The translations under genes and the position numbers were made by a program. The notes below the pieces were generated by a model. The model had not been told where the DNA came from. It saw only the letters and a program-made list of their open reading frames with translations, and did not search any database. This document shows positions 1 through 64,000 of a stretch of DNA of 64,000 bases, piece by piece. Location: assembly GCF_002286735.1 (NCBI RefSeq), contig NZ_NRTA01000006.1:62001-126000 (forward strand). The letters are read 5' to 3'. Positions within the stretch are counted from its first letter, which is position 1; the number at the start of each line of letters is the position of its first letter. The stretch comes from Leptolyngbya sp. BC1307. Lineage in GTDB: Bacteria; Cyanobacteriota; Cyanobacteriia; Phormidesmidales; Phormidesmidaceae.

Positions 1-261
1 TTCTTCGGCAACTTCTCGCCAGAGATGTACGCCAATGCCATCCCAATCGCTGCCGCTATCAGTGGAGGTCTCAATGGCAAAGGGCGGCGTATGGCTGACG
101 CCCACTTTCATCCGAGTCGATGCGTCTGTCGTGGGTGCGTCTGTCGCGGGCTGGCCTACAGCAGGTAACGAGCAAGCAATCCAGCTGGCTAATAAGGTGA
201 GGCTCCAGCAGAGGGGCTGAGCGATCGCCTTAGTAGTGGGCACTAAGCCACCAGCCGGCAC
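1..261 (-). CDS. Extracellular substrate-binding / GluR0-like protein, N-terminal part only
   Basis: This gene runs leftward off the window edge, so only about 87 N-terminal residues are visible. The reading frame begins with GTG at 261 (a second GTG at 243 is equally possible, and no ATG is available). It has a hydrophobic signal peptide ending near LPAVGQ, then a Thr/Asp-rich linker. The first strand of a family 3 solute-binding fold follows, with MKVGVSHTPPFAIET and then DWDGIGVHLWREVAEE. That pattern (V-G-V..PPF...G.G.DLWR.VA) is typical of bacterial amino-acid binding proteins and of cyanobacterial glutamate-receptor-like channels of the GluR0 type. Whether a channel pore follows cannot be seen here. 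The protein is probably periplasmic or membrane-bound. Confidence 0.6.
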   Translation of the reverse strand, partial: MPAGGLVPTTKAIAQPLCWSLTLLASWIACSLPAVGQPATDAPTTDASTRMKVGVSHTPPFAIETSTDSGSDWDGIGVHLWREVAEE

Positions 262-532
262 AAAGAGGGATAGTCACATAAAAGAAACACTCGAAAAGAT
301 TTCGCTGCCTGCTGAAGCAGCCACAGGCCACAATTCATCAGACCCTATCGCCTTCTTAGCGTCAGTCGCGTCTGTAAAAAGGCCAATTGCCACAAGACCC
401 TTTTACGACGCTTTAGGCCGCTAGCGTTGGGGCATGACTTTGGAGAGAACGGTGCTGGCAGACCAGTGCTATACACTTCTGTCTATAGGCTTAGTGGCTT
501 ATCCTAACCTAAAGCACGTCAGAGACTCTGTA

Positions 533-3310
533 ATGACTACAGTTCAGCAGTGGCACGCCCTCGATATCGACCAAGCGGTAGAAGCGCTAAGCGCCAGCCC
601 TGAGGAGGGTCTGTCGGCGCAAGCGGCAGAGCAAAGACTCGCTGAGTATGGCACCAACGAACTCAAAGAGACCGGTGGACGCAGTCGTTGGCAGATCTTG
701 CTTGATCAGTTCGCCGATGTCATGCTGCTGATGCTGATTGGGGTGGCAGTGGTGGCAGCGGTGCTGGATATCAGAGCAGGTGATTTTCCGAAGGATGCGA
801 TCGCCATTACCGCCATTGTCTTGCTGAATGCGGTGCTGGGCTACTTTCAAGAAAGCCGGGCTGAGCAGGCGCTGGCAGGGCTTAAAAACTTATCGGCTCC
901 TAGCGTACAGGCCATTCGAGACGGTCAGCGGCAGCAGGTGCCTGCCAAAGACTTAGTCCCCGGCGACGTGGTGCTATTAGAAGCTGGCGACCAGGTCGCC
1001 GCAGATGGACGGCTGCTAGAAGCGGCAAGTCTGCAAGCGCGGGAGTCGGCGCTCACAGGTGAAGCGACGGCGGTAGAAAAGCAGGCTGATACAAAGCTGT
1101 CGCCAGAGATCGATCTGGCCGACCGCAAGAATTTAGTTTTTCAAGGTACAGAGATTGTCCACGGGCGTGGCAGAATGCTGGTCACCCGCACGGGCATGAA
1201 GACTGAGATAGGGCGAATTGCCGAAATGATTCAGTCAGTATCAGTGCTGGCGACGCCTCTGCAACAGCGGCTGGCGCATCTGGGCAACACGCTGGTGATC
1301 GGGTCGCTGACGCTGGTGGCGCTGGTGGTGGTTGGCGGTTGCCTGGCACTGGGCTGGCAAGCATTTGAAGATCTGCTGACGGTATCGCTAAGTATGGCCG
1401 TAGCCGTCGTGCCAGAAGGACTGCCCGCTGTGATCACTGTGACACTGGCGATTGGCACGCAGCGCATGGTCCGGCGACACGCACTAATCCGGCGGCTACC
1501 GGCAGTAGAGACGCTGGGATCGGTAACGACGATTTGCTCAGATAAAACCGGGACGCTGACGCAAAATAAAATGGTGGTGCAGTCGGTGCATGTGCCGGGG
1601 CTGCCGTTTGAGCGCGACTTTACGGTGAGCGGTGAGGGCTATACGCCGGAGGGATCGTTTCAGCTAGGCGAAAAGTCGGTTGAGCCTTTAGAGAAGCCGA
1701 CACTGGCTATGCTGCTACTAAACTGCGCGCTGTGTAACGACGCGGCTTTGCAAACTGAAGCGGGAGAGTGGGCGATTGTCGGCGACCCCACTGAAGGGGC
1801 GCTGGTGACGCTGGCGGCTAAGGCGGGGCTAGAGAAAAAGCAGTTGGAATATGAGTTCACCCGGCAAGATGAGTTTCCGTTCTCTTCTGAACGCAAGCGG
1901 ATGAGCGTGGTGGTGACGGTGCCCGAGAGCAACCGCCTCGGCATTGAGGCAGCGGCGGTCGTTTTTGCTAAGGGATCGGCGGAGCTGCTGCTGGAGCGGT
2001 GCGATCGCATCGGGCGAGAAGGGCAATCGCTCACCGATGCGGCCCGTCAAGAAATTTTGCAAAAAGCGGAATCGCTCGCGGCTGACGGTGGGCGCGTACT
2101 GGGCTTTGCCTACCGGCCTTTAGGCAAAAACGAGACCACCACCGAACTCACCGAAGCCGCTGCTGAGCAAGATCTCATTTGGCTAGGTCAGGTGGCTATG
2201 CTCGACGCCCCCCGCCCCGAGGTTCGCGACGCCGTCAAACGCTGTCAGAGAGCTGGCATTCGCCCGGTGATGATTACCGGAGATCACCCGCTGACTGCCA
2301 AAGCGCTGGGTGTAGAGTTGGGTCTGCTAGCAGATGGTGAGACCAAGGCGTTGACCGGCCAGCAAATAGAGGCCATGAGCCAGGATGAGCTAGAAGCCGT
2401 CGTAAAATCGGTCAGCGTTTACGCGCGGGTGTCGCCAGAGCACAAGCTGCGGATTGTGCAGGCGCTGCAAGCACAAAATCAGGTGGTGGCCATGACCGGA
2501 GATGGGGTCAACGATGCGCCAGCGCTGAAGCAGGCAGACATCGGCGTGGCGATGGGGATTACCGGCACCGACGTTAGCAAAGAAGCCAGCGACATGGTGC
2601 TGCTAGACGACAACTTCGCTTCTATCGTCTCCGCGACCGAAGAAGGGCGGGTGGTGTATAGCAACATCCGCCGCTTTGTAAAATACATTCTCGGCTCCAA
2701 TATTGGCGAAGTCATCACCATTGCCCTTTCTCCCTTATTGCTGCCGATTGTGGCAGTGCCGCTGACGCCGCTGCAAATTTTGTGGATGAACCTGGTGACT
2801 GACGGCTTTCCGGCCCTGGCCCTGGCTCTAGAGCCGCCCGAGCCGAATATGATGGACAGACCGCCACACGATCCCAAAGAGAGCATTTTTGCCCGAGGAC
2901 TGGGGTTCTATATGGTTCGGGTGGGCATTGTCTTTGCGATTTTGGCAATTACCCTGATGCTCTGGTCTTATGGCTACACGCACAGCACACCCGGTAACCC
3001 AGACCGCTGGAAGACGATGGTATTTACCATGCTATGTCTGTCGCAGATGGGGCATGCGATCGCCGTTCGCTCTGACCGACGCTTAGCAATCGAAATGTCG
3101 CAGTTTTCTAATCCCTACGTGCTGCTGGCAGTCGTGGTTACAACGATATTGCAACTGCTGCTAATTTACGTGCCGCCGCTACGCAATTTCTTTGGCACTC
3201 ACTATCTTTCGCTGACAGAATTGACGGTCTGTGTGGGCTTTAGCACGCTGCTATTTGTGTGGGTTGAGCTAGAGAAGTTGTTTATTCGCAGTCGCACGGC
3301 TGCCAAGTAG
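533..3310 (+). CDS. pacL: P-type Ca2+-transporting ATPase, PacL type (P2)
   Basis: This is a cation-pumping P2-type ATPase of about 925 residues, the usual size for cyanobacterial PacL. Visible elements in order are the N-terminal cation ATPase domain, the actuator motif TGEA at about residue 175 (TGES is the common form), PEGLP in M4 at about 294-298 for ion binding, and the phosphorylation motif DKTGTLT with Asp337. These are followed by the TGDGVNDAP hinge at about 655, NLVTDG in M6 at about 753, and a C-terminal membrane domain. The open frame extends upstream to an ATG at 434, but family similarity begins at [11 protein letters not shown], so the ATG at 533 is preferred. It probably exports Ca2+ at the plasma membrane. 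The exact ion is inferred from family membership. Confidence 0.9.
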
Positions 3311-3408
3311 GCAAGAAGTGACGGGGGCAACGACTAGCGACCTGAGGATACCGGCCTCGATCCCAGAAAGTTCCCTGTAAGATAGGAAGTGTCGTCTGGT
3401 TTTATGTT

Positions 3409-4185
3409 ATGAAGTCTCGCTTGCCTGATCCTTACCGCCAGCAGCCTGCTCCATTGAAGCGCGATCGCTTCTCCAAAACGAAGCGATCGCCGATTTTCCG
3501 CTCTTTGCAGCTATTGGCAATTGCGATGACTGGCGGCGCTGTGATCGTGGCAAGTCTGGCTGGGCTCGCCTTTTTACGCTCAGGCAGTCGGTTTATAGAA
3601 GGCATCCAGCTAGCGCTCACTCCCAAGCCACCCGAAGAAACGGTCGATGTGCGTACTGTGGTGATCGAACAGGTGCAGAATGTGAGTGAGCTGACGACGG
3701 CAGTCTTTACGATGGAAGCAGTGGTGCCGGCGCAGAGCGATCGCAAGCTGGGCGAATACACTATTGGCCAAACCAACCTGCTCTATGTTGCCTATGGCGA
3801 AGTGCGAGCGGGTGTAGATTTGGCTGAGATGAGCACCGCCGATGTCAGCACTTTTACAGCGGCAGATGGCGGACAGGGCGTCAGGCTAGTATTGCCGCCG
3901 CCCCAACTGCTAGATACCAAGATAGACGTAGAGCGCTCTAGCGTATATGACTACAGCCGGGGCTGGTTTAACCTGGGGCCAGATCGAGCGCCCGAACTAC
4001 AGGATCTAGCTCAAAGGGAAGCGCTCACTAAAATTGAGCAAGCCGCTTGTGAACAAGACATCTTAGGCCAGGCTAACGACCGCGCCGAACTGGTTGTCAG
4101 AGAGCTGCTTGAGAGCACAGGCTTTGAAACGGTGACTGTCGAACCGTCTCCCAATGACAGCACTGCTTGTCAGACCGCTAGCTAG
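3409..4185 (+). CDS. DUF4230 domain protein, membrane-anchored
   Basis: This 258-residue protein has one N-terminal membrane segment at about residues 35-58, preceded by a basic cytoplasmic tail, and then a large extracytoplasmic domain. The domain carries the features of DUF4230: an early alternating strand segment (TVDVRTVVIEQVQNVSEL), a central VYDYSRGWF motif, and a C-terminal helical segment ending in LLESTGFETVTVE. Function is unknown for the family. It is followed by the RraA-like gene after a short gap and may be cotranscribed with it. I see no catalytic signature. Confidence 0.75.
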   Translation: MKSRLPDPYRQQPAPLKRDRFSKTKRSPIFRSLQLLAIAMTGGAVIVASLAGLAFLRSGSRFIEGIQLALTPKPPEETVDVRTVVIEQVQNVSELTTAVFTMEAVVPAQSDRKLGEYTIGQTNLLYVAYGEVRAGVDLAEMSTADVSTFTAADGGQGVRLVLPPPQLLDTKIDVERSSVYDYSRGWFNLGPDRAPELQDLAQREALTKIEQAACEQDILGQANDRAELVVRELLESTGFETVTVEPSPNDSTACQTAS

Positions 4186-4237
4186 CTCGGTTTGCCGTCG
4201 TATGTTCAGCCACTCGCTTCATCTCACCCCGGTTCCC

Positions 4238-4858
4238 ATGTCCGACTATGCAAAGTACAGAGCGCTGTCGCCGACTGCCTACGCTGACGGCTTAGGCCGC
4301 GAGCAGTTTATGGATATTGGCCTGCAAGAAATTTGGCCGCAAATGCGGCGCATAGCCGGGCCTGCCTATACCGCTCGCTGCGCCCCCGGTGACAATTTGA
4401 TGTTTCACGCCGCAATCTACCGGGCTCAGCCGGGCGATGTGATTGTTGTCGAAGCCGGAGATAGTGACTACGCTCTCTGTGGGGGTAACGTATGTGCGAT
4501 CGCCCAAAAAAGAGGCATCGCTGGTTTTGTGATTGATGGCGCGGTGCGAGATCTCGCTGAAATCAGAGCAGCCCGCTTTCCGGTGTTTGCGAGAGGCTGT
4601 ATCCCCATTCCTGGAGCAAAAGAAACGCTGGGTTCACTGAATACGCCAGTTGTCTGCGGCGGTGTGCGTGTGTCACCCGGCGATATCATCATTGCCGATG
4701 AAGAGGGGATTGCGGTTGTGCCAATAGCCCGCCAGGAAGAAGTCTGGCAGATTGCCAAAAATAGAACAGAAAAAGACGCGGCTCAGTCTCTGGCTGAGTG
4801 GGAGAACGCCCACCAGGCAAAAGTGGAGAAAATTCTAGCCGAGAAGGGCTTCAAATAG
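4238..4858 (+). CDS. RraA-family protein (RNase E regulator / HMG aldolase fold)
   Basis: This 206-residue protein belongs to the RraA/MenG-like family, which includes RNase E inhibitors and Mg-dependent 4-hydroxy-4-methyl-2-oxoglutarate aldolases. The signature GGNVCAIAQKRGIAGFVIDG followed by AVRD matches the G-G...R-D metal and substrate site of the aldolase members. The downstream segment VSPGDIIIADEEGIAVVP is also conserved. The open frame continues upstream to 4154, overlapping the DUF4230 gene, but homology begins at MSDYAKYRALSP, so the ATG at 4238 is chosen. No clear Shine-Dalgarno is present. Because the catalytic Arg-Asp is retained, an aldolase or decarboxylase role is as likely as RNase E regulation. 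Confidence 0.8.
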   Translation: MSDYAKYRALSPTAYADGLGREQFMDIGLQEIWPQMRRIAGPAYTARCAPGDNLMFHAAIYRAQPGDVIVVEAGDSDYALCGGNVCAIAQKRGIAGFVIDGAVRDLAEIRAARFPVFARGCIPIPGAKETLGSLNTPVVCGGVRVSPGDIIIADEEGIAVVPIARQEEVWQIAKNRTEKDAAQSLAEWENAHQAKVEKILAEKGFK

Positions 4859-5195
4859 AGGTTGAATCTGCTTTTAAGACAAAGCTAACGCTTCTGCAAG
4901 GCTATGCCGGTCGGTCTAATAAAGGCTTTTAAAGAGCAGCGACTCACTGATGCCTGGACGGTCGGCTAAAGCACGTCAGCTCATCCCTTCACACGTGAAA
5001 ATTTTCTTGATGATTAAGCTAATTACCTCTACGCAGGTATAAAGTATGTGGGCCTTATAAAGCCTCCTCAGGTTTACGGACATCTAATATTTTTTGTGGA
5101 TAGATATAGCAAGGGCATAACTGTTACGAGGTAGCTGCTTCAGTAACAGTCCGCATTTCTGTCTGTTCTTAATAAATTCTCAAATGAAGGTGTCT
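4859..5195. other. Intergenic region, no gene seen
   Basis: This spacer lies between the RraA-like gene and the small PEP-CTERM gene. I find no ORF with support, no tRNA and no clear intrinsic terminator. It contains A/T-rich sequence before the next gene that may hold its promoter, but no convincing -35/-10 pair at standard spacing. Confidence 0.5.
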
Positions 5196-5567
5196 ATGAA
5201 CCCAATGATTACATTCATGAAGAAGCAAGGGCTGAAGGTATCTTTACCGCTTCTTCTGCTGGCGACTGGCTGCGATACTCAGAGTCTGTCGGCTGCTCTT
5301 CGTCCTAGCAATGTAGTGTCAAGCGACTTCACTGCTGATGTTGTAAGGCCTGGCTCAGGTACTCCTGAGACTAGCAGCACTGCTACCATGCCCTCTCCTG
5401 CTGTAGCTTCTGATGGTTCAAGCAAAGGAACGGCAACGGAAGCTCCCGTGCCCTCTCTTTCGGTAGCTGGTGACACAGCTGCTTCAGTGCCCGAGCCTGC
5501 AACTTTAGCAGGTTTGGCGATCGCCGGACTAGGTATGGGCGCAATCAAGCGAAAGCGCACTGCCTAG
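5196..5567 (+). CDS. Small PEP-CTERM protein with lipobox-like N-terminus
   Basis: This 123-residue secreted protein is of unknown function. It has a basic N-terminus and a hydrophobic stretch SLPLLLLATGC that looks like a signal peptide with a weak lipobox (Cys26). The middle is a low-complexity Ser/Thr/Pro/Ala linker. The C-terminus is a clear PEP-CTERM sorting signal: VPEP, a hydrophobic helix of about 15 residues rich in Gly and Ala, then KRKRTA. PEP-CTERM tails are processed by an exosortase in bacteria that make extracellular polymer. The ATG at 5196 is preferred because AAGG lies 5 bases upstream; ATGs at 5184 and 5217 are in frame. Carrying both a lipobox and a PEP-CTERM tail is unusual. 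Confidence 0.7.
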   Translation: MNPMITFMKKQGLKVSLPLLLLATGCDTQSLSAALRPSNVVSSDFTADVVRPGSGTPETSSTATMPSPAVASDGSSKGTATEAPVPSLSVAGDTAASVPEPATLAGLAIAGLGMGAIKRKRTA

Positions 5568-6001
5568 ATTGCTAATGAACAGTCAGTGGTTTTAGCATCA
5601 GGTGTTGACTTGCAGATTAGGGGCTGACGCCCACGAGCTATTAGCCCTACCCAGCTAGACATCTGAACTAGAATCACGCTTGCTTATCTGATATCTAGCG
5701 CCCAGCAAGACACCGATGAGTTCGTTAGTACCGGATCACCGAAGCCTTGTTTGAGCTATTTAGAGTCGAGATTAAAGTAAGCGGAAGACCCCAGCTCGGC
5801 CAGCCACCCGGTAGCCGAGCTTTTTTCATGCGGGCTCAGCGCTCGCCTACTGTCTTGATGTATTCCTATCTCTATATAACCCCGAGCTGACCCATTGCTA
5901 TCTCAGGGGATAGACCGATCTCACCAAAGCTATAATAACTTGAAGTTAGTCGTTGCTACGGAGTGCGACAGCTATCTTTTTGCCTCTCAAATCTTTTGTC
6001 A
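5568..6001. other. Intergenic region with a terminator; possible small RNA
   Basis: No supported ORF lies here. A strong intrinsic terminator at 5793-5826 sits more than 220 bases after the PEP-CTERM stop codon. This implies either a long 3' UTR or a separate short transcript ending at that hairpin. The sequence around 5620-5660 can form short hairpins (GGGC...GCCC), but I could not match it to a known RNA family. Confidence 0.4.
5793..5826 (+). terminator. Rho-independent terminator
   Basis: A perfect 8-bp stem AGCTCGGC / GCCGAGCT with a 13-base loop is followed directly by a run of six T residues. This is a textbook intrinsic terminator for plus-strand transcription. Confidence 0.85.
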
Positions 6002-6481
6002 ATGAATCCGATGGAGCATTCTTCGCTTGAACAGCTGCTAGCTGATCTCAAACAGTCGGATGCAGCCGTCCGCGATCGCGCCTCAGCCACCCTTTGGCAC
6101 CTGTGGTTTCACCAAAAAGGCGTCTATGGCTTCCAGCAGCTCATGCAGGCTCAGAAGCTGCTAGAAGAGGGCCAGCCCGATCAGGCTGAAGCGCTGCTAG
6201 ACGATGTTATTAGAGTCCAACCCGATTTTGCCGAAGCCTGGAACCGGCGGGCTGTTTTACACTACACCCGTGGCAATTACTGGCAGGCGATCGCCGACTG
6301 TCAAAAAGTCATTCAGCTGGTGCCTCACCATTTCGGTGCGCTTCACGGATTAGGGCTTTGCCATTGCGCCGTTGGTCATTACGCTGCCGCTATTCAGTCT
6401 TTTCGACAGGCGCTCATCGTGCAGCCCTATGCGACGGCCAACCAGCGAATGATTTTAGAATGTACCGCCCAGCTAGCGTAG
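6002..6481 (+). CDS. Tetratricopeptide repeat protein
   Basis: This is a protein of about 159 residues with three consecutive TPR units: QAQKLLEEGQPDQAEALLDD, then AWNRRAVLHYTRGNYWQAI, then ALHGLGLCHCAVGHYAAAIQ. Each shows the W/L-G-Y-A-P spacing of the motif. An N-terminal HEAT-like helix (EQLLADLKQSDAAVRDRASA) precedes them. It has no signal peptide, so it should be a cytoplasmic scaffold. The open frame extends to a GTG at 5963, but the ATG at 6002 (or 6011) fits similarity better. Partners are unknown. Confidence 0.8.
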   Translation: MNPMEHSSLEQLLADLKQSDAAVRDRASATLWHLWFHQKGVYGFQQLMQAQKLLEEGQPDQAEALLDDVIRVQPDFAEAWNRRAVLHYTRGNYWQAIADCQKVIQLVPHHFGALHGLGLCHCAVGHYAAAIQSFRQALIVQPYATANQRMILECTAQLA

Positions 6482-6657
6482 CTGACGCGCAGTCTTCCTG
6501 ACGATCTGCGGCCAGTCGCACAGATCACATCTAAATTGTCAGCAGCAAAACGTGAACTAGATACTCAAGAGAAACCGCTCAAAGCGGTGCATTCTATGGC
6601 AACCTGAAAGGGAATCCCTGACCTGATGTACCGGGTTAACTGCACTCGATCCTCACT

Positions 6658-7938
6658 ATGCCAACTCTGTCTTCTCCCCCTGCGCCTATCAGCACTTCAT
6701 CTGATACCCCTGCTGAGGCCGCTGACTTTGAGACCACCATCATCCGGCGCAAGACTCGCCCGGTAAAAGTGGGCGATGTCACCATCGGCAGCGGGCACCC
6801 GGTCGTGGTGCAGTCGATGATCAATGAAGACACGCTCGATATTGACGGCTCGGTAGCCGGCATTCGGCGGCTGCACGAAATTGGCTGTGAGATTGTGCGG
6901 GTAACGGTACCTAGCATGGCTCATGCCCGCGCCTTAGCCGAAATCAAAGACCGGCTGGCCAAGACCTATCAGACTGTGCCGCTGGTCGCTGACGTTCATC
7001 ATAACGGCATGAAAATCGCGCTAGAGGTGGCTAAGCACGTCGATAAGGTACGGATTAATCCGGGTCTGTATGTCTTTGAAAAACCGGCGAGCGATCGCAC
7101 CGAATACACCCAGGCCGAATTTGACGGCATCGGCGCAAAAATCCGCGAAACCTTAGAGCCGCTCGTCATTTCGCTACGAGATCAGGGCAAAGCCATGCGC
7201 ATTGGCGTCAATCATGGCTCTCTGGCAGAGCGAATGCTCTTTACCTACGGCGACACGCCCGAAGGCATGGTGGAATCGGCCCTAGAATTTATCCGCATCT
7301 GTGAGTCGCTAGATTTTTATAACATCGTCATCTCGCTTAAGGCTTCGCGGGTGCCCGTTATGCTAGCGGCCTATCGGCTGATGGTAAAACGCATGGACGA
7401 ACTCGGCATGAGCTACCCCCTGCATTTGGGCGTCACTGAAGCGGGCGATGGCGAATATGGCCGAATTAAGTCAACCGCAGGCATCGGCACGCTCCTGGCG
7501 ATGGGCATTGGCGATACCATCCGCGTCTCTCTGACCGAAGCCCCCGAAAAAGAAATTCCGGTGTGCTACAGCATCTTGCAGGCTTTGGGATTGCGCAAAA
7601 CCATGGTGGAGTACGTCGCTTGCCCCTCTTGCGGTCGTACCCTGTTTAATTTAGAAGAAGTACTGCATAAAGTACGTGAAGCCACTAGCCACCTTACCGG
7701 CTTAGATATCGCCGTGATGGGCTGCATCGTCAACGGCCCGGGTGAGATGGCTGACGCCGACTATGGCTACGTCGGTAAGCAGCCGGGTACCATTGCGCTC
7801 TATCGAGGCCGCGAAGAGATTAAGCGCGTGCCCGAAGCCCAAGGGGTAGAAGAATTGATCAACTTAATCAAAGGCGACGGCCGCTGGCTAGAGCCCGACA
7901 CAGAAACCACAGCTGCACCGGTCGGCGCTACGGTGTAA
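6658..7938 (+). CDS. ispG: 4-hydroxy-3-methylbut-2-en-1-yl diphosphate synthase (ferredoxin)
   Basis: This is the penultimate enzyme of the MEP isoprenoid pathway. It converts methylerythritol cyclodiphosphate to HMBPP with a 4Fe-4S cluster and, in cyanobacteria, electrons from ferredoxin. The protein is 426 residues. The TIM-barrel half begins with [15 protein letters not shown] and contains [16 protein letters not shown]. The C-terminal half carries the cluster ligands [14 protein letters not shown] (Cys322 and Cys325) and [16 protein letters not shown] (Cys356 and catalytic Glu363). The single-subunit architecture without the plant insertion is the bacterial form. The start at 6658 leaves a Ser/Pro-rich N-terminal tail, as is usual in cyanobacteria. 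It supplies precursors for carotenoids, chlorophyll and quinones. Confidence 0.97.
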
Positions 7939-8266
7939 AAGCCTGGTAGCAGTTGGGCGGCTATAGTTTGCTTGCGGTTATATAGCGTTGGTCACTTGGC
8001 TTGAATACAGCAACGCAGGCAACCCCTTTGCATAACAACAGGCCAAGTGACTCGCGCTACCCAAATGCATCCGGGTAACGCTATATGTTCGCTTAGAAAA
8101 CTGGTCTAAACCCCAGATAATAAGCCTTGACTTTGTCTTACCTTATATACTTAAGTACATCCTTTAAACGAGCGAGGTATCTCTTTACCCTAAGCTCAGA
8201 CTACTAATAAGGGGTGTGTGCTAAATTGGGCATATTGATGTCCTCCTCACAGGATTCTTAATCTTT
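7939..8266. other. Intergenic region holding one copy of the 105-bp repeat
   Basis: No ORF is supported between ispG and the protease gene. The main content is the nested palindromic repeat at 7981-8085. The remainder is moderately A/T-rich and probably contains the promoter of the downstream gene. Confidence 0.6.
7981..8085. repeat. 105-bp dispersed nested-palindrome repeat, copy A
   Basis: The ends are the inverted pair TATAGCGTT / AACGCTATA. Inside lies a second perfect 10-bp pair GTCACTTGGC / GCCAAGTGAC. A second copy at 30849-30953 has the same length and differs at about 5 positions. The structure is that of a REP/MITE-like non-autonomous element able to fold into a cruciform or RNA hairpin. 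Confidence 0.85.
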
Positions 8267-9565
8267 ATGGCAGTTACCAAGCGCGGTCTTATCCTTGGAG
8301 CAACCGCATTAGCGAGTGTCGCCGTCGTCGTTACAGGCACCGGTATTCACCTGGCCGATGGCCAAGCATTCTTTAAGGAAAGCCCCAAAGAGCTGATCGA
8401 CGAGGTCTGGCAGCTCATCGATCACGAATATGTCGATGGGTCATTTAACTCCGTTGACTGGGAGGGCGTTCGGACGACATATCTCAACCGCACCTACACG
8501 GACCAAGAAGAAGCTTACACAGCTGTGCGCGAGATGCTAGAGCAGCTTGAAGATCCCTACACCCGGTTTATGGATCCTCAAGAATTTAGCAACATGCAAA
8601 TCGACACCTCGGGCGAGCTGACCGGGGTCGGTATTCAAATCACTCAAGAAGAAGAAACCAAAGAAATAGTCGTCGTTTCACCGATTGCGCAAACGCCCGC
8701 TTACGAAGCCGGACTGCTCTCTGGCGATGTGATTACCGCTATCGATGGGCAAAGCACTGAGGGTATGGCGCTGAGCGACGCAGTCAACCTGATTCGCGGG
8801 CCGGTTAACTCGCAGGTACAGATCTCGGTCAATCGTGACAGTCGTCCGATGGAGTTTGAGCTTACGCGGGCACGCATCGAAATTCATCCGGTTGAATACT
8901 CTGTAGAGACTGGACCTGAAGGGTCGGTGGGCTATATTCGCCTGACGCAATTTAGTGCTAACGCTGCGGCTGAAATGCGCGAGGCGATTCAGTCGCTAGA
9001 GAAGCGTGATGTGACTGGCTACGTGCTTGACTTGCGCTCTAACCCGGGCGGCCTGCTCTTCTCCAGTATTGACATTGCTGAGATGTGGATAGAAGAAGGC
9101 ACTATCGTCTCGACGGTAGATCGCAATTCGATAAGCGATGAAGAGGTGGCGCACAATCAGGCGCTGACTGACCGGCCCCTGGTGGTGCTGGTTGACGGCG
9201 GCTCAGCGAGTGCCAGTGAAATACTCTCTGGCGCACTGCAAGACAATAATCGAGCTACGCTGGTTGGTACCCAAACCTTTGGTAAGGGATTAGTACAGTC
9301 GGTTCGCGGCCTGGCAGACGGCTCGGGTGTAGCGGTCACCATTGCCAAATACCTGACGCCAGACGGTCGAGATATCAATAAGCAGGGCATTGAACCTGAC
9401 TTTGTCGTGGAGTTAACCGAAGAACAGCGCGACATGCTCGCAGAAGATCGCGAGAAGATTGGCACACCAGAAGATCCGCAGTACGCTAAAGCGCTGGAAG
9501 TGCTTACCGACTCTATTCGCGCTCAGCGACAGTCGGCTAGTGCTGTAGGGACTGCTAGGCAGTAG
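8267..9565 (+). CDS. Carboxyl-terminal processing protease (S41, CtpA family)
   Basis: This 432-residue periplasmic or lumenal serine protease has an N-terminal signal/anchor segment (about residues 5-25). It is followed by a helical bundle with an EDPYTRF segment, a PDZ domain starting at LTGVGIQI, and the catalytic core. The Ser-Lys dyad is visible as GGSASASEI (Ser315) and TFGKGLVQ (Lys340), with the 25-residue spacing seen in the family. Cyanobacteria carry three paralogs: CtpA matures PSII protein D1, while CtpB and CtpC have other substrates. The sequence alone does not say which this is, so no symbol is given. An AGGA motif precedes the ATG at a rather long distance. Confidence 0.92.
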   Translation: MAVTKRGLILGATALASVAVVVTGTGIHLADGQAFFKESPKELIDEVWQLIDHEYVDGSFNSVDWEGVRTTYLNRTYTDQEEAYTAVREMLEQLEDPYTRFMDPQEFSNMQIDTSGELTGVGIQITQEEETKEIVVVSPIAQTPAYEAGLLSGDVITAIDGQSTEGMALSDAVNLIRGPVNSQVQISVNRDSRPMEFELTRARIEIHPVEYSVETGPEGSVGYIRLTQFSANAAAEMREAIQSLEKRDVTGYVLDLRSNPGGLLFSSIDIAEMWIEEGTIVSTVDRNSISDEEVAHNQALTDRPLVVLVDGGSASASEILSGALQDNNRATLVGTQTFGKGLVQSVRGLADGSGVAVTIAKYLTPDGRDINKQGIEPDFVVELTEEQRDMLAEDREKIGTPEDPQYAKALEVLTDSIRAQRQSASAVGTARQ

Positions 9566-9604
9566 TTGCTTTTAGTGGGTAGTACGCAGTAGGCAGTAAA
9601 TAGT

Positions 9605-9630
9605 AACCAGTAGAGTTCCCTCTACTGGTT
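9605..9630. terminator. Hairpin between convergent genes, probable bidirectional terminator
   Basis: A perfect 11-bp stem AACCAGTAGAG / CTCTACTGGTT with the 4-base loop TTCC lies between the protease gene and the minus-strand small gene. There is no T tract immediately after it, so termination strength is uncertain. The preceding 40 bases contain degenerate repeats of an AGTA(G/A)-type unit. Confidence 0.5.
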
Positions 9631-9658
9631 CACTTTCAGGTTTACCTTTTAGATAGGG

Positions 9659-9847
9659 CTAGCTGGGCTGACATTTTCCTGCTCTAATCAGGCCGACGCG
9701 CTTGGCAATGGCCTGACTTTGCGTTTCAAAGGGTCCCCAGCGCTCTGAACCTTTATCCTCTGAAGTTTCTAGCGCCTGCGCGGAGACAATTTCGCACTGT
9801 TGAGAGGCTTGTTTGACGATGTACCAGTTTTCTTCAGGGGGCATCAT
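9659..9847 (-). CDS. Small conserved protein of unknown function
   Basis: This 62-residue cytoplasmic protein has the pattern WYIVKQ...CEIV, then ERWGPFETQSQAIAKRVGLIRAGKC. I recall similar short proteins in cyanobacteria, with the arrangement of a small SPOR-like or modifier-binding alpha/beta unit, but I cannot assign a function. It lies on the minus strand downstream of the MFS gene and may be its operon partner, the gap being about 85 bases. Two adjacent ATGs are possible starts. Confidence 0.55.
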   Translation of the reverse strand: MMPPEENWYIVKQASQQCEIVSAQALETSEDKGSERWGPFETQSQAIAKRVGLIRAGKCQPS

Positions 9848-9932
9848 GCTGGGTTCTTTTTCTGTGGGGATATTCAGACAGCTCTACTATTTACTTTTAG
9901 CAGAGTTTGATAGGGCTTTCTAGAGATCTGTG

Positions 9933-11393
9933 CTATTTGTGACTGGGCGATAGGCTATAGCTGAGGGCAGTGCGTAGGCTGTAGGTGATGATGGCGGCAA
10001 GTATGCAGATCAGGGCGAGCGATCGCAGTAACCCAGCCAACCCAATACTCTCTTGCAATACAGGTAAACCCAAGGCCCCCAGTACCGCACCTGACTTAGC
10101 AACAGCACCCGCTAACCCGGCTCCGCTTGCTCTAATGGCCGGAGGAAACACCTCACCCGACAGTAGAAACGTCGTAGAGTTAGGCCCTAGATTCATCATC
10201 AGATTGAACACGATAAAGCCAGTGAACAGTAGGCCGATCTGCGTCGAGCCCGCAAAGGAGAGCAAACAAAGACCTGCTGCCATTCCCATAAACCCCCCTA
10301 TCTGTAAAGGAATACGGCCCACCCGGTCAACCAACAGCACGGCTATCAAAAAGCCAATCACTAAAAACACGTTGACCATTGCCGCCCCCCGTGCCGAGGC
10401 CATCTCCTGCATCAGCAGACTGCTCTCTTGAGAAAAGGCCAGGGTGGCGATGATCGTCGGCGTGAAGATGCCGATGCCGTAAGTGGCGATATCTTGTAGA
10501 AACCAGGGAATAGCGGCCAGTGCCGTTTGGCGACTGTAGGCAGGTGAGAACAGATCGCCATAGCCCAGAGTTTTTGAAGTATCCGCCTGCTCACCGGCTT
10601 CTTGAGGAGCATCGGGTTTGAGAACAATAGATTTCTCTAACAGCTGAGAAGCCGCCTCAGACGCGGCTGCATACTCTCCTTTTGCCAGATAGTAGCTAGG
10701 GCTTTCTAATAAAAACAACAGCCGCAGTCCGCCGACTAAGATAGATAAAGCAATGCCGACACCCAGCATCCACCGCCAGGCATAGCCAACTGCCAGATCT
10801 GGCGCGGTCTGTTGAAAGGCCCAGATAATCGCCCAGCCGACCAGTGCGCCCAGCAGCGCCCCTACCGACTGAAAGCTGAACGCGCCAATCACCATGCGAC
10901 CGCGCAGCCGAGCGGGCATATTTTCGGTAATGTAGGCGACGCTAATTGGGTAGTCTGCGCCAATGCCAACGCCGACTAAAAAACGAAAAATCAACAGCGA
11001 CCAGGCATTCCATGCTAGCGCTGTCGCGGCTGAGGCGACGATAAACAGCCCGATGTCGACTACCAACATGCGCTGACGGCCCACTTTATCGGTGACGGGG
11101 CCAAGGGTGAGTGAGCCGATGAGCGCGCCGACTAGCGCGGCAGTGGCGATCGCCCCCACCCACCCCGTATTCAGGCCAAAGTCTCTTTGAATAAGCGGCA
11201 TCGCCACACCGATGACAAAAAAGTCGAAGCCGTCTAGCGCAATCAGCCCAGCAGAGAGAATCCACAGCATCCACATCGGGCGAGTGAGAGGGGCGCTGTC
11301 AAGCTCAGCCTGAAACTGCGCTTCTAGATCATCTGTTTCTAAATGAGCCGACGCTGGCGAGTCTGTCTTTACAGCGGCAGGGTCTAGAGACAT
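9933..11393 (-). CDS. Major facilitator superfamily transporter (sugar / phosphate-symporter-like)
   Basis: This is a 12-helix MFS transporter of about 486 residues. The loop 2-3 motif is present as LGPVTDKVGRQRMLVVD. The R-F-L-V-G-V-G-I-G-A-D-Y-P-I-S segment in helix 4, followed by ENMPARLRGRM, resembles the organic cation, phosphate:H+ and aromatic acid porters. The second half repeats the motif as VDRVGRIPLQIGG. A central cytoplasmic loop carries about 40 variable residues. The reading frame extends to 11477, but the ATG at 11393 (MSLDPAAV) is a more natural start. The substrate cannot be read from sequence. Confidence 0.85.
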   Translation of the reverse strand: MSLDPAAVKTDSPASAHLETDDLEAQFQAELDSAPLTRPMWMLWILSAGLIALDGFDFFVIGVAMPLIQRDFGLNTGWVGAIATAALVGALIGSLTLGPVTDKVGRQRMLVVDIGLFIVASAATALAWNAWSLLIFRFLVGVGIGADYPISVAYITENMPARLRGRMVIGAFSFQSVGALLGALVGWAIIWAFQQTAPDLAVGYAWRWMLGVGIALSILVGGLRLLFLLESPSYYLAKGEYAAASEAASQLLEKSIVLKPDAPQEAGEQADTSKTLGYGDLFSPAYSRQTALAAIPWFLQDIATYGIGIFTPTIIATLAFSQESSLLMQEMASARGAAMVNVFLVIGFLIAVLLVDRVGRIPLQIGGFMGMAAGLCLLSFAGSTQIGLLFTGFIVFNLMMNLGPNSTTFLLSGEVFPPAIRASGAGLAGAVAKSGAVLGALGLPVLQESIGLAGLLRSLALICILAAIITYSLRTALSYSLSPSHK

Positions 11394-11501
11394 AGCATAA
11401 GTGACTAATCGACAGTTCCCTGAGCATAGAGGGCGCTTGTCACCCGCCAAACTACCTGTGGAGATAACTGGCGTCATGTCTCCATGAGCGTATCAGCCCC
11501 A

Positions 11502-13148
11502 TTATGAACCTTCCGATGAGACATCAACGACGGAATTGAGCGGGTTAGGACTCACAGTCGCGGGCGGTGTCGTCGGGACGACTTTTGGGTAAACCTCCAG
11601 GCTGTCACCTTCTACCCAGCCAGAGTAATAACGGACTTGAGTACTTTCTTCTGTCAAGAGAAGCAGATCAAAATCGCCTCGGATGGCGTCAGCGTCTTGC
11701 GTAATGCCGATGGGTTCATCAGATGAAGTGAGTCCGTAGGGGCCACCACCGAACAGACTGAGGGAGACTTCGTCGAGACCGCGCACGAAGCGATCGCCAT
11801 TCCAATGCCACTGTCGCCCAGCCCAGAAAATAGAGTTTTCTTCAGATGAGCCGAATGCCACTTCGTTTATCTGATAGCCACCGGGCACTAGCTGCGTCTC
11901 AAATCCCGGCTCGTAGACCACTTCATAGCGAAGCTTACTCAGCTCGCCGTCTCGGGTATATGCCTGGCTGAGCCACAGCACTTCAACCTCGGATTGGGTG
12001 AGTGTGGTAGCGGATTCATCGGCTAGAAAGCTGGGGTACAGATCTACGCCCGTTGCCGGTAAGCTTGCCGTAGCCGTAAACTGCCAGCAGTTCCAGCTTT
12101 CGGCATCGTCGGGCGTTTGCCACGGCACCTGACAGACGCCGTTACCCGTACCTACCCAGAGTGAGTCGCCCGCGACGGCTAGCTGAAAGGGAATAGCACC
12201 CACCATTGGGCTGTTGCTGACGGTGTAGGTCGTCAGGTTTTCAGTAGTTGGTTTGTAAGCTACCAGGCCGTGGGCGGGGATGTAAGGATTGCCTTCACCC
12301 GCGATTTGAGTGCCAAGCCATAGCGTCGGGTCTTCGGGGCTGCCAGTGGCGGCGATCGCATTAAACTGATCGCCCTGAATCTGATCGGGCTGTTGAACGG
12401 TCAGATCACCAGTTCCGGTGCGGTAGCGTATCAGGCTGGCAAAGCCGCTGTTACCCTCGCCCTGTTCGGCAGTGGCAGCTAGCCAGATGTCATCACCCAC
12501 AGCGACAGCCCCAGCGATTCGAGGCGGTCCGAGGGAGGCTCCTAAATCGGCAGCTTTCAGGTCTTCTAAAGTGTAGAGCTGACGGTCGATAGTGATGCCA
12601 TCAGGCGTTTTTAGCTCAAAGTGTACGGCGTTGTCTCCGTCAGAGCGATCAACGGGTGGTGACACTGCGGATGGATCTGACTCGGAGCGAATCTGCTCGT
12701 CGAGCCAATCAGCCTGTAGCCGAATGCGGTATTGGTAGGGCTCTCCGTTGACTTCGATAGTTTTGTAGGTAGGGTTGGCCATCTCCTGTAAGAGGCTGCT
12801 GTAGCTATCTTCCTCTGGCACAGCTTCGGTAGAGGTGATTGACCAGGTGGAATCGCCCTGACAAAAAGAGAACGTGTAGTAAGGTGTTTTGACTGCAATA
12901 ATACCATCGGTAATTTCGATGCTCTGCGGTCTGAAATTAAACTGCTCGTAGGCGGGTTGATTTTCTCGTGTGGTCAGCGGTGAAGGGGCATCGGGAAGAT
13001 CGCAAGTTACTGGCGCTGAGGAGTCAGTAGCTGTGTCACTCACCGTTTCAGCTTCAGGGCTGGCTGCTGGCGTACTTGTACTTGGCACCTGGCAAGCCCC
13101 TAGCAGCCAAAGCAGGCTCACAGCAGCCAGTAGATTTCGATTTTGCAT
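11502..13148 (-). CDS. Predicted lipoprotein with propeller-like repeats, paralog 1
   Basis: This 548-residue exported protein has a type II signal peptide ending in LWLLGAC, so Cys19 should be lipidated. A Ser/Thr/Pro/Ala/Glu-rich linker follows. The body contains repeated blades of the kind DDIWLAAT, PTLWLGTQIAGEGNP and DSLWVGTGNGVCQV, which look like beta-propeller strands as in two-component regulator propellers. It is closely related to the adjacent gene at 13282-14976, pointing to tandem duplication. Function is unknown. There is no catalytic signature, and the role may be ligand binding at the cell surface. Confidence 0.7.
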   Translation of the reverse strand: MQNRNLLAAVSLLWLLGACQVPSTSTPAASPEAETVSDTATDSSAPVTCDLPDAPSPLTTRENQPAYEQFNFRPQSIEITDGIIAVKTPYYTFSFCQGDSTWSITSTEAVPEEDSYSSLLQEMANPTYKTIEVNGEPYQYRIRLQADWLDEQIRSESDPSAVSPPVDRSDGDNAVHFELKTPDGITIDRQLYTLEDLKAADLGASLGPPRIAGAVAVGDDIWLAATAEQGEGNSGFASLIRYRTGTGDLTVQQPDQIQGDQFNAIAATGSPEDPTLWLGTQIAGEGNPYIPAHGLVAYKPTTENLTTYTVSNSPMVGAIPFQLAVAGDSLWVGTGNGVCQVPWQTPDDAESWNCWQFTATASLPATGVDLYPSFLADESATTLTQSEVEVLWLSQAYTRDGELSKLRYEVVYEPGFETQLVPGGYQINEVAFGSSEENSIFWAGRQWHWNGDRFVRGLDEVSLSLFGGGPYGLTSSDEPIGITQDADAIRGDFDLLLLTEESTQVRYYSGWVEGDSLEVYPKVVPTTPPATVSPNPLNSVVDVSSEGS

Positions 13149-13281
13149 GGGATGTTGTCGCCGCTGTCGGTCAGGTTAAAACAAACCGAGATGCGGTTCT
13201 GATAGTCTTCTGTTGTGATCCTAACGACCCATTCAAAAACTGTAGTCTAAGCTACTGACACCTGACAGATTGGCTTCTGCT

Positions 13282-14976
13282 CTAAGGCCCTTGATTTTGA
13301 GGTAAGTCAGCTGCCATCTTAGTGAGCGGATTGGGCGCTGCTTTATCAGGAGGCGTGACGGCGATAAGCTTGGGATAAATTTCCAGTTCAGCGCTCTCTA
13401 TCCAGCCAGAGTAGTAGCGTACTTTGGTCGCTTCCTGACTCAGACTCAGCAGATCAAAACTGCCGCGAATGGCGCTGTGATCAAACGCCAGGCGGTCGTC
13501 ATCAGTCGATGAGACCAGGCCATAGGGGCCACCGCCTACCAGGTTTAGGGCGACTTCATCAAAGCCGCGCACGAAGCGATCGCCCTCCCAGTGCCACTGC
13601 CGTCCCGGCCAAAAAATCGGCTCTCCTCGAACCGCTCGCTGAGCCACCGGATTAGCCACCCGATAGCCGCCCTGAGAGAGCTGCGCCTCAAATCCTGGTT
13701 GATAAGCGACTTCGTATCGAATGGGCTCTGTATTAGCCTGATCAGGCTGATCCGACTGAGCTTGTTCGGCCCAGAGCACTTCTACTGCGGATGCGCTCAG
13801 GGTGGCAGCGGGCTCGGTTGCGAGAAAAGTGGGATAGATCTTTGCCCCCTCTGCCGGTAGGGTGGCTGTGGTCGTGGTCTGCCAGCAGCGCCAGCTTTTG
13901 GCCTGATCGACGGTTTTCCATCGCACCTGACAGATGCCGTTGCCAGTCGCTACCCACAGTGACTCGTTAGCGACTGTCAGCTGATGTGGAATCGCTCCCA
14001 CCAGAGAACTGTTGGTGACGGTGTAGCTTTTGAGTTTTTTGGTTTTGGGTTGGTAGGCAACCAGGCCATTAGCGGGTAAGTAAGGATTGCCTTCACCTGC
14101 GCGCTGCGTGCCTAGCCAGAGTATTGGGTTTTTGGGATTGCCGGTGGCGGCGATCGCCGTAATCTGGTCGCCTTGAATGTCTTCGGGCTGATCAACAGTC
14201 AACTCGCCCGTATCGGAGCTGTAATGTAGCAGACTGGCAAAGCCACTATCGCCTTCTCCCTGGCTAGTCGTCGCTGCCCACCAAATTGTTTTTCCGGTGA
14301 CTATCGAGCCTGCAATCTCGGGCGTCCCTAAGCTGGCACCAAGCTGAGCCTCTCGCAATTCGGCTAACGTATAGAGCTGACGGCTGATAGTCTCGCCATC
14401 GGGCGTTTTTAGCTCAAAGTACACGGCGTCATCGCCTTCGTCATTGGATGCAGCAGCGGGATCGGTTGCTGAATTCAGTTGTTCGGTGAGCCAGTCGGCT
14501 TCTAGTCTGATCCGATATTCGTAAGTCTCACCATTCACCTCTAGTGTTTGATAGGCGGGGTTGGCTAGCTCTGCCAGGAAGCGCTCGTAGTCAAAGTCTT
14601 CTTCTGTGGTGGGTTCAGTTGAGGTGATGCGCCAGGTGCTATTCCCTTTGCAAAGAGAGAATGTGTAGTAAGGCGTTTTGACCGCTACGTTGCCGTTGGC
14701 GATCGCCATCGCTTCAGGCTGAAAATTGAACTGTTCGTACACCGGCATATCGGCGGGTGTGGCTAGAGGGGAAACGGTGGGTTCAGGGCGATCGCAATCG
14801 GCAACGGCCAAACTGACATCTGGGTCAGTTTCAGTCTCGGGCGGGGTAGCGCTAGGTGTCGGCGCGGGGGTCGCCACTTCAGGACTCGCCACCTCAGGCT
14901 CTACAGGCGTTCGCGTCTGACAAGCGCCCAGCACCCACAGCAGGCTCACAGCAGCTATCAGGGTTTGAGTTCGCAT
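13282..14976 (-). CDS. Predicted lipoprotein with propeller-like repeats, paralog 2
   Basis: This 564-residue paralog of the downstream gene has a lipobox in LWVLGAC with Cys19 as lipidation site, then a Pro/Ala/Thr/Glu-rich linker. The same order of blocks follows: MPVYEQFNFQPEAM, VAVKTPYYTFSLC, a WWAATTSQGEGDSGFA blade, ILWLGTQRAGEGNPYLP, SLWVATGNGICQV and a C-terminal VRYYSGWIESAELEIYPK. The two genes lie head-to-tail with about 130 bases between them, and their upstream sequences also look related. Transcription probably runs through both. The linker is the most divergent part. Confidence 0.7.
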   Translation of the reverse strand: MRTQTLIAAVSLLWVLGACQTRTPVEPEVASPEVATPAPTPSATPPETETDPDVSLAVADCDRPEPTVSPLATPADMPVYEQFNFQPEAMAIANGNVAVKTPYYTFSLCKGNSTWRITSTEPTTEEDFDYERFLAELANPAYQTLEVNGETYEYRIRLEADWLTEQLNSATDPAAASNDEGDDAVYFELKTPDGETISRQLYTLAELREAQLGASLGTPEIAGSIVTGKTIWWAATTSQGEGDSGFASLLHYSSDTGELTVDQPEDIQGDQITAIAATGNPKNPILWLGTQRAGEGNPYLPANGLVAYQPKTKKLKSYTVTNSSLVGAIPHQLTVANESLWVATGNGICQVRWKTVDQAKSWRCWQTTTTATLPAEGAKIYPTFLATEPAATLSASAVEVLWAEQAQSDQPDQANTEPIRYEVAYQPGFEAQLSQGGYRVANPVAQRAVRGEPIFWPGRQWHWEGDRFVRGFDEVALNLVGGGPYGLVSSTDDDRLAFDHSAIRGSFDLLSLSQEATKVRYYSGWIESAELEIYPKLIAVTPPDKAAPNPLTKMAADLPQNQGP

Positions 14977-15165
14977 AGGTCAGCCACCGTATCAGCTAGT
15001 TTGAAGCAAACCAGCACAGTCCTCTGTGAAAAGTTTTTCTACTTCAATGATATCGACCGGCCTCACAATCACCTAATGCCCAATCATCTAATGAGGGAAA
15101 AATCTCAGCGATAACTCAGTGATAGATTCTAAAATAAAACCTCACAGCCAGACTGCCAGGACAGA

Positions 15166-16167
15166 TTGGCCATCATCCACCCACGTATCCCCCACGAGGA
15201 CATTTTGAGCTATCTAGAAACCGTTGCCGACTTTTATACAGAAGTTGCTGAAACCCCTGACGTTGGGCTTTGCTGCGTGCAGAGCACCCCTCTAAAAATG
15301 CCGGGACTCACTGTCCCTTGTCAGATGCAGGAAATGAACTATGGCTGCGGTACGACCGTTCATCCGGCTGAGCTGACGGGTGACCCGACGGTGCTGTATG
15401 TCGGCGTGGGCGGTGGTTTGGAGGCGCTCCAGTTTGCCTATTTTTCTCGTCGGGCTGGTGCGGTTGTCGCCGTTGACCCGGTTGAGTCTATGCGGGCGGC
15501 GGCAGTGCGTAATTTGGCGATCGCTGCTGAGCAAAATGACTGGTTTGACCCTGCCTTTGTCAGCATTCAGGCCGGTGATGCTTTTAATTTGCCGATGCCC
15601 GATAATTCGGTAGATGTAGTGGCTCAAAACTGCCTTTTTAATATCTTTGAGCCGGAAGACCTTGCCAAAGCTTTGGCCGAAGCCTACCGGGTGCTCAAGC
15701 CCCGAGGCCGTCTGGTGATGAGCGATCCCATTGCGACTCGCGAAATTCCGGCACATTTGAAAAAGGATGAGCGACTGCGGGCGATGTGTCTGTCAGGCGC
15801 GCTCACCTACGAAGGCTATACCCAAAAAATCGTCGATGCGGGGTTTGGTCAGGTTGAAGTCAGGGCTCGTCGTCCTTATCGCTTACTTAACGCGAAAACC
15901 TATCAGATGGATAAGGACCTGATGTTGGAAAGCTTAGATTCTGTTTCCTTTAAAGTGCCCGTTCCGGCGGATGGGGCCTGCATCTTTACTGGGAAGATGG
16001 CTGTTTATGCCGGTGATCAGCCCTATTTTGACGATGGTGACGGCCACATTCTACAGCCGGGTTTGCCGCTAGCGATTTGCGACAAAACGGCGAATGCTCT
16101 AGCAGCCTCTGACGAGGTTACCGTTACTGACTCTAGCTGGTACTATGACGGCGGTGGCTGCTGCTAA
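15166..16167 (+). CDS. arsM: Arsenite S-adenosylmethionine methyltransferase, arsenosugar type
   Basis: This 333-residue SAM-dependent methyltransferase has the motif VLYVGVGGGLEALQFAYFSR for SAM binding, VVAVDPVESM as acidic motif II and GDAFNLPMPDNSVDVVAQN as motif III. Conserved cysteines occur at CCVQSTPLKMPG, in MNYGCGTTVHPAEL, in CLSGALTYEGY and in the terminal GGGCC. This layout matches the ArsM of cyanobacterial arsenosugar biosynthesis, which methylates As(III). The start is a TTG at 15166 preceded by AGGA; no better ATG is available near the conserved N-terminus. No arsS radical SAM gene or ars resistance operon is in the window. Confidence 0.8.
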   Translation: MAIIHPRIPHEDILSYLETVADFYTEVAETPDVGLCCVQSTPLKMPGLTVPCQMQEMNYGCGTTVHPAELTGDPTVLYVGVGGGLEALQFAYFSRRAGAVVAVDPVESMRAAAVRNLAIAAEQNDWFDPAFVSIQAGDAFNLPMPDNSVDVVAQNCLFNIFEPEDLAKALAEAYRVLKPRGRLVMSDPIATREIPAHLKKDERLRAMCLSGALTYEGYTQKIVDAGFGQVEVRARRPYRLLNAKTYQMDKDLMLESLDSVSFKVPVPADGACIFTGKMAVYAGDQPYFDDGDGHILQPGLPLAICDKTANALAASDEVTVTDSSWYYDGGGCC

Positions 16168-16201
16168 AGATATCTCTTACCGTGCTGACACTCAGCAGAT
16201 A

Positions 16202-16498
16202 ATGATGACCAGAAACGTTGCCATTCTCATTTTCAATGACGTTGAAGTTTTAGACTTTGCTGGCCCTTTTGAAGTGTTTTCAGTCACAGGGAAGCGAGAT
16301 GGCAGCAATCCTTTTAATGTCTGTACCGTTGCTGAGTCTGCGACTATTTTGGCTCGGAATGCGCTGACCATCAACGCTCACTATATGCTGCACGACTGCC
16401 CGCCGCCTGACATTTTGGTTGTGCCGGGCGGGGGCGGCTACCGGGCTGATGGCACGCCGTATGGCACTCGTACTGAAAGTGGTCACTGCTTAGAATAG
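16202..16498 (+). pseudogene. Truncated DJ-1/PfpI-family protein (N-terminal half)
   Basis: About 98 residues remain. MTRNVAILIFNDVEVLDFAG and then PFEVFSV are the standard beginning of the GATase1-like DJ-1/PfpI domain. The segment PPPDILVVPGGGGYRADGTP aligns with the next strand. The sequence then ends a few residues later, before the nucleophile elbow (usually VCTG or ACHG), so the catalytic Cys and the second half are missing. A full-length member has about 190-220 residues. The 2-OG decarboxylase gene ends 38 bases downstream on the other strand, so a deletion probably joined them. An ATG at 16205 is an alternative start. Confidence 0.7.
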
Positions 16499-16536
16499 CG
16501 CTGCCTTGTATGGGTACGGCTAGTTTCTACGCCTCC

Positions 16537-18201
16537 CTAACTCGGCAATGGACAACTGAGCCCTTGAGACTGTTTGCTAAACAACAGATTCTCTCGATAG
16601 TCAATTGGGCAGTCAATCACAGCAGGAACATTCTGTTCTAACGCTTCTTTGAGCGTAGGCACAAAGTCTTCTGCTGATTTGATGCGGTAGCCTTTCAGGT
16701 TCATACTTTCGGCAAATTTTACAAAATCAGGATTGTTGAACTTAATGTAAGAAGACTCGTGGTAATGAGATTCTTGCTTCCATTCGATCAGGCCGTAACC
16801 ACCGTCATTGAAGATAATGGTGACAAAGGCGGTGCTGATGCGGTGGGCGGTTTCTAGCTCCTGGCAGTTCATCATAAAGCCGCCGTCTCCGGTGACAGCG
16901 ACTACTTTACGAGAAGGATGCACGAGTTTGGCTGCGACGGCTCCTGGGATGGCGATTCCCATTGAGGCAAATCCGTTGGAAATCAAGCAGGTATTGGGCC
17001 GAGCGCAGTGGTAGTGGCGGGCAATCCACATTTTGTGCGCACCCACATCGGAAATCACAATGTCTTCAGGATCGAGCACCTGGCGCAGGTCGTACAGCAG
17101 CTTTTGAGGCTTGATCGGGAAGCCCGTATCGGTAGCGTATTTTTCGTAGTCGGCCTGCATTTCGGCGCGAAGACTGGCGAAGGGAGTGCCGATAGTGTGC
17201 GGCTGATTGGTATCACTTTGGGGGCGATGGATGCGTTTGCCAATTTCGTTGAGCGCGTCAGAGATATCGCCCAGCACTTCTACGGTGGGAATGTAGCTGC
17301 TGTCAATTTCAGCCGGAGTGACGGCGATATGCACAATCGGCAGGTCGCCCTGAGGATTCCACTTTTTAGGGCCATATTCAATCAGGTCGTAGCCGATCGC
17401 AATAATCAGATCGCTTTCATCGAGGGCGCAAGCAATGTAGTCTCGCTGCTGCAGTCCAACGGTCCAGAGCGATCGCTCATCTCGATAGTCAATCACCCCC
17501 TTGCTCATAAAGGTATTGGTCACCGGAATATTTAGCGCCCTAGCAAAGCGAGTAATGGCCTCGCTGGCCCGATTGCGAATCGCCCCATTACCAACCAAAA
17601 TCATGGGGTTGCTGGCCTGGGAAATCGCGATCGCCGCCCGCTGTAAACTCTCCACAGATGCCACCGGAATCGTCGGCGGATCGGCCCGCAGGGGGGCTCC
17701 TTCAGCCGTCATCTCAGCAATATTTTCGGGCAGGTCAATATGCACCGCCCCAGGCAGTTCGCTCTGCGCTAGCTTAAAGGCCTTACGCACAATCTCGGGC
17801 GTATTGCTGGGCCGTACAATCTGCTTATTCCACTTGGTAACCGGCGCAAACATAGCGACCAAATCTAAATATTGGTGAGATTCGATATGCATCCGATCAG
17901 TGCCCACCTGCCCGGTAATCGCCACCAGCGGTGCCCGGTCTAAGTTAGCATCGGCGACGCCGGTCATCAGATTGGTCGCGCCTGGCCCGAGCGTCGAAAG
18001 GCAGACGCCCGCTTTGCCGGTGAGCCGCCCGTAGACATCGGCCATGAAGGCTGCGCCCTGCTCATGACGAGTGGTAATGAACTGGATAGAAGATCGTTTG
18101 AGCGCCTGGAGAAAATGCAGGTTTTCTTCGCCGGGTAGGCCGAAGATGTATTTCACACCTTCGTTTTCCAGGCAGCGGACGAGGAGTTCGGCGGTGTTCA
18201 T
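16537..18201 (-). CDS. ThDP-dependent 2-oxoglutarate decarboxylase (acetolactate synthase-like)
   Basis: This 554-residue ThDP enzyme is normally annotated as acetolactate synthase large subunit. The catalytic Glu47 lies in TTRHEQGAAFMADVYGRLTG. The ThDP/Mg motif GDGGFMMNCQELETAHR lies at about residue 438 and NDGGYGLIEWKQ follows. Its stop-start distance to the upstream aldehyde dehydrogenase is only 5 bases, so the two are cotranscribed. The same gene pair in Synechococcus sp. PCC 7002 (A2770-A2771) was shown to encode 2-oxoglutarate decarboxylase and succinic semialdehyde dehydrogenase, closing the TCA cycle. Assignment to that function here is inference from family and context; a catabolic acetolactate synthase is the alternative. 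Confidence 0.75.
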   Translation of the reverse strand: MNTAELLVRCLENEGVKYIFGLPGEENLHFLQALKRSSIQFITTRHEQGAAFMADVYGRLTGKAGVCLSTLGPGATNLMTGVADANLDRAPLVAITGQVGTDRMHIESHQYLDLVAMFAPVTKWNKQIVRPSNTPEIVRKAFKLAQSELPGAVHIDLPENIAEMTAEGAPLRADPPTIPVASVESLQRAAIAISQASNPMILVGNGAIRNRASEAITRFARALNIPVTNTFMSKGVIDYRDERSLWTVGLQQRDYIACALDESDLIIAIGYDLIEYGPKKWNPQGDLPIVHIAVTPAEIDSSYIPTVEVLGDISDALNEIGKRIHRPQSDTNQPHTIGTPFASLRAEMQADYEKYATDTGFPIKPQKLLYDLRQVLDPEDIVISDVGAHKMWIARHYHCARPNTCLISNGFASMGIAIPGAVAAKLVHPSRKVVAVTGDGGFMMNCQELETAHRISTAFVTIIFNDGGYGLIEWKQESHYHESSYIKFNNPDFVKFAESMNLKGYRIKSAEDFVPTLKEALEQNVPAVIDCPIDYRENLLFSKQSQGLSCPLPS

Positions 18202-18206
18202 GCGTT

Positions 18207-19598
18207 CTATTTAACCCAGACGGTTTTGGCATTGACAAACTCTAGCAGGCCGTAGCGGGCAAGTTCGCGGCCATAGCCAGACTGCTTGATGCCACCAAAG
18301 GGCAAGCGCGGGTCAGATTTTACCAGGCCATTGATAAAGACAGCCCCGGCTTCTAGCTCGTTAATTAGCTGCTGCTGCTCGGTTTCATCAGTAGTCCAAG
18401 CGCTGGCTCCCAGGCCAAACGCGGTGGAATTTGCCAGGGCGATCGCGGCCTCAATATCCGGCACCCGAAAAACCAGCGCCACCGGGCCAAAGAACTCTTC
18501 CTGATCGGCTGGCGTGCCAGGAGGGATGCTGGTGAGAATCGTGGGCGGGTAAAAATTGCCAGCTTGCAGCCGGTCGGATAACTGCTGCTTCAGCGCTTCA
18601 AAATCGCCGCCAACCAAGACAGTTGCCCCTTGATCGATGCAGGCTTGCACCTGCTCGTGCAAATCTTCCAGAATGCCAGGCGTTGCCAGTGGCCCGATGT
18701 CGGTCTCAGGATCTAGCGGATCGCCTATGGTCTGCTGAGCAAATTTTTCGGCGAGCCCTTGCTCAAAAGCATCGGCAATATCGCCAACCAAAATGAATCG
18801 CTTGGCTGCAATGCAAGACTGGCCATTGTTCAGCAGGCGGGCGGTGGTAGCAGTGGCGATCGCACTCTCCAAGTCGGCACTCGGCAGCACAATAAACGGA
18901 TCGCTCCCCCCCAGCTCCAGCACCGCTTTTTTGATATGGCGGGCGGCAGTAGCGGCGACGGCGGCACCCGCAGGGCCACTGCCCGTCAGCGTGACGGCCT
19001 TAACTCGCTCATCAGCAATCATCGCCTCTACCTGATCTGCGCCGATTAGCAGGGTTTGAAACATCCCAGATGGGAACCCGGCAGTGGTGAAAATGTCGGC
19101 GATCGCCAGCGCCGACTGCGGCACATTAGAAGCGTGCTTCAGCAAAATAGGATTACCGGTCATCAGGGCCGGAGCCGCCGCCCGAAACACCTGCCAAAAG
19201 GGAAAATTCCACGGCATCACCGCCAGCAATATGCCGATTGGGAAAAACCGGACATAGCTGTGGCTAGCATCAGTGGTAGCGGATTCGTCTTGCAAAAAAC
19301 CTTCGGCTTCGTCTGCGTAGTAGCGGCACACCCAGGCGCACTTTTCTACTTCGGCGATCGCGCTACTCAGCGTCTTACCCATCTCCAGGGTCATCAGTTT
19401 GCCCAGATCGGCTTTTTGGGCAGTTAGTTCTGCTGCGGCCTGGTGCAGCCACTGACGGCGCTGACTGAAACCCACCTTTTTGTAGTCAACAAACGTCGCC
19501 TGAGCCTGAGTCAGAGCCTGCTCTATTTGCTCGGCAGTCAGCGGTGAATAGGTTTTGAGCGTTTCCCCGGTGGCTGGATTAATGCTGGCGATCGCCAT
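18207..19598 (-). CDS. Succinate-semialdehyde dehydrogenase (NAD(P)+), aldehyde dehydrogenase family
   Basis: This 463-residue aldehyde dehydrogenase begins with MAIASINPATGETLKTY, the typical start of SSADH-type enzymes. The catalytic residues are visible: VLELGGSDPFIVL provides the general base Glu, and NNGQSCIAAKRFILV the nucleophilic Cys. The C-terminus LPFGGIKQSGYGRELARYG is also typical. The frame continues upstream to 19712 but that part has no similarity. It is the first gene of a two-gene operon with the 2-OG decarboxylase-like gene. Together they would oxidise 2-oxoglutarate to succinate through succinic semialdehyde. Confidence 0.85.
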   Translation of the reverse strand: MAIASINPATGETLKTYSPLTAEQIEQALTQAQATFVDYKKVGFSQRRQWLHQAAAELTAQKADLGKLMTLEMGKTLSSAIAEVEKCAWVCRYYADEAEGFLQDESATTDASHSYVRFFPIGILLAVMPWNFPFWQVFRAAAPALMTGNPILLKHASNVPQSALAIADIFTTAGFPSGMFQTLLIGADQVEAMIADERVKAVTLTGSGPAGAAVAATAARHIKKAVLELGGSDPFIVLPSADLESAIATATTARLLNNGQSCIAAKRFILVGDIADAFEQGLAEKFAQQTIGDPLDPETDIGPLATPGILEDLHEQVQACIDQGATVLVGGDFEALKQQLSDRLQAGNFYPPTILTSIPPGTPADQEEFFGPVALVFRVPDIEAAIALANSTAFGLGASAWTTDETEQQQLINELEAGAVFINGLVKSDPRLPFGGIKQSGYGRELARYGLLEFVNAKTVWVK

Positions 19599-19708
19599 TG
19601 TTCCCTTCCTTACCCATTGGCTGTAACACTCTTCTTTTACTGTCGCTCCAAAGCAAAGGCAGTTAGGAGAAAACAGGGAATTTATTATAGGTTCGTATAG
19701 ATTGTTTA

Positions 19709-21331
19709 TCAATCGCGGCTGACCAAGCTCAGCGCAACTGCCTCCGCGACTTTAATCCCATCTACCGCTGCCGAGAGAATGCCGCCTGCATAGCCCGCCC
19801 CTTCTCCAGCCGGATAGAGCCCGATGGTGTTGAGGCTTTGATAGTTTTCATCGCGCTTAATGCGAATAGGAGAAGACGTTCTCGTTTCTACGCCAGTGAG
19901 GACCGCGTCGTGCATGGCAAAGCCTGGGATCTTTTGGGCAAAGGCAGGGATGGCTTCGCGAATGGCGGCGATCGCATAGTCTGGCAAACTCGTACTCAAA
20001 TCGCCCAAATGCACCCCAGGCCGATAAGACGGCTTCACCGCTCCCAGCTCAGTCGAAGGCCGCCCCGCTAAAAAATCTCCCACGAGCTGCCCCGGTGCTT
20101 CGTAAGTACCGCCGCCTAGCTCAAAGGCCCGCGACTCTAACTGACGCTGAAGCGCAATGCCTGCCAGCGCATCATCCGGATAGTCAGCGGGCGTAATGCC
20201 GACCACAATGCCGCTATTGGCGTTTTTACCGCTGCGCTCATACTGGCTCATGCCATTAGTCACCACCCGTCCCGGTTCGGAAGTCGCTGCTACTACCTGA
20301 CCACCCGGACACATGCAAAAGCTATACACCGAACGCCCATTGGTGCAGTGATGCACCAGCTTATAGTCGGCAGCGCCCAGCACCGGATGGCCCGCCTTTT
20401 CTCCAAAGCGGCACTGATCGATCAGTGGCTGCGGATGCTCTATGCGAAAACCCACTGAGAAGGGCTTAGGCTCAATGTAAACGCCCTGCTGCTGGAGCAT
20501 CTCGAAGGTGTCACGGGCGCTGTGACCAACGGCGAGGATAACGCGATCGCTCCGAATAAATTCACCGCTCTCCAGGGTCACCCCTCGCACCCGCCGATTT
20601 TCTTGGGTGCCTTCTACCTCTACGGTCTCCACCCGATTTTGAAAGCGAATCTCGCCGCCTAGCGCCGTAATCTGATGGCGCATATTTTCAACAATCTTCA
20701 CCAACCGGTAAGTGCCAATATGCGGCTTGCTAATATATAAAATCTCTGGCACCGCGCCGTGATTGACCAGCTCTGCGAGCACCTTACGCCCGTGATGGTC
20801 GTTGTCTTTGATCCGGCTATAGAGCTTGCCGTCTGAAAACGTACCGGCCCCGCCCTCACCAAACTGCGCGTTTGACTCAGGGTTAAACTTGCGCTTGCTC
20901 CAAAAGCCGAAGGTATCGACGGAGCGCTCATGTACGGCTTTGCCCCGCTCGACAATAATGGGCCGAAACCCCATCTGCGCCAGCAGCAGCCCAGCAAACA
21001 TGCCACAGGGCCCGAGCCCAATCACTACCGGACGGGAGCCGTCAGCGAGTGTAGTAGGCGCTTGAGCTACATACCGATAGATCGTGTCAGGCGTCGGCAA
21101 AATTCGCGTATTTTTTTTGAACTGTTTGAGCAGCTGCTTTTGCTTTGGCGTCTCTATATCAAGCGTGTACACCAGAGAGATGGCATCGCGCTTACGGGCG
21201 TCATAACTCCGTTTAAAGACTTTGTAGCCCTGCAAATCGTTTGCAGAGAGCTTAAGCTTTTGAAGAATAGCTGCTTGCAAATCTTCCTCAGTATGATCGA
21301 GAGGGAGTTTGACTTCGGTGAGGCGCAGCAT
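19709..21331 (-). CDS. FAD-dependent oxidoreductase, COG2509 family
   Basis: This 540-residue flavoprotein has an N-terminal RNA-binding-like fold (residues 1-90, MLRLTEVKLPLDHTEEDLQ, FKRSYDARKRDAISLVYTLD). This is followed by a dinucleotide-binding segment VVIGLGPCGMFAGLLLAQMG and the conserved block FGEGGAGTFSDGKLYSRIKD. The C-terminal GLYPAGEGAGYAGGILSAAVDGIKVAEAV is the FAD-binding end. This order is characteristic of the uncharacterised dehydrogenase family COG2509. The start at 21331 is chosen on similarity; the frame continues to 21433 with an unlikely Cys-rich extension. The substrate is unknown. Confidence 0.82.
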   Translation of the reverse strand: MLRLTEVKLPLDHTEEDLQAAILQKLKLSANDLQGYKVFKRSYDARKRDAISLVYTLDIETPKQKQLLKQFKKNTRILPTPDTIYRYVAQAPTTLADGSRPVVIGLGPCGMFAGLLLAQMGFRPIIVERGKAVHERSVDTFGFWSKRKFNPESNAQFGEGGAGTFSDGKLYSRIKDNDHHGRKVLAELVNHGAVPEILYISKPHIGTYRLVKIVENMRHQITALGGEIRFQNRVETVEVEGTQENRRVRGVTLESGEFIRSDRVILAVGHSARDTFEMLQQQGVYIEPKPFSVGFRIEHPQPLIDQCRFGEKAGHPVLGAADYKLVHHCTNGRSVYSFCMCPGGQVVAATSEPGRVVTNGMSQYERSGKNANSGIVVGITPADYPDDALAGIALQRQLESRAFELGGGTYEAPGQLVGDFLAGRPSTELGAVKPSYRPGVHLGDLSTSLPDYAIAAIREAIPAFAQKIPGFAMHDAVLTGVETRTSSPIRIKRDENYQSLNTIGLYPAGEGAGYAGGILSAAVDGIKVAEAVALSLVSRD

Positions 21332-21498
21332 AGGCGAAAAGGTACGAGAGGCAGGATACGTAAAAAGCAGACGGTGTAAAAGACAGAGCGTGCAGGAAAC
21401 AGGGCCAGACTGCCCGCCCTTCCATTTTCTCATAGCGCTTCAAATTCATGTTGCAATTCGGACGACTGGCCGCAGGCAATCCATAAACGATCTAAACT

Positions 21499-21654
21499 AT
21501 GGCCCGAGCCATTCAGCTAAACAATGAAATCGCTGAGCAGCGCTATCTTTTAGAAGGGACGGTCAAAAATCACGTCACCAGCATTTTGAGTCGGTTAGGG
21601 CTGCGCGATCGCACCCAAGTTGCCCTGCTAGCCCAGTCCATACAGCGCCCCTGA
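21499..21654 (+). pseudogene. Remnant of a NarL/LuxR-type response regulator (C-terminal HTH)
   Basis: A 51-codon frame ends at TGA 21652-21654. Its product contains NNEIAEQRYLLEGTVKNHV and then TSILSRLGLRDRTQVALLAQ. This is the LuxR-type helix-turn-helix recognition segment (EGTVKNHVTSIL.RL) seen at the C-terminus of NarL-family response regulators. The receiver domain and the first HTH helix are gone, and a TAA stop lies just upstream of the ATG. It is a fragment, not a functional regulator. Confidence 0.75.
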
Positions 21655-21987
21655 ATAGCCGCAAGATCGCATTACCCATCAAAAAAATTAAGCACGATCA
21701 ATAGAAACGAAACAAAATAGGGTACAAATAGACAGCCATTCGAGCTGCCGCCTGCTAGAACCCTTGACTGCAATTTCTTCCCAATCGCCGAAAACATCCC
21801 AATATCTATCAAATTCCACCTTGACGAATGTCACCGATATTGCTCTAATTTGACTACTTATCCGGCACTCATCTGGCGTAATTTGTCAATTGAACGGTGC
21901 CTGAGCCCTCAGCGCTCATCACTGCATCGCCTGTCTCTTAAATAAAACCCAAGCAAGAAAAACCGAACCTAAACGACTCCCTTTCCT
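21655..21987. other. Intergenic region, no gene seen
   Basis: The region follows the LuxR-type remnant and precedes the coiled-coil membrane protein. It is A/T-rich relative to its neighbours. I find no ORF, tRNA or terminator that I can support. Some of it may be further decayed regulator sequence. Confidence 0.5.
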
Positions 21988-22755
21988 ATGAAGCCTTCTC
22001 ATCCCGCTGAATCTGCTCAGTCACCTCAGGCCCACTACGCTCCGTCTGTTCCGATGTCAGTGTATCGGGAGTTAGCGGCTGAGTTGAGAGCTGATAAAGC
22101 TGTGATCGATTCACTCAACAGCCGCAATCAGCTCCTCCAGCAGCAGAATCAACGCCTCAAGCAGGAAATTCACAGCGTTGTGCAGGCAACGCTGACTTTA
22201 GGCCAGTTTGCAGGCGTAGCCCGGCAGTCGTCTCCAGAAGGGTTTCCGAGTGCGATCGCGCCTGACACTTTGGCCAGACTGGTTCGCACCGAAGCCTCAG
22301 CCACGGATGCTGCCCTTCCAGAAGAAACGGGCTTATCGCTGTTAGATAGTCTTCAGTCAGAGACGATTACCGCCCAGACAGCACCGCCTGCGCCTGCCCG
22401 TCAGCGTGTGCCTCGGCCAATTTCACCTCAGTCGTCTTTACAGGCCGCGCCCTATCCGGCGATCGCACCGGCTCCCCAGCCCGCGAAGCGCCAACGCTCA
22501 GACCAGCCCGCCAAAAAGTCAGCCGGTCGTCAAGGCAGCCGCCGCACCGAATCGGTTTTGGGAATTGGCGCGCTAGCACAGAACGCTTCCAAACTATTTA
22601 CTGAGAAATCTGGAGAATATCGTAGCTCTGCGCTAGATTCTCCAGAAAATAAGGAAATTAGCAGTATTTGGCTGGTATTGTCCATTATCTTGATAATTGT
22701 GACGGCTTTTGGCGCAGGGTTCTTAATCATGAAGCCACTGTTGAACGATCGCTAA
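21988..22755 (+). CDS. Membrane-anchored coiled-coil protein of unknown function
   Basis: This 255-residue protein has an N-terminal segment VPMSVYRELAAELRADKAV leading into a coiled coil (about residues 35-70, LNSRNQLLQQQNQRLKQEI). A long Pro/Ala/Gln-rich disordered middle follows. A single C-terminal membrane helix (IWLVLSIILIIVTAFGAGFL) and a short tail end the protein. Topology is that of a tail-anchored protein with its bulk in the cytoplasm. The position just upstream of glnB may be of interest, but the NtcA-type site between the two genes suggests separate control. No family with known function was recognised. Confidence 0.7.
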   Translation: MKPSHPAESAQSPQAHYAPSVPMSVYRELAAELRADKAVIDSLNSRNQLLQQQNQRLKQEIHSVVQATLTLGQFAGVARQSSPEGFPSAIAPDTLARLVRTEASATDAALPEETGLSLLDSLQSETITAQTAPPAPARQRVPRPISPQSSLQAAPYPAIAPAPQPAKRQRSDQPAKKSAGRQGSRRTESVLGIGALAQNASKLFTEKSGEYRSSALDSPENKEISSIWLVLSIILIIVTAFGAGFLIMKPLLNDR

Positions 22756-22766
22756 AATCTCTTATG

Positions 22767-22780
22767 GTAGTAATGGATAC
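22767..22780 (+). promoter_or_regulatory. NtcA binding site upstream of glnB
   Basis: The sequence GTA-N8-TAC is the consensus for the nitrogen regulator NtcA. A -10-like element TATAGACT begins about 24 bases after the TAC (from 22805), close to the spacing of NtcA-activated class II promoters. The site lies 172 bases upstream of the glnB start, implying a long leader. Confidence 0.65.
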
Positions 22781-22948
22781 AGAGCCGGGGGGTGAAACTT
22801 CTGGTATAGACTATGTAGCGCTACACCGATTCATCCAGTCTCATGCGAAAGCTAGTGCCTGAGCCATTTGCTCAAGCGATCGCACCTGAAGACCTGGTAC
22901 AGCGCCGTAGCTATCCAAACGGGCCAATATTGGGAGAAATATATTTAA

Positions 22949-23290
<342 letters not shown>

Positions 23291-23294
23291 GAGA

Positions 23295-23346
23295 CAGGAG
23301 TCAGAAGTCAGGAGTCAGAAGTCAGGAGTCAGAAGTCAGGAGTCAG
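23295..23346 (+). repeat. Heptanucleotide tandem repeat (STRR type)
   Basis: The units CAGGAGT and CAGAAGT alternate for seven copies plus a partial one, directly after the glnB stop codon. Short tandemly repeated repetitive sequences of 7 bp are known in cyanobacteria. The copy number is expected to vary between strains. Confidence 0.85.
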
Positions 23347-23403
23347 TACCTGAACCGTTGGGGGGTAGCGAGAGCTATGCCCCTTTATTTTTAGGAGTTT
23401 TTT

Positions 23404-24741
23404 ATGCAGACGCCTTCTGCGCCGCAGCCAACCATTCGGCAAAGGGTCGAAGCTCGTCTGGAAACCTACGCCCGCTTTGGTGTTGAATTGGGGCTAGATC
23501 AGATTAACAGCCTGCTAGCGGCGCTGGGCAATCTGCAGCAGCAGGTGCCGATTATTCACGTAGCAGGAACCAATGGTAAAGGCTCGGTTTGCGCGTATTT
23601 GTCTGCGGTACTTAGCGCTGCAGGCTACCGCACCGGTCGCTATACCTCACCTCATCTGGTGAATTGGACAGAGCGCATCTGTATAGACGGCGAGCCGATT
23701 AGCTGGGCAGATTTGCAGTCTAGCCTCGCAATCGTCGAGCAGGTGATTTCATCTGACGGCTCTACCCCCACACAGTTTGAAGTCTTCACTGCCGCCGCCT
23801 GGCAATACTTTGCCCAGCAGCAGGTTGATATTGCCGTGATAGAAGTGGGCCTGGGTGGTCGGCTCGATGCCACCAATGTCTGTGCAAACCCACTGGCTAC
23901 GGTGATCGTATCTATTGGCCTTGATCACTGGCAGCGATTGGGGCCAACGCTAGCAGATATTGCCGGTGAAAAAGCTGGCATTCTCAAACCTGGCGTTCCG
24001 GCGATCGCTGGCCCTCTGCCACCAGCAGCGCAAGCTGTCATCACCACCCGCGCTGCCCAATTACAGGCCCCCCTGACTTGGGTTACACCGGCTGAAGTCG
24101 CTGTCGCAGCTGACAATTCTCTAGCGCCAGAACTAATTTATGACGGTATTCAATATCCTCAGGCCCTGCTCGGCGACCATCAGCGGGTAAACTCGGCCTG
24201 TGCGATCGCCACTCTCCAGATCCTCCGCGCCCAGGGCTGGCGTATTCCTGATGAAGCAATTGTCAGCGGCATGGCTCAAGTACAGTGGCCCGGACGCCTG
24301 CAAAAAGGGTGCTGGCAAGGCCACGAGTTGCTGATTGACGGGGCTCATAATGCTGACGCGGCGCGATCGCTCAGAGCCTATATCAACCGCACTTTTCCAA
24401 ACCAGTCAATTACCTGGCTGATGGGCATGTTGGCAACTAAAGACCATGCTGACGTTTTTGAAGCGCTGCTGCGGGAGGGCGATCGCCTGCATCTGGTACC
24501 AGTACCCGGACATCTCAGCGCTGAACCCTCAGAACTCGCCGCGACAGCGAGGCAGATCTGCCCCAATCTTCAAGTGGCAACCGTTCACTTTGATCTCAAG
24601 GCAGGGTTGGCCGCTGCTGTTCAGACGGGCCCTGTGGTCTTATGCGGCTCGCTATATCTAATCGGCCACTTTTTTGAGAATTTTTCTGAGCACTTCACTG
24701 GCCTTCATTCGCCCTATATGAAATCTTCACAGACTTCATGA
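23404..24741 (+). CDS. folC: Bifunctional folylpolyglutamate synthase / dihydrofolate synthase
   Basis: The 445-residue Mur-ligase-family enzyme adds glutamate to dihydropteroate and folates. The ATP-binding P-loop HVAGTNGKGSVCAYLS lies near residue 55. The segment DIAVIEVGLGGRLDATN, then GLDHWQRLGPTLADIAGEKAGI, and LLIDGAHNADAARSLRAY are family hallmarks, in the right order. The N-terminal QRVEARLETYARFGVELGLD is also typical. The gene ends where the GDSL hydrolase frame begins. Confidence 0.93.
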   Translation: MQTPSAPQPTIRQRVEARLETYARFGVELGLDQINSLLAALGNLQQQVPIIHVAGTNGKGSVCAYLSAVLSAAGYRTGRYTSPHLVNWTERICIDGEPISWADLQSSLAIVEQVISSDGSTPTQFEVFTAAAWQYFAQQQVDIAVIEVGLGGRLDATNVCANPLATVIVSIGLDHWQRLGPTLADIAGEKAGILKPGVPAIAGPLPPAAQAVITTRAAQLQAPLTWVTPAEVAVAADNSLAPELIYDGIQYPQALLGDHQRVNSACAIATLQILRAQGWRIPDEAIVSGMAQVQWPGRLQKGCWQGHELLIDGAHNADAARSLRAYINRTFPNQSITWLMGMLATKDHADVFEALLREGDRLHLVPVPGHLSAEPSELAATARQICPNLQVATVHFDLKAGLAAAVQTGPVVLCGSLYLIGHFFENFSEHFTGLHSPYMKSSQTS

Positions 24742-24830
24742 AGCTATTTGTGTTTTCACTTGAACTCCAGAGAAGCTGCTTCTATAAGGTAGGAGGTCTA
24801 AAAAATATAAAAAATGTAGGCAAAAACATT

Positions 24831-25934
24831 GTGAAAAAGTTTAGGAAAAAGCTGGCGATCGCCACCGGCACGATTGCCATCACGCTGCTGCCCCTTCAGG
24901 CTCTAGCCAAAGACTACAGCGCTCTAAATATTTTTGGCGATAGCCTGCTAGACGCTGGCAACCTATTTAACTTAACCGGCCTGCCCCCTTCGCCACCTTA
25001 TGACCAAAAGCTCTCCAATGGTCCAGTCTGGGTAGAGCAGCTAGCTGTCGAACTCGATCTTGAGCCAGTGCTAGTCACTGAAGCCATCCCCAACTTGCTC
25101 AGGGGCAAAGTACCCACCGAAGGCATCAACTTCGCCTTGACCGGCAGTCTCAGCTCAGATGTCAACGTCGTCAGCCCTTTGCTGCCGGGCCTGCAGCAGC
25201 AGATCGAGACATTTGGCGGGCTAGCGACTTTCATACCCCCTAAGTCAGACGCGCTCTTTGTGCTGCTAGCAGGCGGCAATGACTATAACGAAGCTATCTT
25301 TAGACCCAGCTCAATAGATTCGGCTGCGCTGCCCAACCAGGTAACTGACAATCTTACCAATGCTGTCGCGGCGCTGATTGGCTCAGGGGCCAAGCAACTG
25401 CTGGTTAGCAACCTACCCAACTTAGGGCAGCAGCCCTTTGCTGACTTTCTCGATCAGGTCAATCCTCAAAGCTCTGCCCTGCTCACCAGCTTTTCCACCC
25501 AGCACAATCTGCTGCTAGACCAAAAGCTCACTGCCCTAGAGACGGCTTCTGGCGCTCATATTACCCAACTTGATCTAGACAGTCTTTTTGCCTCAGCCAT
25601 TAGCAATCCGGGTGAATTTGGCTTTACCAACGTTGATGATGCCTGTCTGACTAATTTTCAGCCGGGATTTGTGTTTGAAGGGGTCTGCGATAATCCCGAC
25701 GAGTTTTTATTCTGGGATAACGTTCATCCGACAACTCAAGCCCACGGCCTGATTGCGCAGCTAGCGCTAGAGACGCTGCATAAACAAGAACCCGGTGAAG
25801 GCGCTCAGAGCGTTCCTGAACCGAGCGGCACAGTTGGGCTGCTAGCGTTGGGCGGGGGCGCGATTCTCCGAAGGAGAGGCTTCGCCATCGCTGCCTATCG
25901 GTCACGCTCCAAATCGCGCAATCAGGCCATGTAG
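24831..25934 (+). CDS. SGNH/GDSL hydrolase with PEP-CTERM anchor
   Basis: This secreted esterase/lipase-like protein has about 367 residues. With a GTG start at 24831 it has a clean signal peptide (basic KKFRKK, hydrophobic core, cleavage near LQALA). SGNH block I is NIFGDSLLDAGNLF with the nucleophilic Ser, block III is AGGNDYNEA, and block V is DNVHPTTQAHG with the catalytic Asp and His. The C-terminus has VPEPSGTVGLLALGGGAILRR. About 19 more residues follow, longer than the usual PEP-CTERM tail. The reading frame continues upstream to an ATG at 24738 that overlaps folC by 4 bases; that start would bury the signal peptide. Confidence 0.82.
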   Translation: MKKFRKKLAIATGTIAITLLPLQALAKDYSALNIFGDSLLDAGNLFNLTGLPPSPPYDQKLSNGPVWVEQLAVELDLEPVLVTEAIPNLLRGKVPTEGINFALTGSLSSDVNVVSPLLPGLQQQIETFGGLATFIPPKSDALFVLLAGGNDYNEAIFRPSSIDSAALPNQVTDNLTNAVAALIGSGAKQLLVSNLPNLGQQPFADFLDQVNPQSSALLTSFSTQHNLLLDQKLTALETASGAHITQLDLDSLFASAISNPGEFGFTNVDDACLTNFQPGFVFEGVCDNPDEFLFWDNVHPTTQAHGLIAQLALETLHKQEPGEGAQSVPEPSGTVGLLALGGGAILRRRGFAIAAYRSRSKSRNQAM

Positions 25935-25965
25935 CTCGCCTGATCCGACACCTCCTCAACGGCTG

Positions 25966-26331
25966 TCAGTCTTCGTCGCCCATCGGTGTCAGATAGCAGC
26001 CCGCAATTTTCCAATCGCCCCTGGGCTGTTGCTGCATCATATAGGTCGCCCGAATCAGTTGGCCGTCTTGATCCATCAGCATCACCTGCTGCGAGGGTAA
26101 GCCGTCAATTTTTAGCAGCGCTTCAAAGACGACTGATCGCGGTCTATACACAGTCGGGTAGGCAGCTTCTACCATCCGCGCAAAATTTTCAGCCGTGCCA
26201 AACTGCCGCTGGATACCGGGGGCCGCCTGAGAAAAAGCCACCAGCACATTGTTCTGCTGAAAAGCCGTAATCTGCTGCTCAATCACTTGGCGAATGGCCT
26301 GTGAATCTGCCTGGGTGATGTCTTTATCCAT
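25966..26331 (-). CDS. DUF4864 domain protein
   Basis: This 121-residue protein is built on a cystatin/NTF2-like fold. The line IRQVIEQQITAFQQNNVLVA, then FSQAAPGIQRQFGTAENF and YPTVYRPRSVVFEAL, is the DUF4864 pattern, and the end has the strand pair around YMMQQQPRGDWKIAGCYLTP. There is no signal peptide. The family has no known activity. It is convergent with the GDSL hydrolase and divergent from the ABC operon. Confidence 0.75.
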   Translation of the reverse strand: MDKDITQADSQAIRQVIEQQITAFQQNNVLVAFSQAAPGIQRQFGTAENFARMVEAAYPTVYRPRSVVFEALLKIDGLPSQQVMLMDQDGQLIRATYMMQQQPRGDWKIAGCYLTPMGDED

Positions 26332-26564
26332 GTTCTATGCTGCTATCTTAATCGCCTCTCCTCGCTGATGCTTTTATCATCGGACAACCGAAAGCCTCAG
26401 GCAGCAGCCCTCAGACAGAAAACTCATTAAAAAGGTAATGGTGACCTCAGACGGTTTAGCGATAGTATCTGACCGCTAAGTCGCCAAAGCTATATGCGCT
26501 GAGGTGATGCACTATAGAAGTAGGCTCTTAATTACAGCCTACAAACAGGGGCGAAGCACTTCGT

Positions 26565-27554
26565 ATGCCGATTATCGATGTTCAAAATCTAGGTAAAGTT
26601 TACCCAGTGGCCGTCAAAGAACCCGGCATGAAGGGGACGCTGCGACACTTTTTCCGCCGAACCTATCGCAATATCGAAGCGGTTAAGCAAGTCTCGTTTG
26701 ACATCGGAGCAGGTGAAATCGTCGGTTTTTTGGGTCCGAATGGGGCCGGTAAGACAACCACGCTCAAGATGCTCACGGGCCTGATCCATCCCTCTACCGG
26801 CAAAGTAAAAGTCGCTGGTTATCGGCCCTTTCAACGAGATTCCAAATTTCTGCGGCAGATCACGCTGGTCATGGGCCAAAAGCAGCAGTTGCTTTGGGAC
26901 TTGCCCGCGCTCGACTCACTGCGGATAAATGCGGCTATTTACGATTTGACTGACGCTGAATTTCGTCAGCGCGTCGGTGAACTCGCAGACATGCTCTCAA
27001 TTCAAGACCAGCTCAGACAGCCAGTACGCAAGCTCTCTCTCGGTGAGCGAATGAAGGCAGAGATGCTAGCGGCCTTGCTGCACCGGCCTCAGGTACTGTT
27101 TTTAGACGAGCCGACCCTCGGCCTCGATGTCAATGCGCAGGTAGCGGTTCGCAGCTTTTTGCAGGAATACAACCGGCGCTATGGGGCGACTGTCTTGCTA
27201 ACCAGTCACTATATGGCAGATATCACGGCGCTGTGCGATCGCGTCTTAGTCATTCATCAGGGCAGCCTAATCTACGACGGCCTACTCGATGGCTTACTCA
27301 CACAATTCGCCCCTTACCGCGAAGTCTCCGTCGAATTTGAGCGACATCAGTCAATTGATCGAGCAAGCCTCTCTCCCTACGGCGATCTTCAAAGCTTAAA
27401 AGGCGCTCAGGCAACTTTCCTAGTAAGCACAGATGAGCTAACCGCCACCGTCTCCCGACTGCTAAACGACTTAAAGATTCAAGATCTCACCATCACCGAG
27501 CCACCGATAGAAGATGTAATTGGCAAAGTCTTCCAAACTGGTGAACTAGGCTGA
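26565..27554 (+). CDS. ABC-2 exporter ATP-binding protein
   Basis: This is a 329-residue ATPase subunit. Walker A is GPNGAGKTTTLKMLTG and the Q-loop is MGQKQQL. The signature reads LSLGERMKAEML, Walker B is VLFLDEPTLGLD and the switch His lies in LLTSHYM. It has a C-terminal extension of about 90 residues like other ABC-2 exporter subunits of the daunorubicin-resistance/Nat type. Two permease genes of the matching ABC-2 type lie downstream at 27593 and 29586. The substrate is unknown. Confidence 0.92.
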   Translation: MPIIDVQNLGKVYPVAVKEPGMKGTLRHFFRRTYRNIEAVKQVSFDIGAGEIVGFLGPNGAGKTTTLKMLTGLIHPSTGKVKVAGYRPFQRDSKFLRQITLVMGQKQQLLWDLPALDSLRINAAIYDLTDAEFRQRVGELADMLSIQDQLRQPVRKLSLGERMKAEMLAALLHRPQVLFLDEPTLGLDVNAQVAVRSFLQEYNRRYGATVLLTSHYMADITALCDRVLVIHQGSLIYDGLLDGLLTQFAPYREVSVEFERHQSIDRASLSPYGDLQSLKGAQATFLVSTDELTATVSRLLNDLKIQDLTITEPPIEDVIGKVFQTGELG

Positions 27555-27592
27555 ACCTTCCCCTTTTCCCTCTTTCTCTTTTTCCTCTCCCC

Positions 27593-28381
27593 ATGCGCCG
27601 CCCCTTAAAAATCGCCCGCACACTCCTCTCGGTCTACTACGCCTACATGGCAGAATACCGGGCCGAACTAATCTTCTGGGTGCTCTCTGGCAGCTTTCCG
27701 CTGATCTTTTTGGGTCTATGGAATCAGGCTGCGCAGAGCAGTGATTTGGGCTTTACGCCGGCTGAATTTGCCCGCTATTTTTTAGCGGTCTTTCTCGCTC
27801 GCCAGTTTTCTGTGGTCTGGGTAATCTGGGATTTTGAAAAAGAAGTGGTTCAAGGTAAGCTCTCTCCCTTGCTCTTGCAGCCGATTGACCCAGTCTGGCG
27901 TCATTTCTTTGGGCACCTGGCTGAGCGCTTTACCCGGCTACCTTTCATTATGCTGCTGGTGGGTCTCTTTTGCCTGCTCTACCCAGAGGCGACCTGGATA
28001 CCAACGCCCTATGCCTGCTTTTGGGGGTCGCTGACGCTGCTGCTCTCTTTTTTCCTGAGATTTCTCATTCAGTACACCTTTGCCATGCTTGCTTTTTGGG
28101 TAGAGCGCGCCACGGCTATTCAGCAGTTCTGGTTTTTGTTCTATACCTTTTTGTCGGGCATGATTGCCCCTTTAGAGCTTTTTCCGGCTGCTGTGCGAGA
28201 GTTTGCCCTGTGGACGCCTTTTCCCTACCTGGTTTATTTTCCGGCGAGTCTGTTGATTGGTCTACCGGTTGATCTTGGTAGGGGGTTGTTGACGATGGCG
28301 GTTTGGGGAGCGATCGCTCTAATTGTAAACCGCAGACTGTGGCGAGCGGGTCTCAAACATTACTCGGGTATGGGGGCATAG
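27593..28381 (+). CDS. ABC-2 family permease, subunit 1
   Basis: This 262-residue integral membrane protein has six predicted helices. The N-terminal amphipathic segment is followed by MAEYRAELIFWVLSGSFPLI. The EKEVVQGKLSPLLLQPIDPVWRH loop is the cytoplasmic coupling region seen in the ABC-2 permeases of COG4587 type. It begins 38 bases after the ATPase gene, across a pyrimidine-rich stretch, with no terminator seen. The partner permease at 29586 shows the same loop (GTLDFVLLKPISSQFWL). Confidence 0.85.
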   Translation: MRRPLKIARTLLSVYYAYMAEYRAELIFWVLSGSFPLIFLGLWNQAAQSSDLGFTPAEFARYFLAVFLARQFSVVWVIWDFEKEVVQGKLSPLLLQPIDPVWRHFFGHLAERFTRLPFIMLLVGLFCLLYPEATWIPTPYACFWGSLTLLLSFFLRFLIQYTFAMLAFWVERATAIQQFWFLFYTFLSGMIAPLELFPAAVREFALWTPFPYLVYFPASLLIGLPVDLGRGLLTMAVWGAIALIVNRRLWRAGLKHYSGMGA

Positions 28382-28793
28382 CGACTGAAAGAAGATTGTT
28401 TCGGTACCATTATTTACGTAATGTTGCCTCTTCCAAAAGTCAGATAAAAAACTGGCTGCAAAGCCGCGCTTCCCTTACCCTGTATAGCATCTGATAAGCT
28501 CGGTCGCAGTTTAGATATCACCGACTTTTAACACGCTAGTAATAATACGAACAAGATTAGGCTGTTTAGCTGATGTGCGGCTTCAGTAATATCTACTATG
28601 TTAACTGAAACAAAAACTTACATACATCGTTAAGTAATTGTCCGCACAGTCATTACAGTCGTTTCGCTAAATGCTCATCTTGCCAGGTGCCCGCTTTCTA
28701 AAGAACGGCCATCTCTAATGCAGAAGACCTTCTCGATAGACGAAGCCTTTTTCACAGAGTGCAGACGTATCTATAATTGAGTCCTGAGAATTA
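28382..28793. other. Intergenic region upstream of the sigma factor
   Basis: This 412-base A/T-rich spacer interrupts the ABC operon between its two permease genes. It holds no supported ORF. A promoter-like TATAAT lies near its end. Confidence 0.5.
28750..28777 (+). promoter_or_regulatory. Probable promoter of the sigma-factor gene
   Basis: A perfect TATAAT lies at 28772-28777, with a weak TTTCAC at about 28750 as the -35 element (about 16-bp spacing). The start codon follows 17 bases after the -10, so the leader would be short. Confidence 0.45.
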
Positions 28794-29498
28794 ATGAGTA
28801 GCCTAGCTTCCTTAAACAAGACTGTCTCTCTTCACAAATCGCCTCAGCAGGTAATTAAATTACCGGCCTGTAGCCAGCATCCCATCTCCACTGCTAAAAC
28901 TCCCTTAGCCCGCCTGTCTAATAGCGACCTGGTTCTCCGCTGCCAAAGCCAAATAGACAGAGACGGCAATGCTTTTGAAGAGTTGGTATCTCGCTATCAG
29001 CGCTACGTCGATAAGCTGCTCTATCATCTCGCCTCTGACTGGTCAGACCGATCTGACTTAGCTCAAGAAGTCTGGATTCGCGTTTATCGCAGCATCCCTC
29101 GGTTGAATGAACCCAACCGGTTTAAGAGCTGGCTCGGTCGTATTACAACCAATCTTTTTTATGATGAGCTACGCAAACGTAAGCGCTTTCGGGGGGCGAT
29201 TTCGCTCGATGCACCCCGTTACTCTAGCGATGGACAGTACGACTGGGAACTCCCTTCAGGTGAGCCGACGCCTGCCGATATGCTCATGACTCAAGAGTTT
29301 CACGACCACCTCAAGCAGGCTATGGCAGAACTGCCCGAAGTTTTTCAAAAAACCATTGCTATGCGTGAGCTGCAGGGTCTCTCTTATGAGGAAATTGCTG
29401 ACATCACCGGGGTTTCTCTAGGGACGGTCAAGTCTCGTATTGCCAGAGCTCGCCAGCGGCTACAGGAAAATCTGAAGGTTTATTTAAACGTAGGCTAA
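28794..29498 (+). CDS. sigG: ECF-type sigma factor, SigG-like
   Basis: This 234-residue RNA polymerase sigma factor has regions 2 and 4 only. Region 2 includes NAFEELVSRYQRYVDKLL, then DLAQEVWIRVYRSIPRL, FKSWLGRITTNLFYDELRKRK. Region 4 includes LPEVFQKTIAMRELQGLSYE and EIADITGVSLGTVKSRIARA. Together these are diagnostic of group 4 sigma factors, and the long N-terminus of about 40 residues matches cyanobacterial SigG. The SigG name is by resemblance. No adjacent anti-sigma gene with a zinc-finger motif was seen. It lies between two ABC-2 permease genes, all in the same direction. Confidence 0.8.
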   Translation: MSSLASLNKTVSLHKSPQQVIKLPACSQHPISTAKTPLARLSNSDLVLRCQSQIDRDGNAFEELVSRYQRYVDKLLYHLASDWSDRSDLAQEVWIRVYRSIPRLNEPNRFKSWLGRITTNLFYDELRKRKRFRGAISLDAPRYSSDGQYDWELPSGEPTPADMLMTQEFHDHLKQAMAELPEVFQKTIAMRELQGLSYEEIADITGVSLGTVKSRIARARQRLQENLKVYLNVG

Positions 29499-29585
29499 GC
29501 CATATGGCTGATATGCCATTTGGGAGTAGCCGGTTAAGACGCGATAAACTGAGAAGCGAACATCGGCATCAGCCATTAGAGCAAT

Positions 29586-30374
29586 ATGAGAGTGAGGCAA
29601 TACCTGCGGGTGCTGCGACTGTTTTGGCAAGTGGCGATCGCTGCTGAGCTAGAGTACCGTATTAACTTTGTAATCTCGGTCATTAGCAGTCTAGGCGGGC
29701 TGGTAGGCAGTCTGTTTGGCCTGTTTTTGTTTTACCGCACTGGCTATACCTTTGATGGCTGGTCCTGGGAACAGGCGCTGGTCGTGTTGGGCATTTTCAC
29801 TATTTTGCAGGGCGTTTCAGCCACTTTCTTAGTGCCCAACCTCAATAAAATTGTGGGGCATGTGCAGGAAGGCACTCTCGACTTTGTGTTGCTGAAGCCG
29901 ATTAGCTCCCAATTTTGGCTGTCTACGCATACGGTCTCGCCCTGGGGTTTGCCCGATCTGATTTTTGGGGCGATTATTGTGTTTTATGCTGGCGGACATT
30001 TGGGGCTCGCACCAACGGCTTATTTAGCCATGCTGCCGCCGCTAGTGCTAGGGGTAATCAGTCTCTACAGCCTGTGGTTTATTTTGGGTGCGACCAGCAT
30101 TTGGTTTGTCAAAATCTATAACGTGACGGAGGTACTGCGATCACTGCTAGAAGCCGGTCGCTTTCCGGTAGAGGGCTATCCTGCCGCCTACCGGGTTTTC
30201 TTTACCTTTATTATTCCGGTGGCTTTTCTCACGACCGTTCCGGCCCAGACGATGATTGGCCGCAGCGATTCTGGCTGGCTGTTGGGGTCGGCGCTACTGG
30301 CAGCCGTCCTTTTTCAGGTCTCCCGATGGTTTTGGCAGTTTGCGCTACGGTTTTACACCAGCGCCTCTAGCTAG
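29586..30374 (+). CDS. ABC-2 family permease, subunit 2
   Basis: This 262-residue, six-helix membrane protein resembles the permease at 27593 in size and architecture. It begins MRVRQYLRVLRLFWQVAIAA. The cytoplasmic coupling loop is GHVQEGTLDFVLLKPISSQF. Such permeases usually act as a heterodimer with one ATPase, so this is likely the partner of subunit 1, though the sigma factor gene separates them. Its last 4 bases overlap the end of the convergent queF gene. Confidence 0.85.
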   Translation: MRVRQYLRVLRLFWQVAIAAELEYRINFVISVISSLGGLVGSLFGLFLFYRTGYTFDGWSWEQALVVLGIFTILQGVSATFLVPNLNKIVGHVQEGTLDFVLLKPISSQFWLSTHTVSPWGLPDLIFGAIIVFYAGGHLGLAPTAYLAMLPPLVLGVISLYSLWFILGATSIWFVKIYNVTEVLRSLLEAGRFPVEGYPAAYRVFFTFIIPVAFLTTVPAQTMIGRSDSGWLLGSALLAAVLFQVSRWFWQFALRFYTSASS

Positions 30375-30796
30375 CTCTGCGATTTATCTTTACGGTGAGA
30401 CACTTCAATCACCGTATGGACGTTTCCTCGGGGCAAAAAGTCGCCTTTGATAGCCACTGAGAGCGGATCGCAAGCTGCAACAAAGTCATCCAGTATCAAG
30501 TTGATTGACTCTTCGTGAGAGATATTGCGATCGCGATAACTGTTGATATACAGCTTAATGGCCTTCAGCTCGACCACTTTTTGATCAGGCACATAGCTGA
30601 TGTAAATCGTTGCAAAGTCTGGATAGCCAGAAAAAGGACACTTGCAGGTGAATTCGGGCAGCGTAATGCTGACGGTATAGTCCCGCCCCGGACGCGGGTT
30701 CGGAAATGTGATCAGCTCGCCTTCGGCGATCGCTCTTTCGCCGTATAGCAAAGGTTCTGACGGGTTAGTAGCCGGGTCTTGAGTCATCATATTCAT
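30371..30796 (-). CDS. queF: NADPH-dependent preQ0 reductase
   Basis: The 141-residue unimodular type I QueF reduces 7-cyano-7-deazaguanine to preQ1 in queuosine synthesis. The active site TCKCPFSGYPDFA contains the nucleophilic Cys53 and the Asp60. The QueF motif with ELKAIKLYINSYRDRNISHE is the NADPH-binding segment. The size matches the B. subtilis-type enzyme. Three closely spaced ATGs are possible starts (30796, 30790, 30787). No preQ1 riboswitch was found in the upstream 200 bases, which are largely occupied by the 105-bp repeat. Confidence 0.96.
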   Translation of the reverse strand: MNMMTQDPATNPSEPLLYGERAIAEGELITFPNPRPGRDYTVSITLPEFTCKCPFSGYPDFATIYISYVPDQKVVELKAIKLYINSYRDRNISHEESINLILDDFVAACDPLSVAIKGDFLPRGNVHTVIEVSHRKDKSQS

Positions 30797-30848
30797 AGCG
30801 GCAGTCTGGTCGGCCTTCTAGAATATCAAGCTTTGAGGTAATCCAACA

Positions 30849-30953
30849 TATAGCGTTGGTCACTTGGCTTGAATACAGCAACGCAGGCAAAACCTTTGCA
30901 TAACAACAGGCCAAGTGACTCGCGTCACCCGAATGCATCCGGGTAACGCTATA
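30849..30953. repeat. 105-bp dispersed nested-palindrome repeat, copy B
   Basis: This copy has the same ends and inner inverted pair as the element at 7981-8085 and about 95% identity. Its centre forms a slightly better hairpin (GCAAA / TTTGC). It lies between the queF and SDR genes, which are both on the minus strand. Confidence 0.85.
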
Positions 30954-30996
30954 AGTCGAGCGCAAGCGTTGGGTCGTTCCCTAGATCGTTTGAGTG

Positions 30997-31782
30997 CTAG
31001 CGGGCGTACAGCAAATGGCGCGGGGCCGTGAACTTTAAAATCTGCTCCAGCAGCCGGGGCGATAGACGGCTACACCACACAGCCAGGTGAGACTGCCAGC
31101 CGACCAAAACTTCGGGCGAGTCTCTGCTGAGTCCTTCTAAACAAGCGCGGGCCACCTGCTCAGCGGTCACTGGTATCACCCCGCGAAATTTTTGCAAGTC
31201 TTTGGCCATGTCGGTGTCAGTTAGCGACGGTAGCAGGGTCATCACTTTGATATTGTGCGGGGCCAGCTCCAAGCGCAGGGCATGGGTAAATCCGACGATG
31301 GCAAACTTGGTAGCTGAGTAGGTCGCCATAGTGGGCGCGGCAATCTTGCCCATCAGGCTAGAGACATTGACAATAGTGCCGCTGCGCCGGGAGACCATGC
31401 GCCGGGCAATCAGGCTAGTGACGGCGTACATGCCCATCACGTTGGTATCCATCTCTTGCTGCACGTGGGAGGCCCGCGATCGCAAAAAAGGCGTCTGGTG
31501 CGCCACCCCCGCGCAGTTAATCAACAGGTCAATTGCGCCATAATCGCGCCAGGCTTGCGCCATGATGACGCTAACTTCTCGCTGGGCCGTGAGATCAATG
31601 AGGAGAGGAATCGCTTCAACGCCCATTTGCCGAATGTCAGCAGCTACCTGGTTCAGGCGCTGATAGTTACGAGCGACTAAAATCAGGCGACGGATGCCAC
31701 AGCGGGCGAGTTCATAGGCGATCGCCTGGCCAATGCCCTTAGAAGCGCCGGTAATCAGCGCGACCTTACCATTAATGTTCAT
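30997..31782 (-). CDS. Short-chain dehydrogenase/reductase
   Basis: This 261-residue classical SDR has the NAD(P) motif TGASKGIG at residues 11-18, the NAG-like motif INCAGVAHQT, an active-site Ser in VNVSSLMG, and YSATKFAI with the catalytic Tyr-x3-Lys. The basic residues after the second strand (VARNYQRL) suggest NADP preference. The C-terminal tail is long and positively charged. The substrate cannot be inferred. The next supported gene upstream is a small ORF more than 370 bases away. Confidence 0.88.
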   Translation of the reverse strand: MNINGKVALITGASKGIGQAIAYELARCGIRRLILVARNYQRLNQVAADIRQMGVEAIPLLIDLTAQREVSVIMAQAWRDYGAIDLLINCAGVAHQTPFLRSRASHVQQEMDTNVMGMYAVTSLIARRMVSRRSGTIVNVSSLMGKIAAPTMATYSATKFAIVGFTHALRLELAPHNIKVMTLLPSLTDTDMAKDLQKFRGVIPVTAEQVARACLEGLSRDSPEVLVGWQSHLAVWCSRLSPRLLEQILKFTAPRHLLYAR

Positions 31783-32154
31783 GATGTAGAGACCTCTAAG
31801 GTATATCTGTTACTGAGAATTTCGCAGCACAGTGAAACAACAAACAACTTTACGAGCAGTCATCTGTTTGAAAGAGTTTTGGTAATGTTCGATCTGCAGG
31901 ACTGAAAACGCTTGTCAGCACGGCGCTACAGCAGGCAGACCTGCAAACAACGAAAAATCAGAAAGCAAGCATGACAGGACAAAAAGAGTAACTGAAGAGA
32001 GTTTTCATCGCCCTTTTTAAATATTCTGATTGCTGGATTCAACAGATCAGCGTAATTAAGTTAAAGAGGCAACAGTATTGCTATATCGCGCCATCTTCAA
32101 TTCTAGGAGTGATACGAAAATTCTAGGAGTGATACGAAAGACTTTTCAACTTTC
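31783..32154. other. Intergenic region with a short tandem duplication
   Basis: No ORF is supported. The region is A/T-rich, and at its right end it contains the 20-bp tandem duplication listed separately. A short palindrome GCAGGCAGACCTGC occurs near 31935. Confidence 0.5.
32101..32140 (+). repeat. 20-bp tandem duplication
   Basis: The unit TTCTAGGAGTGATACGAAA plus one base occurs twice in direct succession. It may be a recent slippage event or an operator pair. It lies downstream of the small minus-strand ORF at 32155-32337. Confidence 0.7.
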
Positions 32155-32337
32155 TTAGGCCGACTGGCCAGCTCGATCCTTATCCGCTTTAGAAGTGTCG
32201 AGTAAGACTCGGGCGGCAAACAGGCAGAGCTGAAACGAGACGGCTACAGCGAATTTCATCAGTAAGCGCTGAAGATAAAGTACACAGCCTCTCAAGCTGG
32301 GTTGAATCGCCGTTAGACGAGTACGAAAGATATTCAT
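32155..32337 (-). CDS. Possible small protein (60 residues) with strong ribosome binding site
   Basis: The ATG at 32337 is preceded by AGGAGG at 11 bases. The product starts MNIFRTRLTAIQPSLRG, continues with the hydrophobic/amphipathic segment LLMKFAVAVSFQLCLFAAR, and ends with a charged Asp/Lys/Arg tail. It is not a recognised family. The strong ribosome site in an otherwise empty 1-kb region is the main support. It may be a small membrane-associated protein. Confidence 0.35.
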   Translation of the reverse strand: MNIFRTRLTAIQPSLRGCVLYLQRLLMKFAVAVSFQLCLFAARVLLDTSKADKDRAGQSA

Positions 32338-32860
32338 GGGTAAGCAGACCTCCTGAATGTAGATCAATCATTGGCCGCGTGAGTAAAGACCAACGGTAAG
32401 TTGGCACTGGGGGCAGCGGGAGTCGCTCAAGTACACCTGTCGATCTAAACGCTGTAGCTGGAGGCTAGGAGCACAGTGACCAGACACAGTTTCGAATCAA
32501 CACGCATACGCTAACAACGGAATCAAGAAAGCGCAACACTTTTTTATATAAGAGGTTTTTCGTTACATTGCTTAACATGTTTTCCCAGTTAGCAAGTCCT
32601 TCTACAGGCGGATGGCGATGCGAAAGTCGTTGGGAGAGGCGCTGTGCGGCGGTTCTTTTGAACGGACACTATGAGAAGCGATCGCCCTCACCTGAGAAGA
32701 CTAAAGAGGGCTAACGCTAAAAATTCGCCCTAAAAATTAAGAAACCTGTAGCTGTTTTGCCGGGCAATCAGGCGATAGCGTAGGCGTCATCACGCCTTTA
32801 TTCAATCTGTCGGGGCCAGCCGCAGGCTTTTCAAAGCTCCTCTCCACCCAGTAAACTTCA
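32338..32860. other. Intergenic region, no gene seen
   Basis: This 523-base stretch holds no supported ORF. It contains A/T-rich blocks near 32545 and 32730 that may include promoters for the flanking divergent genes. Confidence 0.5.
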
Positions 32861-33763
32861 TTGAATCCATACGCAGATATATACAGACAAGTTTTGACCT
32901 TCTCTTTCTTGATCAAAAATTTGTGCTGGCACAGCCTAATTTTCTTTATTTTTACTGTGTTAGGCTACTTTGCCGCTGCTGGCGGGCTTTACTGGTTCCT
33001 CTATCTCCGCCAATCGTCCCGGTTTGTAATTGACTCTACCGAGCAAACCACAAAGGCTATTTGGCAATCAATTCACAGCGACGTAATCTTGTCCGTACTG
33101 TCATCGGGCATCTTTTCAGTTTGCGCGGCCCTAATGACGACGGTCTATCAACTGGGCTACACCCGCCTCTATTTGCAGCCTGAGCAATACGGGCTAGGGT
33201 ATCTTGGCTTCAGCCTGGTGCTCGTACTGATCTTGCAAGATACCTATTTCTATTTCACCCATCGCCTCTCTCACCACCCTCGCTGCTACCGATGGCTGCA
33301 TCAGGGCCACCACCATTCCAAAAACCCGACGCCCTGGACTGCTTTTGCCTTTGACCCTGCAGAAGCGATGGTGCAGGCGATTTATCTGGTCGGGGTGACG
33401 ATGGTTATTCCTATGCACCTCTCTGTACTAATAGCCGTGGTGCTAGTCATGACGCTAGGCGCACTGATTCACCACTTTGGGCTGCGCCTGTTTAAAGCTT
33501 CGGCAATGGGCAACTGGCTCGGCAGTTGGCTAGTCGGGCCCACTCATCACTGGCTGCACCACCGCAAATACACGGTGCATTACAGCCTATATTTCACCTT
33601 TTGGGACAGGGTGCTAGGGACCCAACACCCCGGCTATGAAGACGTTTTGAGTCCGTCTGTGGCTGAAAAAAAAATAGTCCCCAGCGCCAACATAGAAACT
33701 GCCCCAGCAGCCCTATCGGGTAAAACCGTGCCGTTTCCCCTGCCGTTCAAAAAGGCTTCCTAA
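32861..33763 (+). CDS. Fatty acid hydroxylase / sterol desaturase family membrane protein
   Basis: This 300-residue membrane di-iron enzyme has four or more helices. The histidine clusters are present: HRLSHH (about 141), HQGHHH (about 152), IHHFG and [13 protein letters not shown]. These provide the ligands expected for the hydroxylase superfamily. The C-terminus [15 protein letters not shown] is typical of the family. The start is TTG at 32861. The substrate could be a carotenoid, a sterol-like lipid or a fatty acid. It converges with mtnP, overlapping it by 4 bases. Confidence 0.85.
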
Positions 33764-34644
33764 AGATACTTTTGCAGGAGCAAGGCGAGCTTTTCCTTGG
33801 TCTGAGTGGGTGCCTTATCTAGCGGTGTAATAATGGCATATTTCAGGGCAGAGTGAGCTTCAGAAGCAGGTGGGTTTTCACTGAGGCGGCGGACGACTTC
33901 GCGAATCACTTTTTGGGCATTCACCGCATTTTTTTGCAGGTTGCCAATCACCATTTCTACGGTGACGCTGTCGTGATCGGGATGCCAGCAGTCGTAGTCA
34001 GTCACCATCGCCAATGTGGCGTAGGCAATTTCAGCTTCTCTAGCTAGCTTCGCCTCGGGCAGGTTGGTCATGCCAATAACGGTAGCGTCCCAGCTACGAT
34101 ACAGCTTAGATTCGGCTTTGGTAGAAAAAGCAGGGCCTTCCATGCAGACGTAGGTACCGCCCCGGTGCAGCGTGACGCCGGGCAAATCCTGACTTTCTAC
34201 CGCATCGGCTAAAATTTTAGCCAAATGGCCACACACTGGGTCGCCAAAGGAAATATGGCCGACGATGCCTTCGCCAAAGAAAGTCGAGACTCGGTTTTTT
34301 GTGCGGTCAATAAACTGGTCGGGTACGACCATATCAATTGGCTTGGCTTCGGCCTTGAGTGAGCCGACAGCTGAGGCAGACAGCAGATACTCTACGCCCA
34401 GACTTTTCATGGCGTAGATATTAGCGCGAAAGGGCAGCTCCGATGGGGTGAGCGTATGGCCGCGACCGTGGCGCGCTAGGAAAGCAACGGGTACGCCATC
34501 AACTTTACCCACAATCAGGGCATCGGAAGGATCGCCAAAGGGTGTCTTCACTCTGACCTCCTCTATATCCGTCAGAGCTTCCATCTGATAGAGGCCGCTG
34601 CCGCCAATGATGCCAATTTTTACCGGATGCTGGGCCGTCATCAA
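33760..34644 (-). CDS. mtnP: S-methyl-5'-thioadenosine phosphorylase
   Basis: This 294-residue purine phosphorylase of the methionine salvage pathway begins with [10 protein letters not shown], the phosphate-binding start. It continues with [20 protein letters not shown] and [10 protein letters not shown]. The substrate pocket [15 protein letters not shown] and [18 protein letters not shown] is complete, as is the TDYDCWH segment that sets adenine specificity. It should cleave methylthioadenosine to adenine and methylthioribose-1-phosphate. The gene is on the minus strand and probably monocistronic. Confidence 0.95.
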
Positions 34645-34794
34645 TTTTTCCTGCTGAGGATGTCAAGAGGAATTCTACCGCTCACACCAGCCCTTTAGAT
34701 GCCAGTGCCAGAACATTTTGCTGACTAAATCCCGTCAACCTCCCTTCGCCCCCTTTCCCCCTTTCTCCCTTCCCCCTCTTGATCAACCCAACCC

Positions 34795-35664
34795 TCAACC
34801 CGCACCCGCATGAATCTGCTTACCTGCCGTCGCCTGCATCAGCCAAAGTCCGGTGTAGGTTTGCCCCGAATCATCTGGGCGCACTAGCAAAAAGTGTAGT
34901 CCTTGGGCTGCTTGCTTACGTTCGGTAAATGTCCGTGCTGCGCCGGCTACAGCCTCGTCATCAAAGGTCGCTAAGATCCAGCGATCGCTCAACCCTGCCT
35001 CTAGCAACAGTCCATCAGGAACGCCGGCGATATACTGCAGCATGACGGGTCGCACGGAGTGTAGCCACTGGGCGAGCGCCATCGACTTGCGCCCGCCGTC
35101 AATAATCACCCCCGGAATCAGCAAGGTACTGGGCAGGCCCAGACTCAAAGGCGCAATCTCAGGCGGAACCGACCGCATCGGAATAGGTTCATGCTCCAGG
35201 CGCGTTAGCTGGTCAGGGCTAATGGCCGCAAACTGCCAGCGATCGCCCATCACATAGTCGGCAATTGGCTGCGGGGCGGGCCGCTCGATAGCCAGCGGAT
35301 CGTAGTTTTGCGGTACGTAGTTTTGTAAATTGGCATACCAGGCTGCTCGCTGGCGCAGCCACTGCTTCAGGGCAAAAAGATCGCGCTGCGGGCGCACCTC
35401 TACCGGTAGCTCCCGGCAGGCGACTTCGACCAGGCTCACCGTCTGCGGACGAAACACCGCGATATATTCGGGCCAGCCGCCAGCGCGATCGCAGGCAATT
35501 TTTAGCTGCTGACGCAACCAGGGCGCACTCGCTTCTGACTGCGGGCAATCCGCCCCATAGGTAAAAGCCATCTGCGCGTCGCAAATCAGCAGTTCCCAGA
35601 GCGGCTGACCTTGAGGATCTTGCAGAGGGCGACGGTAAAAGTCGAGTTGCCAGGGCGGAAGCAT
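34795..35664 (-). CDS. Tab2/Atab2-family RNA-binding protein
   Basis: This 289-residue protein matches the Tab2/Atab2 family, known in algae and plants for promoting translation of photosystem I psaB mRNA. The N-terminal PWQLDFYRRPLQDPQGQPLW, then LWELLICDAQMAF, PEYIAVFRPQ and PVEVRPQRD are typical. The C-terminal RWILATFDDEAVAGAARTFT and LHFLLVRPDDSGQTYTGLWL are also family hallmarks. It probably binds A/U-rich RNA. In cyanobacteria its role is inferred. Confidence 0.85.
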   Translation of the reverse strand: MLPPWQLDFYRRPLQDPQGQPLWELLICDAQMAFTYGADCPQSEASAPWLRQQLKIACDRAGGWPEYIAVFRPQTVSLVEVACRELPVEVRPQRDLFALKQWLRQRAAWYANLQNYVPQNYDPLAIERPAPQPIADYVMGDRWQFAAISPDQLTRLEHEPIPMRSVPPEIAPLSLGLPSTLLIPGVIIDGGRKSMALAQWLHSVRPVMLQYIAGVPDGLLLEAGLSDRWILATFDDEAVAGAARTFTERKQAAQGLHFLLVRPDDSGQTYTGLWLMQATAGKQIHAGAG

Positions 35665-35840
35665 GGGTTAGCAAGTGTTATTTTTCACGGGCGATCGCAG
35701 ATACCGCTGTCGACTAAAGGTTATATTGAATCGAATGAGGCACGAGCGGGTTCACGAAGACTTTACCTGCCTCGTTGCGCCCACTTAACTATTCCACTAG
35801 ACTCTCAATTCCTATTAAGACCTATCAACCTAGCTCTATC

Positions 35841-37157
35841 ATGACTCCTGCTCTTACCCAGTTCGGCGATCGCATGTCTCACCTGACCGGGGTGCGGGCG
35901 ATTATGAAAGACATTATCGAAACGCTGAACGCGAGCAAGGCATCCAATTCGGATCAGGAGTTTATCAACCTCAGTGCAGGCAATCCGGTGATTTTGCCAG
36001 AAGTTGAGCAGCTCTGGCGCGACTGTACCGCAGATTTGCTCACCAGCTCAGAATACGGCGAAGTCGTCTGTCGCTACGGGGCCAGTCAGGGCTACGAACC
36101 CTTCATTGAGGCCATCCGCGATGATTTTAATCAGCGTTATGGGCTCGCCCTGACCACTCGCAATATTTTAGTCACGCCCGGCAGCCAAAACCTCTACTTC
36201 TTAGCGGCCAACGCGCTAGGAGGCTACAGCACAGCCGGTCAGCTGAAAGACATCGTGCTGCCGCTCAGCCCAGACTATACCGGCTATGGGGGAGTCACCC
36301 TCTATCCGGAGGCAGTCAAAGCCTACCGGCCTTCTATCGAACTCGGCAGCGATCCGCATTCCTTTAAGTATCGCCCTGATTTCGACCAGTTAGAGATTGA
36401 TGAAAATACGGGATTTGTGCTCTTTTCTAGGCCCTGCAACCCGACTGGCAATGTCATCAGCGGCGCAGAAGTTCAGGGCATCGTCGATTTGGCCGCGCCT
36501 CATAACGTACCGGTCTTCATCGATTCGGCCTATGCGCCGCCTTTCCCCGCGCTCAATTTCACCGAGATGACGCCGGTTTTTGGGCCAAATATCGTCCACT
36601 GCATCAGCCTTTCAAAAGCGGGCCTGCCTGGGGAACGGGTAGGCATTGCCATCGGTGACGAAAAAATCATTCAGATCTTAGAGGCGTTTCAGACGAATTT
36701 GTGCATTCACTCCAGCCGCTATGGTCAGGCGATCGCCGCCCGCGCCATTCGCAGCGGTGCCCTAGCCGATATTTCGCTCAACGTCATTCGTCCTCACTAC
36801 CAGAGCAAATTCGCGGTTTTAGAAGAGGCCCTCACGCAGGCTATGCCCAACGCAGTGCCCTGGCGGCTACACCGGGGCGAAGGGGCGATCTTTGCCTGGC
36901 TGTGGTTTGAAGATTTGCCGATGAGTGACTGGGACTTTTATAACGAGCTAAAAAGCTATGGCGTGATCATTGTGCCCGGTAGCCCTTTCTTCCCGGGGCT
37001 AAAAAATAGCCTCAAGGGCGAAGACTGGCCTCATATGCGCCAGTGTTTCCGCATCAGCCTGACCGCGTCAGATGAGCAAATCGTCACGGCGATCAACCAT
37101 CTGGCAACCCTGACAAATCGGGTGTACTCGGCTCAGCCTGCCCTGGCGACGGTGTAG
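35841..37157 (+). CDS. avtA: Valine--pyruvate transaminase (class I/II aminotransferase)
   Basis: This 438-residue PLP enzyme resembles AvtA (COG3977). The N-terminus MTPALTQFGDRMSHLTGVRA leads to NLSAGNPVILPEVE. The segment PCNPTGNVIS, then VFIDSAYAPPFP and SLSKAGLPGERVGI give the PLP-binding Lys and phosphate-binding residues. AvtA transfers amino groups between valine or alanine and pyruvate. The frame continues upstream to 35775, but the ATG at 35841 matches the family start. rimM follows 5 bases after the stop codon, so the two are likely cotranscribed. Confidence 0.88.
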   Translation: MTPALTQFGDRMSHLTGVRAIMKDIIETLNASKASNSDQEFINLSAGNPVILPEVEQLWRDCTADLLTSSEYGEVVCRYGASQGYEPFIEAIRDDFNQRYGLALTTRNILVTPGSQNLYFLAANALGGYSTAGQLKDIVLPLSPDYTGYGGVTLYPEAVKAYRPSIELGSDPHSFKYRPDFDQLEIDENTGFVLFSRPCNPTGNVISGAEVQGIVDLAAPHNVPVFIDSAYAPPFPALNFTEMTPVFGPNIVHCISLSKAGLPGERVGIAIGDEKIIQILEAFQTNLCIHSSRYGQAIAARAIRSGALADISLNVIRPHYQSKFAVLEEALTQAMPNAVPWRLHRGEGAIFAWLWFEDLPMSDWDFYNELKSYGVIIVPGSPFFPGLKNSLKGEDWPHMRQCFRISLTASDEQIVTAINHLATLTNRVYSAQPALATV

Positions 37158-37162
37158 CAGAG

Positions 37163-37834
37163 ATGACAGCAGCGCAGGACTGGTTGATAATCGGGCGGAT
37201 CGTTGGGGCGCATGGGCTAAACGGCCATGTGAAGGTCTATGCCGAGAGCGATTTCCCGGAGCGGTTTACAGAGCCGGGCGATCGCTGGATCAAAAAACCA
37301 GCCGACTCTCAGCCAGGCTTGATCAAGCTCGTCAGTGGCCGCTATTTAGAAGGAAAGAATCAATATCTGGTTAAGCTCGCGGGTGTGGACTACCGCGATC
37401 AGGCTGAAGATCTGCGGCAGGCTGAGCTGATGGTGCCGGAAAGCGATCGCCTCTCTTTAGCACCGGGAGAATTCCACGTCTCTGACCTGATCGGCCTGAC
37501 AGTAGTTGTAAAGACCGACCAGACGACAATAGGAACGGTGACAGATGTCTTTACCACTGGGCATGACATGCTAGAAGTAACCGTCGCGGCCCCGCCAGAA
37601 AATTCAGAAGAGACAGCCGAAGCAGATTCAGCGCTAGCAGCAGAGAAAGCCATTCCTCACGATTCTATGCGAGCAAAGGCGGCTCAAAAGCTCAAGCGTC
37701 AGGCAAAGCGCAAAGCCAAGAAAAAAGCGCCTAAAACGCTGCTGATTCCCTTTGTAGAAGAAATCGTACCGGTAGTAGATATTGCCACAGGCCGAATAGA
37801 AATTACCCCACCACCTGGATTGATCGATCTTTAG
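37163..37834 (+). CDS. rimM: Ribosome maturation factor RimM with internal insertion
   Basis: RimM helps 16S rRNA processing and 30S maturation. The N-terminal domain is clear: IIGRIVGAHGLNGHVKVYAESDF with the G-x-hydrophobic-G-H-G core. The PRC-barrel domain follows from about residue 112. A 50-residue insertion (about 142-191), Glu/Ala-rich and then Lys/Arg-rich (KLKRQAKRKAKKK), splits the barrel between VTVAAP and TLLIPFVEEIVPVVDI. The total of 223 residues exceeds the usual 170-180. It overlaps nothing and follows avtA closely. Confidence 0.92.
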   Translation: MTAAQDWLIIGRIVGAHGLNGHVKVYAESDFPERFTEPGDRWIKKPADSQPGLIKLVSGRYLEGKNQYLVKLAGVDYRDQAEDLRQAELMVPESDRLSLAPGEFHVSDLIGLTVVVKTDQTTIGTVTDVFTTGHDMLEVTVAAPPENSEETAEADSALAAEKAIPHDSMRAKAAQKLKRQAKRKAKKKAPKTLLIPFVEEIVPVVDIATGRIEITPPPGLIDL

Positions 37835-37924
37835 CTTTTCATCTTTAGCTTTTCATCAGTGGTGAACATGACACAATAGGCTCAGTGGGCGAATCTCATT
37901 TTGGCATCGCCGACAAAGGAAGAA

Positions 37925-38566
37925 ATGATCAGGTATCTTCTAGAGCCTCCGACCAAACCAATTGGGGAAAAACGGGTAGCCTTCCACGACTTAGAATGGC
38001 CAGCGTTCAAACAGATCCAAAAATTATTGACTGAGCGCACTCGCGCTAAGTTCACCTATGACAATGGTGTTCTAGAAATTACCATGCCTCTTGAAAGTCA
38101 CGAGCGCTCTGCCCGGCTGATCGAACTTTTTATCAGGATTTTGGTCGTAGAGATGGGTCTGATGATAAAAACTATGGGCTCCACCACGCTCGACCGCGAA
38201 GACCTGCGTAAGAGCGCTGAGCCAGATAACGCCTACTACATTCAAAACTTCGACTTGGTCGCTGACCATACAGTTGATCTAGCGGTCGATCCTGCACCTG
38301 ATTTGGTTGTAGAAGTTGACATCACAAACACAGATATCGACAAAGATCTGCTGTACGCAGGGATGGGTGTGCCGGAGTTTTGGCGGTTCAATGGGCGGGA
38401 ATGGCGGATTTTGTGCTTGGAGAACGGGGCTTATGTTGAGTGCGATCGCTCTCCTACCTTCCCCCTAGTCAAAAAGGCAGATCTGTATAAATTCTTAAAA
38501 GCAGCACTGCTAAACGAGGTATCTGCTGAAATCAACTTTCGCCAGTGGGTACGCGAACAGCTATAG
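37925..38566 (+). CDS. Uma2-family putative nuclease (DUF820)
   Basis: This protein of about 213 residues belongs to the Uma2/DUF820 group, a PD-(D/E)XK-like fold abundant in cyanobacteria. The segment PDLVVEVDITNTDIDKDLLY supplies the Glu and Lys of the nuclease motif, with the upstream EPDNAYYI. An ATG at 37925 with AAAGGA just before it is preferred; a TTG at 37901 would add 8 residues. The family's biological role is unsettled. Confidence 0.8.
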   Translation: MIRYLLEPPTKPIGEKRVAFHDLEWPAFKQIQKLLTERTRAKFTYDNGVLEITMPLESHERSARLIELFIRILVVEMGLMIKTMGSTTLDREDLRKSAEPDNAYYIQNFDLVADHTVDLAVDPAPDLVVEVDITNTDIDKDLLYAGMGVPEFWRFNGREWRILCLENGAYVECDRSPTFPLVKKADLYKFLKAALLNEVSAEINFRQWVREQL

Positions 38567-38582
38567 CAGCCGGTATAGAGTA

Positions 38583-39365
38583 ATGAGCACAGAAAAAGAG
38601 GCGATCGAGCACTTCACAAGACCCTGGGCTGAGCGACGAGGACTGGAGTCGATGGAAAGCCATTCGGGGTCTATTTTAGTCAGAGCTTCTATTGATGAGC
38701 TAGCAGATGCCCTGACGCCGGTTGCAGTAGAAGCCAGGCGGGGTGTGCTGGGCACTGAAGTCGAAAGCTCAGGCTGTTTTGTCTTGACCTATCAGATTGT
38801 TGGACAGAGCTGGTCGATGATTCTGCCCGATGAAATCTACGATCCTCAACACTTAGCGCGATGTTCACGACCTGGCGAAGCTGATCTTTCAGCGATCATT
38901 GGCCAACCCGTCATAGATTTTCAGGTGAGTGATACGGTTGGCTGCATTGGCTATCAGTTATTTGAAGGCGGCGAACGGGTGGAATATTTCAGCGGATCTG
39001 AAGAGGAAGATCCTTCTGAGGGAGAAGGTGAAAATGGGATAGAGGCTCGATATTACGAACTTATGCCTTATCCCGACGAGAATGAAGACGGGCCGCTGAT
39101 ACAGATGGCCAGATTTTGGTCACGCGATCGCCAGCTAACAGCCGAACAGATTGGTAACATATGGGATTTCCCCGACCGATTCTTGCGCGATCAGGGTGCC
39201 TACGATCCTGCCCTCGACTCCAGATATTTTCTAGGAGACTATGCGCCAAAGCGAGGTAAGCGCTATCGAATTCAGAACCCTGGAATTACCCTGGTGACAG
39301 GTCGGCGAGAGGTCACTGCTGTTCCCGATCTTGTGCGAGTTGATTATTTCAGATTTGGCAGCTGA
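38583..39365 (+). CDS. Conserved hypothetical protein, acidic, cytoplasmic
   Basis: This 260-residue acidic protein starts 16 bases after the Uma2 gene stop. It has an N-terminal SMUG- or immunity-like alpha/beta segment (ILVRASIDELADALTP, VLTYQIVGQSWSMIL) and a low-complexity Glu/Gly block around residues 140-155. No domain of known function was recognised. There are no membrane helices or signal peptide. The spacing suggests cotranscription with the Uma2 gene. Confidence 0.6.
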   Translation: MSTEKEAIEHFTRPWAERRGLESMESHSGSILVRASIDELADALTPVAVEARRGVLGTEVESSGCFVLTYQIVGQSWSMILPDEIYDPQHLARCSRPGEADLSAIIGQPVIDFQVSDTVGCIGYQLFEGGERVEYFSGSEEEDPSEGEGENGIEARYYELMPYPDENEDGPLIQMARFWSRDRQLTAEQIGNIWDFPDRFLRDQGAYDPALDSRYFLGDYAPKRGKRYRIQNPGITLVTGRREVTAVPDLVRVDYFRFGS

Positions 39366-39387
39366 GCAAAGGAGTATGCTCTAAAAG

Positions 39388-39873
39388 CTAGCCAGAAATC
39401 ACAATACCATCAGTCCCGCTGATCCGCTTGCGGAGACGAGAGAGCATCAGGTCATCTTCCATGCGCTGCTCTTTGTAACTGCGCTGCCACACAGGAGAGC
39501 CGGGCTGGTTACGCACCAAGTTGATTCGCTTAGCAGTAACCGCTTTGAACTCTGCAATAAAAGACGTTAGCAGTCGCGGCTTGCCAACCGTGACCCTATT
39601 GTTATGATAGTCCTGCAAGCATATCAAGGCGTGCAGCGCATCTGGCACAATTGCCCACTGATCTAGCAAAATCCCTTCGTGGTCAGCCGCAGAGAGTAAT
39701 AGCTCATCAGCCACAATCTTTGCATGAGAAGAGACGAAGGCTGACGTGCCTGAGTATTCGGCAGGCAGGTTTTTCTGGGGTTCAAACAGGTTTTGGCCGC
39801 CGTGCGTTTTCAGCCGCACATAGTAGAGCGCTGTCTCGGCGGAGCAGTGATAGATCTGGGATATGTTTGTCAA
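39388..39873 (-). CDS. RAYT-like (Y1-transposase family) protein with altered HUH motif
   Basis: This 161-residue protein resembles REP-associated tyrosine transposases. The block RLLTSFIAEFKAVTAKRINL, then NQPGSPVWQRSYKEQ and MLSRLRKRI matches the C-terminal half, with Tyr133 in the nucleophile position. The HUH motif would be at residues 79-81 but reads A-L-H in VPDALHALI, so the first His is missing. The N-terminal half is also diverged. The protein may be inactive or domesticated. A 164-bp MITE lies about 240 bases away on the right. Confidence 0.65.
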   Translation of the reverse strand: MTNISQIYHCSAETALYYVRLKTHGGQNLFEPQKNLPAEYSGTSAFVSSHAKIVADELLLSAADHEGILLDQWAIVPDALHALICLQDYHNNRVTVGKPRLLTSFIAEFKAVTAKRINLVRNQPGSPVWQRSYKEQRMEDDLMLSRLRKRISGTDGIVISG

Positions 39874-40396
39874 CAGATGACCTGAACCCTTGAAAAGTCT
39901 CTGGTGTTAGACTGCCCAGCCAAGCCAAAAACTTACGGCAGTATTATAAAAATAAATCGGGTAGCAAAACGCACTAGCAACTCAGAAAGTCAATGTCTGC
40001 AGTGAGGGGCTTGACCCCCCTTGTCTATATAAACAAGGTTAAGAGGCCACTATCCGGTAATCTTTTAGCTCGGTTTTGAGCAGCTCGTTTCTCTAGAGAG
40101 TGGCATTGCTACCCAGCAATTCCAAATTCCAACTTACAGACGTTCATTTTGCCTCAACGAGGAACGAGATTACTGGGTTTCAGCCGCTGAGCTCTGCTAG
40201 TCAAATTTGACCCTGATGTGAGGTGAACGATAAATCAAGGGTTTTGAGTGTCCGTAGTCTGGAATTTGGAATTGCTGATTGCTACCTGAATCTCTAAGCC
40301 TGTCCTTTGCTCGTCAGACCAACCCTACAAAAGAAACTTACTCGCCCGGCTATCTTTTTGCTCGGCAAGTCATCGTTCTTAGCGTAGACTTTTTGA
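39874..40396. other. Intergenic region with the 164-bp MITE
   Basis: No ORF is supported between the RAYT-like gene and tRNA-Leu. The MITE at 40114-40277 with its target duplication occupies the centre. The flanks contain A/T-rich sequence without a clear promoter. Confidence 0.6.
40105..40286. mobile_element. MITE: 164-bp element with 18-bp TIRs and 9-bp target duplication
   Basis: The element 40114-40277 begins with CAGCAATTCCAAATTCCA and ends with its exact complement (40260-40277). The flanking 9-mer ATTGCTACC is repeated directly on both sides (40105-40113 and 40278-40286), as expected of a target-site duplication. The inner ends retain imperfect pairing. There is no transposase gene inside. 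The 9-bp duplication is compatible with IS families such as IS5/IS903, IS1 or IS10-like. Confidence 0.85.
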
Positions 40397-40478
40397 TGGG
40401 CAAGGAGAGACTCGAACTCTCACGACCGAAGCCGCCACATTTTGAGTGTGGTGCGTCTACCAATTCCGCCACTTGCCC
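40397..40478 (-). tRNA. tRNA-Leu (anticodon CAA)
   Basis: The minus strand gives an acceptor GGGCAAG pairing with CTTGCCC, the D-arm with GGTAGACGC, an anticodon stem CCACA/TGTGG with loop CTCAAAA (anticodon CAA), a class II variable arm GGCTTCGGTC, and T-loop TTCGAGT. The discriminator is A and CCA is not encoded. Confidence 0.95.
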
Positions 40479-40556
40479 AGTAGTAGGCCCCCAGTATACC
40501 GAATTTGCAGCCACTTAGCGGAGCAAATTTAGGAATCAAATTTCAGTGTCAAAACG

Positions 40557-41429
40557 CTACCAGTTTCGCCATCCGCCAGGGTGCTGGTCGGTTTGCGTAG
40601 TGACTAAAAGACGGCTGTTCAACAAGTCCTGATAGTCTGGGGTGCTGGCCCAGCGGTCAATCTCTCTGGCCCTGAGAACCGGTACCGGATGGCTGAGTTC
40701 GTCTGTTTTTAGCTGCTTGAGCATTTCGCCAATTTCGCTGTTGCTGATGGCGTCGTAAGAGCGGGCCTGGTCAATAAAGGCATCTAAATTGAGCTGGGGT
40801 GAAAGCGTGGGCGAGCCGCCGGAGAGTTTCATCAGTACCGAGGCGACTGTGCGGGCGTCTTGAGTGGCAAGCAGGGCAGCGCGATCGCAGGTAAACTCAG
40901 CGCAGCGCACCCACTCCATAATCTGTGACTGCCAGCTTTGCATTAGCAGACCGCCAAAAGGGAGCTGACTGGTCGCGAGCGACAGCAGGTTAGCCAGCGT
41001 CAAATAAACGCCATGATCACATTTGAGATGACCCAGCTCGTGACCAATAACGGCCTGCACTTCTGCCGGATTCAGCAGCTCGATCAGCGCAGTATGTACC
41101 ACGATAAAGGGCTGCTTGCCCCGCATCGCAAAGGTGTAGGCATTGGGCACAGGGTGCTGCTTGATATAGAGCTGAGGCACTTCTAAATCGAGCACCTGGC
41201 AGGCTTCTAAGAGTAGGTCATGAATATCTGGCAGCTGATTAGGCCCGACCAGAACGCTAGCGGCAATATTTTCTAGATAGAAAAACTGCTCGCCCATCGG
41301 CCCTAGCAAGCTGCGAATGGCCACATCCAATCCGGGCAGACGCTTTAGCGCCTGAGTGGCCTGCCGATCTAGCGGGTGGCGAAAGTGATCGGCATTGAGA
41401 CCAATCAGCGGAGACTTAGAGAGGACCAT
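40557..41429 (-). CDS. M48-family zinc metallopeptidase
   Basis: This 290-residue protein has the zinc motif HELGH in VIGHELGHLKCDHG, plus the following downstream Glu in the CAEFTCDRAAL segment. Membrane-spanning segments are weak, so it could be a soluble or peripherally bound peptidase. The family includes HtpX and BepA-like proteins. The 5' end abuts a 12-bp inverted repeat described separately. Confidence 0.88.
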   Translation of the reverse strand: MVLSKSPLIGLNADHFRHPLDRQATQALKRLPGLDVAIRSLLGPMGEQFFYLENIAASVLVGPNQLPDIHDLLLEACQVLDLEVPQLYIKQHPVPNAYTFAMRGKQPFIVVHTALIELLNPAEVQAVIGHELGHLKCDHGVYLTLANLLSLATSQLPFGGLLMQSWQSQIMEWVRCAEFTCDRAALLATQDARTVASVLMKLSGGSPTLSPQLNLDAFIDQARSYDAISNSEIGEMLKQLKTDELSHPVPVLRAREIDRWASTPDYQDLLNSRLLVTTQTDQHPGGWRNW

Positions 41430-41437
41430 AAAAAATC

Positions 41438-41556
41438 GCTAGCCTGAGGGCACTCACAACAGACAAAACTGACCGCTCAAGCAGCCCTGATGTTTGCCTT
41501 ATCTCGTTAGTATAGCGAGATCTTACAGGCGTCTTTTGAGAATGCCTCAGGCTAGC
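41438..41556. repeat. Inverted-repeat pair flanking a 119-bp intergenic segment
   Basis: GCTAGCCTGAGG at 41438-41449 is complementary to CCTCAGGCTAGC at 41545-41556, with further imperfect pairing inside. No target duplication is evident. It could be a MITE remnant or a long hairpin between murA and the M48 gene. Confidence 0.6.
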
Positions 41557-41588
41557 TAATAAGCGTCACTTAGCCTGTCAACCTGGGG

Positions 41589-43028
41589 CTAATTGGACTG
41601 TAACGGCGAGGTGATTGCCGCAGCGAGCGGTGCCGCTACAGGCTGACTGCCATTTACAGCAGGCTGCGTAGCATCGTCTGCTTCACTGAGCGGAATGCGC
41701 CGCAGTTGGGCCCCGACGTTGCGCAGCTTTTCTTCAAATTTTTCGTAGCCCCGGTCAAGGTGATGCAGGCCGTGCAGGGTAGTTTTGCCTTTGGCGGCGA
41801 GGCCAGCGATCGCCAGCGCTGCTGAAGCCCGCAAATCACTGCCCGTCACGGGAGCCCCAGAGAGATGACTCACCCCGCGCACAATGGCACAGTCTCCTTT
41901 CACCCGAATATCCGCGCCCATCCGGTTAAATTCGGCGACATGCTGCAGCCGATTTTCAAAGACGGTTTCGGTCACCATGCTATTGCCATCTGCCAGGGTC
42001 AGCAGCGCCATAAACTGAGCCTGCATATCTGTCGGGAAACCGGGATAGGGTAGGGTCTGCACATCAGCAGGCAAAGTCCGCTCACCCGGCGAGAGCCGAA
42101 TGGTGCTGCGCCCTTCTATCTCGATTTGAGCGCCTGTTTCCCGCAGCTTCGCCAGCAGCGGCGTCAGATGGGTCGGATCAACCGGCCCTACGGTAATTTC
42201 AGAGCGAGTTAGCGCCCCGGCGACCAAATAGGTACCGGCTTCAATCCGGTCAGGAATAATGCTGTAGTCGGTAGCATGCAACCTGGGCACGCCAATAATC
42301 GTAATCGTGTTGGTGCCTGCGCCCCGAATTTTAGCGCCCATCGCCCGGCAGAAATTAGCCAGATCGACAACTTCTGGCTCCTGCGCAGCATTTTCAATTA
42401 CCGTCTCGCCCTCGGCTAGCGTGGCGGCCATCATCAGAGTTTCGGTGGCCCCAACGCTGGGATAATCCAGATAGATGTTGGCCCCTTTGAGTCGATTTCT
42501 CGCGCCGGGCACGTAGGCATGAACCACACCGTGATCCATATGCACATGGGCACCTAGCGCCTGCAATCCGCGAATGTGCAACTCTACCGGGCGGGCTCCA
42601 ATCGCACAGCCGCCGGGCAACGGGACCCGCGCCACCCCCAAGCGAGCTAGCAGCGGACCAATGACGAAAAAGCTAGCTCTGAGCTTGCTGACGATATCGT
42701 AGGGCGCTTTTGAATGGCTGACGTGGCTACCGTCTACCTCTAAAATATCGCCGCTGCGGACAACTTTGAGCCCTAAAGCCTGGAGCACTGCCGCCATCCG
42801 ACCAATATCCATCAGGTCGGGAATATTGCGAATGCGGCAGGTCTGTGAGCAAAGGAGCGTGCCGCCCAAAATCACCAGTGCCGAATTCTTAGCACCGCTG
42901 ATGGGGATGTGGCCGCTGAGCGGCGTACCGCCCCAGATCTCAATCACAGATTTGGAGCTGTCTGTAGCAGAATCTTCTACCGGACGGTCGCTAGCAAGCT
43001 TTGGAGTGATGATGGGAGTAGCCTCCAT
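41589..43028 (-). CDS. murA: UDP-N-acetylglucosamine 1-carboxyvinyltransferase
   Basis: This is the first committed enzyme of peptidoglycan precursor synthesis. The 479-residue protein has the substrate site [12 protein letters not shown] and the active-site loop [16 protein letters not shown] with Cys141, which confers fosfomycin sensitivity. The C-terminal [17 protein letters not shown] and [17 protein letters not shown] are typical. It has an N-terminal extension of about 25 residues and a C-terminal tail longer than in E. coli, common in cyanobacteria. Confidence 0.96.
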
Positions 43029-43193
43029 AATTTTCGGGCTGAAATAATTTAGGTATGGATTCTACCCGAAACCTCCGAGTTTCTCCCGGTAGGTTTGAAC
43101 AGTTTTGACCCTACCATTCTTTTAGATTGTCTGCGCTCTAGTGATTTTTGCGCAGGTAGGCGGAGAATCTACCCAGATAGGCTCAAAATGCTG

Positions 43194-43222
43194 TTGACGA
43201 ATGTGCCTTACTGCTAGATTAT
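43194..43222 (+). promoter_or_regulatory. Possible promoter of tRNA-Leu(CAG)
   Basis: TTGACG at 43194-43199 with GATTAT 17 bases downstream gives a plausible sigma-70 pair, about 50 bases before the tRNA. The -10 is a poor match, so this is tentative. Confidence 0.35.
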
Positions 43223-43274
43223 TGTTAATCGCAGCCTTGGGCAGATTGCCGATGCACTACGCCCTGGATGCCAT

Positions 43275-43358
43275 GCGGGACTGGCGGAATTGGTAGACGC
43301 GCTAGATTCAGATTCTAGTGTTCGCAAGGACTTCCGGGTTCAAGTCCCGGGTTCCGCA
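43275..43358 (+). tRNA. tRNA-Leu (anticodon CAG)
   Basis: The acceptor GCGGGAC pairs with GTTCCGC. The D-arm contains GGTAGACGCG, the anticodon stem is CTAGA/TCTAG with loop TTCAGAT (anticodon CAG), the long variable arm is TGTTCGCAAGGACTT, and the T-arm contains GGTTCAAGTCC. The discriminator is A; CCA is not encoded. Confidence 0.95.
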
Positions 43359-43374
43359 TCAACACAGGTTAAGC

Positions 43375-43413
43375 AAAAAGCTCCTTAGCATCTACCAGCT
43401 GAGGAGCTTTTTT
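43375..43413 (+). terminator. Rho-independent terminator after tRNA-Leu(CAG)
   Basis: AAGCTCCTTAGC pairs with GCTGAGGAGCTT over 12 positions with a single G-U, an 8-base loop, and a T-run to 43413. It is a strong terminator for the tRNA transcript. Confidence 0.9.
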
Positions 43414-43507
43414 ATGCGATCGCTCCTACCTACTCATCTCTTCGGGTATTGTTCGAAACTTCCTATCATTCAGTGTAAGTACATAGCACTTTAAATATAT
43501 ATATCTC

Positions 43508-44305
43508 ATGCTCACCAGCCTGCAAAATCCGACGGTTAAGCAGTTGCGCAAGCTCCAGCAGCCAAAAGAACGCCGTCAGCAAGCCACGCTTTTGCTGGAA
43601 GGCACTCATCTGGTCGAAGCAGCCTGCGCCGCCAACTATCCGCTCCAGGTGCTGTGCTACACCGAAGCGTGGCAGCAGCGGCATCCGCAGGTTTGTCAGC
43701 AGGCCATCGATCAGGCCGAGCAGGTAGAGCTAGTTTCGGCAGCGGTGCTGAAGTCGATTGCCAGCACAGTGACGCCCGATGGGGTAGTGGCGACCGCGCC
43801 GCGCCGCTCAGTCTGGCAAGACTCTCGGGATAGAACAGAGCAGTCTGAGCCTGCTGTGAGCCTCGGTCTCATGCTAGAGACGCTGCAAGATCCCGGTAAT
43901 CTTGGCACGATTATTCGCACGGCGGCAGCAGCAGGGAGCGATCGCCTCTGGCTCAGCCCTGACAGCGTTGATTTAGGCCATCCCAAAGTGCTGCGGGCGT
44001 CAGTCGGGCAGTGGTTTCGTCTGCCGATGGCAACTGTAGATGTCGTCACCCAGGCGCAGCAGCTTCAGCAGCAGGGCGTTCAGCTCGTAGCGACCACAGC
44101 GACGGGTGAGCTGGACTACTGGCAGCTAGATTTGCGTCAGCCCACCGTTTTTATGATGGGCAACGAAGGCGCAGGGCTCTCTGCTGAACTGATGGCCTGC
44201 GCGTCGGTGACGGCTAAAATTCCGGTGATGCCGGGTGTAGAATCGCTCAATGTGGCTGTTTCGGCGGCGCTTTTACTGTATGAAGCGCGGCGGCAGCGGT
44301 TTTAG
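43508..44305 (+). CDS. TrmH/SpoU-family RNA 2'-O-ribose methyltransferase
   Basis: This 265-residue SPOUT enzyme has a substrate-binding N-terminal domain ([31 protein letters not shown]). The catalytic domain with the knotted fold includes [18 protein letters not shown], then [16 protein letters not shown] and [20 protein letters not shown], motifs 1, 2 and 3 of SpoU. It probably methylates 23S rRNA, but the exact target is not determinable. Confidence 0.9.
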
Positions 44306-44306
44306 G

Positions 44307-44376
44307 GGGGAAAGGCAAAGGGGAAGGGGAAAGGCAAAGGGGAAAGGCAAAGGGGAAAGGCAAAGGGGAAAGGCAA
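44307..44376 (+). repeat. 13-bp purine-rich tandem repeat
   Basis: Units of GGGGAAAGGCAAA are repeated about five times with one irregular copy, immediately after the SpoU stop codon. This is a cyanobacterial short tandem repeat array that could also form a purine-rich leader for lpdA. Confidence 0.8.
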
Positions 44377-44445
44377 CCCCTGAAACCTGAGTTGTCTAAA
44401 ACCACCGCTCTAGTTGAGAATAGGAAAGAACCTAAGGAGAGCGCA

Positions 44446-45879
44446 GTGGATTCAGCATTTGATTATGACTTGGTGATTATTGGCGCAGGTGTTGGCGGTC
44501 ACGGCGCGGCCATTCATGCGGTCAAGTGTGGTCTGAAGACGGCCATTATTGAAGCCGGTGATATGGGCGGCACCTGCGTTAATCGGGGCTGTATTCCTTC
44601 TAAGGCGCTGCTGGCAGCTTCGGGCAGAGTGCGCGAGATGAGAGATGCCCAGCACCTGAAGGCCTTAGGCATTAGCCTGTCTGGGGTCGGGTTTGACCGA
44701 GAAAAGATTGCCGATCATGCGAAGAATTTAGTCGGGAAAATTCGGGGCGATCTGACTAATAGCCTCACTCGTCTAGGGGTAGAGACCATTCGCGGCTGGG
44801 GTAAGATTGCCAGCGGCCAAAAGGTTTCGATAACTGATGACAGCGGTACTCGTACTATCACTGCCAAAGACATTATTCTTTCACCGGGATCTATCCCTTT
44901 TGTGCCCAGAGGCATTGAAACCGACGGCAAAACTGTTTTTACCAGCGACGAAGCCATCCGGCTTGACTGGCTACCTGATTGGGTGGCCATTATCGGCAGC
45001 GGCTACATTGGCCTGGAATTTTCTGACATCTATACGGCGCTAGGCTCAGAAGTCACGATGATTGAAGCGTTGGATCATCTGATGCCGACTTTTGACCCTG
45101 ATATTGCTAAACAAGCAGAGCGCGTCCTGATCAAGCCGCGCGATATTGAAACGAAGGTGGGGCTGCTAGCAAAGAAAATTACGCCGGGATCGCCGGTCGT
45201 CATTGAGCTGGCCGATCCGAAGACGATGGAGATAGTGGAGACGCTAGAGGTGGATGCCTGCCTGGTTGCTACGGGCAGAATTCCGGCAACCAAGAATCTA
45301 GATCTGAATATGGTGGCGGTGGAAACTGACCGACGCGGCTTTATCCCCGTAAATGACCAGCTAGCGGTGCTGCGCGACGGTAAGCCGGTGCCTCATCTGT
45401 GGGCGATTGGCGATGCGACTGGCAAAATGATGCTGGCTCACGCCGCTTCTGCTCAGGGCATTGTGGCGGTAGACAATATCTGCGGTCAGCATCGCACTAT
45501 TGACTACAGCGCTATTCCGGCAGCGGCTTTTACGCACCCAGAAGTTAGCTTTGTCGGCCTCACTGAGCCTGCGGCTAAAGCGGCGGCTAAGGAAGGCGGC
45601 TATGAAGTGGCCTCTGTTCGCAGCTACTTTAAGGCAAATTCTAAGGCGCTGGCGGAAGGAGAAACGGAAGGTCTGGCGAAGGTGATCTATCGTAAGGATA
45701 CGGGCGAGGTGATGGGGGCTCATATTATTGGGCTGCATGCGGCTGATCTGATTCAGGAAGCGGCTAATGCGATCGCCCAAAAGCAATCCGTCATCGAACT
45801 CTCTCAGTTTGTACATACGCATCCCACGCTGTCTGAGGTGCTAGATGAAGCGTACAAGCGAGCTACCGTCACGGCTTGA
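44446..45879 (+). CDS. lpdA: Dihydrolipoyl dehydrogenase (E3)
   Basis: This flavin disulfide oxidoreductase of 477 residues reoxidises lipoyl groups in pyruvate dehydrogenase and the glycine cleavage system. FAD motif [20 protein letters not shown] is followed by the redox-active pair in GGTCVNRGC (Cys44, Cys49). The second NAD motif is [17 protein letters not shown], and the C-terminal catalytic segment is [16 protein letters not shown] with His. The GTG at 44446 is preceded by AAGGAG at 6 bases and matches the family start; a TTG at 44392 is upstream. The PDH E2 gene is in the same window at 57683. Confidence 0.95.
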
Positions 45880-45999
45880 AAGGATGAAGTGTGAACGATG
45901 AACGATGAGTTAAATCGTTTTTGACCTGACTGGTTGCGTTCACACTCTTCTCCTGCTTTTTATTCATCGCTCATCGCTCATACTTTCTACACTCGTCCT

Positions 46000-46896
46000 A
46001 TGGAAATTCGCCGCCGTCCGCCCAATCCGGCGATCGCTGTTGCCAGTTTGCAATATCAGATCAAATCGCCTGACGCCGAGCCGCGCAATATCTTAGAAAA
46101 GATTGTCTGGCACAAAGAGACAGAAGTTGCCCGTCAGCGCGAAAAAGTGAGCCTGCAAGATTTGCAACAGCAGGCACAGGGATTGCCGCCTACTAAAGGC
46201 TTTGTCGAAGCGCTGCGCTGGCAGGCAGATCAGCAGCGCCCGGCTCTGATTGCGGAAGTCAAAAAAGCTTCGCCCAGCAAAGGCGTGATTCGATCTGATT
46301 TTGATCCGGTGGCGATCGCTCGCAGCTACGAGTCTGGCGGCGCGACCTGCCTCTCGGTACTGACTGACAGCGAATTTTTTCAGGGCAGCTTTGACTACCT
46401 CGTACAGATTCGCCAGGCGGTCAACCTGCCGCTGCTGTGCAAAGAATTTATCCTTTACCCCTATCAGATCTACCAGGCCCGAGTTGCCGGAGCCGATGCA
46501 GTGCTGCTAATCGCTGCCCTTTTGCCGGATAAAGATTTGAACTACTTTAAGCGGATTGCCAAAGCGCTGGGCATGGCTGTCCTAGTTGAAACGCATACCG
46601 CTGAAGAGTTTGAACGGGCGCTAGGATTAGAAGACGTGCGGCTGATCGGCATTAATAACCGCAACTTAGAAGACTTTACTGTTAGCCTGAAGACAACCGA
46701 GCAGATTTTAACGACCTACCGCGAGGCCATTGCCGAGAAACAGACCCTCATCGTCAGTGAGTCCGGGCTGCATACCCCAGCCGATGTCAAAACGGTAACG
46801 GCGGCGGGAGCGCAGGCTATTTTAGTCGGTGAATCTCTGGTCAAACAGCCTGATCCCGGTGGGGCGATCGCGCCACTGATAGGCCGCCCAATCTAA
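46000..46896 (+). CDS. trpC: Indole-3-glycerol phosphate synthase
   Basis: This TIM-barrel enzyme of tryptophan synthesis has 298 residues. The N-terminal extension (about 45 residues) is typical of cyanobacteria. The core shows [17 protein letters not shown] with catalytic Glu and Lys, then [35 protein letters not shown] and [14 protein letters not shown]. The ending [11 protein letters not shown] and [15 protein letters not shown] bind phosphate. The frame extends upstream to 45934 but the ATG at 46000 is preferred. It lies 120 bases after lpdA. Confidence 0.95.
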
Positions 46897-46980
46897 GCGC
46901 TTTCCTTCCTCTAAAGCTTCCCCGGACGGCAACTGCCTGAACGGGTAAAACTGTACACATGCCCCCAGCGGTCAATCAGC

Positions 46981-47274
46981 ATGACCACAGATCGTTCGCC
47001 TTTACCGCTTCCTTCTCATATTCACTATGAGCTGCTGCTACAGCTACTAGAGCGCCAAACCGCCAGAGGCGTCCACCAGCAGCCTCAGAAAGAACAGCTA
47101 CAAACGCTGATTGTTGCGTTACGCAAGGCTTTTTCTCAGCAAAAGCAGCTCGAAGAAAGCTGTCAGCGCGCCCAGATTCCGATTGAGTACCACTGGTCAC
47201 TGAATGGGGAGGCTGGCCAAACTCAGGGCAATCACAGCGGTACCCCCGTAGAGAATGCTGCTGGGCTGGAGTAA
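46981..47274 (+). CDS. Small conserved protein, DUF5340-like
   Basis: This 97-residue protein has an amphipathic N-terminal helix with LPSHIHYELLLQLLERQTA, which is the core of the small cyanobacterial DUF5340 family as I recall it. The remainder is a helical and then disordered tail rich in Gln and Glu. No function is known. The start at 46981 has no clear Shine-Dalgarno. Confidence 0.6.
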   Translation: MTTDRSPLPLPSHIHYELLLQLLERQTARGVHQQPQKEQLQTLIVALRKAFSQQKQLEESCQRAQIPIEYHWSLNGEAGQTQGNHSGTPVENAAGLE

Positions 47275-47369
47275 GGGCAGGGCGATCGCCCAAAGACAGC
47301 CATCCCAACGGACAACCGGGCTAAAAACAGGTCTATACTAAAGATATGTAGAGTCAGTAAAAGTACCGT

Positions 47370-49016
47370 ATGAGTCGTCAGCAAGCCATCATTATTGGGT
47401 CTGGGATCGGTGGATTATCCTTAGGCATTCGATTGCAGAGTTTAGGATTTGACACCACCATTTTTGAAAAGCTAGACGCTCCTGGCGGGCGGGCCTACGT
47501 GCGCCGGGCCGACGGCTTCACCTTTGATATGGGGCCGACTGTGCTGACCGTACCGCACCTGATCGAAGAACTCTTTTCTTTAGAACGGGATGCCGCCGCG
47601 CTACATCTGCCTGACTTCCCTAAAGAAATCATGGATCCGGCTGACCGCATTAGAACCGGCATCAGCGGTGGGCCTAACACCTCCAAATATCTCAAAATTG
47701 TTCCTGTCCTGCCGTTCTATCGCATTTATTTTGACGATGGCACCTACTTCGACTACGACGGCGATCCTGAAAGCACTCGTCGCCAAATCGAAGCCATTGA
47801 GCCCGATGACCTAGAAGGCTACGAAGAATTCCACAAGGCAGCGCGGGCTATTTTTGATCGAGGATTCATTGAGCTGGGCTACACCTACTTTGGGGACGTG
47901 TTCTCCATGCTCAAAATCGCGCCTGACCTGGTAAAACTAGACGCGGTTCGCCCTCTGTTTTCCTTTGTAAAACGCTACTTCAAGAGCCCCAAGCTCCAGC
48001 AGGTGTTCAGCTTTGAACCTCTGCTGGTGGGGGGTAACCCGCTAAGCGTCCCGGCGATCTATGCCATGATTCACTTCGTGGAAAAAACCTGGGGCATCCA
48101 CTTTGCGATGGGCGGCACTGGCGAACTCGTGCGCAGCTTCGTGCGCAAGTTTGAGGAGCTAGGCGGCACCATTCGCTACAACAGTGAAGTAGCCAAAATT
48201 GACGTAGAAGGCTCCCTCTTTGGCAAGAAAGTGGCTAAAGGCATCACCCTGGCCGATGGCACTACGCATGCTGCCGACATGGTGATCTCCAATGGAGACT
48301 ACGCCAACACCTACATGAAGCTGATCGATCCAAAATATCGACTGATCAATCAGGATCTAAAGGTGAAGCTGACCCGGCAGTCGATGTCGATTCTGGTCAT
48401 TTACTTTGGGTTTAGAGCCGATGGTCTAGAAGATTTAGACTTGCGCCATCACAACATCATTTTGGGGCCGCGCTACGAGCCATTGCTCACAGAGCTGTTC
48501 GATAAGAAGATTCTTAGCCCTGATTTTTCGCAATATCTGCATGTGCCGTCATTGACTGACCCAAGCATGGCACCGCCGGGCCACCACGCCGCCTATACGT
48601 TAGTACCCGTCCCCAATAACGCTAGCGGGATCGATTGGGGTATAGAAGGGCCTAAGCTGACTGAGAAAGTTTTGACCTTCTTAGACGAGCGCGGCTACAT
48701 TCCAGATCTTAAAAAGCGACTGGTGTACCAGAGCCATGTTACGCCTGATTATTTTGAAGGGACGCTTAACAGCTACCTGGGCAACGGTTTTGGCGTAGAA
48801 CCTGTTCTGGTTCAGAGCGCGTTCTTCCGGCCGCATAACCGGAGTGAAGACATTTCTAACCTTTATCTGGTGGGGGCTAACACCCAGCCTGGCGGCGGTA
48901 CGCCTGCGGTGATGATGTGCGCCAAGATGACCGCTCGCGAAATTGCCAAAGACTTTGACGTGCCCACTGCAATCTTTGAGGGCGTAGCTGCTGAACCTGA
49001 AGTTGCCAAAGTCTAA
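47370..49016 (+). CDS. crtI: CrtI-type phytoene desaturase
   Basis: This 548-residue FAD-dependent desaturase begins with [20 protein letters not shown], then [20 protein letters not shown]. Segments [43 protein letters not shown]-type [33 protein letters not shown] and [19 protein letters not shown] align section by section with bacterial CrtI of Pantoea type. Most cyanobacteria use CrtP, CrtQ and CrtH instead; Gloeobacter is the known exception. The protein is about 50 residues longer than typical CrtI. Its true role could be phytoene-to-lycopene desaturation or a related substrate. Confidence 0.85.
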
Positions 49017-49070
49017 ACAAACATCACAAAGTCACATCACAAAGTCTGAACACCACGCTTAACTGCTTTT

Positions 49071-49862
49071 ATGCTCCCAAAAGAAGACCTGCTCAAACGG
49101 GCGGAAAATCGTGAAGCCCTCGCCCGAATTATTGATCGGGCAGAGCAGGCCATTCAGACATGGGAGCCGGTGGCTACCGATTTTCTGACGCCGCCTGAAC
49201 TGTTTGAAGCGCAAGCCCTATTTAAAACGCTGACAGATGTGCAAACGCTTGCTGGCGGCGGCTATCCGCAGGCAGAGCGGCAGAGACTCATGATTTCTCG
49301 CAGTGAGATTCCGTTTGACGAAGCGGCTGCCGGTGGTCCGGTGCCCTTAGCAGCGCTCAGCATTGCCGGAAACTTTCTGTTTGACACGGCTTCTCACCGC
49401 GATTTTTTGGGGTCGCTGCTGGGCACGGGGATTGTCCGCGAAAAGTTGGGCGATATTATTGTGTTGGGCGAGCGCGGGGCGCAGGCGATTGTGGTACCGG
49501 AGCTGGCAGATTTTTTGACAACGAGTTTGGTGCAGGTGCGCTCAGTACCCGTGAAAACTCAGCCAATAGATATCAGTGAGCTGCGGGTACGCGAGCCCCG
49601 ACGCAAAGAAATTACGACCGTAGAGGCTTCTATGCGGCTAGATGCGGTGGCTTCTGCTGGTTTTGGTATGTCGCGCAGCAAGATGGTCGATTTGATTACG
49701 GCTGGCGATGTGCGGGTGAACTGGCAGCCGGTGACTCAGAGCAGCCACAGTTTGCAGACTGGAGACCTGGTAGCAATTCGAGGCAAAGGCCGCTTAGAGA
49801 TTGGCGATGTGGCAGTCACTAAAAAGCAGCGATATCGGGTGCAGCTAACGCGCTTGGTCTAG
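49071..49862 (+). CDS. S4-domain RNA-binding protein (photosystem II S4 / YlmH family)
   Basis: This 263-residue protein has the YlmH-type N-terminal domain (LARIIDRAEQAIQTWEPV, TDFLTPPELFEAQALFK) and a C-terminal S4 fold. The S4 motif is SMRLDAVASAGFGMSRSKMV, then DLITAGDVRVNW and TGDLVAIRGKGRLEI. In cyanobacteria this is annotated as the photosystem II S4 domain protein. It is preceded by a short direct repeat (ATCACAAAGTC) between crtI and its start. Confidence 0.88.
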   Translation: MLPKEDLLKRAENREALARIIDRAEQAIQTWEPVATDFLTPPELFEAQALFKTLTDVQTLAGGGYPQAERQRLMISRSEIPFDEAAAGGPVPLAALSIAGNFLFDTASHRDFLGSLLGTGIVREKLGDIIVLGERGAQAIVVPELADFLTTSLVQVRSVPVKTQPIDISELRVREPRRKEITTVEASMRLDAVASAGFGMSRSKMVDLITAGDVRVNWQPVTQSSHSLQTGDLVAIRGKGRLEIGDVAVTKKQRYRVQLTRLV

Positions 49863-49913
49863 CCCCGCTGGCTTGGTGGCAAAGGCTTTCAGCAAAGGCT
49901 TTGAGAGAATCTA

Positions 49914-49957
49914 CGGGAGTTTTATCAGGCTGACGAGCTGACCTGATAAAACTCCCG
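49914..49957. terminator. 16-bp perfect hairpin, probable terminator
   Basis: CGGGAGTTTTATCAGG and its exact complement are separated by 12 bases, directly downstream of the S4 gene. No extra T-tract follows, though the stem itself carries TTTTAT on the 5' arm. It may act as a terminator or as an mRNA 3' stabilising structure. Confidence 0.55.
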
Positions 49958-50018
49958 GGTAATGGTGGAATGGGTCTGTATAAAAAGATGACGCTTTTAC
50001 CAGTTACTGGGTTTTGAT

Positions 50019-50398
50019 ATGCCTCGCCTGAGCGATCGCGCCTTCTACATCCTCAAACACGAGATCGAAAACCAATCTCAGGCCGGTCTCGATCCGGTTG
50101 AGCAATTCATCCTGACAGCCCGGCCAGCGCCTTTAAAGCTGCTAAAAGCTATGGCTGGCAGGCCGCTTTAAAGGGGCAGCAGCCGGTGCATAGGGATCAA
50201 CAGTGGCAGGAGGCCGCGCCGCTGTTGATCCCACGCCCGCCTCAGCGCCTCGCTTTTCGTCACCGTCTCAAAATTGACAGCGCCCACCCCCAATACAGTG
50301 AAGCTCAGCCGGTAAAAGCTCGCTACCGGCAAAATCTGAGCGAAATTCGTCAGCGCTACCGGCTAGAGCAAGCGGCCAGTCAGCGGTTGGCGTCCTAG
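50019..50398 (+). pseudogene. Small gene split over two frames at a TTTAAAG heptamer
   Basis: Frame 0 starts with ATG at 50019 (MPRLSDRAFYILKHEIENQ) and closes after 50 codons. The -1 frame continues as KAAKSYGWQAALKGQQPVH, then WQEAAPLLIPRPPQRLAF, to a stop at 50398. The combined product would be about 126 residues. The change of frame falls exactly at T-TTA-AAG (50132-50138), the form of a -1 slippery site in register. Either a one-base deletion broke the gene or translation shifts frame here. The family is not recognised. Confidence 0.5.
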
Positions 50399-50655
50399 CG
50401 AAGCCGTGCTCTTCAAATAAGCCCTTCAAATAAACAGCCCTGAGGTGCGATCGCTGGCGCGTGAGCGCACCAAATCAGACAAAGCGATCCCTAAACACTA
50501 AAACATTTTTATTTGACTAAAGTTTATATTTCGTGACCTTTTCCCCCCAAAGCATCACGAAGAGGCGGACAGGTTGTGTCAATATAAGAGCTGTTTGCCA
50601 AATGGTCTGTTCCAGGTCTATCGGCAAAAAACAGTGGCAGGAAATGGAGTAAGGA
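50399..50655. promoter_or_regulatory. ndhF upstream region with 7-bp inverted repeat
   Basis: This spacer before ndhF holds TTCGTGA at 50530-50536 and TCACGAA at 50555-50561, an inverted pair that could bind a regulator. A weak promoter may lie nearby (TTGACT at 50513). A GGAG motif precedes the ndhF start codon by 6 bases. Confidence 0.4.
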
Positions 50656-52728
50656 ATGGAATCCGTAGAGGCCATCTATAAATACACCTGGCTGATACCC
50701 GTGATGCCTTTACTAGGCGCAGCGATTGTCGGTACAGGTCTGATCAGCTACAACGAGGCGACCAATAAGCTTAGAAAGCCCGTCGCCGTTTTCATCGTCA
50801 GCCTGATTGGGGCGGCGATGACCCTATCTATTTTGCTGTTGGTCAGCCAGATTCAGGGGCACGCCCCCTACACCTATCTGTTTGAGTGGGCTTCGGCTGG
50901 CGACTTTCAGATCAATATGGGCTTTACGGTCGATCACATCACTGCGCTGATGCTGGTGATTGTTACCACCGTGGCCTTTTTGGTGATGATCTACACCGAC
51001 GGCTACATGGCTCACGATCCGAGCTATGTGCGCTTTTATGCTTATCTGAGCCTATTTAGCTCGTCGATGCTGGGCCTGGTAATTAGCCCGAACTTGCTTC
51101 AGGTTTATGTTTTTTGGGAGCTGGTGGGCATGTGCTCCTACCTGCTGATCGGCTACTGGTATGACCGCGACGGTGCTGCCGATGCCTGCCAAAAGGCGTT
51201 TGTCACTAACCGCGTCGGCGACTTTGGCCTGCTGCTGGGGATACTGGGTCTGTTTTGGGCAACGGGCACCTTTGAATTTGATTTGATGGGCGATCGCCTC
51301 ACTGACCTGGTCACGACAGGGACCATTTCTGGCTCTCTCGCTGCTCTATTTGCCATTCTGGTCTTCATGGGGCCAGTCGCCAAGTCTGCTCAGTTTCCGC
51401 TGCATGTGTGGTTGCCCGATGCGATGGAAGGCCCCACCCCTATTTCTGCGCTCATTCACGCAGCAACGATGGTGGCAGCAGGCGTCTTTTTAATTGCTCG
51501 TATGTACCCCGTCTTTGAAGGTATTCCGACGGTGATGACGGTGATTGCCTGGACAGGCACCATCACTGCCTTTTTGGGCGCATCGATTGCGATTACGCAA
51601 AACGATATTAAGAAAGGACTGGCTTTTTCGACCATGTCGCAGTTGGGCTACATGGTGATGGCAATGGGCGCGGGCGCTTATACCGCTGGCCTATTTCACC
51701 TGATGACGCATGCCTACTTCAAGGCCATGCTGTTCTTGGGATCAGGATCAGTCATTCACGGGATGGAAGAAGTGGTCGGTCACGACCCGGCCCTTGCTCA
51801 AGACATGCGCTTAATGGGCGGACTGCGCAAATATATGCCAATCACAGCTATTACCTTCTTGGTGGGCACGTTGGCAATTTCTGGTCTGCCTCCCTTCGCC
51901 GGTTTCTGGTCAAAAGACGAAATTTTGGGCTCTGTATTTGAAGTCAACCCAGTGATGTGGGCGATTGGTTGGATTACTGCCGGCGCTACCGCCTTTTACA
52001 TGTTTCGCATGTACTTTTCTACCTTTGAAGGTGAGTTTCGCGGTAACGACGCAGAGATTAAGCAAATGGTGAAGCGGCAGTCGCTACAAATGGCGGGTGC
52101 CTCTCTCGGGCCTGGTGCTATGAGCACTCAAGAGCGTGCCCTAGAGGAAACTGGCCACAGCGATCATCACCATGCCGAAGCGCCTCACGAGTCAGCCTTG
52201 AGCATGACTTTTCCGCTGATCATGCTGGCTATTCCTTCAGCTCTGATTGGGTTGGTTGGGACGCCTTTCGCCAATTACTTTGAAGAATTCATTCACCCGG
52301 CGGGTGAGGCGATGACCGTCGTCGAATTAGCTGAGGAGTTTGACTTGGACGAATTTATCAGAATGGCAGGGGCTTCGGTGGCGATCTCGGTGGCGGGGAT
52401 TATCCTGGCGGTGCTGATGTATCGCAGCAAGGCGATTAATCCGGCAGCGATCGCCCAAAAAATCAAACCTCTGTACAACCTCTCCCTCAACAAGTGGTAC
52501 ATCGACGATATCTACCGCGAGGTCTTTGTTAAGGGCACCCGAAACCTGGCTAAAGGCGTGCTGAATGTCGATGTCAAAATCGTCGATGGCATTGTCAACC
52601 TCACGGGCTTTGTTACCCTGGTCTCTGGCGAAGGGTTGAAATATCTCGAGAACGGTCGGGCTCAGTTTTATGCGCTAATTGTATTTGGGGCGGTGCTGGG
52701 TTTGGTGTTTGTCTCGGGGCTGACATAA
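50656..52728 (+). CDS. ndhF: NAD(P)H-quinone oxidoreductase subunit 5 (NDH-1)
   Basis: This 690-residue proton-pumping membrane subunit of NDH-1 is of the NdhF1 type. The N-terminal helices are followed by the proton-channel segments FWELVGMCSYLLIGYWYDR and VWLPDAMEGPTPISALIHAA. The lysine-bearing GPVAKSAQFPLHVW and KKGLAFSTMSQLGYMVMAM are conserved. A His-rich insertion (HSDHHHAEAPHE) near residue 500 precedes the final helices. ndhD, often adjacent in other genomes, is not in the window. It should act in respiratory and cyclic electron transport. Confidence 0.95.
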   Translation: MESVEAIYKYTWLIPVMPLLGAAIVGTGLISYNEATNKLRKPVAVFIVSLIGAAMTLSILLLVSQIQGHAPYTYLFEWASAGDFQINMGFTVDHITALMLVIVTTVAFLVMIYTDGYMAHDPSYVRFYAYLSLFSSSMLGLVISPNLLQVYVFWELVGMCSYLLIGYWYDRDGAADACQKAFVTNRVGDFGLLLGILGLFWATGTFEFDLMGDRLTDLVTTGTISGSLAALFAILVFMGPVAKSAQFPLHVWLPDAMEGPTPISALIHAATMVAAGVFLIARMYPVFEGIPTVMTVIAWTGTITAFLGASIAITQNDIKKGLAFSTMSQLGYMVMAMGAGAYTAGLFHLMTHAYFKAMLFLGSGSVIHGMEEVVGHDPALAQDMRLMGGLRKYMPITAITFLVGTLAISGLPPFAGFWSKDEILGSVFEVNPVMWAIGWITAGATAFYMFRMYFSTFEGEFRGNDAEIKQMVKRQSLQMAGASLGPGAMSTQERALEETGHSDHHHAEAPHESALSMTFPLIMLAIPSALIGLVGTPFANYFEEFIHPAGEAMTVVELAEEFDLDEFIRMAGASVAISVAGIILAVLMYRSKAINPAAIAQKIKPLYNLSLNKWYIDDIYREVFVKGTRNLAKGVLNVDVKIVDGIVNLTGFVTLVSGEGLKYLENGRAQFYALIVFGAVLGLVFVSGLT

Positions 52729-52754
52729 GTCTCATACAAACGAAAGCGATTCGA

Positions 52755-52789
52755 GGGGGGCTGAAACTGGGTTTCAGTCCCCTTTTTTT
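52755..52789 (+). terminator. Rho-independent terminator of ndhF
   Basis: GGGGGCTGAAAC pairs with GTTTCAGTCCCC with one G-U, followed by seven T residues. It lies 27 bases after the ndhF stop codon. Confidence 0.9.
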
Positions 52790-52791
52790 GA

Positions 52792-52914
52792 CTAAATTGC
52801 GATCGCACTGTGCCGAACTAAGCCAGTTGGGTTAAGCACACATCGGCTTGCTGATGCCATTCGGACTTTTCCCTGTGCGGCGTAGATGAGAATGTTGGTA
52901 TCGATTGCAATCAT
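52792..52914 (-). pseudogene. PIN-domain (VapC-like) remnant
   Basis: The minus strand encodes MIAIDTNILIYAAQGKVRMA and 20 more residues before a stop. The beginning, with Asp5 in DTN, is the standard N-terminus of PIN-domain toxins. The remaining acidic residues of the active site are missing, since the family has about 125-140 residues. GGTGG precedes the ATG. It is a fragment, cut off by the region adjoining the ndhF terminator. Confidence 0.65.
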
Positions 52915-53286
52915 CCACCGTGAAATCGTAACGCCAGATAACACCCAGGCAGCCCATAGTGAGGATAGGCTGGAGGTACAGACCTACCAGCCAGCAGAAA
53001 GGTCATCAGCAGAAAGGTTTTAAGCGGAGACCAGTACCGGCCCTCTAAGTCGCTGGCTGACTGCCTTCGCAAATATCTCATGGTTCGCTCCAATTAATTG
53101 GAGTTTCGAAAATGCTACGAAGGCAATGGGTTTTCAGCCTATTGACAAATGGGCAGATCTATTAATTAGCGCTCATCATATGGGTGCCCAAGCAACCACA
53201 AGAAAAATTCAAGTGATTCTATGCTGAATTACGCTACATGTAGCGTTTTTAGATTTTGTAGAACCACTAGAGAAAATGAGCGAACC
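52915..53286. other. Degenerate intergenic region
   Basis: No ORF is credible here. The segment separates the PIN remnant from a frameshifted small gene. It carries a 16-bp perfect palindrome at 53231-53246. Confidence 0.45.
53231..53246. promoter_or_regulatory. 16-bp perfect palindrome ACGCTACATGTAGCGT
   Basis: The palindrome has the half-site CGCTACA, which also occurs in the region upstream of the ribbon-helix-helix gene at 56623-56856. It could be an operator. Confidence 0.45.
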
Positions 53287-53504
53287 GTGAGTAAAACCTT
53301 TGATGCTCAGATCGCCGCCGGGCGAAGTGAAGATGAGGCTATCAGACGCACAGCGGCAACCCAGATAACGCCGATAACACCACGCCCCAAACTTACGGCG
53401 CTGGTAGCTACCCAAGCATCAAAGACTACGCCGATCAGGTGCTAGAGAAAACCCAAACTCTACAGCAACATCGACAAACAGACTCATCAATGAAGAGTCC
53501 GTGA
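53287..53504 (+). pseudogene. Frameshifted small gene, family not recognised
   Basis: GTG at 53287 opens SKTFDAQIAAGRSEDEAIRR. From about 53364 the sensible product continues in the -1 frame as DNADNTTPQTYGAGSYPSIK and DYADQVLEKTQTLQQHRQTD, ending at TGA 53502-53504. A one-base loss near 53355 would explain it. It is about 70 residues in total. No family was recognised. Confidence 0.45.
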
Positions 53505-53562
53505 ATAAACCGCGCTCGCGTCTCAGCCCTTTGTATTCTGATGAGATACATTAGGCTATCTC

Positions 53563-55122
53563 ATGCGACTTTTCCCTTTGATTCTCACGGCTGTTGCCAT
53601 AGGGGTTATCTTCCGCTTCTCGAACCTCAGTGGGACAATCTACTCGTCTGACGAAGCCTTTACAGGGCTTTTTGCAACCGGCCACAATCCTGTAGAAGCA
53701 GGCGAAAGCATCTTCACAGGTCAGGTGATAACCGCGCAGCAGGTTCAAGAATTTCAGCGCTATGATTCTAGCAGAGGAATATCTTCAACGATTGCCAGTC
53801 TAGCCATACACGACCCTCAGCATCCACCGCTGTACTATGTGCTCTCAAGATGGATGCTGGGGTGGTTTCCCAACACTGTTGTAGCGACTCGCCTGGTGGC
53901 TGCACTGGCAGGCGTTGCCCTCATTCCAGCGGTGTATTTCCTAGCACTTGAGCTGTTTCAGAGCAATGAGGTAGCAGCCATTAGCGCCGCTCTTATTGCT
54001 GCTAGCCCCTTTCACCAAATCTACGCTCAAGAAGCCCGAGAGTACAGCCTGTGGGCCTGTTTAATCATAATCTCCACACTGAGCTTACTAAAAGCAGTCA
54101 AAAAGAAAAGTCTTTCTGCCTGGATGCTCTATAGCCTCACGCTAATTGCGGGACTGTACACGTTTTTATTTACGCTGCTAGTAGTAGCCAGTCATACGCT
54201 TTATGTTGTTTATCGCAGCAAACTAAAAGACTTGGCCCTGATCAGAAATTATTGCCTTTCTACCCTGGTTTCACTACTTGCTTTCTATCCCTGGCTGACA
54301 CATATAGGCGTCGGCAAGGATAGCAACGTTGCTGCCGCTGGCTGGACTAGCACACCAATGTCCTTTCCAGGGCTGCTAAGAAGCTGGGTAGGACATATCA
54401 AAAGCTTATTTTTTGACTTAGATTTGAACGTTAGCACTTACTCAAGCTACAACGTTCTAATTACGCTGCTGTCAGTTGCCCTGGCGGCCTATGCAGTCTT
54501 TTGGGGCTTTAAGCATATGCCCAGACGGTCACTCATTTGCCTGATCACGCTAGGAGGAGTCACGCTGCTTTTGCTGCTTGGTGCTGACCTATTCTTAGGA
54601 GGCCGACGCTCGATTGTGAGCCGCTACTGGATGCCAGCTTACTTAAGCCTGCAGCTTTTGGTCGCCTACTGCTTAGGCCAAAACATTAGCTTAAAAAAAG
54701 GACGTGCCAGACGATTTTGGCAAAGCGCCTTAGCGATCATCTTATCAATCGGGCTGCTATCGGGCGCTGTGTTTGTACGGGCAGAAACCTGGGCTAACAA
54801 ACGGCCCAGTCAGCTATACCCCGAAGTGGCTCGAATTATCAGGTCAGCGCCTAACTCACTGGTGATAAACAGTCATGCAAATGCTCGACCAGGTAAGCTA
54901 GTCTCTCTGTGTACTTTGCTTCCCCCAGATCAGGCGATCCTAGCTTTCAACGAATCAGACAAGATGCGATCGCCCGATAGCTTCAGCCCGATCTCCAGAT
55001 TCAGTCGAGCCTTTGCCTTCGAGCTGAGCAAAAGCTATAAAGCAGCACTCACAGCACAGGGCTACGTCTTTACCCCAGTCTACAAAGCGGCTGACCTGTG
55101 GAAGCTAGAAAAGCCTGATTGA
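53563..55122 (+). CDS. GT39-like integral membrane glycosyltransferase
   Basis: This 519-residue protein has about 11-12 membrane helices and the dolichyl-/undecaprenyl-phosphate mannosyltransferase (ArnT/GT39) fold. The first extracellular loop carries the conserved pair in SSDEAF (Asp30-Glu31). HDPQHPPLYYVLSRWMLGWF is the second motif, and ISAALIAASPFHQIYAQEAREYS is a family hallmark. It should transfer a sugar from a lipid carrier on the periplasmic side. A decayed relative lies at 57161-57609. Neither lies next to an operon for polysaccharide synthesis. Confidence 0.8.
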   Translation: MRLFPLILTAVAIGVIFRFSNLSGTIYSSDEAFTGLFATGHNPVEAGESIFTGQVITAQQVQEFQRYDSSRGISSTIASLAIHDPQHPPLYYVLSRWMLGWFPNTVVATRLVAALAGVALIPAVYFLALELFQSNEVAAISAALIAASPFHQIYAQEAREYSLWACLIIISTLSLLKAVKKKSLSAWMLYSLTLIAGLYTFLFTLLVVASHTLYVVYRSKLKDLALIRNYCLSTLVSLLAFYPWLTHIGVGKDSNVAAAGWTSTPMSFPGLLRSWVGHIKSLFFDLDLNVSTYSSYNVLITLLSVALAAYAVFWGFKHMPRRSLICLITLGGVTLLLLLGADLFLGGRRSIVSRYWMPAYLSLQLLVAYCLGQNISLKKGRARRFWQSALAIILSIGLLSGAVFVRAETWANKRPSQLYPEVARIIRSAPNSLVINSHANARPGKLVSLCTLLPPDQAILAFNESDKMRSPDSFSPISRFSRAFAFELSKSYKAALTAQGYVFTPVYKAADLWKLEKPD

Positions 55123-55155
55123 CCTAATGGGATTTCAGTATCATCGGACGAGAAA

Positions 55156-55350
55156 CCTACGCTAAGCAGATTTTATTTCTGTACCAGTTGAACCTATCTG
55201 GCTGAAGGAGGCTGAAACCCTTGATATACCGTTCCATTTTTCTGTACCAATTAGGGCACTGTCTAACTGGTACAGAGCGGTGAGTCTTACCAAGCCAGAA
55301 AAACGGATTTTGAAGCCCTTTCACCGTATGACTTTCAGCCTTAGCGTAGG
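55156..55350. mobile_element. 195-bp element with nested inverted repeats, MITE-like
   Basis: The outer ends are CCTACGCTAAG and CTTAGCGTAGG. Inside lies CTGTACCAGTT (55179-55189) with its complement AACTGGTACAG (55265-55275). A further TTCTGTACCA copy is inside. No target duplication was seen at the ends. Confidence 0.6.
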
Positions 55351-55460
55351 ATCCTGTTCCAAAACTACTCAACCCCCAATCATGACTGAGTCACCCTAAA
55401 GCCGCTCGCAGGGCTAACCGCTCTGCCAGATGGCCTCACTGCTGTCATTAACTAAACAAC

Positions 55461-55502
55461 CAGAGGAAGGGGGTTGACTCTCAAGTCAACCCCCTTCCTC
55501 TG
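55461..55502. promoter_or_regulatory. 19-bp perfect inverted repeat with 4-base loop
   Basis: CAGAGGAAGGGGGTTGACT is followed by CTCA and its exact complement. The stem is very stable and lies 57 bases upstream of the small secreted peptide. There is no T-run on the plus strand. A T-rich stretch follows it on the minus strand. Confidence 0.7.
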
Positions 55503-55559
55503 GGAGGTCTCATCTAGAGTCCGTTGTATTCACCATACTCATCAAAGAGGTCAATTCCG

Positions 55560-55700
55560 ATGATCAAAGTTCCTCAGCTCAAGAAGCTCTCCCTGGCGGT
55601 TGTTTCTGCCGTTGTTCTGACAGCTGCTGTGGCTGGCGTCGCCGCTGCCGCTCCCTGCTTGACCCCTACCCCTGATTGCCCCCCTTCTAACTGCGGCTAA
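55560..55700 (+). CDS. Small secreted peptide precursor (46 residues, 3 Cys)
   Basis: MIKVPQLKKLSLAVVSAVVL and then TAAVAGVAAAA is a near-perfect signal peptide. The predicted mature end is APCLTPTPDCPPSNCG, only about 15-16 residues, with Cys33, Cys40 and Cys45. AGAGG precedes the ATG by 10 bases. A short hairpin (GGCTACT / AGTAGCC) follows the stop codon at 55715-55738. No homology was recognised. Its shape suggests an exported small peptide of unknown role. Confidence 0.6.
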   Translation: MIKVPQLKKLSLAVVSAVVLTAAVAGVAAAAPCLTPTPDCPPSNCG

Positions 55701-56001
55701 GCTAGGGATTCAAAGGCTACTTTAAAGATTGAGTAGCCTGTAAAACCGCTCCCATGGCGTAGGCTGGAAGATCTGTACTTCACCCCTGGTTAACCTCAGC
55801 CATGAATTTGAGCTAGATCCTTGGGTGTCACATTATGGGAGTTAAGCTGTGGGAATTAAGCGCTGTTAGAGAGAGAGAGACAGACCGTATAAGGTTATCT
55901 ATGAGACATTATTTCAATGCGCCTATTGAGATGATGTTGCTCCATAAATAGACTCAAACGGCCAGCCCTATTTTCACGGTTGAAATTTCACGGTTGAAAA
56001 A
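55701..56001. other. Intergenic region upstream of the cupin gene
   Basis: The region holds the short hairpin after the small peptide gene, an (AG)n-like run at about 55870-55880 and, just before the cupin start, two tandem copies of a 14-base unit. No ORF is supported. Confidence 0.5.
55972..55999 (+). repeat. Tandem 14-bp repeat before the cupin gene
   Basis: TTTCACGGTTGAAA occurs twice with no gap, ending two bases before the ATG at 56002. The unit contains an imperfect dyad (TTTCA...TGAAA), so it may be an operator pair or affect translation. Confidence 0.7.
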
Positions 56002-56394
56002 ATGAACCCAGTTAAAATGGATACAACCCGGATATTCAGCAGCTCCAGTTTCTTTAAATCGGCAGATAGAGCGCCTGTTCGCTCAGTGGTCGCAAAGTCT
56101 CCAGAAGCTGTCGTGGTTGCTTGGCAGGTAGAGCCGGGTCAAAGCATCCCCACCCACATTCACCCAAATGGGCAAGATACTTGGACTGTGTTCAGCGGCA
56201 AGGGTGATTATTATTTGGATGATGCAGGCACTACACAGCCCATTGTGGCCGGGGATGTTGTGATTGCTCAGTCAGGCCAAGTCCACGGTGTGTTCAATAG
56301 CGGTGATCAGCCGCTGACTTTTATTTCAATCGTAACGCCTGCCAATGCTGGGCATCAGGCTATTGTGCTGAAAGAATCACTTCCCCGGCAGTGA
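56002..56394 (+). CDS. Cupin-domain protein
   Basis: This 130-residue single-domain cupin has motif 1 in THIHPNGQDTWTVFSGKGDY (His-x-His and Glu replaced by Gln/Asp) and motif 2 in DVVIAQSGQVHGVFN with the third His. Such proteins bind a metal and can be dioxygenases, isomerases or sensors. An ATG at 56017 is an alternative start. It stands alone between an intergenic region and the ribbon-helix-helix gene. Confidence 0.82.
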   Translation: MNPVKMDTTRIFSSSSFFKSADRAPVRSVVAKSPEAVVVAWQVEPGQSIPTHIHPNGQDTWTVFSGKGDYYLDDAGTTQPIVAGDVVIAQSGQVHGVFNSGDQPLTFISIVTPANAGHQAIVLKESLPRQ

Positions 56395-56622
56395 TTCGCC
56401 AAGCCCGTAGGATTTCTACAACACTTTATGTGATAAGCACTACAGCCGCCTGGATTGAAAGGCGCATCACCATCAAAAATTTCGATAACGATCTTGGTGC
56501 AGCGGATTGACCGGAACCGCTTATGGTGCTGCGAAGATTCACCGTCAGCAGTAGCCGACCGACTGGCGATCACAGCAGCGGCCTTTCGGCCTTGGGCGCA
56601 TCGCTCGCGCTCGCGGTCAGCA

Positions 56623-56856
56623 CTATCGCCGCTTGCCCTTCTGACTGCCATTGCCCTGTGCTTCGAGCTGGCTAACACGGCTCTCAAGTGCGATCGCCCA
56701 TACCGGTTTATCAGAAGGCTCAGCACCGGACTTTAGCGAATCGCTCAGCAACCGGGCGGCAACCGCTGACAAGCTCACCCCTTCAGCGCTAGCTTTGTCC
56801 GCTATCGCATCATAGATATCAGCTGTAACCCTTGCCGTTATTACCTTTTGCTTCAT
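56623..56856 (-). CDS. Ribbon-helix-helix DNA-binding protein (CopG/Arc-like)
   Basis: This 77-residue protein starts MKQKVITARVTADIYDAIAD, then KASAEGVSLSAVAARLLSDS. The beta-strand (ITARVT) and two helices are the ribbon-helix-helix fold. The C-terminal tail is Lys/Arg-rich. AAGGG is 5 bases before the ATG. The upstream sequence has CGCTAC/GTAGCG half-sites, a likely autoregulation target. It could be the antitoxin of a lost toxin-antitoxin pair. Confidence 0.7.
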   Translation of the reverse strand: MKQKVITARVTADIYDAIADKASAEGVSLSAVAARLLSDSLKSGAEPSDKPVWAIALESRVSQLEAQGNGSQKGKRR

Positions 56857-56870
56857 TGTGCCCTTAAAAG

Positions 56871-56896
56871 CGCTACGTTTGTAGAGCATTGTAGCG
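56871..56896 (-). promoter_or_regulatory. Putative operator of the ribbon-helix-helix gene
   Basis: On the minus strand, CGCTACAATG and CTCTACAAAC are imperfect direct 10-bp repeats, followed by an inverted GTAGCG half-site. Ten-base direct spacing is common for RHH operators. The half-site recurs in the palindrome at 53231-53246. Confidence 0.4.
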
Positions 56897-57160
56897 AGTG
56901 AAACCCTTGATTTCTCGTTAGCAAATAGCCCTCGCGCCCTGAAAGACCCCGGCTTTTTGCTCCGGTATGTGGGGCTGTGGCACGAGAAAGCCCGCTCAGG
57001 TGTGAAGGACTGGCGGGCGATCGCCGCCAGGTTGACCTGTCTTCCCAGCACTGTTTGACCAGCAGCACCAGGAGCACCAACGCCTCTGCCAGAAAGTAAT
57101 ACCGCTAAAGTAGTGCGCCGCAATGCTGAGCGTGTTGACGACTATTCAGGTAAAAACAAT

Positions 57161-57609
57161 CTACCAGCTAGGAGCCGCTCGCTGCCGCAAGGCCCACACT
57201 GACAAGACAAAGCAGCACAGCGAAGCAATCACCAGCAAAATTGCCAGGGTATAGTGACGGGCTTCCTGCGCTAAAAACACGCCAAAAGGCGACACGACCA
57301 TCAGCGCGGCACAGAGAACGCCAATCAGCCGACTGCGAAAGCTAAACCAGGCTAGCAGATAGGTCGCGGGCACCGCCAAAGCACCTAAGACAGCGGGTAA
57401 TGCCCGCGCCGCCCACAGCGAAGCATAGCCACAGGGCAGCCAAATAAATAGTGGCGGTTCTAGCGATCACTAATATAGTGAGCTAAGTGGCCAAAGCTAT
57501 AGGTAAAACGGATCAGCAGAGCCGCCGCAAATAAGAGCCATAGCCAAATCGCAGGACGCACTGTCCACCCAGTGAAACCGCGCTGACTGGCCGGGTCAAG
57601 AGAAGTCAC
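57161..57609 (-). pseudogene. Decayed GT39-like glycosyltransferase
   Basis: From GTG at 57609 the minus strand reads TSLDPASQRGFTGWTVRPAI, WLWLLFAAALLIRFTYSFGH, then stops. In another frame it continues as SLWAARALPAVLGALAVPAT and VSPFGVFLAQEARHYTLAIL, ending at 57161. The second part aligns with the membrane core of GT39 proteins such as the intact one at 53563-55122. The central region with the catalytic DE and HPPLYY motifs is deleted, and the C-terminus is missing. The gene is inactive. Confidence 0.7.
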
Positions 57610-57682
57610 GGAATTGGATGAACAACAGCGCGCTAGATTGTCTAATGCTTACACAGCTAGACATGGTTGCTCGCATCGCAGA

Positions 57683-59035
57683 TTACAGCGTCAGTGACTG
57701 CGCGTTATTCTCAATCAGATCGCACAGATCTTTTAAGAAGGCAGCGCCATCTGCGCCGTAGATAATCCGGTGGTCGCTGGTCATATTGACTCGCATCTGA
57801 TTGCGCACGCCCATCAGTCCGCCAGGCATAGCCACGACCTGAGGCCGTGCGCCGCCGATTGCCAAAATGGACCCCTGGCCTGGCGGCAGAATGGCATCAA
57901 AACTATCCACTCCAAACATGCCTAAGTTAGACAGGGTGAAGGTGCCGCTGTTGTATTCTTCAGGGGCAAGCTGCTTAGAGCGCGATCGCGCGACCAAATC
58001 CTTCCACATTCGCGACAGCGAATAGATATCCATCTGATCAGCCCCGCGCAACACTGGCGTGATCAAACCGCCGTCTGGCATGGCGACTGCAACGGCGATA
58101 TTGATGCTGTTACTGTACTGAATGCCGGTTGGGGAAAAGCTAGCGTTAACTACCGGGTGCTTTTGCAGGGTGACGGCTACGGCCTTAGCCAGCAGCGCGG
58201 TCATTGTCACGCCCTTAGGCTTGATCTGTTTGTACAGCTTGTCTAATTCATTGGTCGTGATGGTGTAGCCCACCCGAAATACCGGCACCGACAGGCTAGC
58301 ATCCATGTTGCGCACGACGGCCTGCTGAAGCGTATTGAAGGCAACCAGCTCACCGGGAGAAGCAGGGGGCGTTGCTGGAGAGGCTGCGGGCGCAGATTCT
58401 TTAGAGACAGCAGGTATGACTGGTGGAGCCGCTGGGGGTGCTGGCTGAGCTGGAGCAGGCGTAGGCGTTTTCCCTGCCGCTTGCTCTACATCTTGAGCAA
58501 CTACCCGGCCGTGAGGGCCAGAGCCTTGTAATCCTTCCAGGTCTACCTTGAGCTGCTGAGCTAGCTTGCGAGCGCGGGGAGAGACGATGACGCGACCCGA
58601 AGGACGATTCGCTGGGGGGCTAACTGCGCCATTTTGGGTCGGGGCTGGGGCGCTGGTTTGCACAGCCGTTGCGACGGCTTCTGAAGTTAGCGCCGCTGCG
58701 GGCTCAGGTTCTGCGGCTTGGGCTGTACTTGGGGCTGTCTTTTGGGCCGCGCTCGATAGGTTGGCTGCCTGCTGCTTGGCCGCTTCGATCTCTTCTTCGG
58801 TTTCGGCTAAGAGAGCGATGACATCATTGACCTGAGCCATTTCTCCGGCTTCGGTGACGATAGTCGCCAGGTAGCCCTCATAAAAAGATTCCACATCCAT
58901 GTCGGCTTTGTCAGACTCGACGACAACGACGGTTTCACCCTTTTCTACCTTGTCACCCGCAGACTTGGCCCAAGAGACAATCTTTCCCTCAGTCATGGTG
59001 GAGCTGAGCGCAGGCATGAAAACTTCGCGGATCAT
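57683..59035 (-). CDS. pdhC: Dihydrolipoamide acetyltransferase (E2 of pyruvate dehydrogenase)
   Basis: This 450-residue E2 has one lipoyl domain with Lys43 in ESDKADMDVES, an Ala/Pro-rich linker, and a peripheral subunit-binding domain (VIVSPRARKLAQQLKVDLEG, GSGPHGRVVAQDV). A second linker leads to the catalytic acetyltransferase domain with MTSDHRIIYGADGAAFLKD. In the last segment His and Asp form the active site. Together with E3 at 44446 it belongs to the pyruvate dehydrogenase complex. Cyanobacteria lack a canonical 2-oxoglutarate dehydrogenase, hence the assignment. Confidence 0.93.
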   Translation of the reverse strand: MIREVFMPALSSTMTEGKIVSWAKSAGDKVEKGETVVVVESDKADMDVESFYEGYLATIVTEAGEMAQVNDVIALLAETEEEIEAAKQQAANLSSAAQKTAPSTAQAAEPEPAAALTSEAVATAVQTSAPAPTQNGAVSPPANRPSGRVIVSPRARKLAQQLKVDLEGLQGSGPHGRVVAQDVEQAAGKTPTPAPAQPAPPAAPPVIPAVSKESAPAASPATPPASPGELVAFNTLQQAVVRNMDASLSVPVFRVGYTITTNELDKLYKQIKPKGVTMTALLAKAVAVTLQKHPVVNASFSPTGIQYSNSINIAVAVAMPDGGLITPVLRGADQMDIYSLSRMWKDLVARSRSKQLAPEEYNSGTFTLSNLGMFGVDSFDAILPPGQGSILAIGGARPQVVAMPGGLMGVRNQMRVNMTSDHRIIYGADGAAFLKDLCDLIENNAQSLTL

Positions 59036-59144
59036 AGATGGGAAATGTATAGAGAATAGGGCTGGTCGGCGGCGGTCGGGATCACGAGCGATCGCTAGCG
59101 CCTAAATTGTATCCCGTCGTGGGAATCAGTTAGCAGTTCATTGG

Positions 59145-59591
59145 CTACAGTTCACCGCGAATATCTTCAACGATGCCGTCACGCAGCAATATTTCTACCT
59201 GCATTTTTTTGATCATGTGATCGCCTACGGCCACATGAAAAAAGCTATCGATTTGCCCCTGATTGACTTCTTTATCTAGCTCCAGGGTTTGCACCTGCTG
59301 GAGCTGCTGGAGCAGCTGATTTTTCTGCTGGAGCTGCTGACTTTTATCCTGGTTGAGCTTGGCCTGCACGCTGCTGATTTGCTGCGTGACAGCGGTATCA
59401 GCCGGGTTAGCGCCTGGTTTTTGCATCTCAGTGAGCACGCGCTGGCTCTGCATTTCGAGCTGCTGCAGGCGACCGTCAATCTGGTTGAGCTGGTTTTGTA
59501 GCTGCTTTTGCGCTTCTTCTTTCCATAGCGGGGTGACGACCGCTTTGATATTGACGACCCGCTTAAGCATGAGCTGAGACTGGGAATCCAT
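59145..59591 (-). CDS. YlqD-family protein
   Basis: This 148-residue protein has LMLKRVVNIKAVVTPLWKEE at the N-terminus, then a long coiled coil rich in Gln (about residues 25-110). It ends with the strand motif VQTLELDKEVNQGQIDSFFH and VAVGDHMIKKMQVEILLRDG. This is the YlqD (PF11068) pattern. Function is unknown. The PDH E2 gene is next on the same strand, about 110 bases downstream. Confidence 0.8.
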   Translation of the reverse strand: MDSQSQLMLKRVVNIKAVVTPLWKEEAQKQLQNQLNQIDGRLQQLEMQSQRVLTEMQKPGANPADTAVTQQISSVQAKLNQDKSQQLQQKNQLLQQLQQVQTLELDKEVNQGQIDSFFHVAVGDHMIKKMQVEILLRDGIVEDIRGEL

Positions 59592-59715
59592 GGCAAGAGT
59601 AAAATAGACAACTTAAACTTCATTCAACCAAATCTTGTCCCATCCGACCAACGTTTGACGGGAGGGTTTCATCGAATGACTGGCTGAGCCTGAGTCCAGC
59701 GGTGACTTTTGAAGC

Positions 59716-61668
59716 TTACTTGAACAGGGTATCAATGGTTTCGCGGTAGCGATCGCTCACCTGAGCCCGTTTTACCTTCAGCGTCTGCGTCAGCAGCCCA
59801 TTTTCTACTGTAAAGGGCTCCTTTAAGAGTGCAAAAGTGCCGATGCGATCATCCGGACGATAGCCCGGACGATTGGCGACTTCTCGCTTTAGCTCTTGGC
59901 GAAAGAGATCTTGTACAGGCTGACTGTGCAGCGCGATCGCATCCAAACCGGTCGCCTGCTCAGCAGAGGATACCATGCCCCGACTGACGGCCCATTTCTC
60001 CAAGGCTTCGGCGCTGGGCACAATCAGTGCGCCCAGCGTTCTTTGGTCTTGCCCGACCAGCATGATTTGATCGATGTAAGGGCTGCGCAAACAGGCGTTT
60101 TCAATCGGGGTAGGCTCGATGTTTTCGCCGTTGGTCAGCACAATGGTGTCTTTGGCCCGGCCTGTGATGATCAAGTCGCCCCAGGCAGTCATCTGGCCCA
60201 GGTCGCCCGTATCAAACCAGCCTTCGGCGTCGATGGCTTTGGCGGTTGCTTCGGGGTTATTGTAATAGCCCTGCATGACCTGAGGCCCACGAATCAAAAC
60301 CAGACCTGGCTCTCCGGCAGGCACAGGCTGACGGGTCTTGAGGTCAACAATGGCGGTCTCAACGCCCGGCACGGCTTGACCGTCGGCTCCTCTCAAGTTT
60401 CGCCAGGGCCGACGGACGTGGATAATGGGCGAAGTCTCGGTCAGGCCGTAGCCGCCTAAAATTGAGATGCCCGCGATTTCGTAAAAGTCTTCGAGGTAGT
60501 CGGCAATCGAACCGCCGCCGCTGACCAGGTGAGTGACCTGCCCGCCCATCGCAGCGCGCACCTTTTTGTAGACCAGGCGATCGCCTAGCTGATGCAGCGG
60601 CCACAGATAGATCATCTTCAGCGCCGCTATCAGCTTTTGCCCCGGTGAACTGGTCAGATTCGCCAGGTTCAGCCCGGCCAGTGTGCGTCTGGCCGTAATA
60701 TAGTTCTGGCTCTGACCGAGGAAAAACTGCACCAGCTTTTGCTTGCTTTCAGGCTGCTCTCGAAACTGCTTTTGGACGCCTTCGTAGATCGATTCCCACA
60801 GGCGAGGCACCGCGACCATGTACTGCGGGCTATGGTTTTTGAGGTCTTGCTTGACGTAGCGAATATTGGTGTAAATCTGAGTGCAGCCCTGCGAGAGAAT
60901 GAAATATTCAAACGAGCGCTCGTAGGAGTGCCATATCGGTAAAATGCTCATCACCTTCTGTCCGGGGCCAACATTGACGACGCTGCAAGGCCCGGCGATT
61001 TGAGAGAGCAGATTGGCCTGGCTGAGCATGACGCCTTTGGGCATCCCGGAGGTGCCGGAGGTGTAGATTAGGGTGGCCGTGCGATCGCGCGACAGCGGCG
61101 CAGGTGTAAACTTACCCTCAAAGTCACGGCCCAGCGCCATCAGCTCAGTAAAATTTAGCAGCCGTACATTGCCCAGATCGGTCTCTAGTTCAGCGGCTTC
61201 GTCAGTCAGCAGCACAATAAAGCGCAGATTGGCCCCGCTCAGATCAGCCGCTAGTTTATTTAGCGTCGTGATATCTTGTATGACCAGACCAATGCTGTCG
61301 CTGTTATCTAAAATAAACAGCAGCTCGCGGGCATCTGCGTTAGCACCGCGCACCGCGTCAACTGCGCCAGCGGTCATGATCCCCTGGTCGGCTACCAGCC
61401 AGCGGGGGCGGTTTTCAGAGAAGAGGGCCACGGTCTCGCCGGGCTGCAGTCCTAGCGACTGTAAGCCAGCGGCAAACTGAGCGATCGCTGCTGCTAGTTC
61501 GCGATAGGTATATTTAGTCTCGGGATGGGTGTGGGGGTCGTGCAGGGCGAGGCAATCGCCATACCTGGCAGCGACGATGGGCCATACCTGAGGAATCGCC
61601 GCTACCTCACTGTAGCTAATGGCCCGAGCGAGATTATTTCTTTCTTGTTCGTGCAGTGCTACTACCAT
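59716..61668 (-). CDS. aas: Acyl-ACP synthetase / long-chain acyl-CoA ligase
   Basis: This 650-residue AMP-forming ligase of cyanobacterial type activates free fatty acids. The P-loop is LIYTSGTSGMPKGVMLSQ, the A5 motif is GGYGLTETSPI, and A7-A8 are GWFDTGDLGQM and DLIITGRAKDTIVLTNGENI. The C-terminal Lys in NGLLTQTLKVKR is in the catalytic position. The size and the linker of about 90 residues around ARRTLAGLNLANLTSS match the Aas-type enzymes used for fatty acid recycling. Confidence 0.93.
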   Translation of the reverse strand: MVVALHEQERNNLARAISYSEVAAIPQVWPIVAARYGDCLALHDPHTHPETKYTYRELAAAIAQFAAGLQSLGLQPGETVALFSENRPRWLVADQGIMTAGAVDAVRGANADARELLFILDNSDSIGLVIQDITTLNKLAADLSGANLRFIVLLTDEAAELETDLGNVRLLNFTELMALGRDFEGKFTPAPLSRDRTATLIYTSGTSGMPKGVMLSQANLLSQIAGPCSVVNVGPGQKVMSILPIWHSYERSFEYFILSQGCTQIYTNIRYVKQDLKNHSPQYMVAVPRLWESIYEGVQKQFREQPESKQKLVQFFLGQSQNYITARRTLAGLNLANLTSSPGQKLIAALKMIYLWPLHQLGDRLVYKKVRAAMGGQVTHLVSGGGSIADYLEDFYEIAGISILGGYGLTETSPIIHVRRPWRNLRGADGQAVPGVETAIVDLKTRQPVPAGEPGLVLIRGPQVMQGYYNNPEATAKAIDAEGWFDTGDLGQMTAWGDLIITGRAKDTIVLTNGENIEPTPIENACLRSPYIDQIMLVGQDQRTLGALIVPSAEALEKWAVSRGMVSSAEQATGLDAIALHSQPVQDLFRQELKREVANRPGYRPDDRIGTFALLKEPFTVENGLLTQTLKVKRAQVSDRYRETIDTLFK

Positions 61669-61827
61669 GATTTGTGCCGTCCCCCTCAGCGTATAGATAG
61701 CTGAGTATCGCTTGCTAAAAAGAATACCTGGATTTTTGCCTGCCGTATAGACAGGCTATGACAGCCAGGTGAACGACCCGCCGCAAACTTTTGAGCGGGT
61801 GGGCGTTACCATTGTTTCTTAAGATTG

Positions 61828-63108
61828 ATGAGCAAAAGGCTATTCTCTATGACGGTTCCCTCCGCAGCAGACTCGCTCTCCTGGCTTTGGCAATATCTAG
61901 ATCAGGTCGTTTGGGCGATCGCCGCTATCGTCTTAGTCGAAATGGTGCGCGATTTTTACCATGTGCTCAGCCATCGGTGGGCACCGCTACAGCAGCTGCA
62001 CGGCTGGCATCACCGGGCCTACAAAAAAGATTTTTCGCCGATCAGTACTGAGGTCTATCGCAAGGCTCAGCTCTACAACGACGCGCCCGAGTCTCTCTTT
62101 ATGATGGTGGTGATGGGCGCAGCAGCGATCATTACGCAGACGCCGGGGCTGTGGCTGGGCGTCATCTACGCAGCGGGTTTTTTAGTGGCGGCTATTTTGC
62201 GATCGCGCGGTTTGCTCACCGCTACCGACCTAACCCACGAACCCGGCCCACTCACGGGTATCCCCGGCCTATGGAAAGTCAACCGCACCTACCACTGGCG
62301 GCACCACTTCGACAATACCAACGCCTACTATGCAGGCTTTCTGACTATCAGCGATAAGCTTCTGGGCACAGCGCTCTCTCTCCAGGGCAAAACCGTCGCG
62401 GTCACCGGGGCATCAGGCACTTTGGGCCGGGCGCTGATCAAAGAGCTGGCCAAACAGGGCGCAAAACCAATTGCCCTGAGCACTTCAGCCAATGCCGATA
62501 TTCCGGGTGCCAGTAAAATCGTCGACTGGTGCGCCGGGCAAGAAACAGAACTGCGCGATGTCTTGCAAAAAACTGACATCTTGCTGATCAATCACGGTAT
62601 TAACGTGATGGGAGAGAAGTCTCCTCAGGCGATTGAACAGTCTCTAGAAGTCAACGCGCTGTCGGCCTGGCGACTGATGGAAGTCTTCTTAGAGACAGTC
62701 AATAATCGCACGGGCCGCGCGACTAAAGAAGTATGGGTGAATACCTCTGAGGCGGAAGTGAATCCGGCTTTTAGCCCGCTTTATGAAATCTCTAAACGGC
62801 TGCTGGGCGACCTGATCAATCTGCGCCGCAGCGATGCGCCCTGCGTGATTCGCAAGCTAGTGCTAGGGCCATTTAAGAGTAATCTCAATCCGGTGGGGGT
62901 GATGAGTGCAGGAGCGATCGCCAAAAGCATTCTCTTTTTAGCCAAACGTGATATTCGCAACATCATTGTGACTATCAACCCGCTTACCTATCTTCTCTTT
63001 CCAGTTAAAGAGCTGTCTCAGGCAATTTACTTCAAGCTCTTTTTGAAGACGGCCAAAAGCACGAAGGCTGCTGCGCCTATTGCTACATCTGTACAGTCCA
63101 GACAGTAG
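61828..63108 (+). CDS. Bifunctional sterol-desaturase-like / short-chain dehydrogenase fusion
   Basis: This 427-residue fusion has an N-terminal membrane hydroxylase-like domain (residues 1-180). Histidine clusters are HVLSHRW, HGWHHRAY and YHWRHHFDNTNAYY; the second and third His boxes are reasonably complete. It is joined to a Rossmann domain from about residue 185, with TVAVTGASGTLGRALIKELA and YEISKRLLGDLI holding the Tyr-x3-Lys. The C-terminal part is basic. It is a known cyanobacterial arrangement of unknown substrate. A TTG at 61825 and an ATG at 61849 are alternative starts. Confidence 0.85.
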   Translation: MSKRLFSMTVPSAADSLSWLWQYLDQVVWAIAAIVLVEMVRDFYHVLSHRWAPLQQLHGWHHRAYKKDFSPISTEVYRKAQLYNDAPESLFMMVVMGAAAIITQTPGLWLGVIYAAGFLVAAILRSRGLLTATDLTHEPGPLTGIPGLWKVNRTYHWRHHFDNTNAYYAGFLTISDKLLGTALSLQGKTVAVTGASGTLGRALIKELAKQGAKPIALSTSANADIPGASKIVDWCAGQETELRDVLQKTDILLINHGINVMGEKSPQAIEQSLEVNALSAWRLMEVFLETVNNRTGRATKEVWVNTSEAEVNPAFSPLYEISKRLLGDLINLRRSDAPCVIRKLVLGPFKSNLNPVGVMSAGAIAKSILFLAKRDIRNIIVTINPLTYLLFPVKELSQAIYFKLFLKTAKSTKAAAPIATSVQSRQ

Positions 63109-63210
63109 CAGACTGCCGGAAACTGCACAGGAAAAGGGCACGTTCAGAGAGACGCTCAAATTAGCTAAACCTGCCATAATCGGGACGATTTCACACTTAA
63201 TGACATCTCT

Positions 63211-63870
63211 ATGGCCTCCCCTACTCTGGCTCCTGTTCGAATCCTTCAGCAGCTAAACTGGCGCTATGCCACCAAAAAGTTTGATCCAGATCGTAAAATT
63301 CCAGATGACGTTTGGCGCACGCTAGAGCAAAGCCTGGTGCTGGCCCCCTCTTCGTTTGGTTTGCAGCCCTGGAAGTTTTTCGTCGTTCGCAATCCTAATC
63401 TGCGTCAACAGCTACGCCAGCACGCTTGGGATCAATCTCAGGTCACTGAAGCCTCTCATCTCGTAGTTCTGGCCATTAAAACCGATATCGATGCCAGCGA
63501 TGTCCCGCCCTACATCGACCGTATTGCGGAAGTTCGACAGATGCCAAAAGACAATCTAGAAGGGCTTGCTAACATGATTGAAGGCTATTTGAAAGAGCCG
63601 CCTTATCCGCTTCAGCCGGATGCCTGGTCAGCGAAGCAGGTTTACTTAGCTCTGGGCTTTTTCCTTTACAGCGCCGCCATGCTAGGCATCGATACCTGCC
63701 CAATGGAAGGATTTGTGCCTGCCGAATTTGACAAGATACTAGAACTGCCTAAGCAAGGCTATGCGGCCACTGTGCTCTGCGCGGCTGGCTATCGCGCCGA
63801 AGATGATAAATATGCTGACCTTGCCAAGGTACGCTACGAAACTGAAGAGGTAGTGCAGTATATCGACTAG
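63211..63870 (+). CDS. NAD(P)H-dependent oxidoreductase, nitroreductase family
   Basis: This 219-residue flavoprotein has the FMN-binding RYATKKFDPDRKIPDDVW near the start, SFGLQPWKFFVVRN and the C-terminal GIDTCPMEGFVPAEFD. YLALGFFLYSAAMLGID lies in the dimer core. The family reduces quinones, flavins and nitroaromatics. It begins 102 bases after the fusion gene and could be cotranscribed. Confidence 0.9.
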   Translation: MASPTLAPVRILQQLNWRYATKKFDPDRKIPDDVWRTLEQSLVLAPSSFGLQPWKFFVVRNPNLRQQLRQHAWDQSQVTEASHLVVLAIKTDIDASDVPPYIDRIAEVRQMPKDNLEGLANMIEGYLKEPPYPLQPDAWSAKQVYLALGFFLYSAAMLGIDTCPMEGFVPAEFDKILELPKQGYAATVLCAAGYRAEDDKYADLAKVRYETEEVVQYID

Positions 63871-63974
63871 CTCAGTATCAAAGCAAGTTCTCTGTACAAA
63901 TTATGAATATCCTGATGCGTGAGATCCGTTGGGTCTAATGCCTCAGGATAGTTTTCGTATGGAGAGGAACTCAT
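63867..63974 (-). CDS. Possible small protein (35 residues), convergent with the nitroreductase gene
   Basis: The frame from ATG at 63974 reads MSSSPYENYPEALDPTDLTH and continues with QDIHNLYRELALILS. A TAG lies directly before the ATG, so it is a complete short ORF. No family was recognised and no Shine-Dalgarno is seen. It overlaps the end of the preceding gene by 4 bases. Treat as low confidence. Confidence 0.22.
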   Translation of the reverse strand: MSSSPYENYPEALDPTDLTHQDIHNLYRELALILS

Positions 63975-64000
63975 CTATCAAATTTATTCAATCTTTATCG

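Follow-up and report, generated by a model that had tools for sequence, protein, structure and literature searches.

MITEs are a common and known kind of element in bacteria, and the one described here adds a member to them. The closest case that we compared is the MITE of Microcystis aeruginosa PCC 7806, which, in the part of the published account used here, is 187 nt long, with imperfect 9-nt ends and 8-nt duplications. In two strains it numbers 31 and 33 identical copies, and its helper is likely of the ISL3 type (PMC11448079). The ISMae2 subgroup of the same source was considered by its description only. On the side of the IS that could move such an element, the relevant system is the IS4 family. 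The sections of the IS4 review drawn on here define it by the Y-(2)-R-(3)-E-(6)-(K) signature, with target duplications of about 10 bp that range from 7 to 13 bp, and give duplications of about 5 bp for the families split from it (PMC2266710).

The window (the whole stretch of 64,000 nucleotides that was analysed) contains one element of this type, an intergenic sequence of 164 bp at 40114..40277 on the plus strand. Like the Microcystis MITE, as far as that partial account goes (PMC11448079), it is short, has inverted ends and short direct repeats, and is linked to a helper IS through common ends and duplication length; it differs in its ends, which are 18 bp long and exact, in its 9-bp duplications, in its copies, which are few and have diverged, and in its probable helper, of Tn5 fold. 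The left terminal inverted repeat (40114..40131, plus strand; CAGCAATTCCAAATTCCA) and the right one (40260..40277, minus strand; TGGAATTTGGAATTGCTG) are exact complements across 18 bp, and the inverted repeat extends imperfectly beyond this, to 33 nt at 82%. Directly outside stand the left copy (40105..40113) and the right copy (40278..40286) of a target-site duplication, ATTGCTACC, identical in 9 of 9 positions. This agrees to the base with the sequence-only reading, which had described exact complementary 18-bp ends, a total length of 164 bp and a perfect 9-bp duplication. When we scanned for this architecture (an exact inverted repeat of at least 14 bases spanning 60-3000 bp, with an exact direct repeat of 8-10 bases directly outside) it was found once in the window and in none of 100 dinucleotide-preserving shuffles, and exact 18-bp inverted repeats were absent from a second set of 100 shuffles. 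There is coding room for at most 54 codons, and no ORF of at least 60 aa overlaps the element. The same reading had stated that the window holds no transposase with matching ends. Here the 18-bp end has no second match in the window at up to four substitutions, and tblastn with the matching transposase finds none there at E ≤ 1.

The element is placed between a RAYT-like gene (39388-39873, minus strand) and a tRNA-Leu (CAA) gene (40395..40479, minus strand; an Rfam tRNA), whose 3' end is about 110 bp from the right duplication. The RAYT-like gene, about 230 bp from the MITE, reaches 27.2 bits with the NCBIfam model REP_Tyr_transpos, below the cut-off of 80, and has no Pfam match.

Searching the rest of the genome (G000; 4.92 Mb in 222 contigs) for the 18-bp ends and for an IS that carries them had been proposed as the check on the MITE reading, and both searches were productive. 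The 18-bp end has 16 matches at up to two mismatches, compared to 0 for a reversed control pattern. Six of these are the ends of three full-length 164-bp MITEs, the window copy included, and one belongs to a partial copy on C93. The two further full-length copies are at C4:103758-103921, 82% identical to the window copy and with the duplication absent (2 of 9), and at C96:4440-4603, 75% identical and flanked by CTGTGAGAG in 9 of 9 positions. The IS accounts for the remaining matches: two are the ends of an intact copy on C83, one belongs to a decayed copy on C66 with its transposase in three pieces, and six are IS ends near contig edges. Two pairs of the latter are joined by a common 9-mer (C25/C33 by GTCAATAAA and C79/C101 by CTGGATAAA), and those at C58 and at the other end of C101 are without a partner. 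Given these split ends, we infer that the IS is probably multicopy in this genome and was broken up by the assembly.

The intact IS (C83:5781-7302) is 1522 bp long, carries both 18-bp ends identical to those of the MITE, is flanked by a 9 of 9 duplication (CTGAGCTGC) and has an open frame of 444 aa. It is inserted in a TetR-type gene: rejoining the flanks with one copy of the duplication gives a frame of 237 codons that matches TetR_N at 3.7e-11, and a relative in G065, of another genus of the same family, can be aligned without a break across residues 26-221 (51% identity). The match between MITE and IS is confined to the outer 28-30 bp of each end, at 93%, and further in, the matches are 10-13 bases long and no better than chance. 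The MITE thus consists of two ends with unrelated DNA between them and is not a shortened C83 IS. A simple internal deletion of a C83 IS copy was considered as its origin and rejected, since nothing in the IS convincingly corresponds to the middle. With the further copies and the same-ended IS in one genome, the reading of the element as a MITE is well supported. We consider it almost certain that the 164-bp element is a MITE, non-autonomous and made of two IS ends that enclose some 105 bp of unrelated sequence; it is an ordinary one, with a probable parent element in the same genome.

The MITE also has matches outside its own genome. The query matched 6 of 58 genomes, its own included; the others are four congeners (G001, G005, G006 and G004) and G009, which belongs to another genus. 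The congeners G002 and G003 are without a match. In G004 the match consists of pieces of 27-53 bases only, and the best match in G006 is 143 bases. An overlapping search of the 63 genomes of the family gave matches in eight, the extra two (G062 and G063) by 23 and 58 bases only. We examined 24 MITE-sized stretches, leaving the G004 matches and several of those in G001 out of the duplication count. Both ends at MITE length were present in 15 of them, ten of which are from G001, one is an element of 313 bp, and eight lack an end within five mismatches. The duplication is 9 of 9 in six of the 15 full-length copies, 6-8 of 9 in three and at most 3 in six. The copies without a duplication count against the MITE reading; the C4 copy (2 of 9) is one of them, and so is each of the three 142-bp copies of G001. 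Across the aligned set of 15, the window copy shows 72-85% identity to the rest.

The 142-bp copies of G001 (L160, L163 and L164) are 94-95% identical to each other, with ends that are exact or have one mismatch and with duplications of 0-3 of 9; their flanks are unrelated. The 313-bp element, also of G001 (L168 433-745, on G001:C1), has the same ends and a 9 of 9 duplication, TGGCAGAAG, and has only the ends and one end region (46-52 bp) in common with the 164-bp MITE. These shared ends thus occur in elements of a second size class.

The transposase is matched in 32 of the 63 family genomes, mostly by fragments, and G000 is the only one of the genus's seven genomes in which a full-length frame was found open. 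G001, G005 and G009 have MITE copies and transposase fragments only, and G006 has copies with no transposase found; the drafts may hide intact ones. A plasmid search gave no match to the MITE at 1e-5. In viral contigs the 18-mer was found in seven stretches, where the match to MITE and IS is that one end only, of 18-20 bases (E ≤ 0.01), and no transposase relative was confirmed in these seven.

Base-level evidence of insertion comes from a sibling copy, G005:C125, which has the duplication TGAGGATCT and interrupts a protein-coding frame. The same frame is uninterrupted over all 192 residues in G003, in G002 and in the window's own genome (C3:139261-139836), at 72-78%; G004, G006 and G001 match only parts of it. 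The three uninterrupted genomes provide base-exact empty sites, with 74-79% identity over 577 bp; each has a single TGAGGATCT, and the alignment runs across the junction ungapped. A single copy of the 9-mer and a gapless junction in three genomes establish insertion with a 9-bp duplication for this MITE family.

At the window site itself the picture is less complete. The MITE is absent from the orthologous interval in six of six congeners, in which the flanking genes are present, and the six stretches give no match to the element at E ≤ 1. A base-exact empty site was sought here and rejected, as only the flanking genes align in the six congeners. The gap from the conserved left block to the tRNA was measured in four of them as 185, 228, 592 and 721 bp, and the interval has diverged too far for the pre-insertion bases to be visible. 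The element's own duplication is the only sign of movement at this site, which counts against the MITE reading, and the absence from the congeners says only that the insertion is younger than the splits from those examined or that the element was lost in them.

The sequence-only reading had also called the transposition recent. The transposition stands. As to its age, the ends and the duplication are perfect, but the closest copies found are only 85% (in another species) and 82% (in the window's own genome) identical, and no near-identical sibling is among the copies found. Taking the 18 unchanged bases of the duplication, the per-site change is at most about 15% (95% bound); adding the ends, 54 bases are unchanged and the bound falls to about 5%. 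The ends are presumably kept by the transposase for as long as the element moves, so the bound of about 15% from the duplication alone is the fairer one. Altogether this gives a weak indication that the insertion is recent.

The presumed helper transposase on C83 is difficult to classify from sequence profiles. Its 444 residues include the putative DDE residues D129, D218 and E343, which by alignment are invariant in 15 of 15 proteins. By itself it matches the Pfam model DDE_Tnp_1 at E 0.013, below the cut-off, and it has no match at E ≤ 0.1 in NCBIfam, the curated IS4 models included. Over the 15 members, the helper among them, DDE_Tnp_1 matches eight (best 1.4e-6), and the NCBIfam IS4 models transpos_IS4_2 and IS4_1 match four (best 8.1e-8) and two (8.5e-8). 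The ISAs1, IS701 and IS1380 models match two to three of the 15 each, more weakly than the IS4 models. Among solved structures a sequence profile search gave no match at E ≤ 1. The fold was judged from an AlphaFold2 model (mean pLDDT 85, pTM 0.87) of an Adonisia relative, a protein 66% identical to the helper and other than the helper itself, for which the input was 16 sequences that are 39-89% identical to that relative. The top Foldseek match of this model is Tn5 transposase (E 4.8e-11, TM 0.55), and VIA-align places it on Tn5 with Z 23.7 and an rmsd of 4.5 over 368 residues; piggyBac, at Z 14.0, is the first match that is neither a Tn5 entry nor the transposase inhibitor. Judged from its relative, the helper is predicted to have a Tn5-like fold, and it likely works as Tn5 does.

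This fits IS4 in several ways, as far as the parts of the review used here describe the family (PMC2266710). The helper IS has a single-frame DDE transposase, its 1522 bp fall within the 1350-1550 of the IS50 subgroup, its 9-bp duplication compares with 9 in IS10 and 8-9 in IS50, it has 5'-CA ends as several IS4 subgroups do, and Tn5 is the closest solved fold. However, the strict Y-(2)-R-(3)-E-(6)-(K) pattern that defines the family is found in none of the 15 proteins, the helper included; each of the 15 carries R-(3)-E-(7)-K, and the tyrosine is replaced by G or A. On the same partial description (PMC2266710) this IS resembles IS4 in its duplication length, and in having an incomplete motif it resembles the families that were separated from IS4. 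One relative, 48% identical and located on a plasmid of Gloeothece, is annotated as an 'ISNCY family transposase', the annotation alone being compared. ISNCY is the 'not classified yet' holding category of ISfinder. Given an IS4-like duplication, an incomplete motif and a relative annotated as ISNCY, we do not claim membership in IS4.

The relatives of this IS extend beyond the cyanobacteria. We scanned 29 of the 53 loci found, with end and duplication optimised together and the register thus self-chosen. The duplication is 9 of 9 in six and 8 of 9 in one, no inverted repeat was found in two, and the remaining 20 have fewer matching positions or lack a flank. The six with 9 of 9 have ends of the CAGCAATTC or CAGCAGTTC type and span 1401-1656 bp; by record title they come from Myxacorys almedinensis, Halomicronema sp., the cyanobacterial MAG MH1_Bin12, Fischerella sp., a Caldilineaceae MAG and Brucella endophytica. 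In L073, which is among the six, a stop falls within the transposase frame. The ends and the 9-bp duplication length recur across phyla among these relatives, though in 23 of the 29 the scan gave no 9 of 9 duplication, which counts against the MITE reading with its same-ended IS. CAGCA[AG]TTC ends with 9-bp duplications occur in Cyanobacteria, Chloroflexi and Proteobacteria, and proteins with R-(3)-E-(7)-K and no tyrosine come from Cyanobacteria, Chloroflexi, Acidobacteria and Rhodospirillales. These features could define one coherent and formally undescribed IS family, with a Tn5-like fold, the tyrosine-less R-(3)-E-(7)-K motif, CAGCA[AG]TTC ends, 9-bp duplications and a length of about 1.4-1.7 kb, to which the window MITE would belong. 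We put this forward tentatively and hold it to be rather unlikely. The first 16 bases of the end have no match in the literature searched, a search to which ISfinder and subscription journals were beyond scope.

In the mechanism that we propose, the shared ends would be bound and paired by a transposase from this group of IS, and the MITE would be cut out; the most likely source of the enzyme is the co-resident 1522-bp IS. The excised element would be joined into a staggered 9-bp cut in the target, and repair of the stagger would leave the direct repeat. The MITE would contribute its ends only. Cut-and-paste chemistry of this kind is known for Tn5 from the Tn5 and IS4 literature. A rival explanation concerns the identity of the helper only. 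A transposase other than that of the C83 IS, for example from a same-ended relative that is extinct or escaped detection, may have moved the MITE, which would leave the MITE reading itself as it is and is a possibility of some weight, if an unlikely one. In its favour, the C83 IS has nothing related to the middle of the MITE, G001 holds ten of the 15 full-length copies but gave transposase fragments only, and similar ends with 9-bp duplications occur in the IS relatives. Yet the MITE and the C83 IS share identical 18-bp ends and the duplication length, and the only other transposase matches in the genome are the pieces of the decayed C66 copy, although drafts may hide intact copies.

Explanations that do without transposition fare much worse. 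The inverted ends could instead be a REP/RAYT-type palindrome or another functional hairpin, such as a terminator or an RNA, tied to the RAYT-like gene; the weak REP-associated tyrosine transposase match some 230 bp away would suit this, and the strand folds better than its shuffles (z of -4.0 as DNA and -5.1 as RNA). Such a fold is what inverted ends give, however, and over the 15 copies only 2 of the 23 predicted pairs show changes on both sides, with a covariation term of 0.05. The element has no terminator or promoter match, and at gathering scores the Rfam matches in the window are two tRNAs only. REPs are not known to have duplications or to share their ends with a DDE-type IS, and we regard a hairpin of this kind as very improbable. 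That an inverted repeat and a direct repeat came together by chance, in favour of which nothing was found, can be dismissed for practical purposes, as 0 of 100 shuffles reproduce it and homologous copies in unrelated flanks refute it. We therefore retain the reading of a MITE, most likely mobilised by a same-ended IS.

What the locus provides is a documented cyanobacterial MITE-IS pair with base-exact empty sites for a sibling copy, which should be useful for annotation and for dating insertions within a genus. It leaves the understanding of MITEs as it was. It also points to a Tn5-fold IS group whose motif is off the definition of IS4; the group's representative here falls below every Pfam cut-off.

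An RNA, promoter or terminator function of the MITE was also considered, and is unsupported by the Rfam, promoter/terminator and covariation results. From what the sequence offers, no effect on the tRNA or the neighbouring genes is indicated. The tRNA-Leu (CAA) gene next to the element (40395-40479, minus strand) is one of two tRNA-Leu genes that stand less than 3 kb apart, the other (CAG) being at 43274-43360 on the plus strand, and the two have inverted 14-mers in common.
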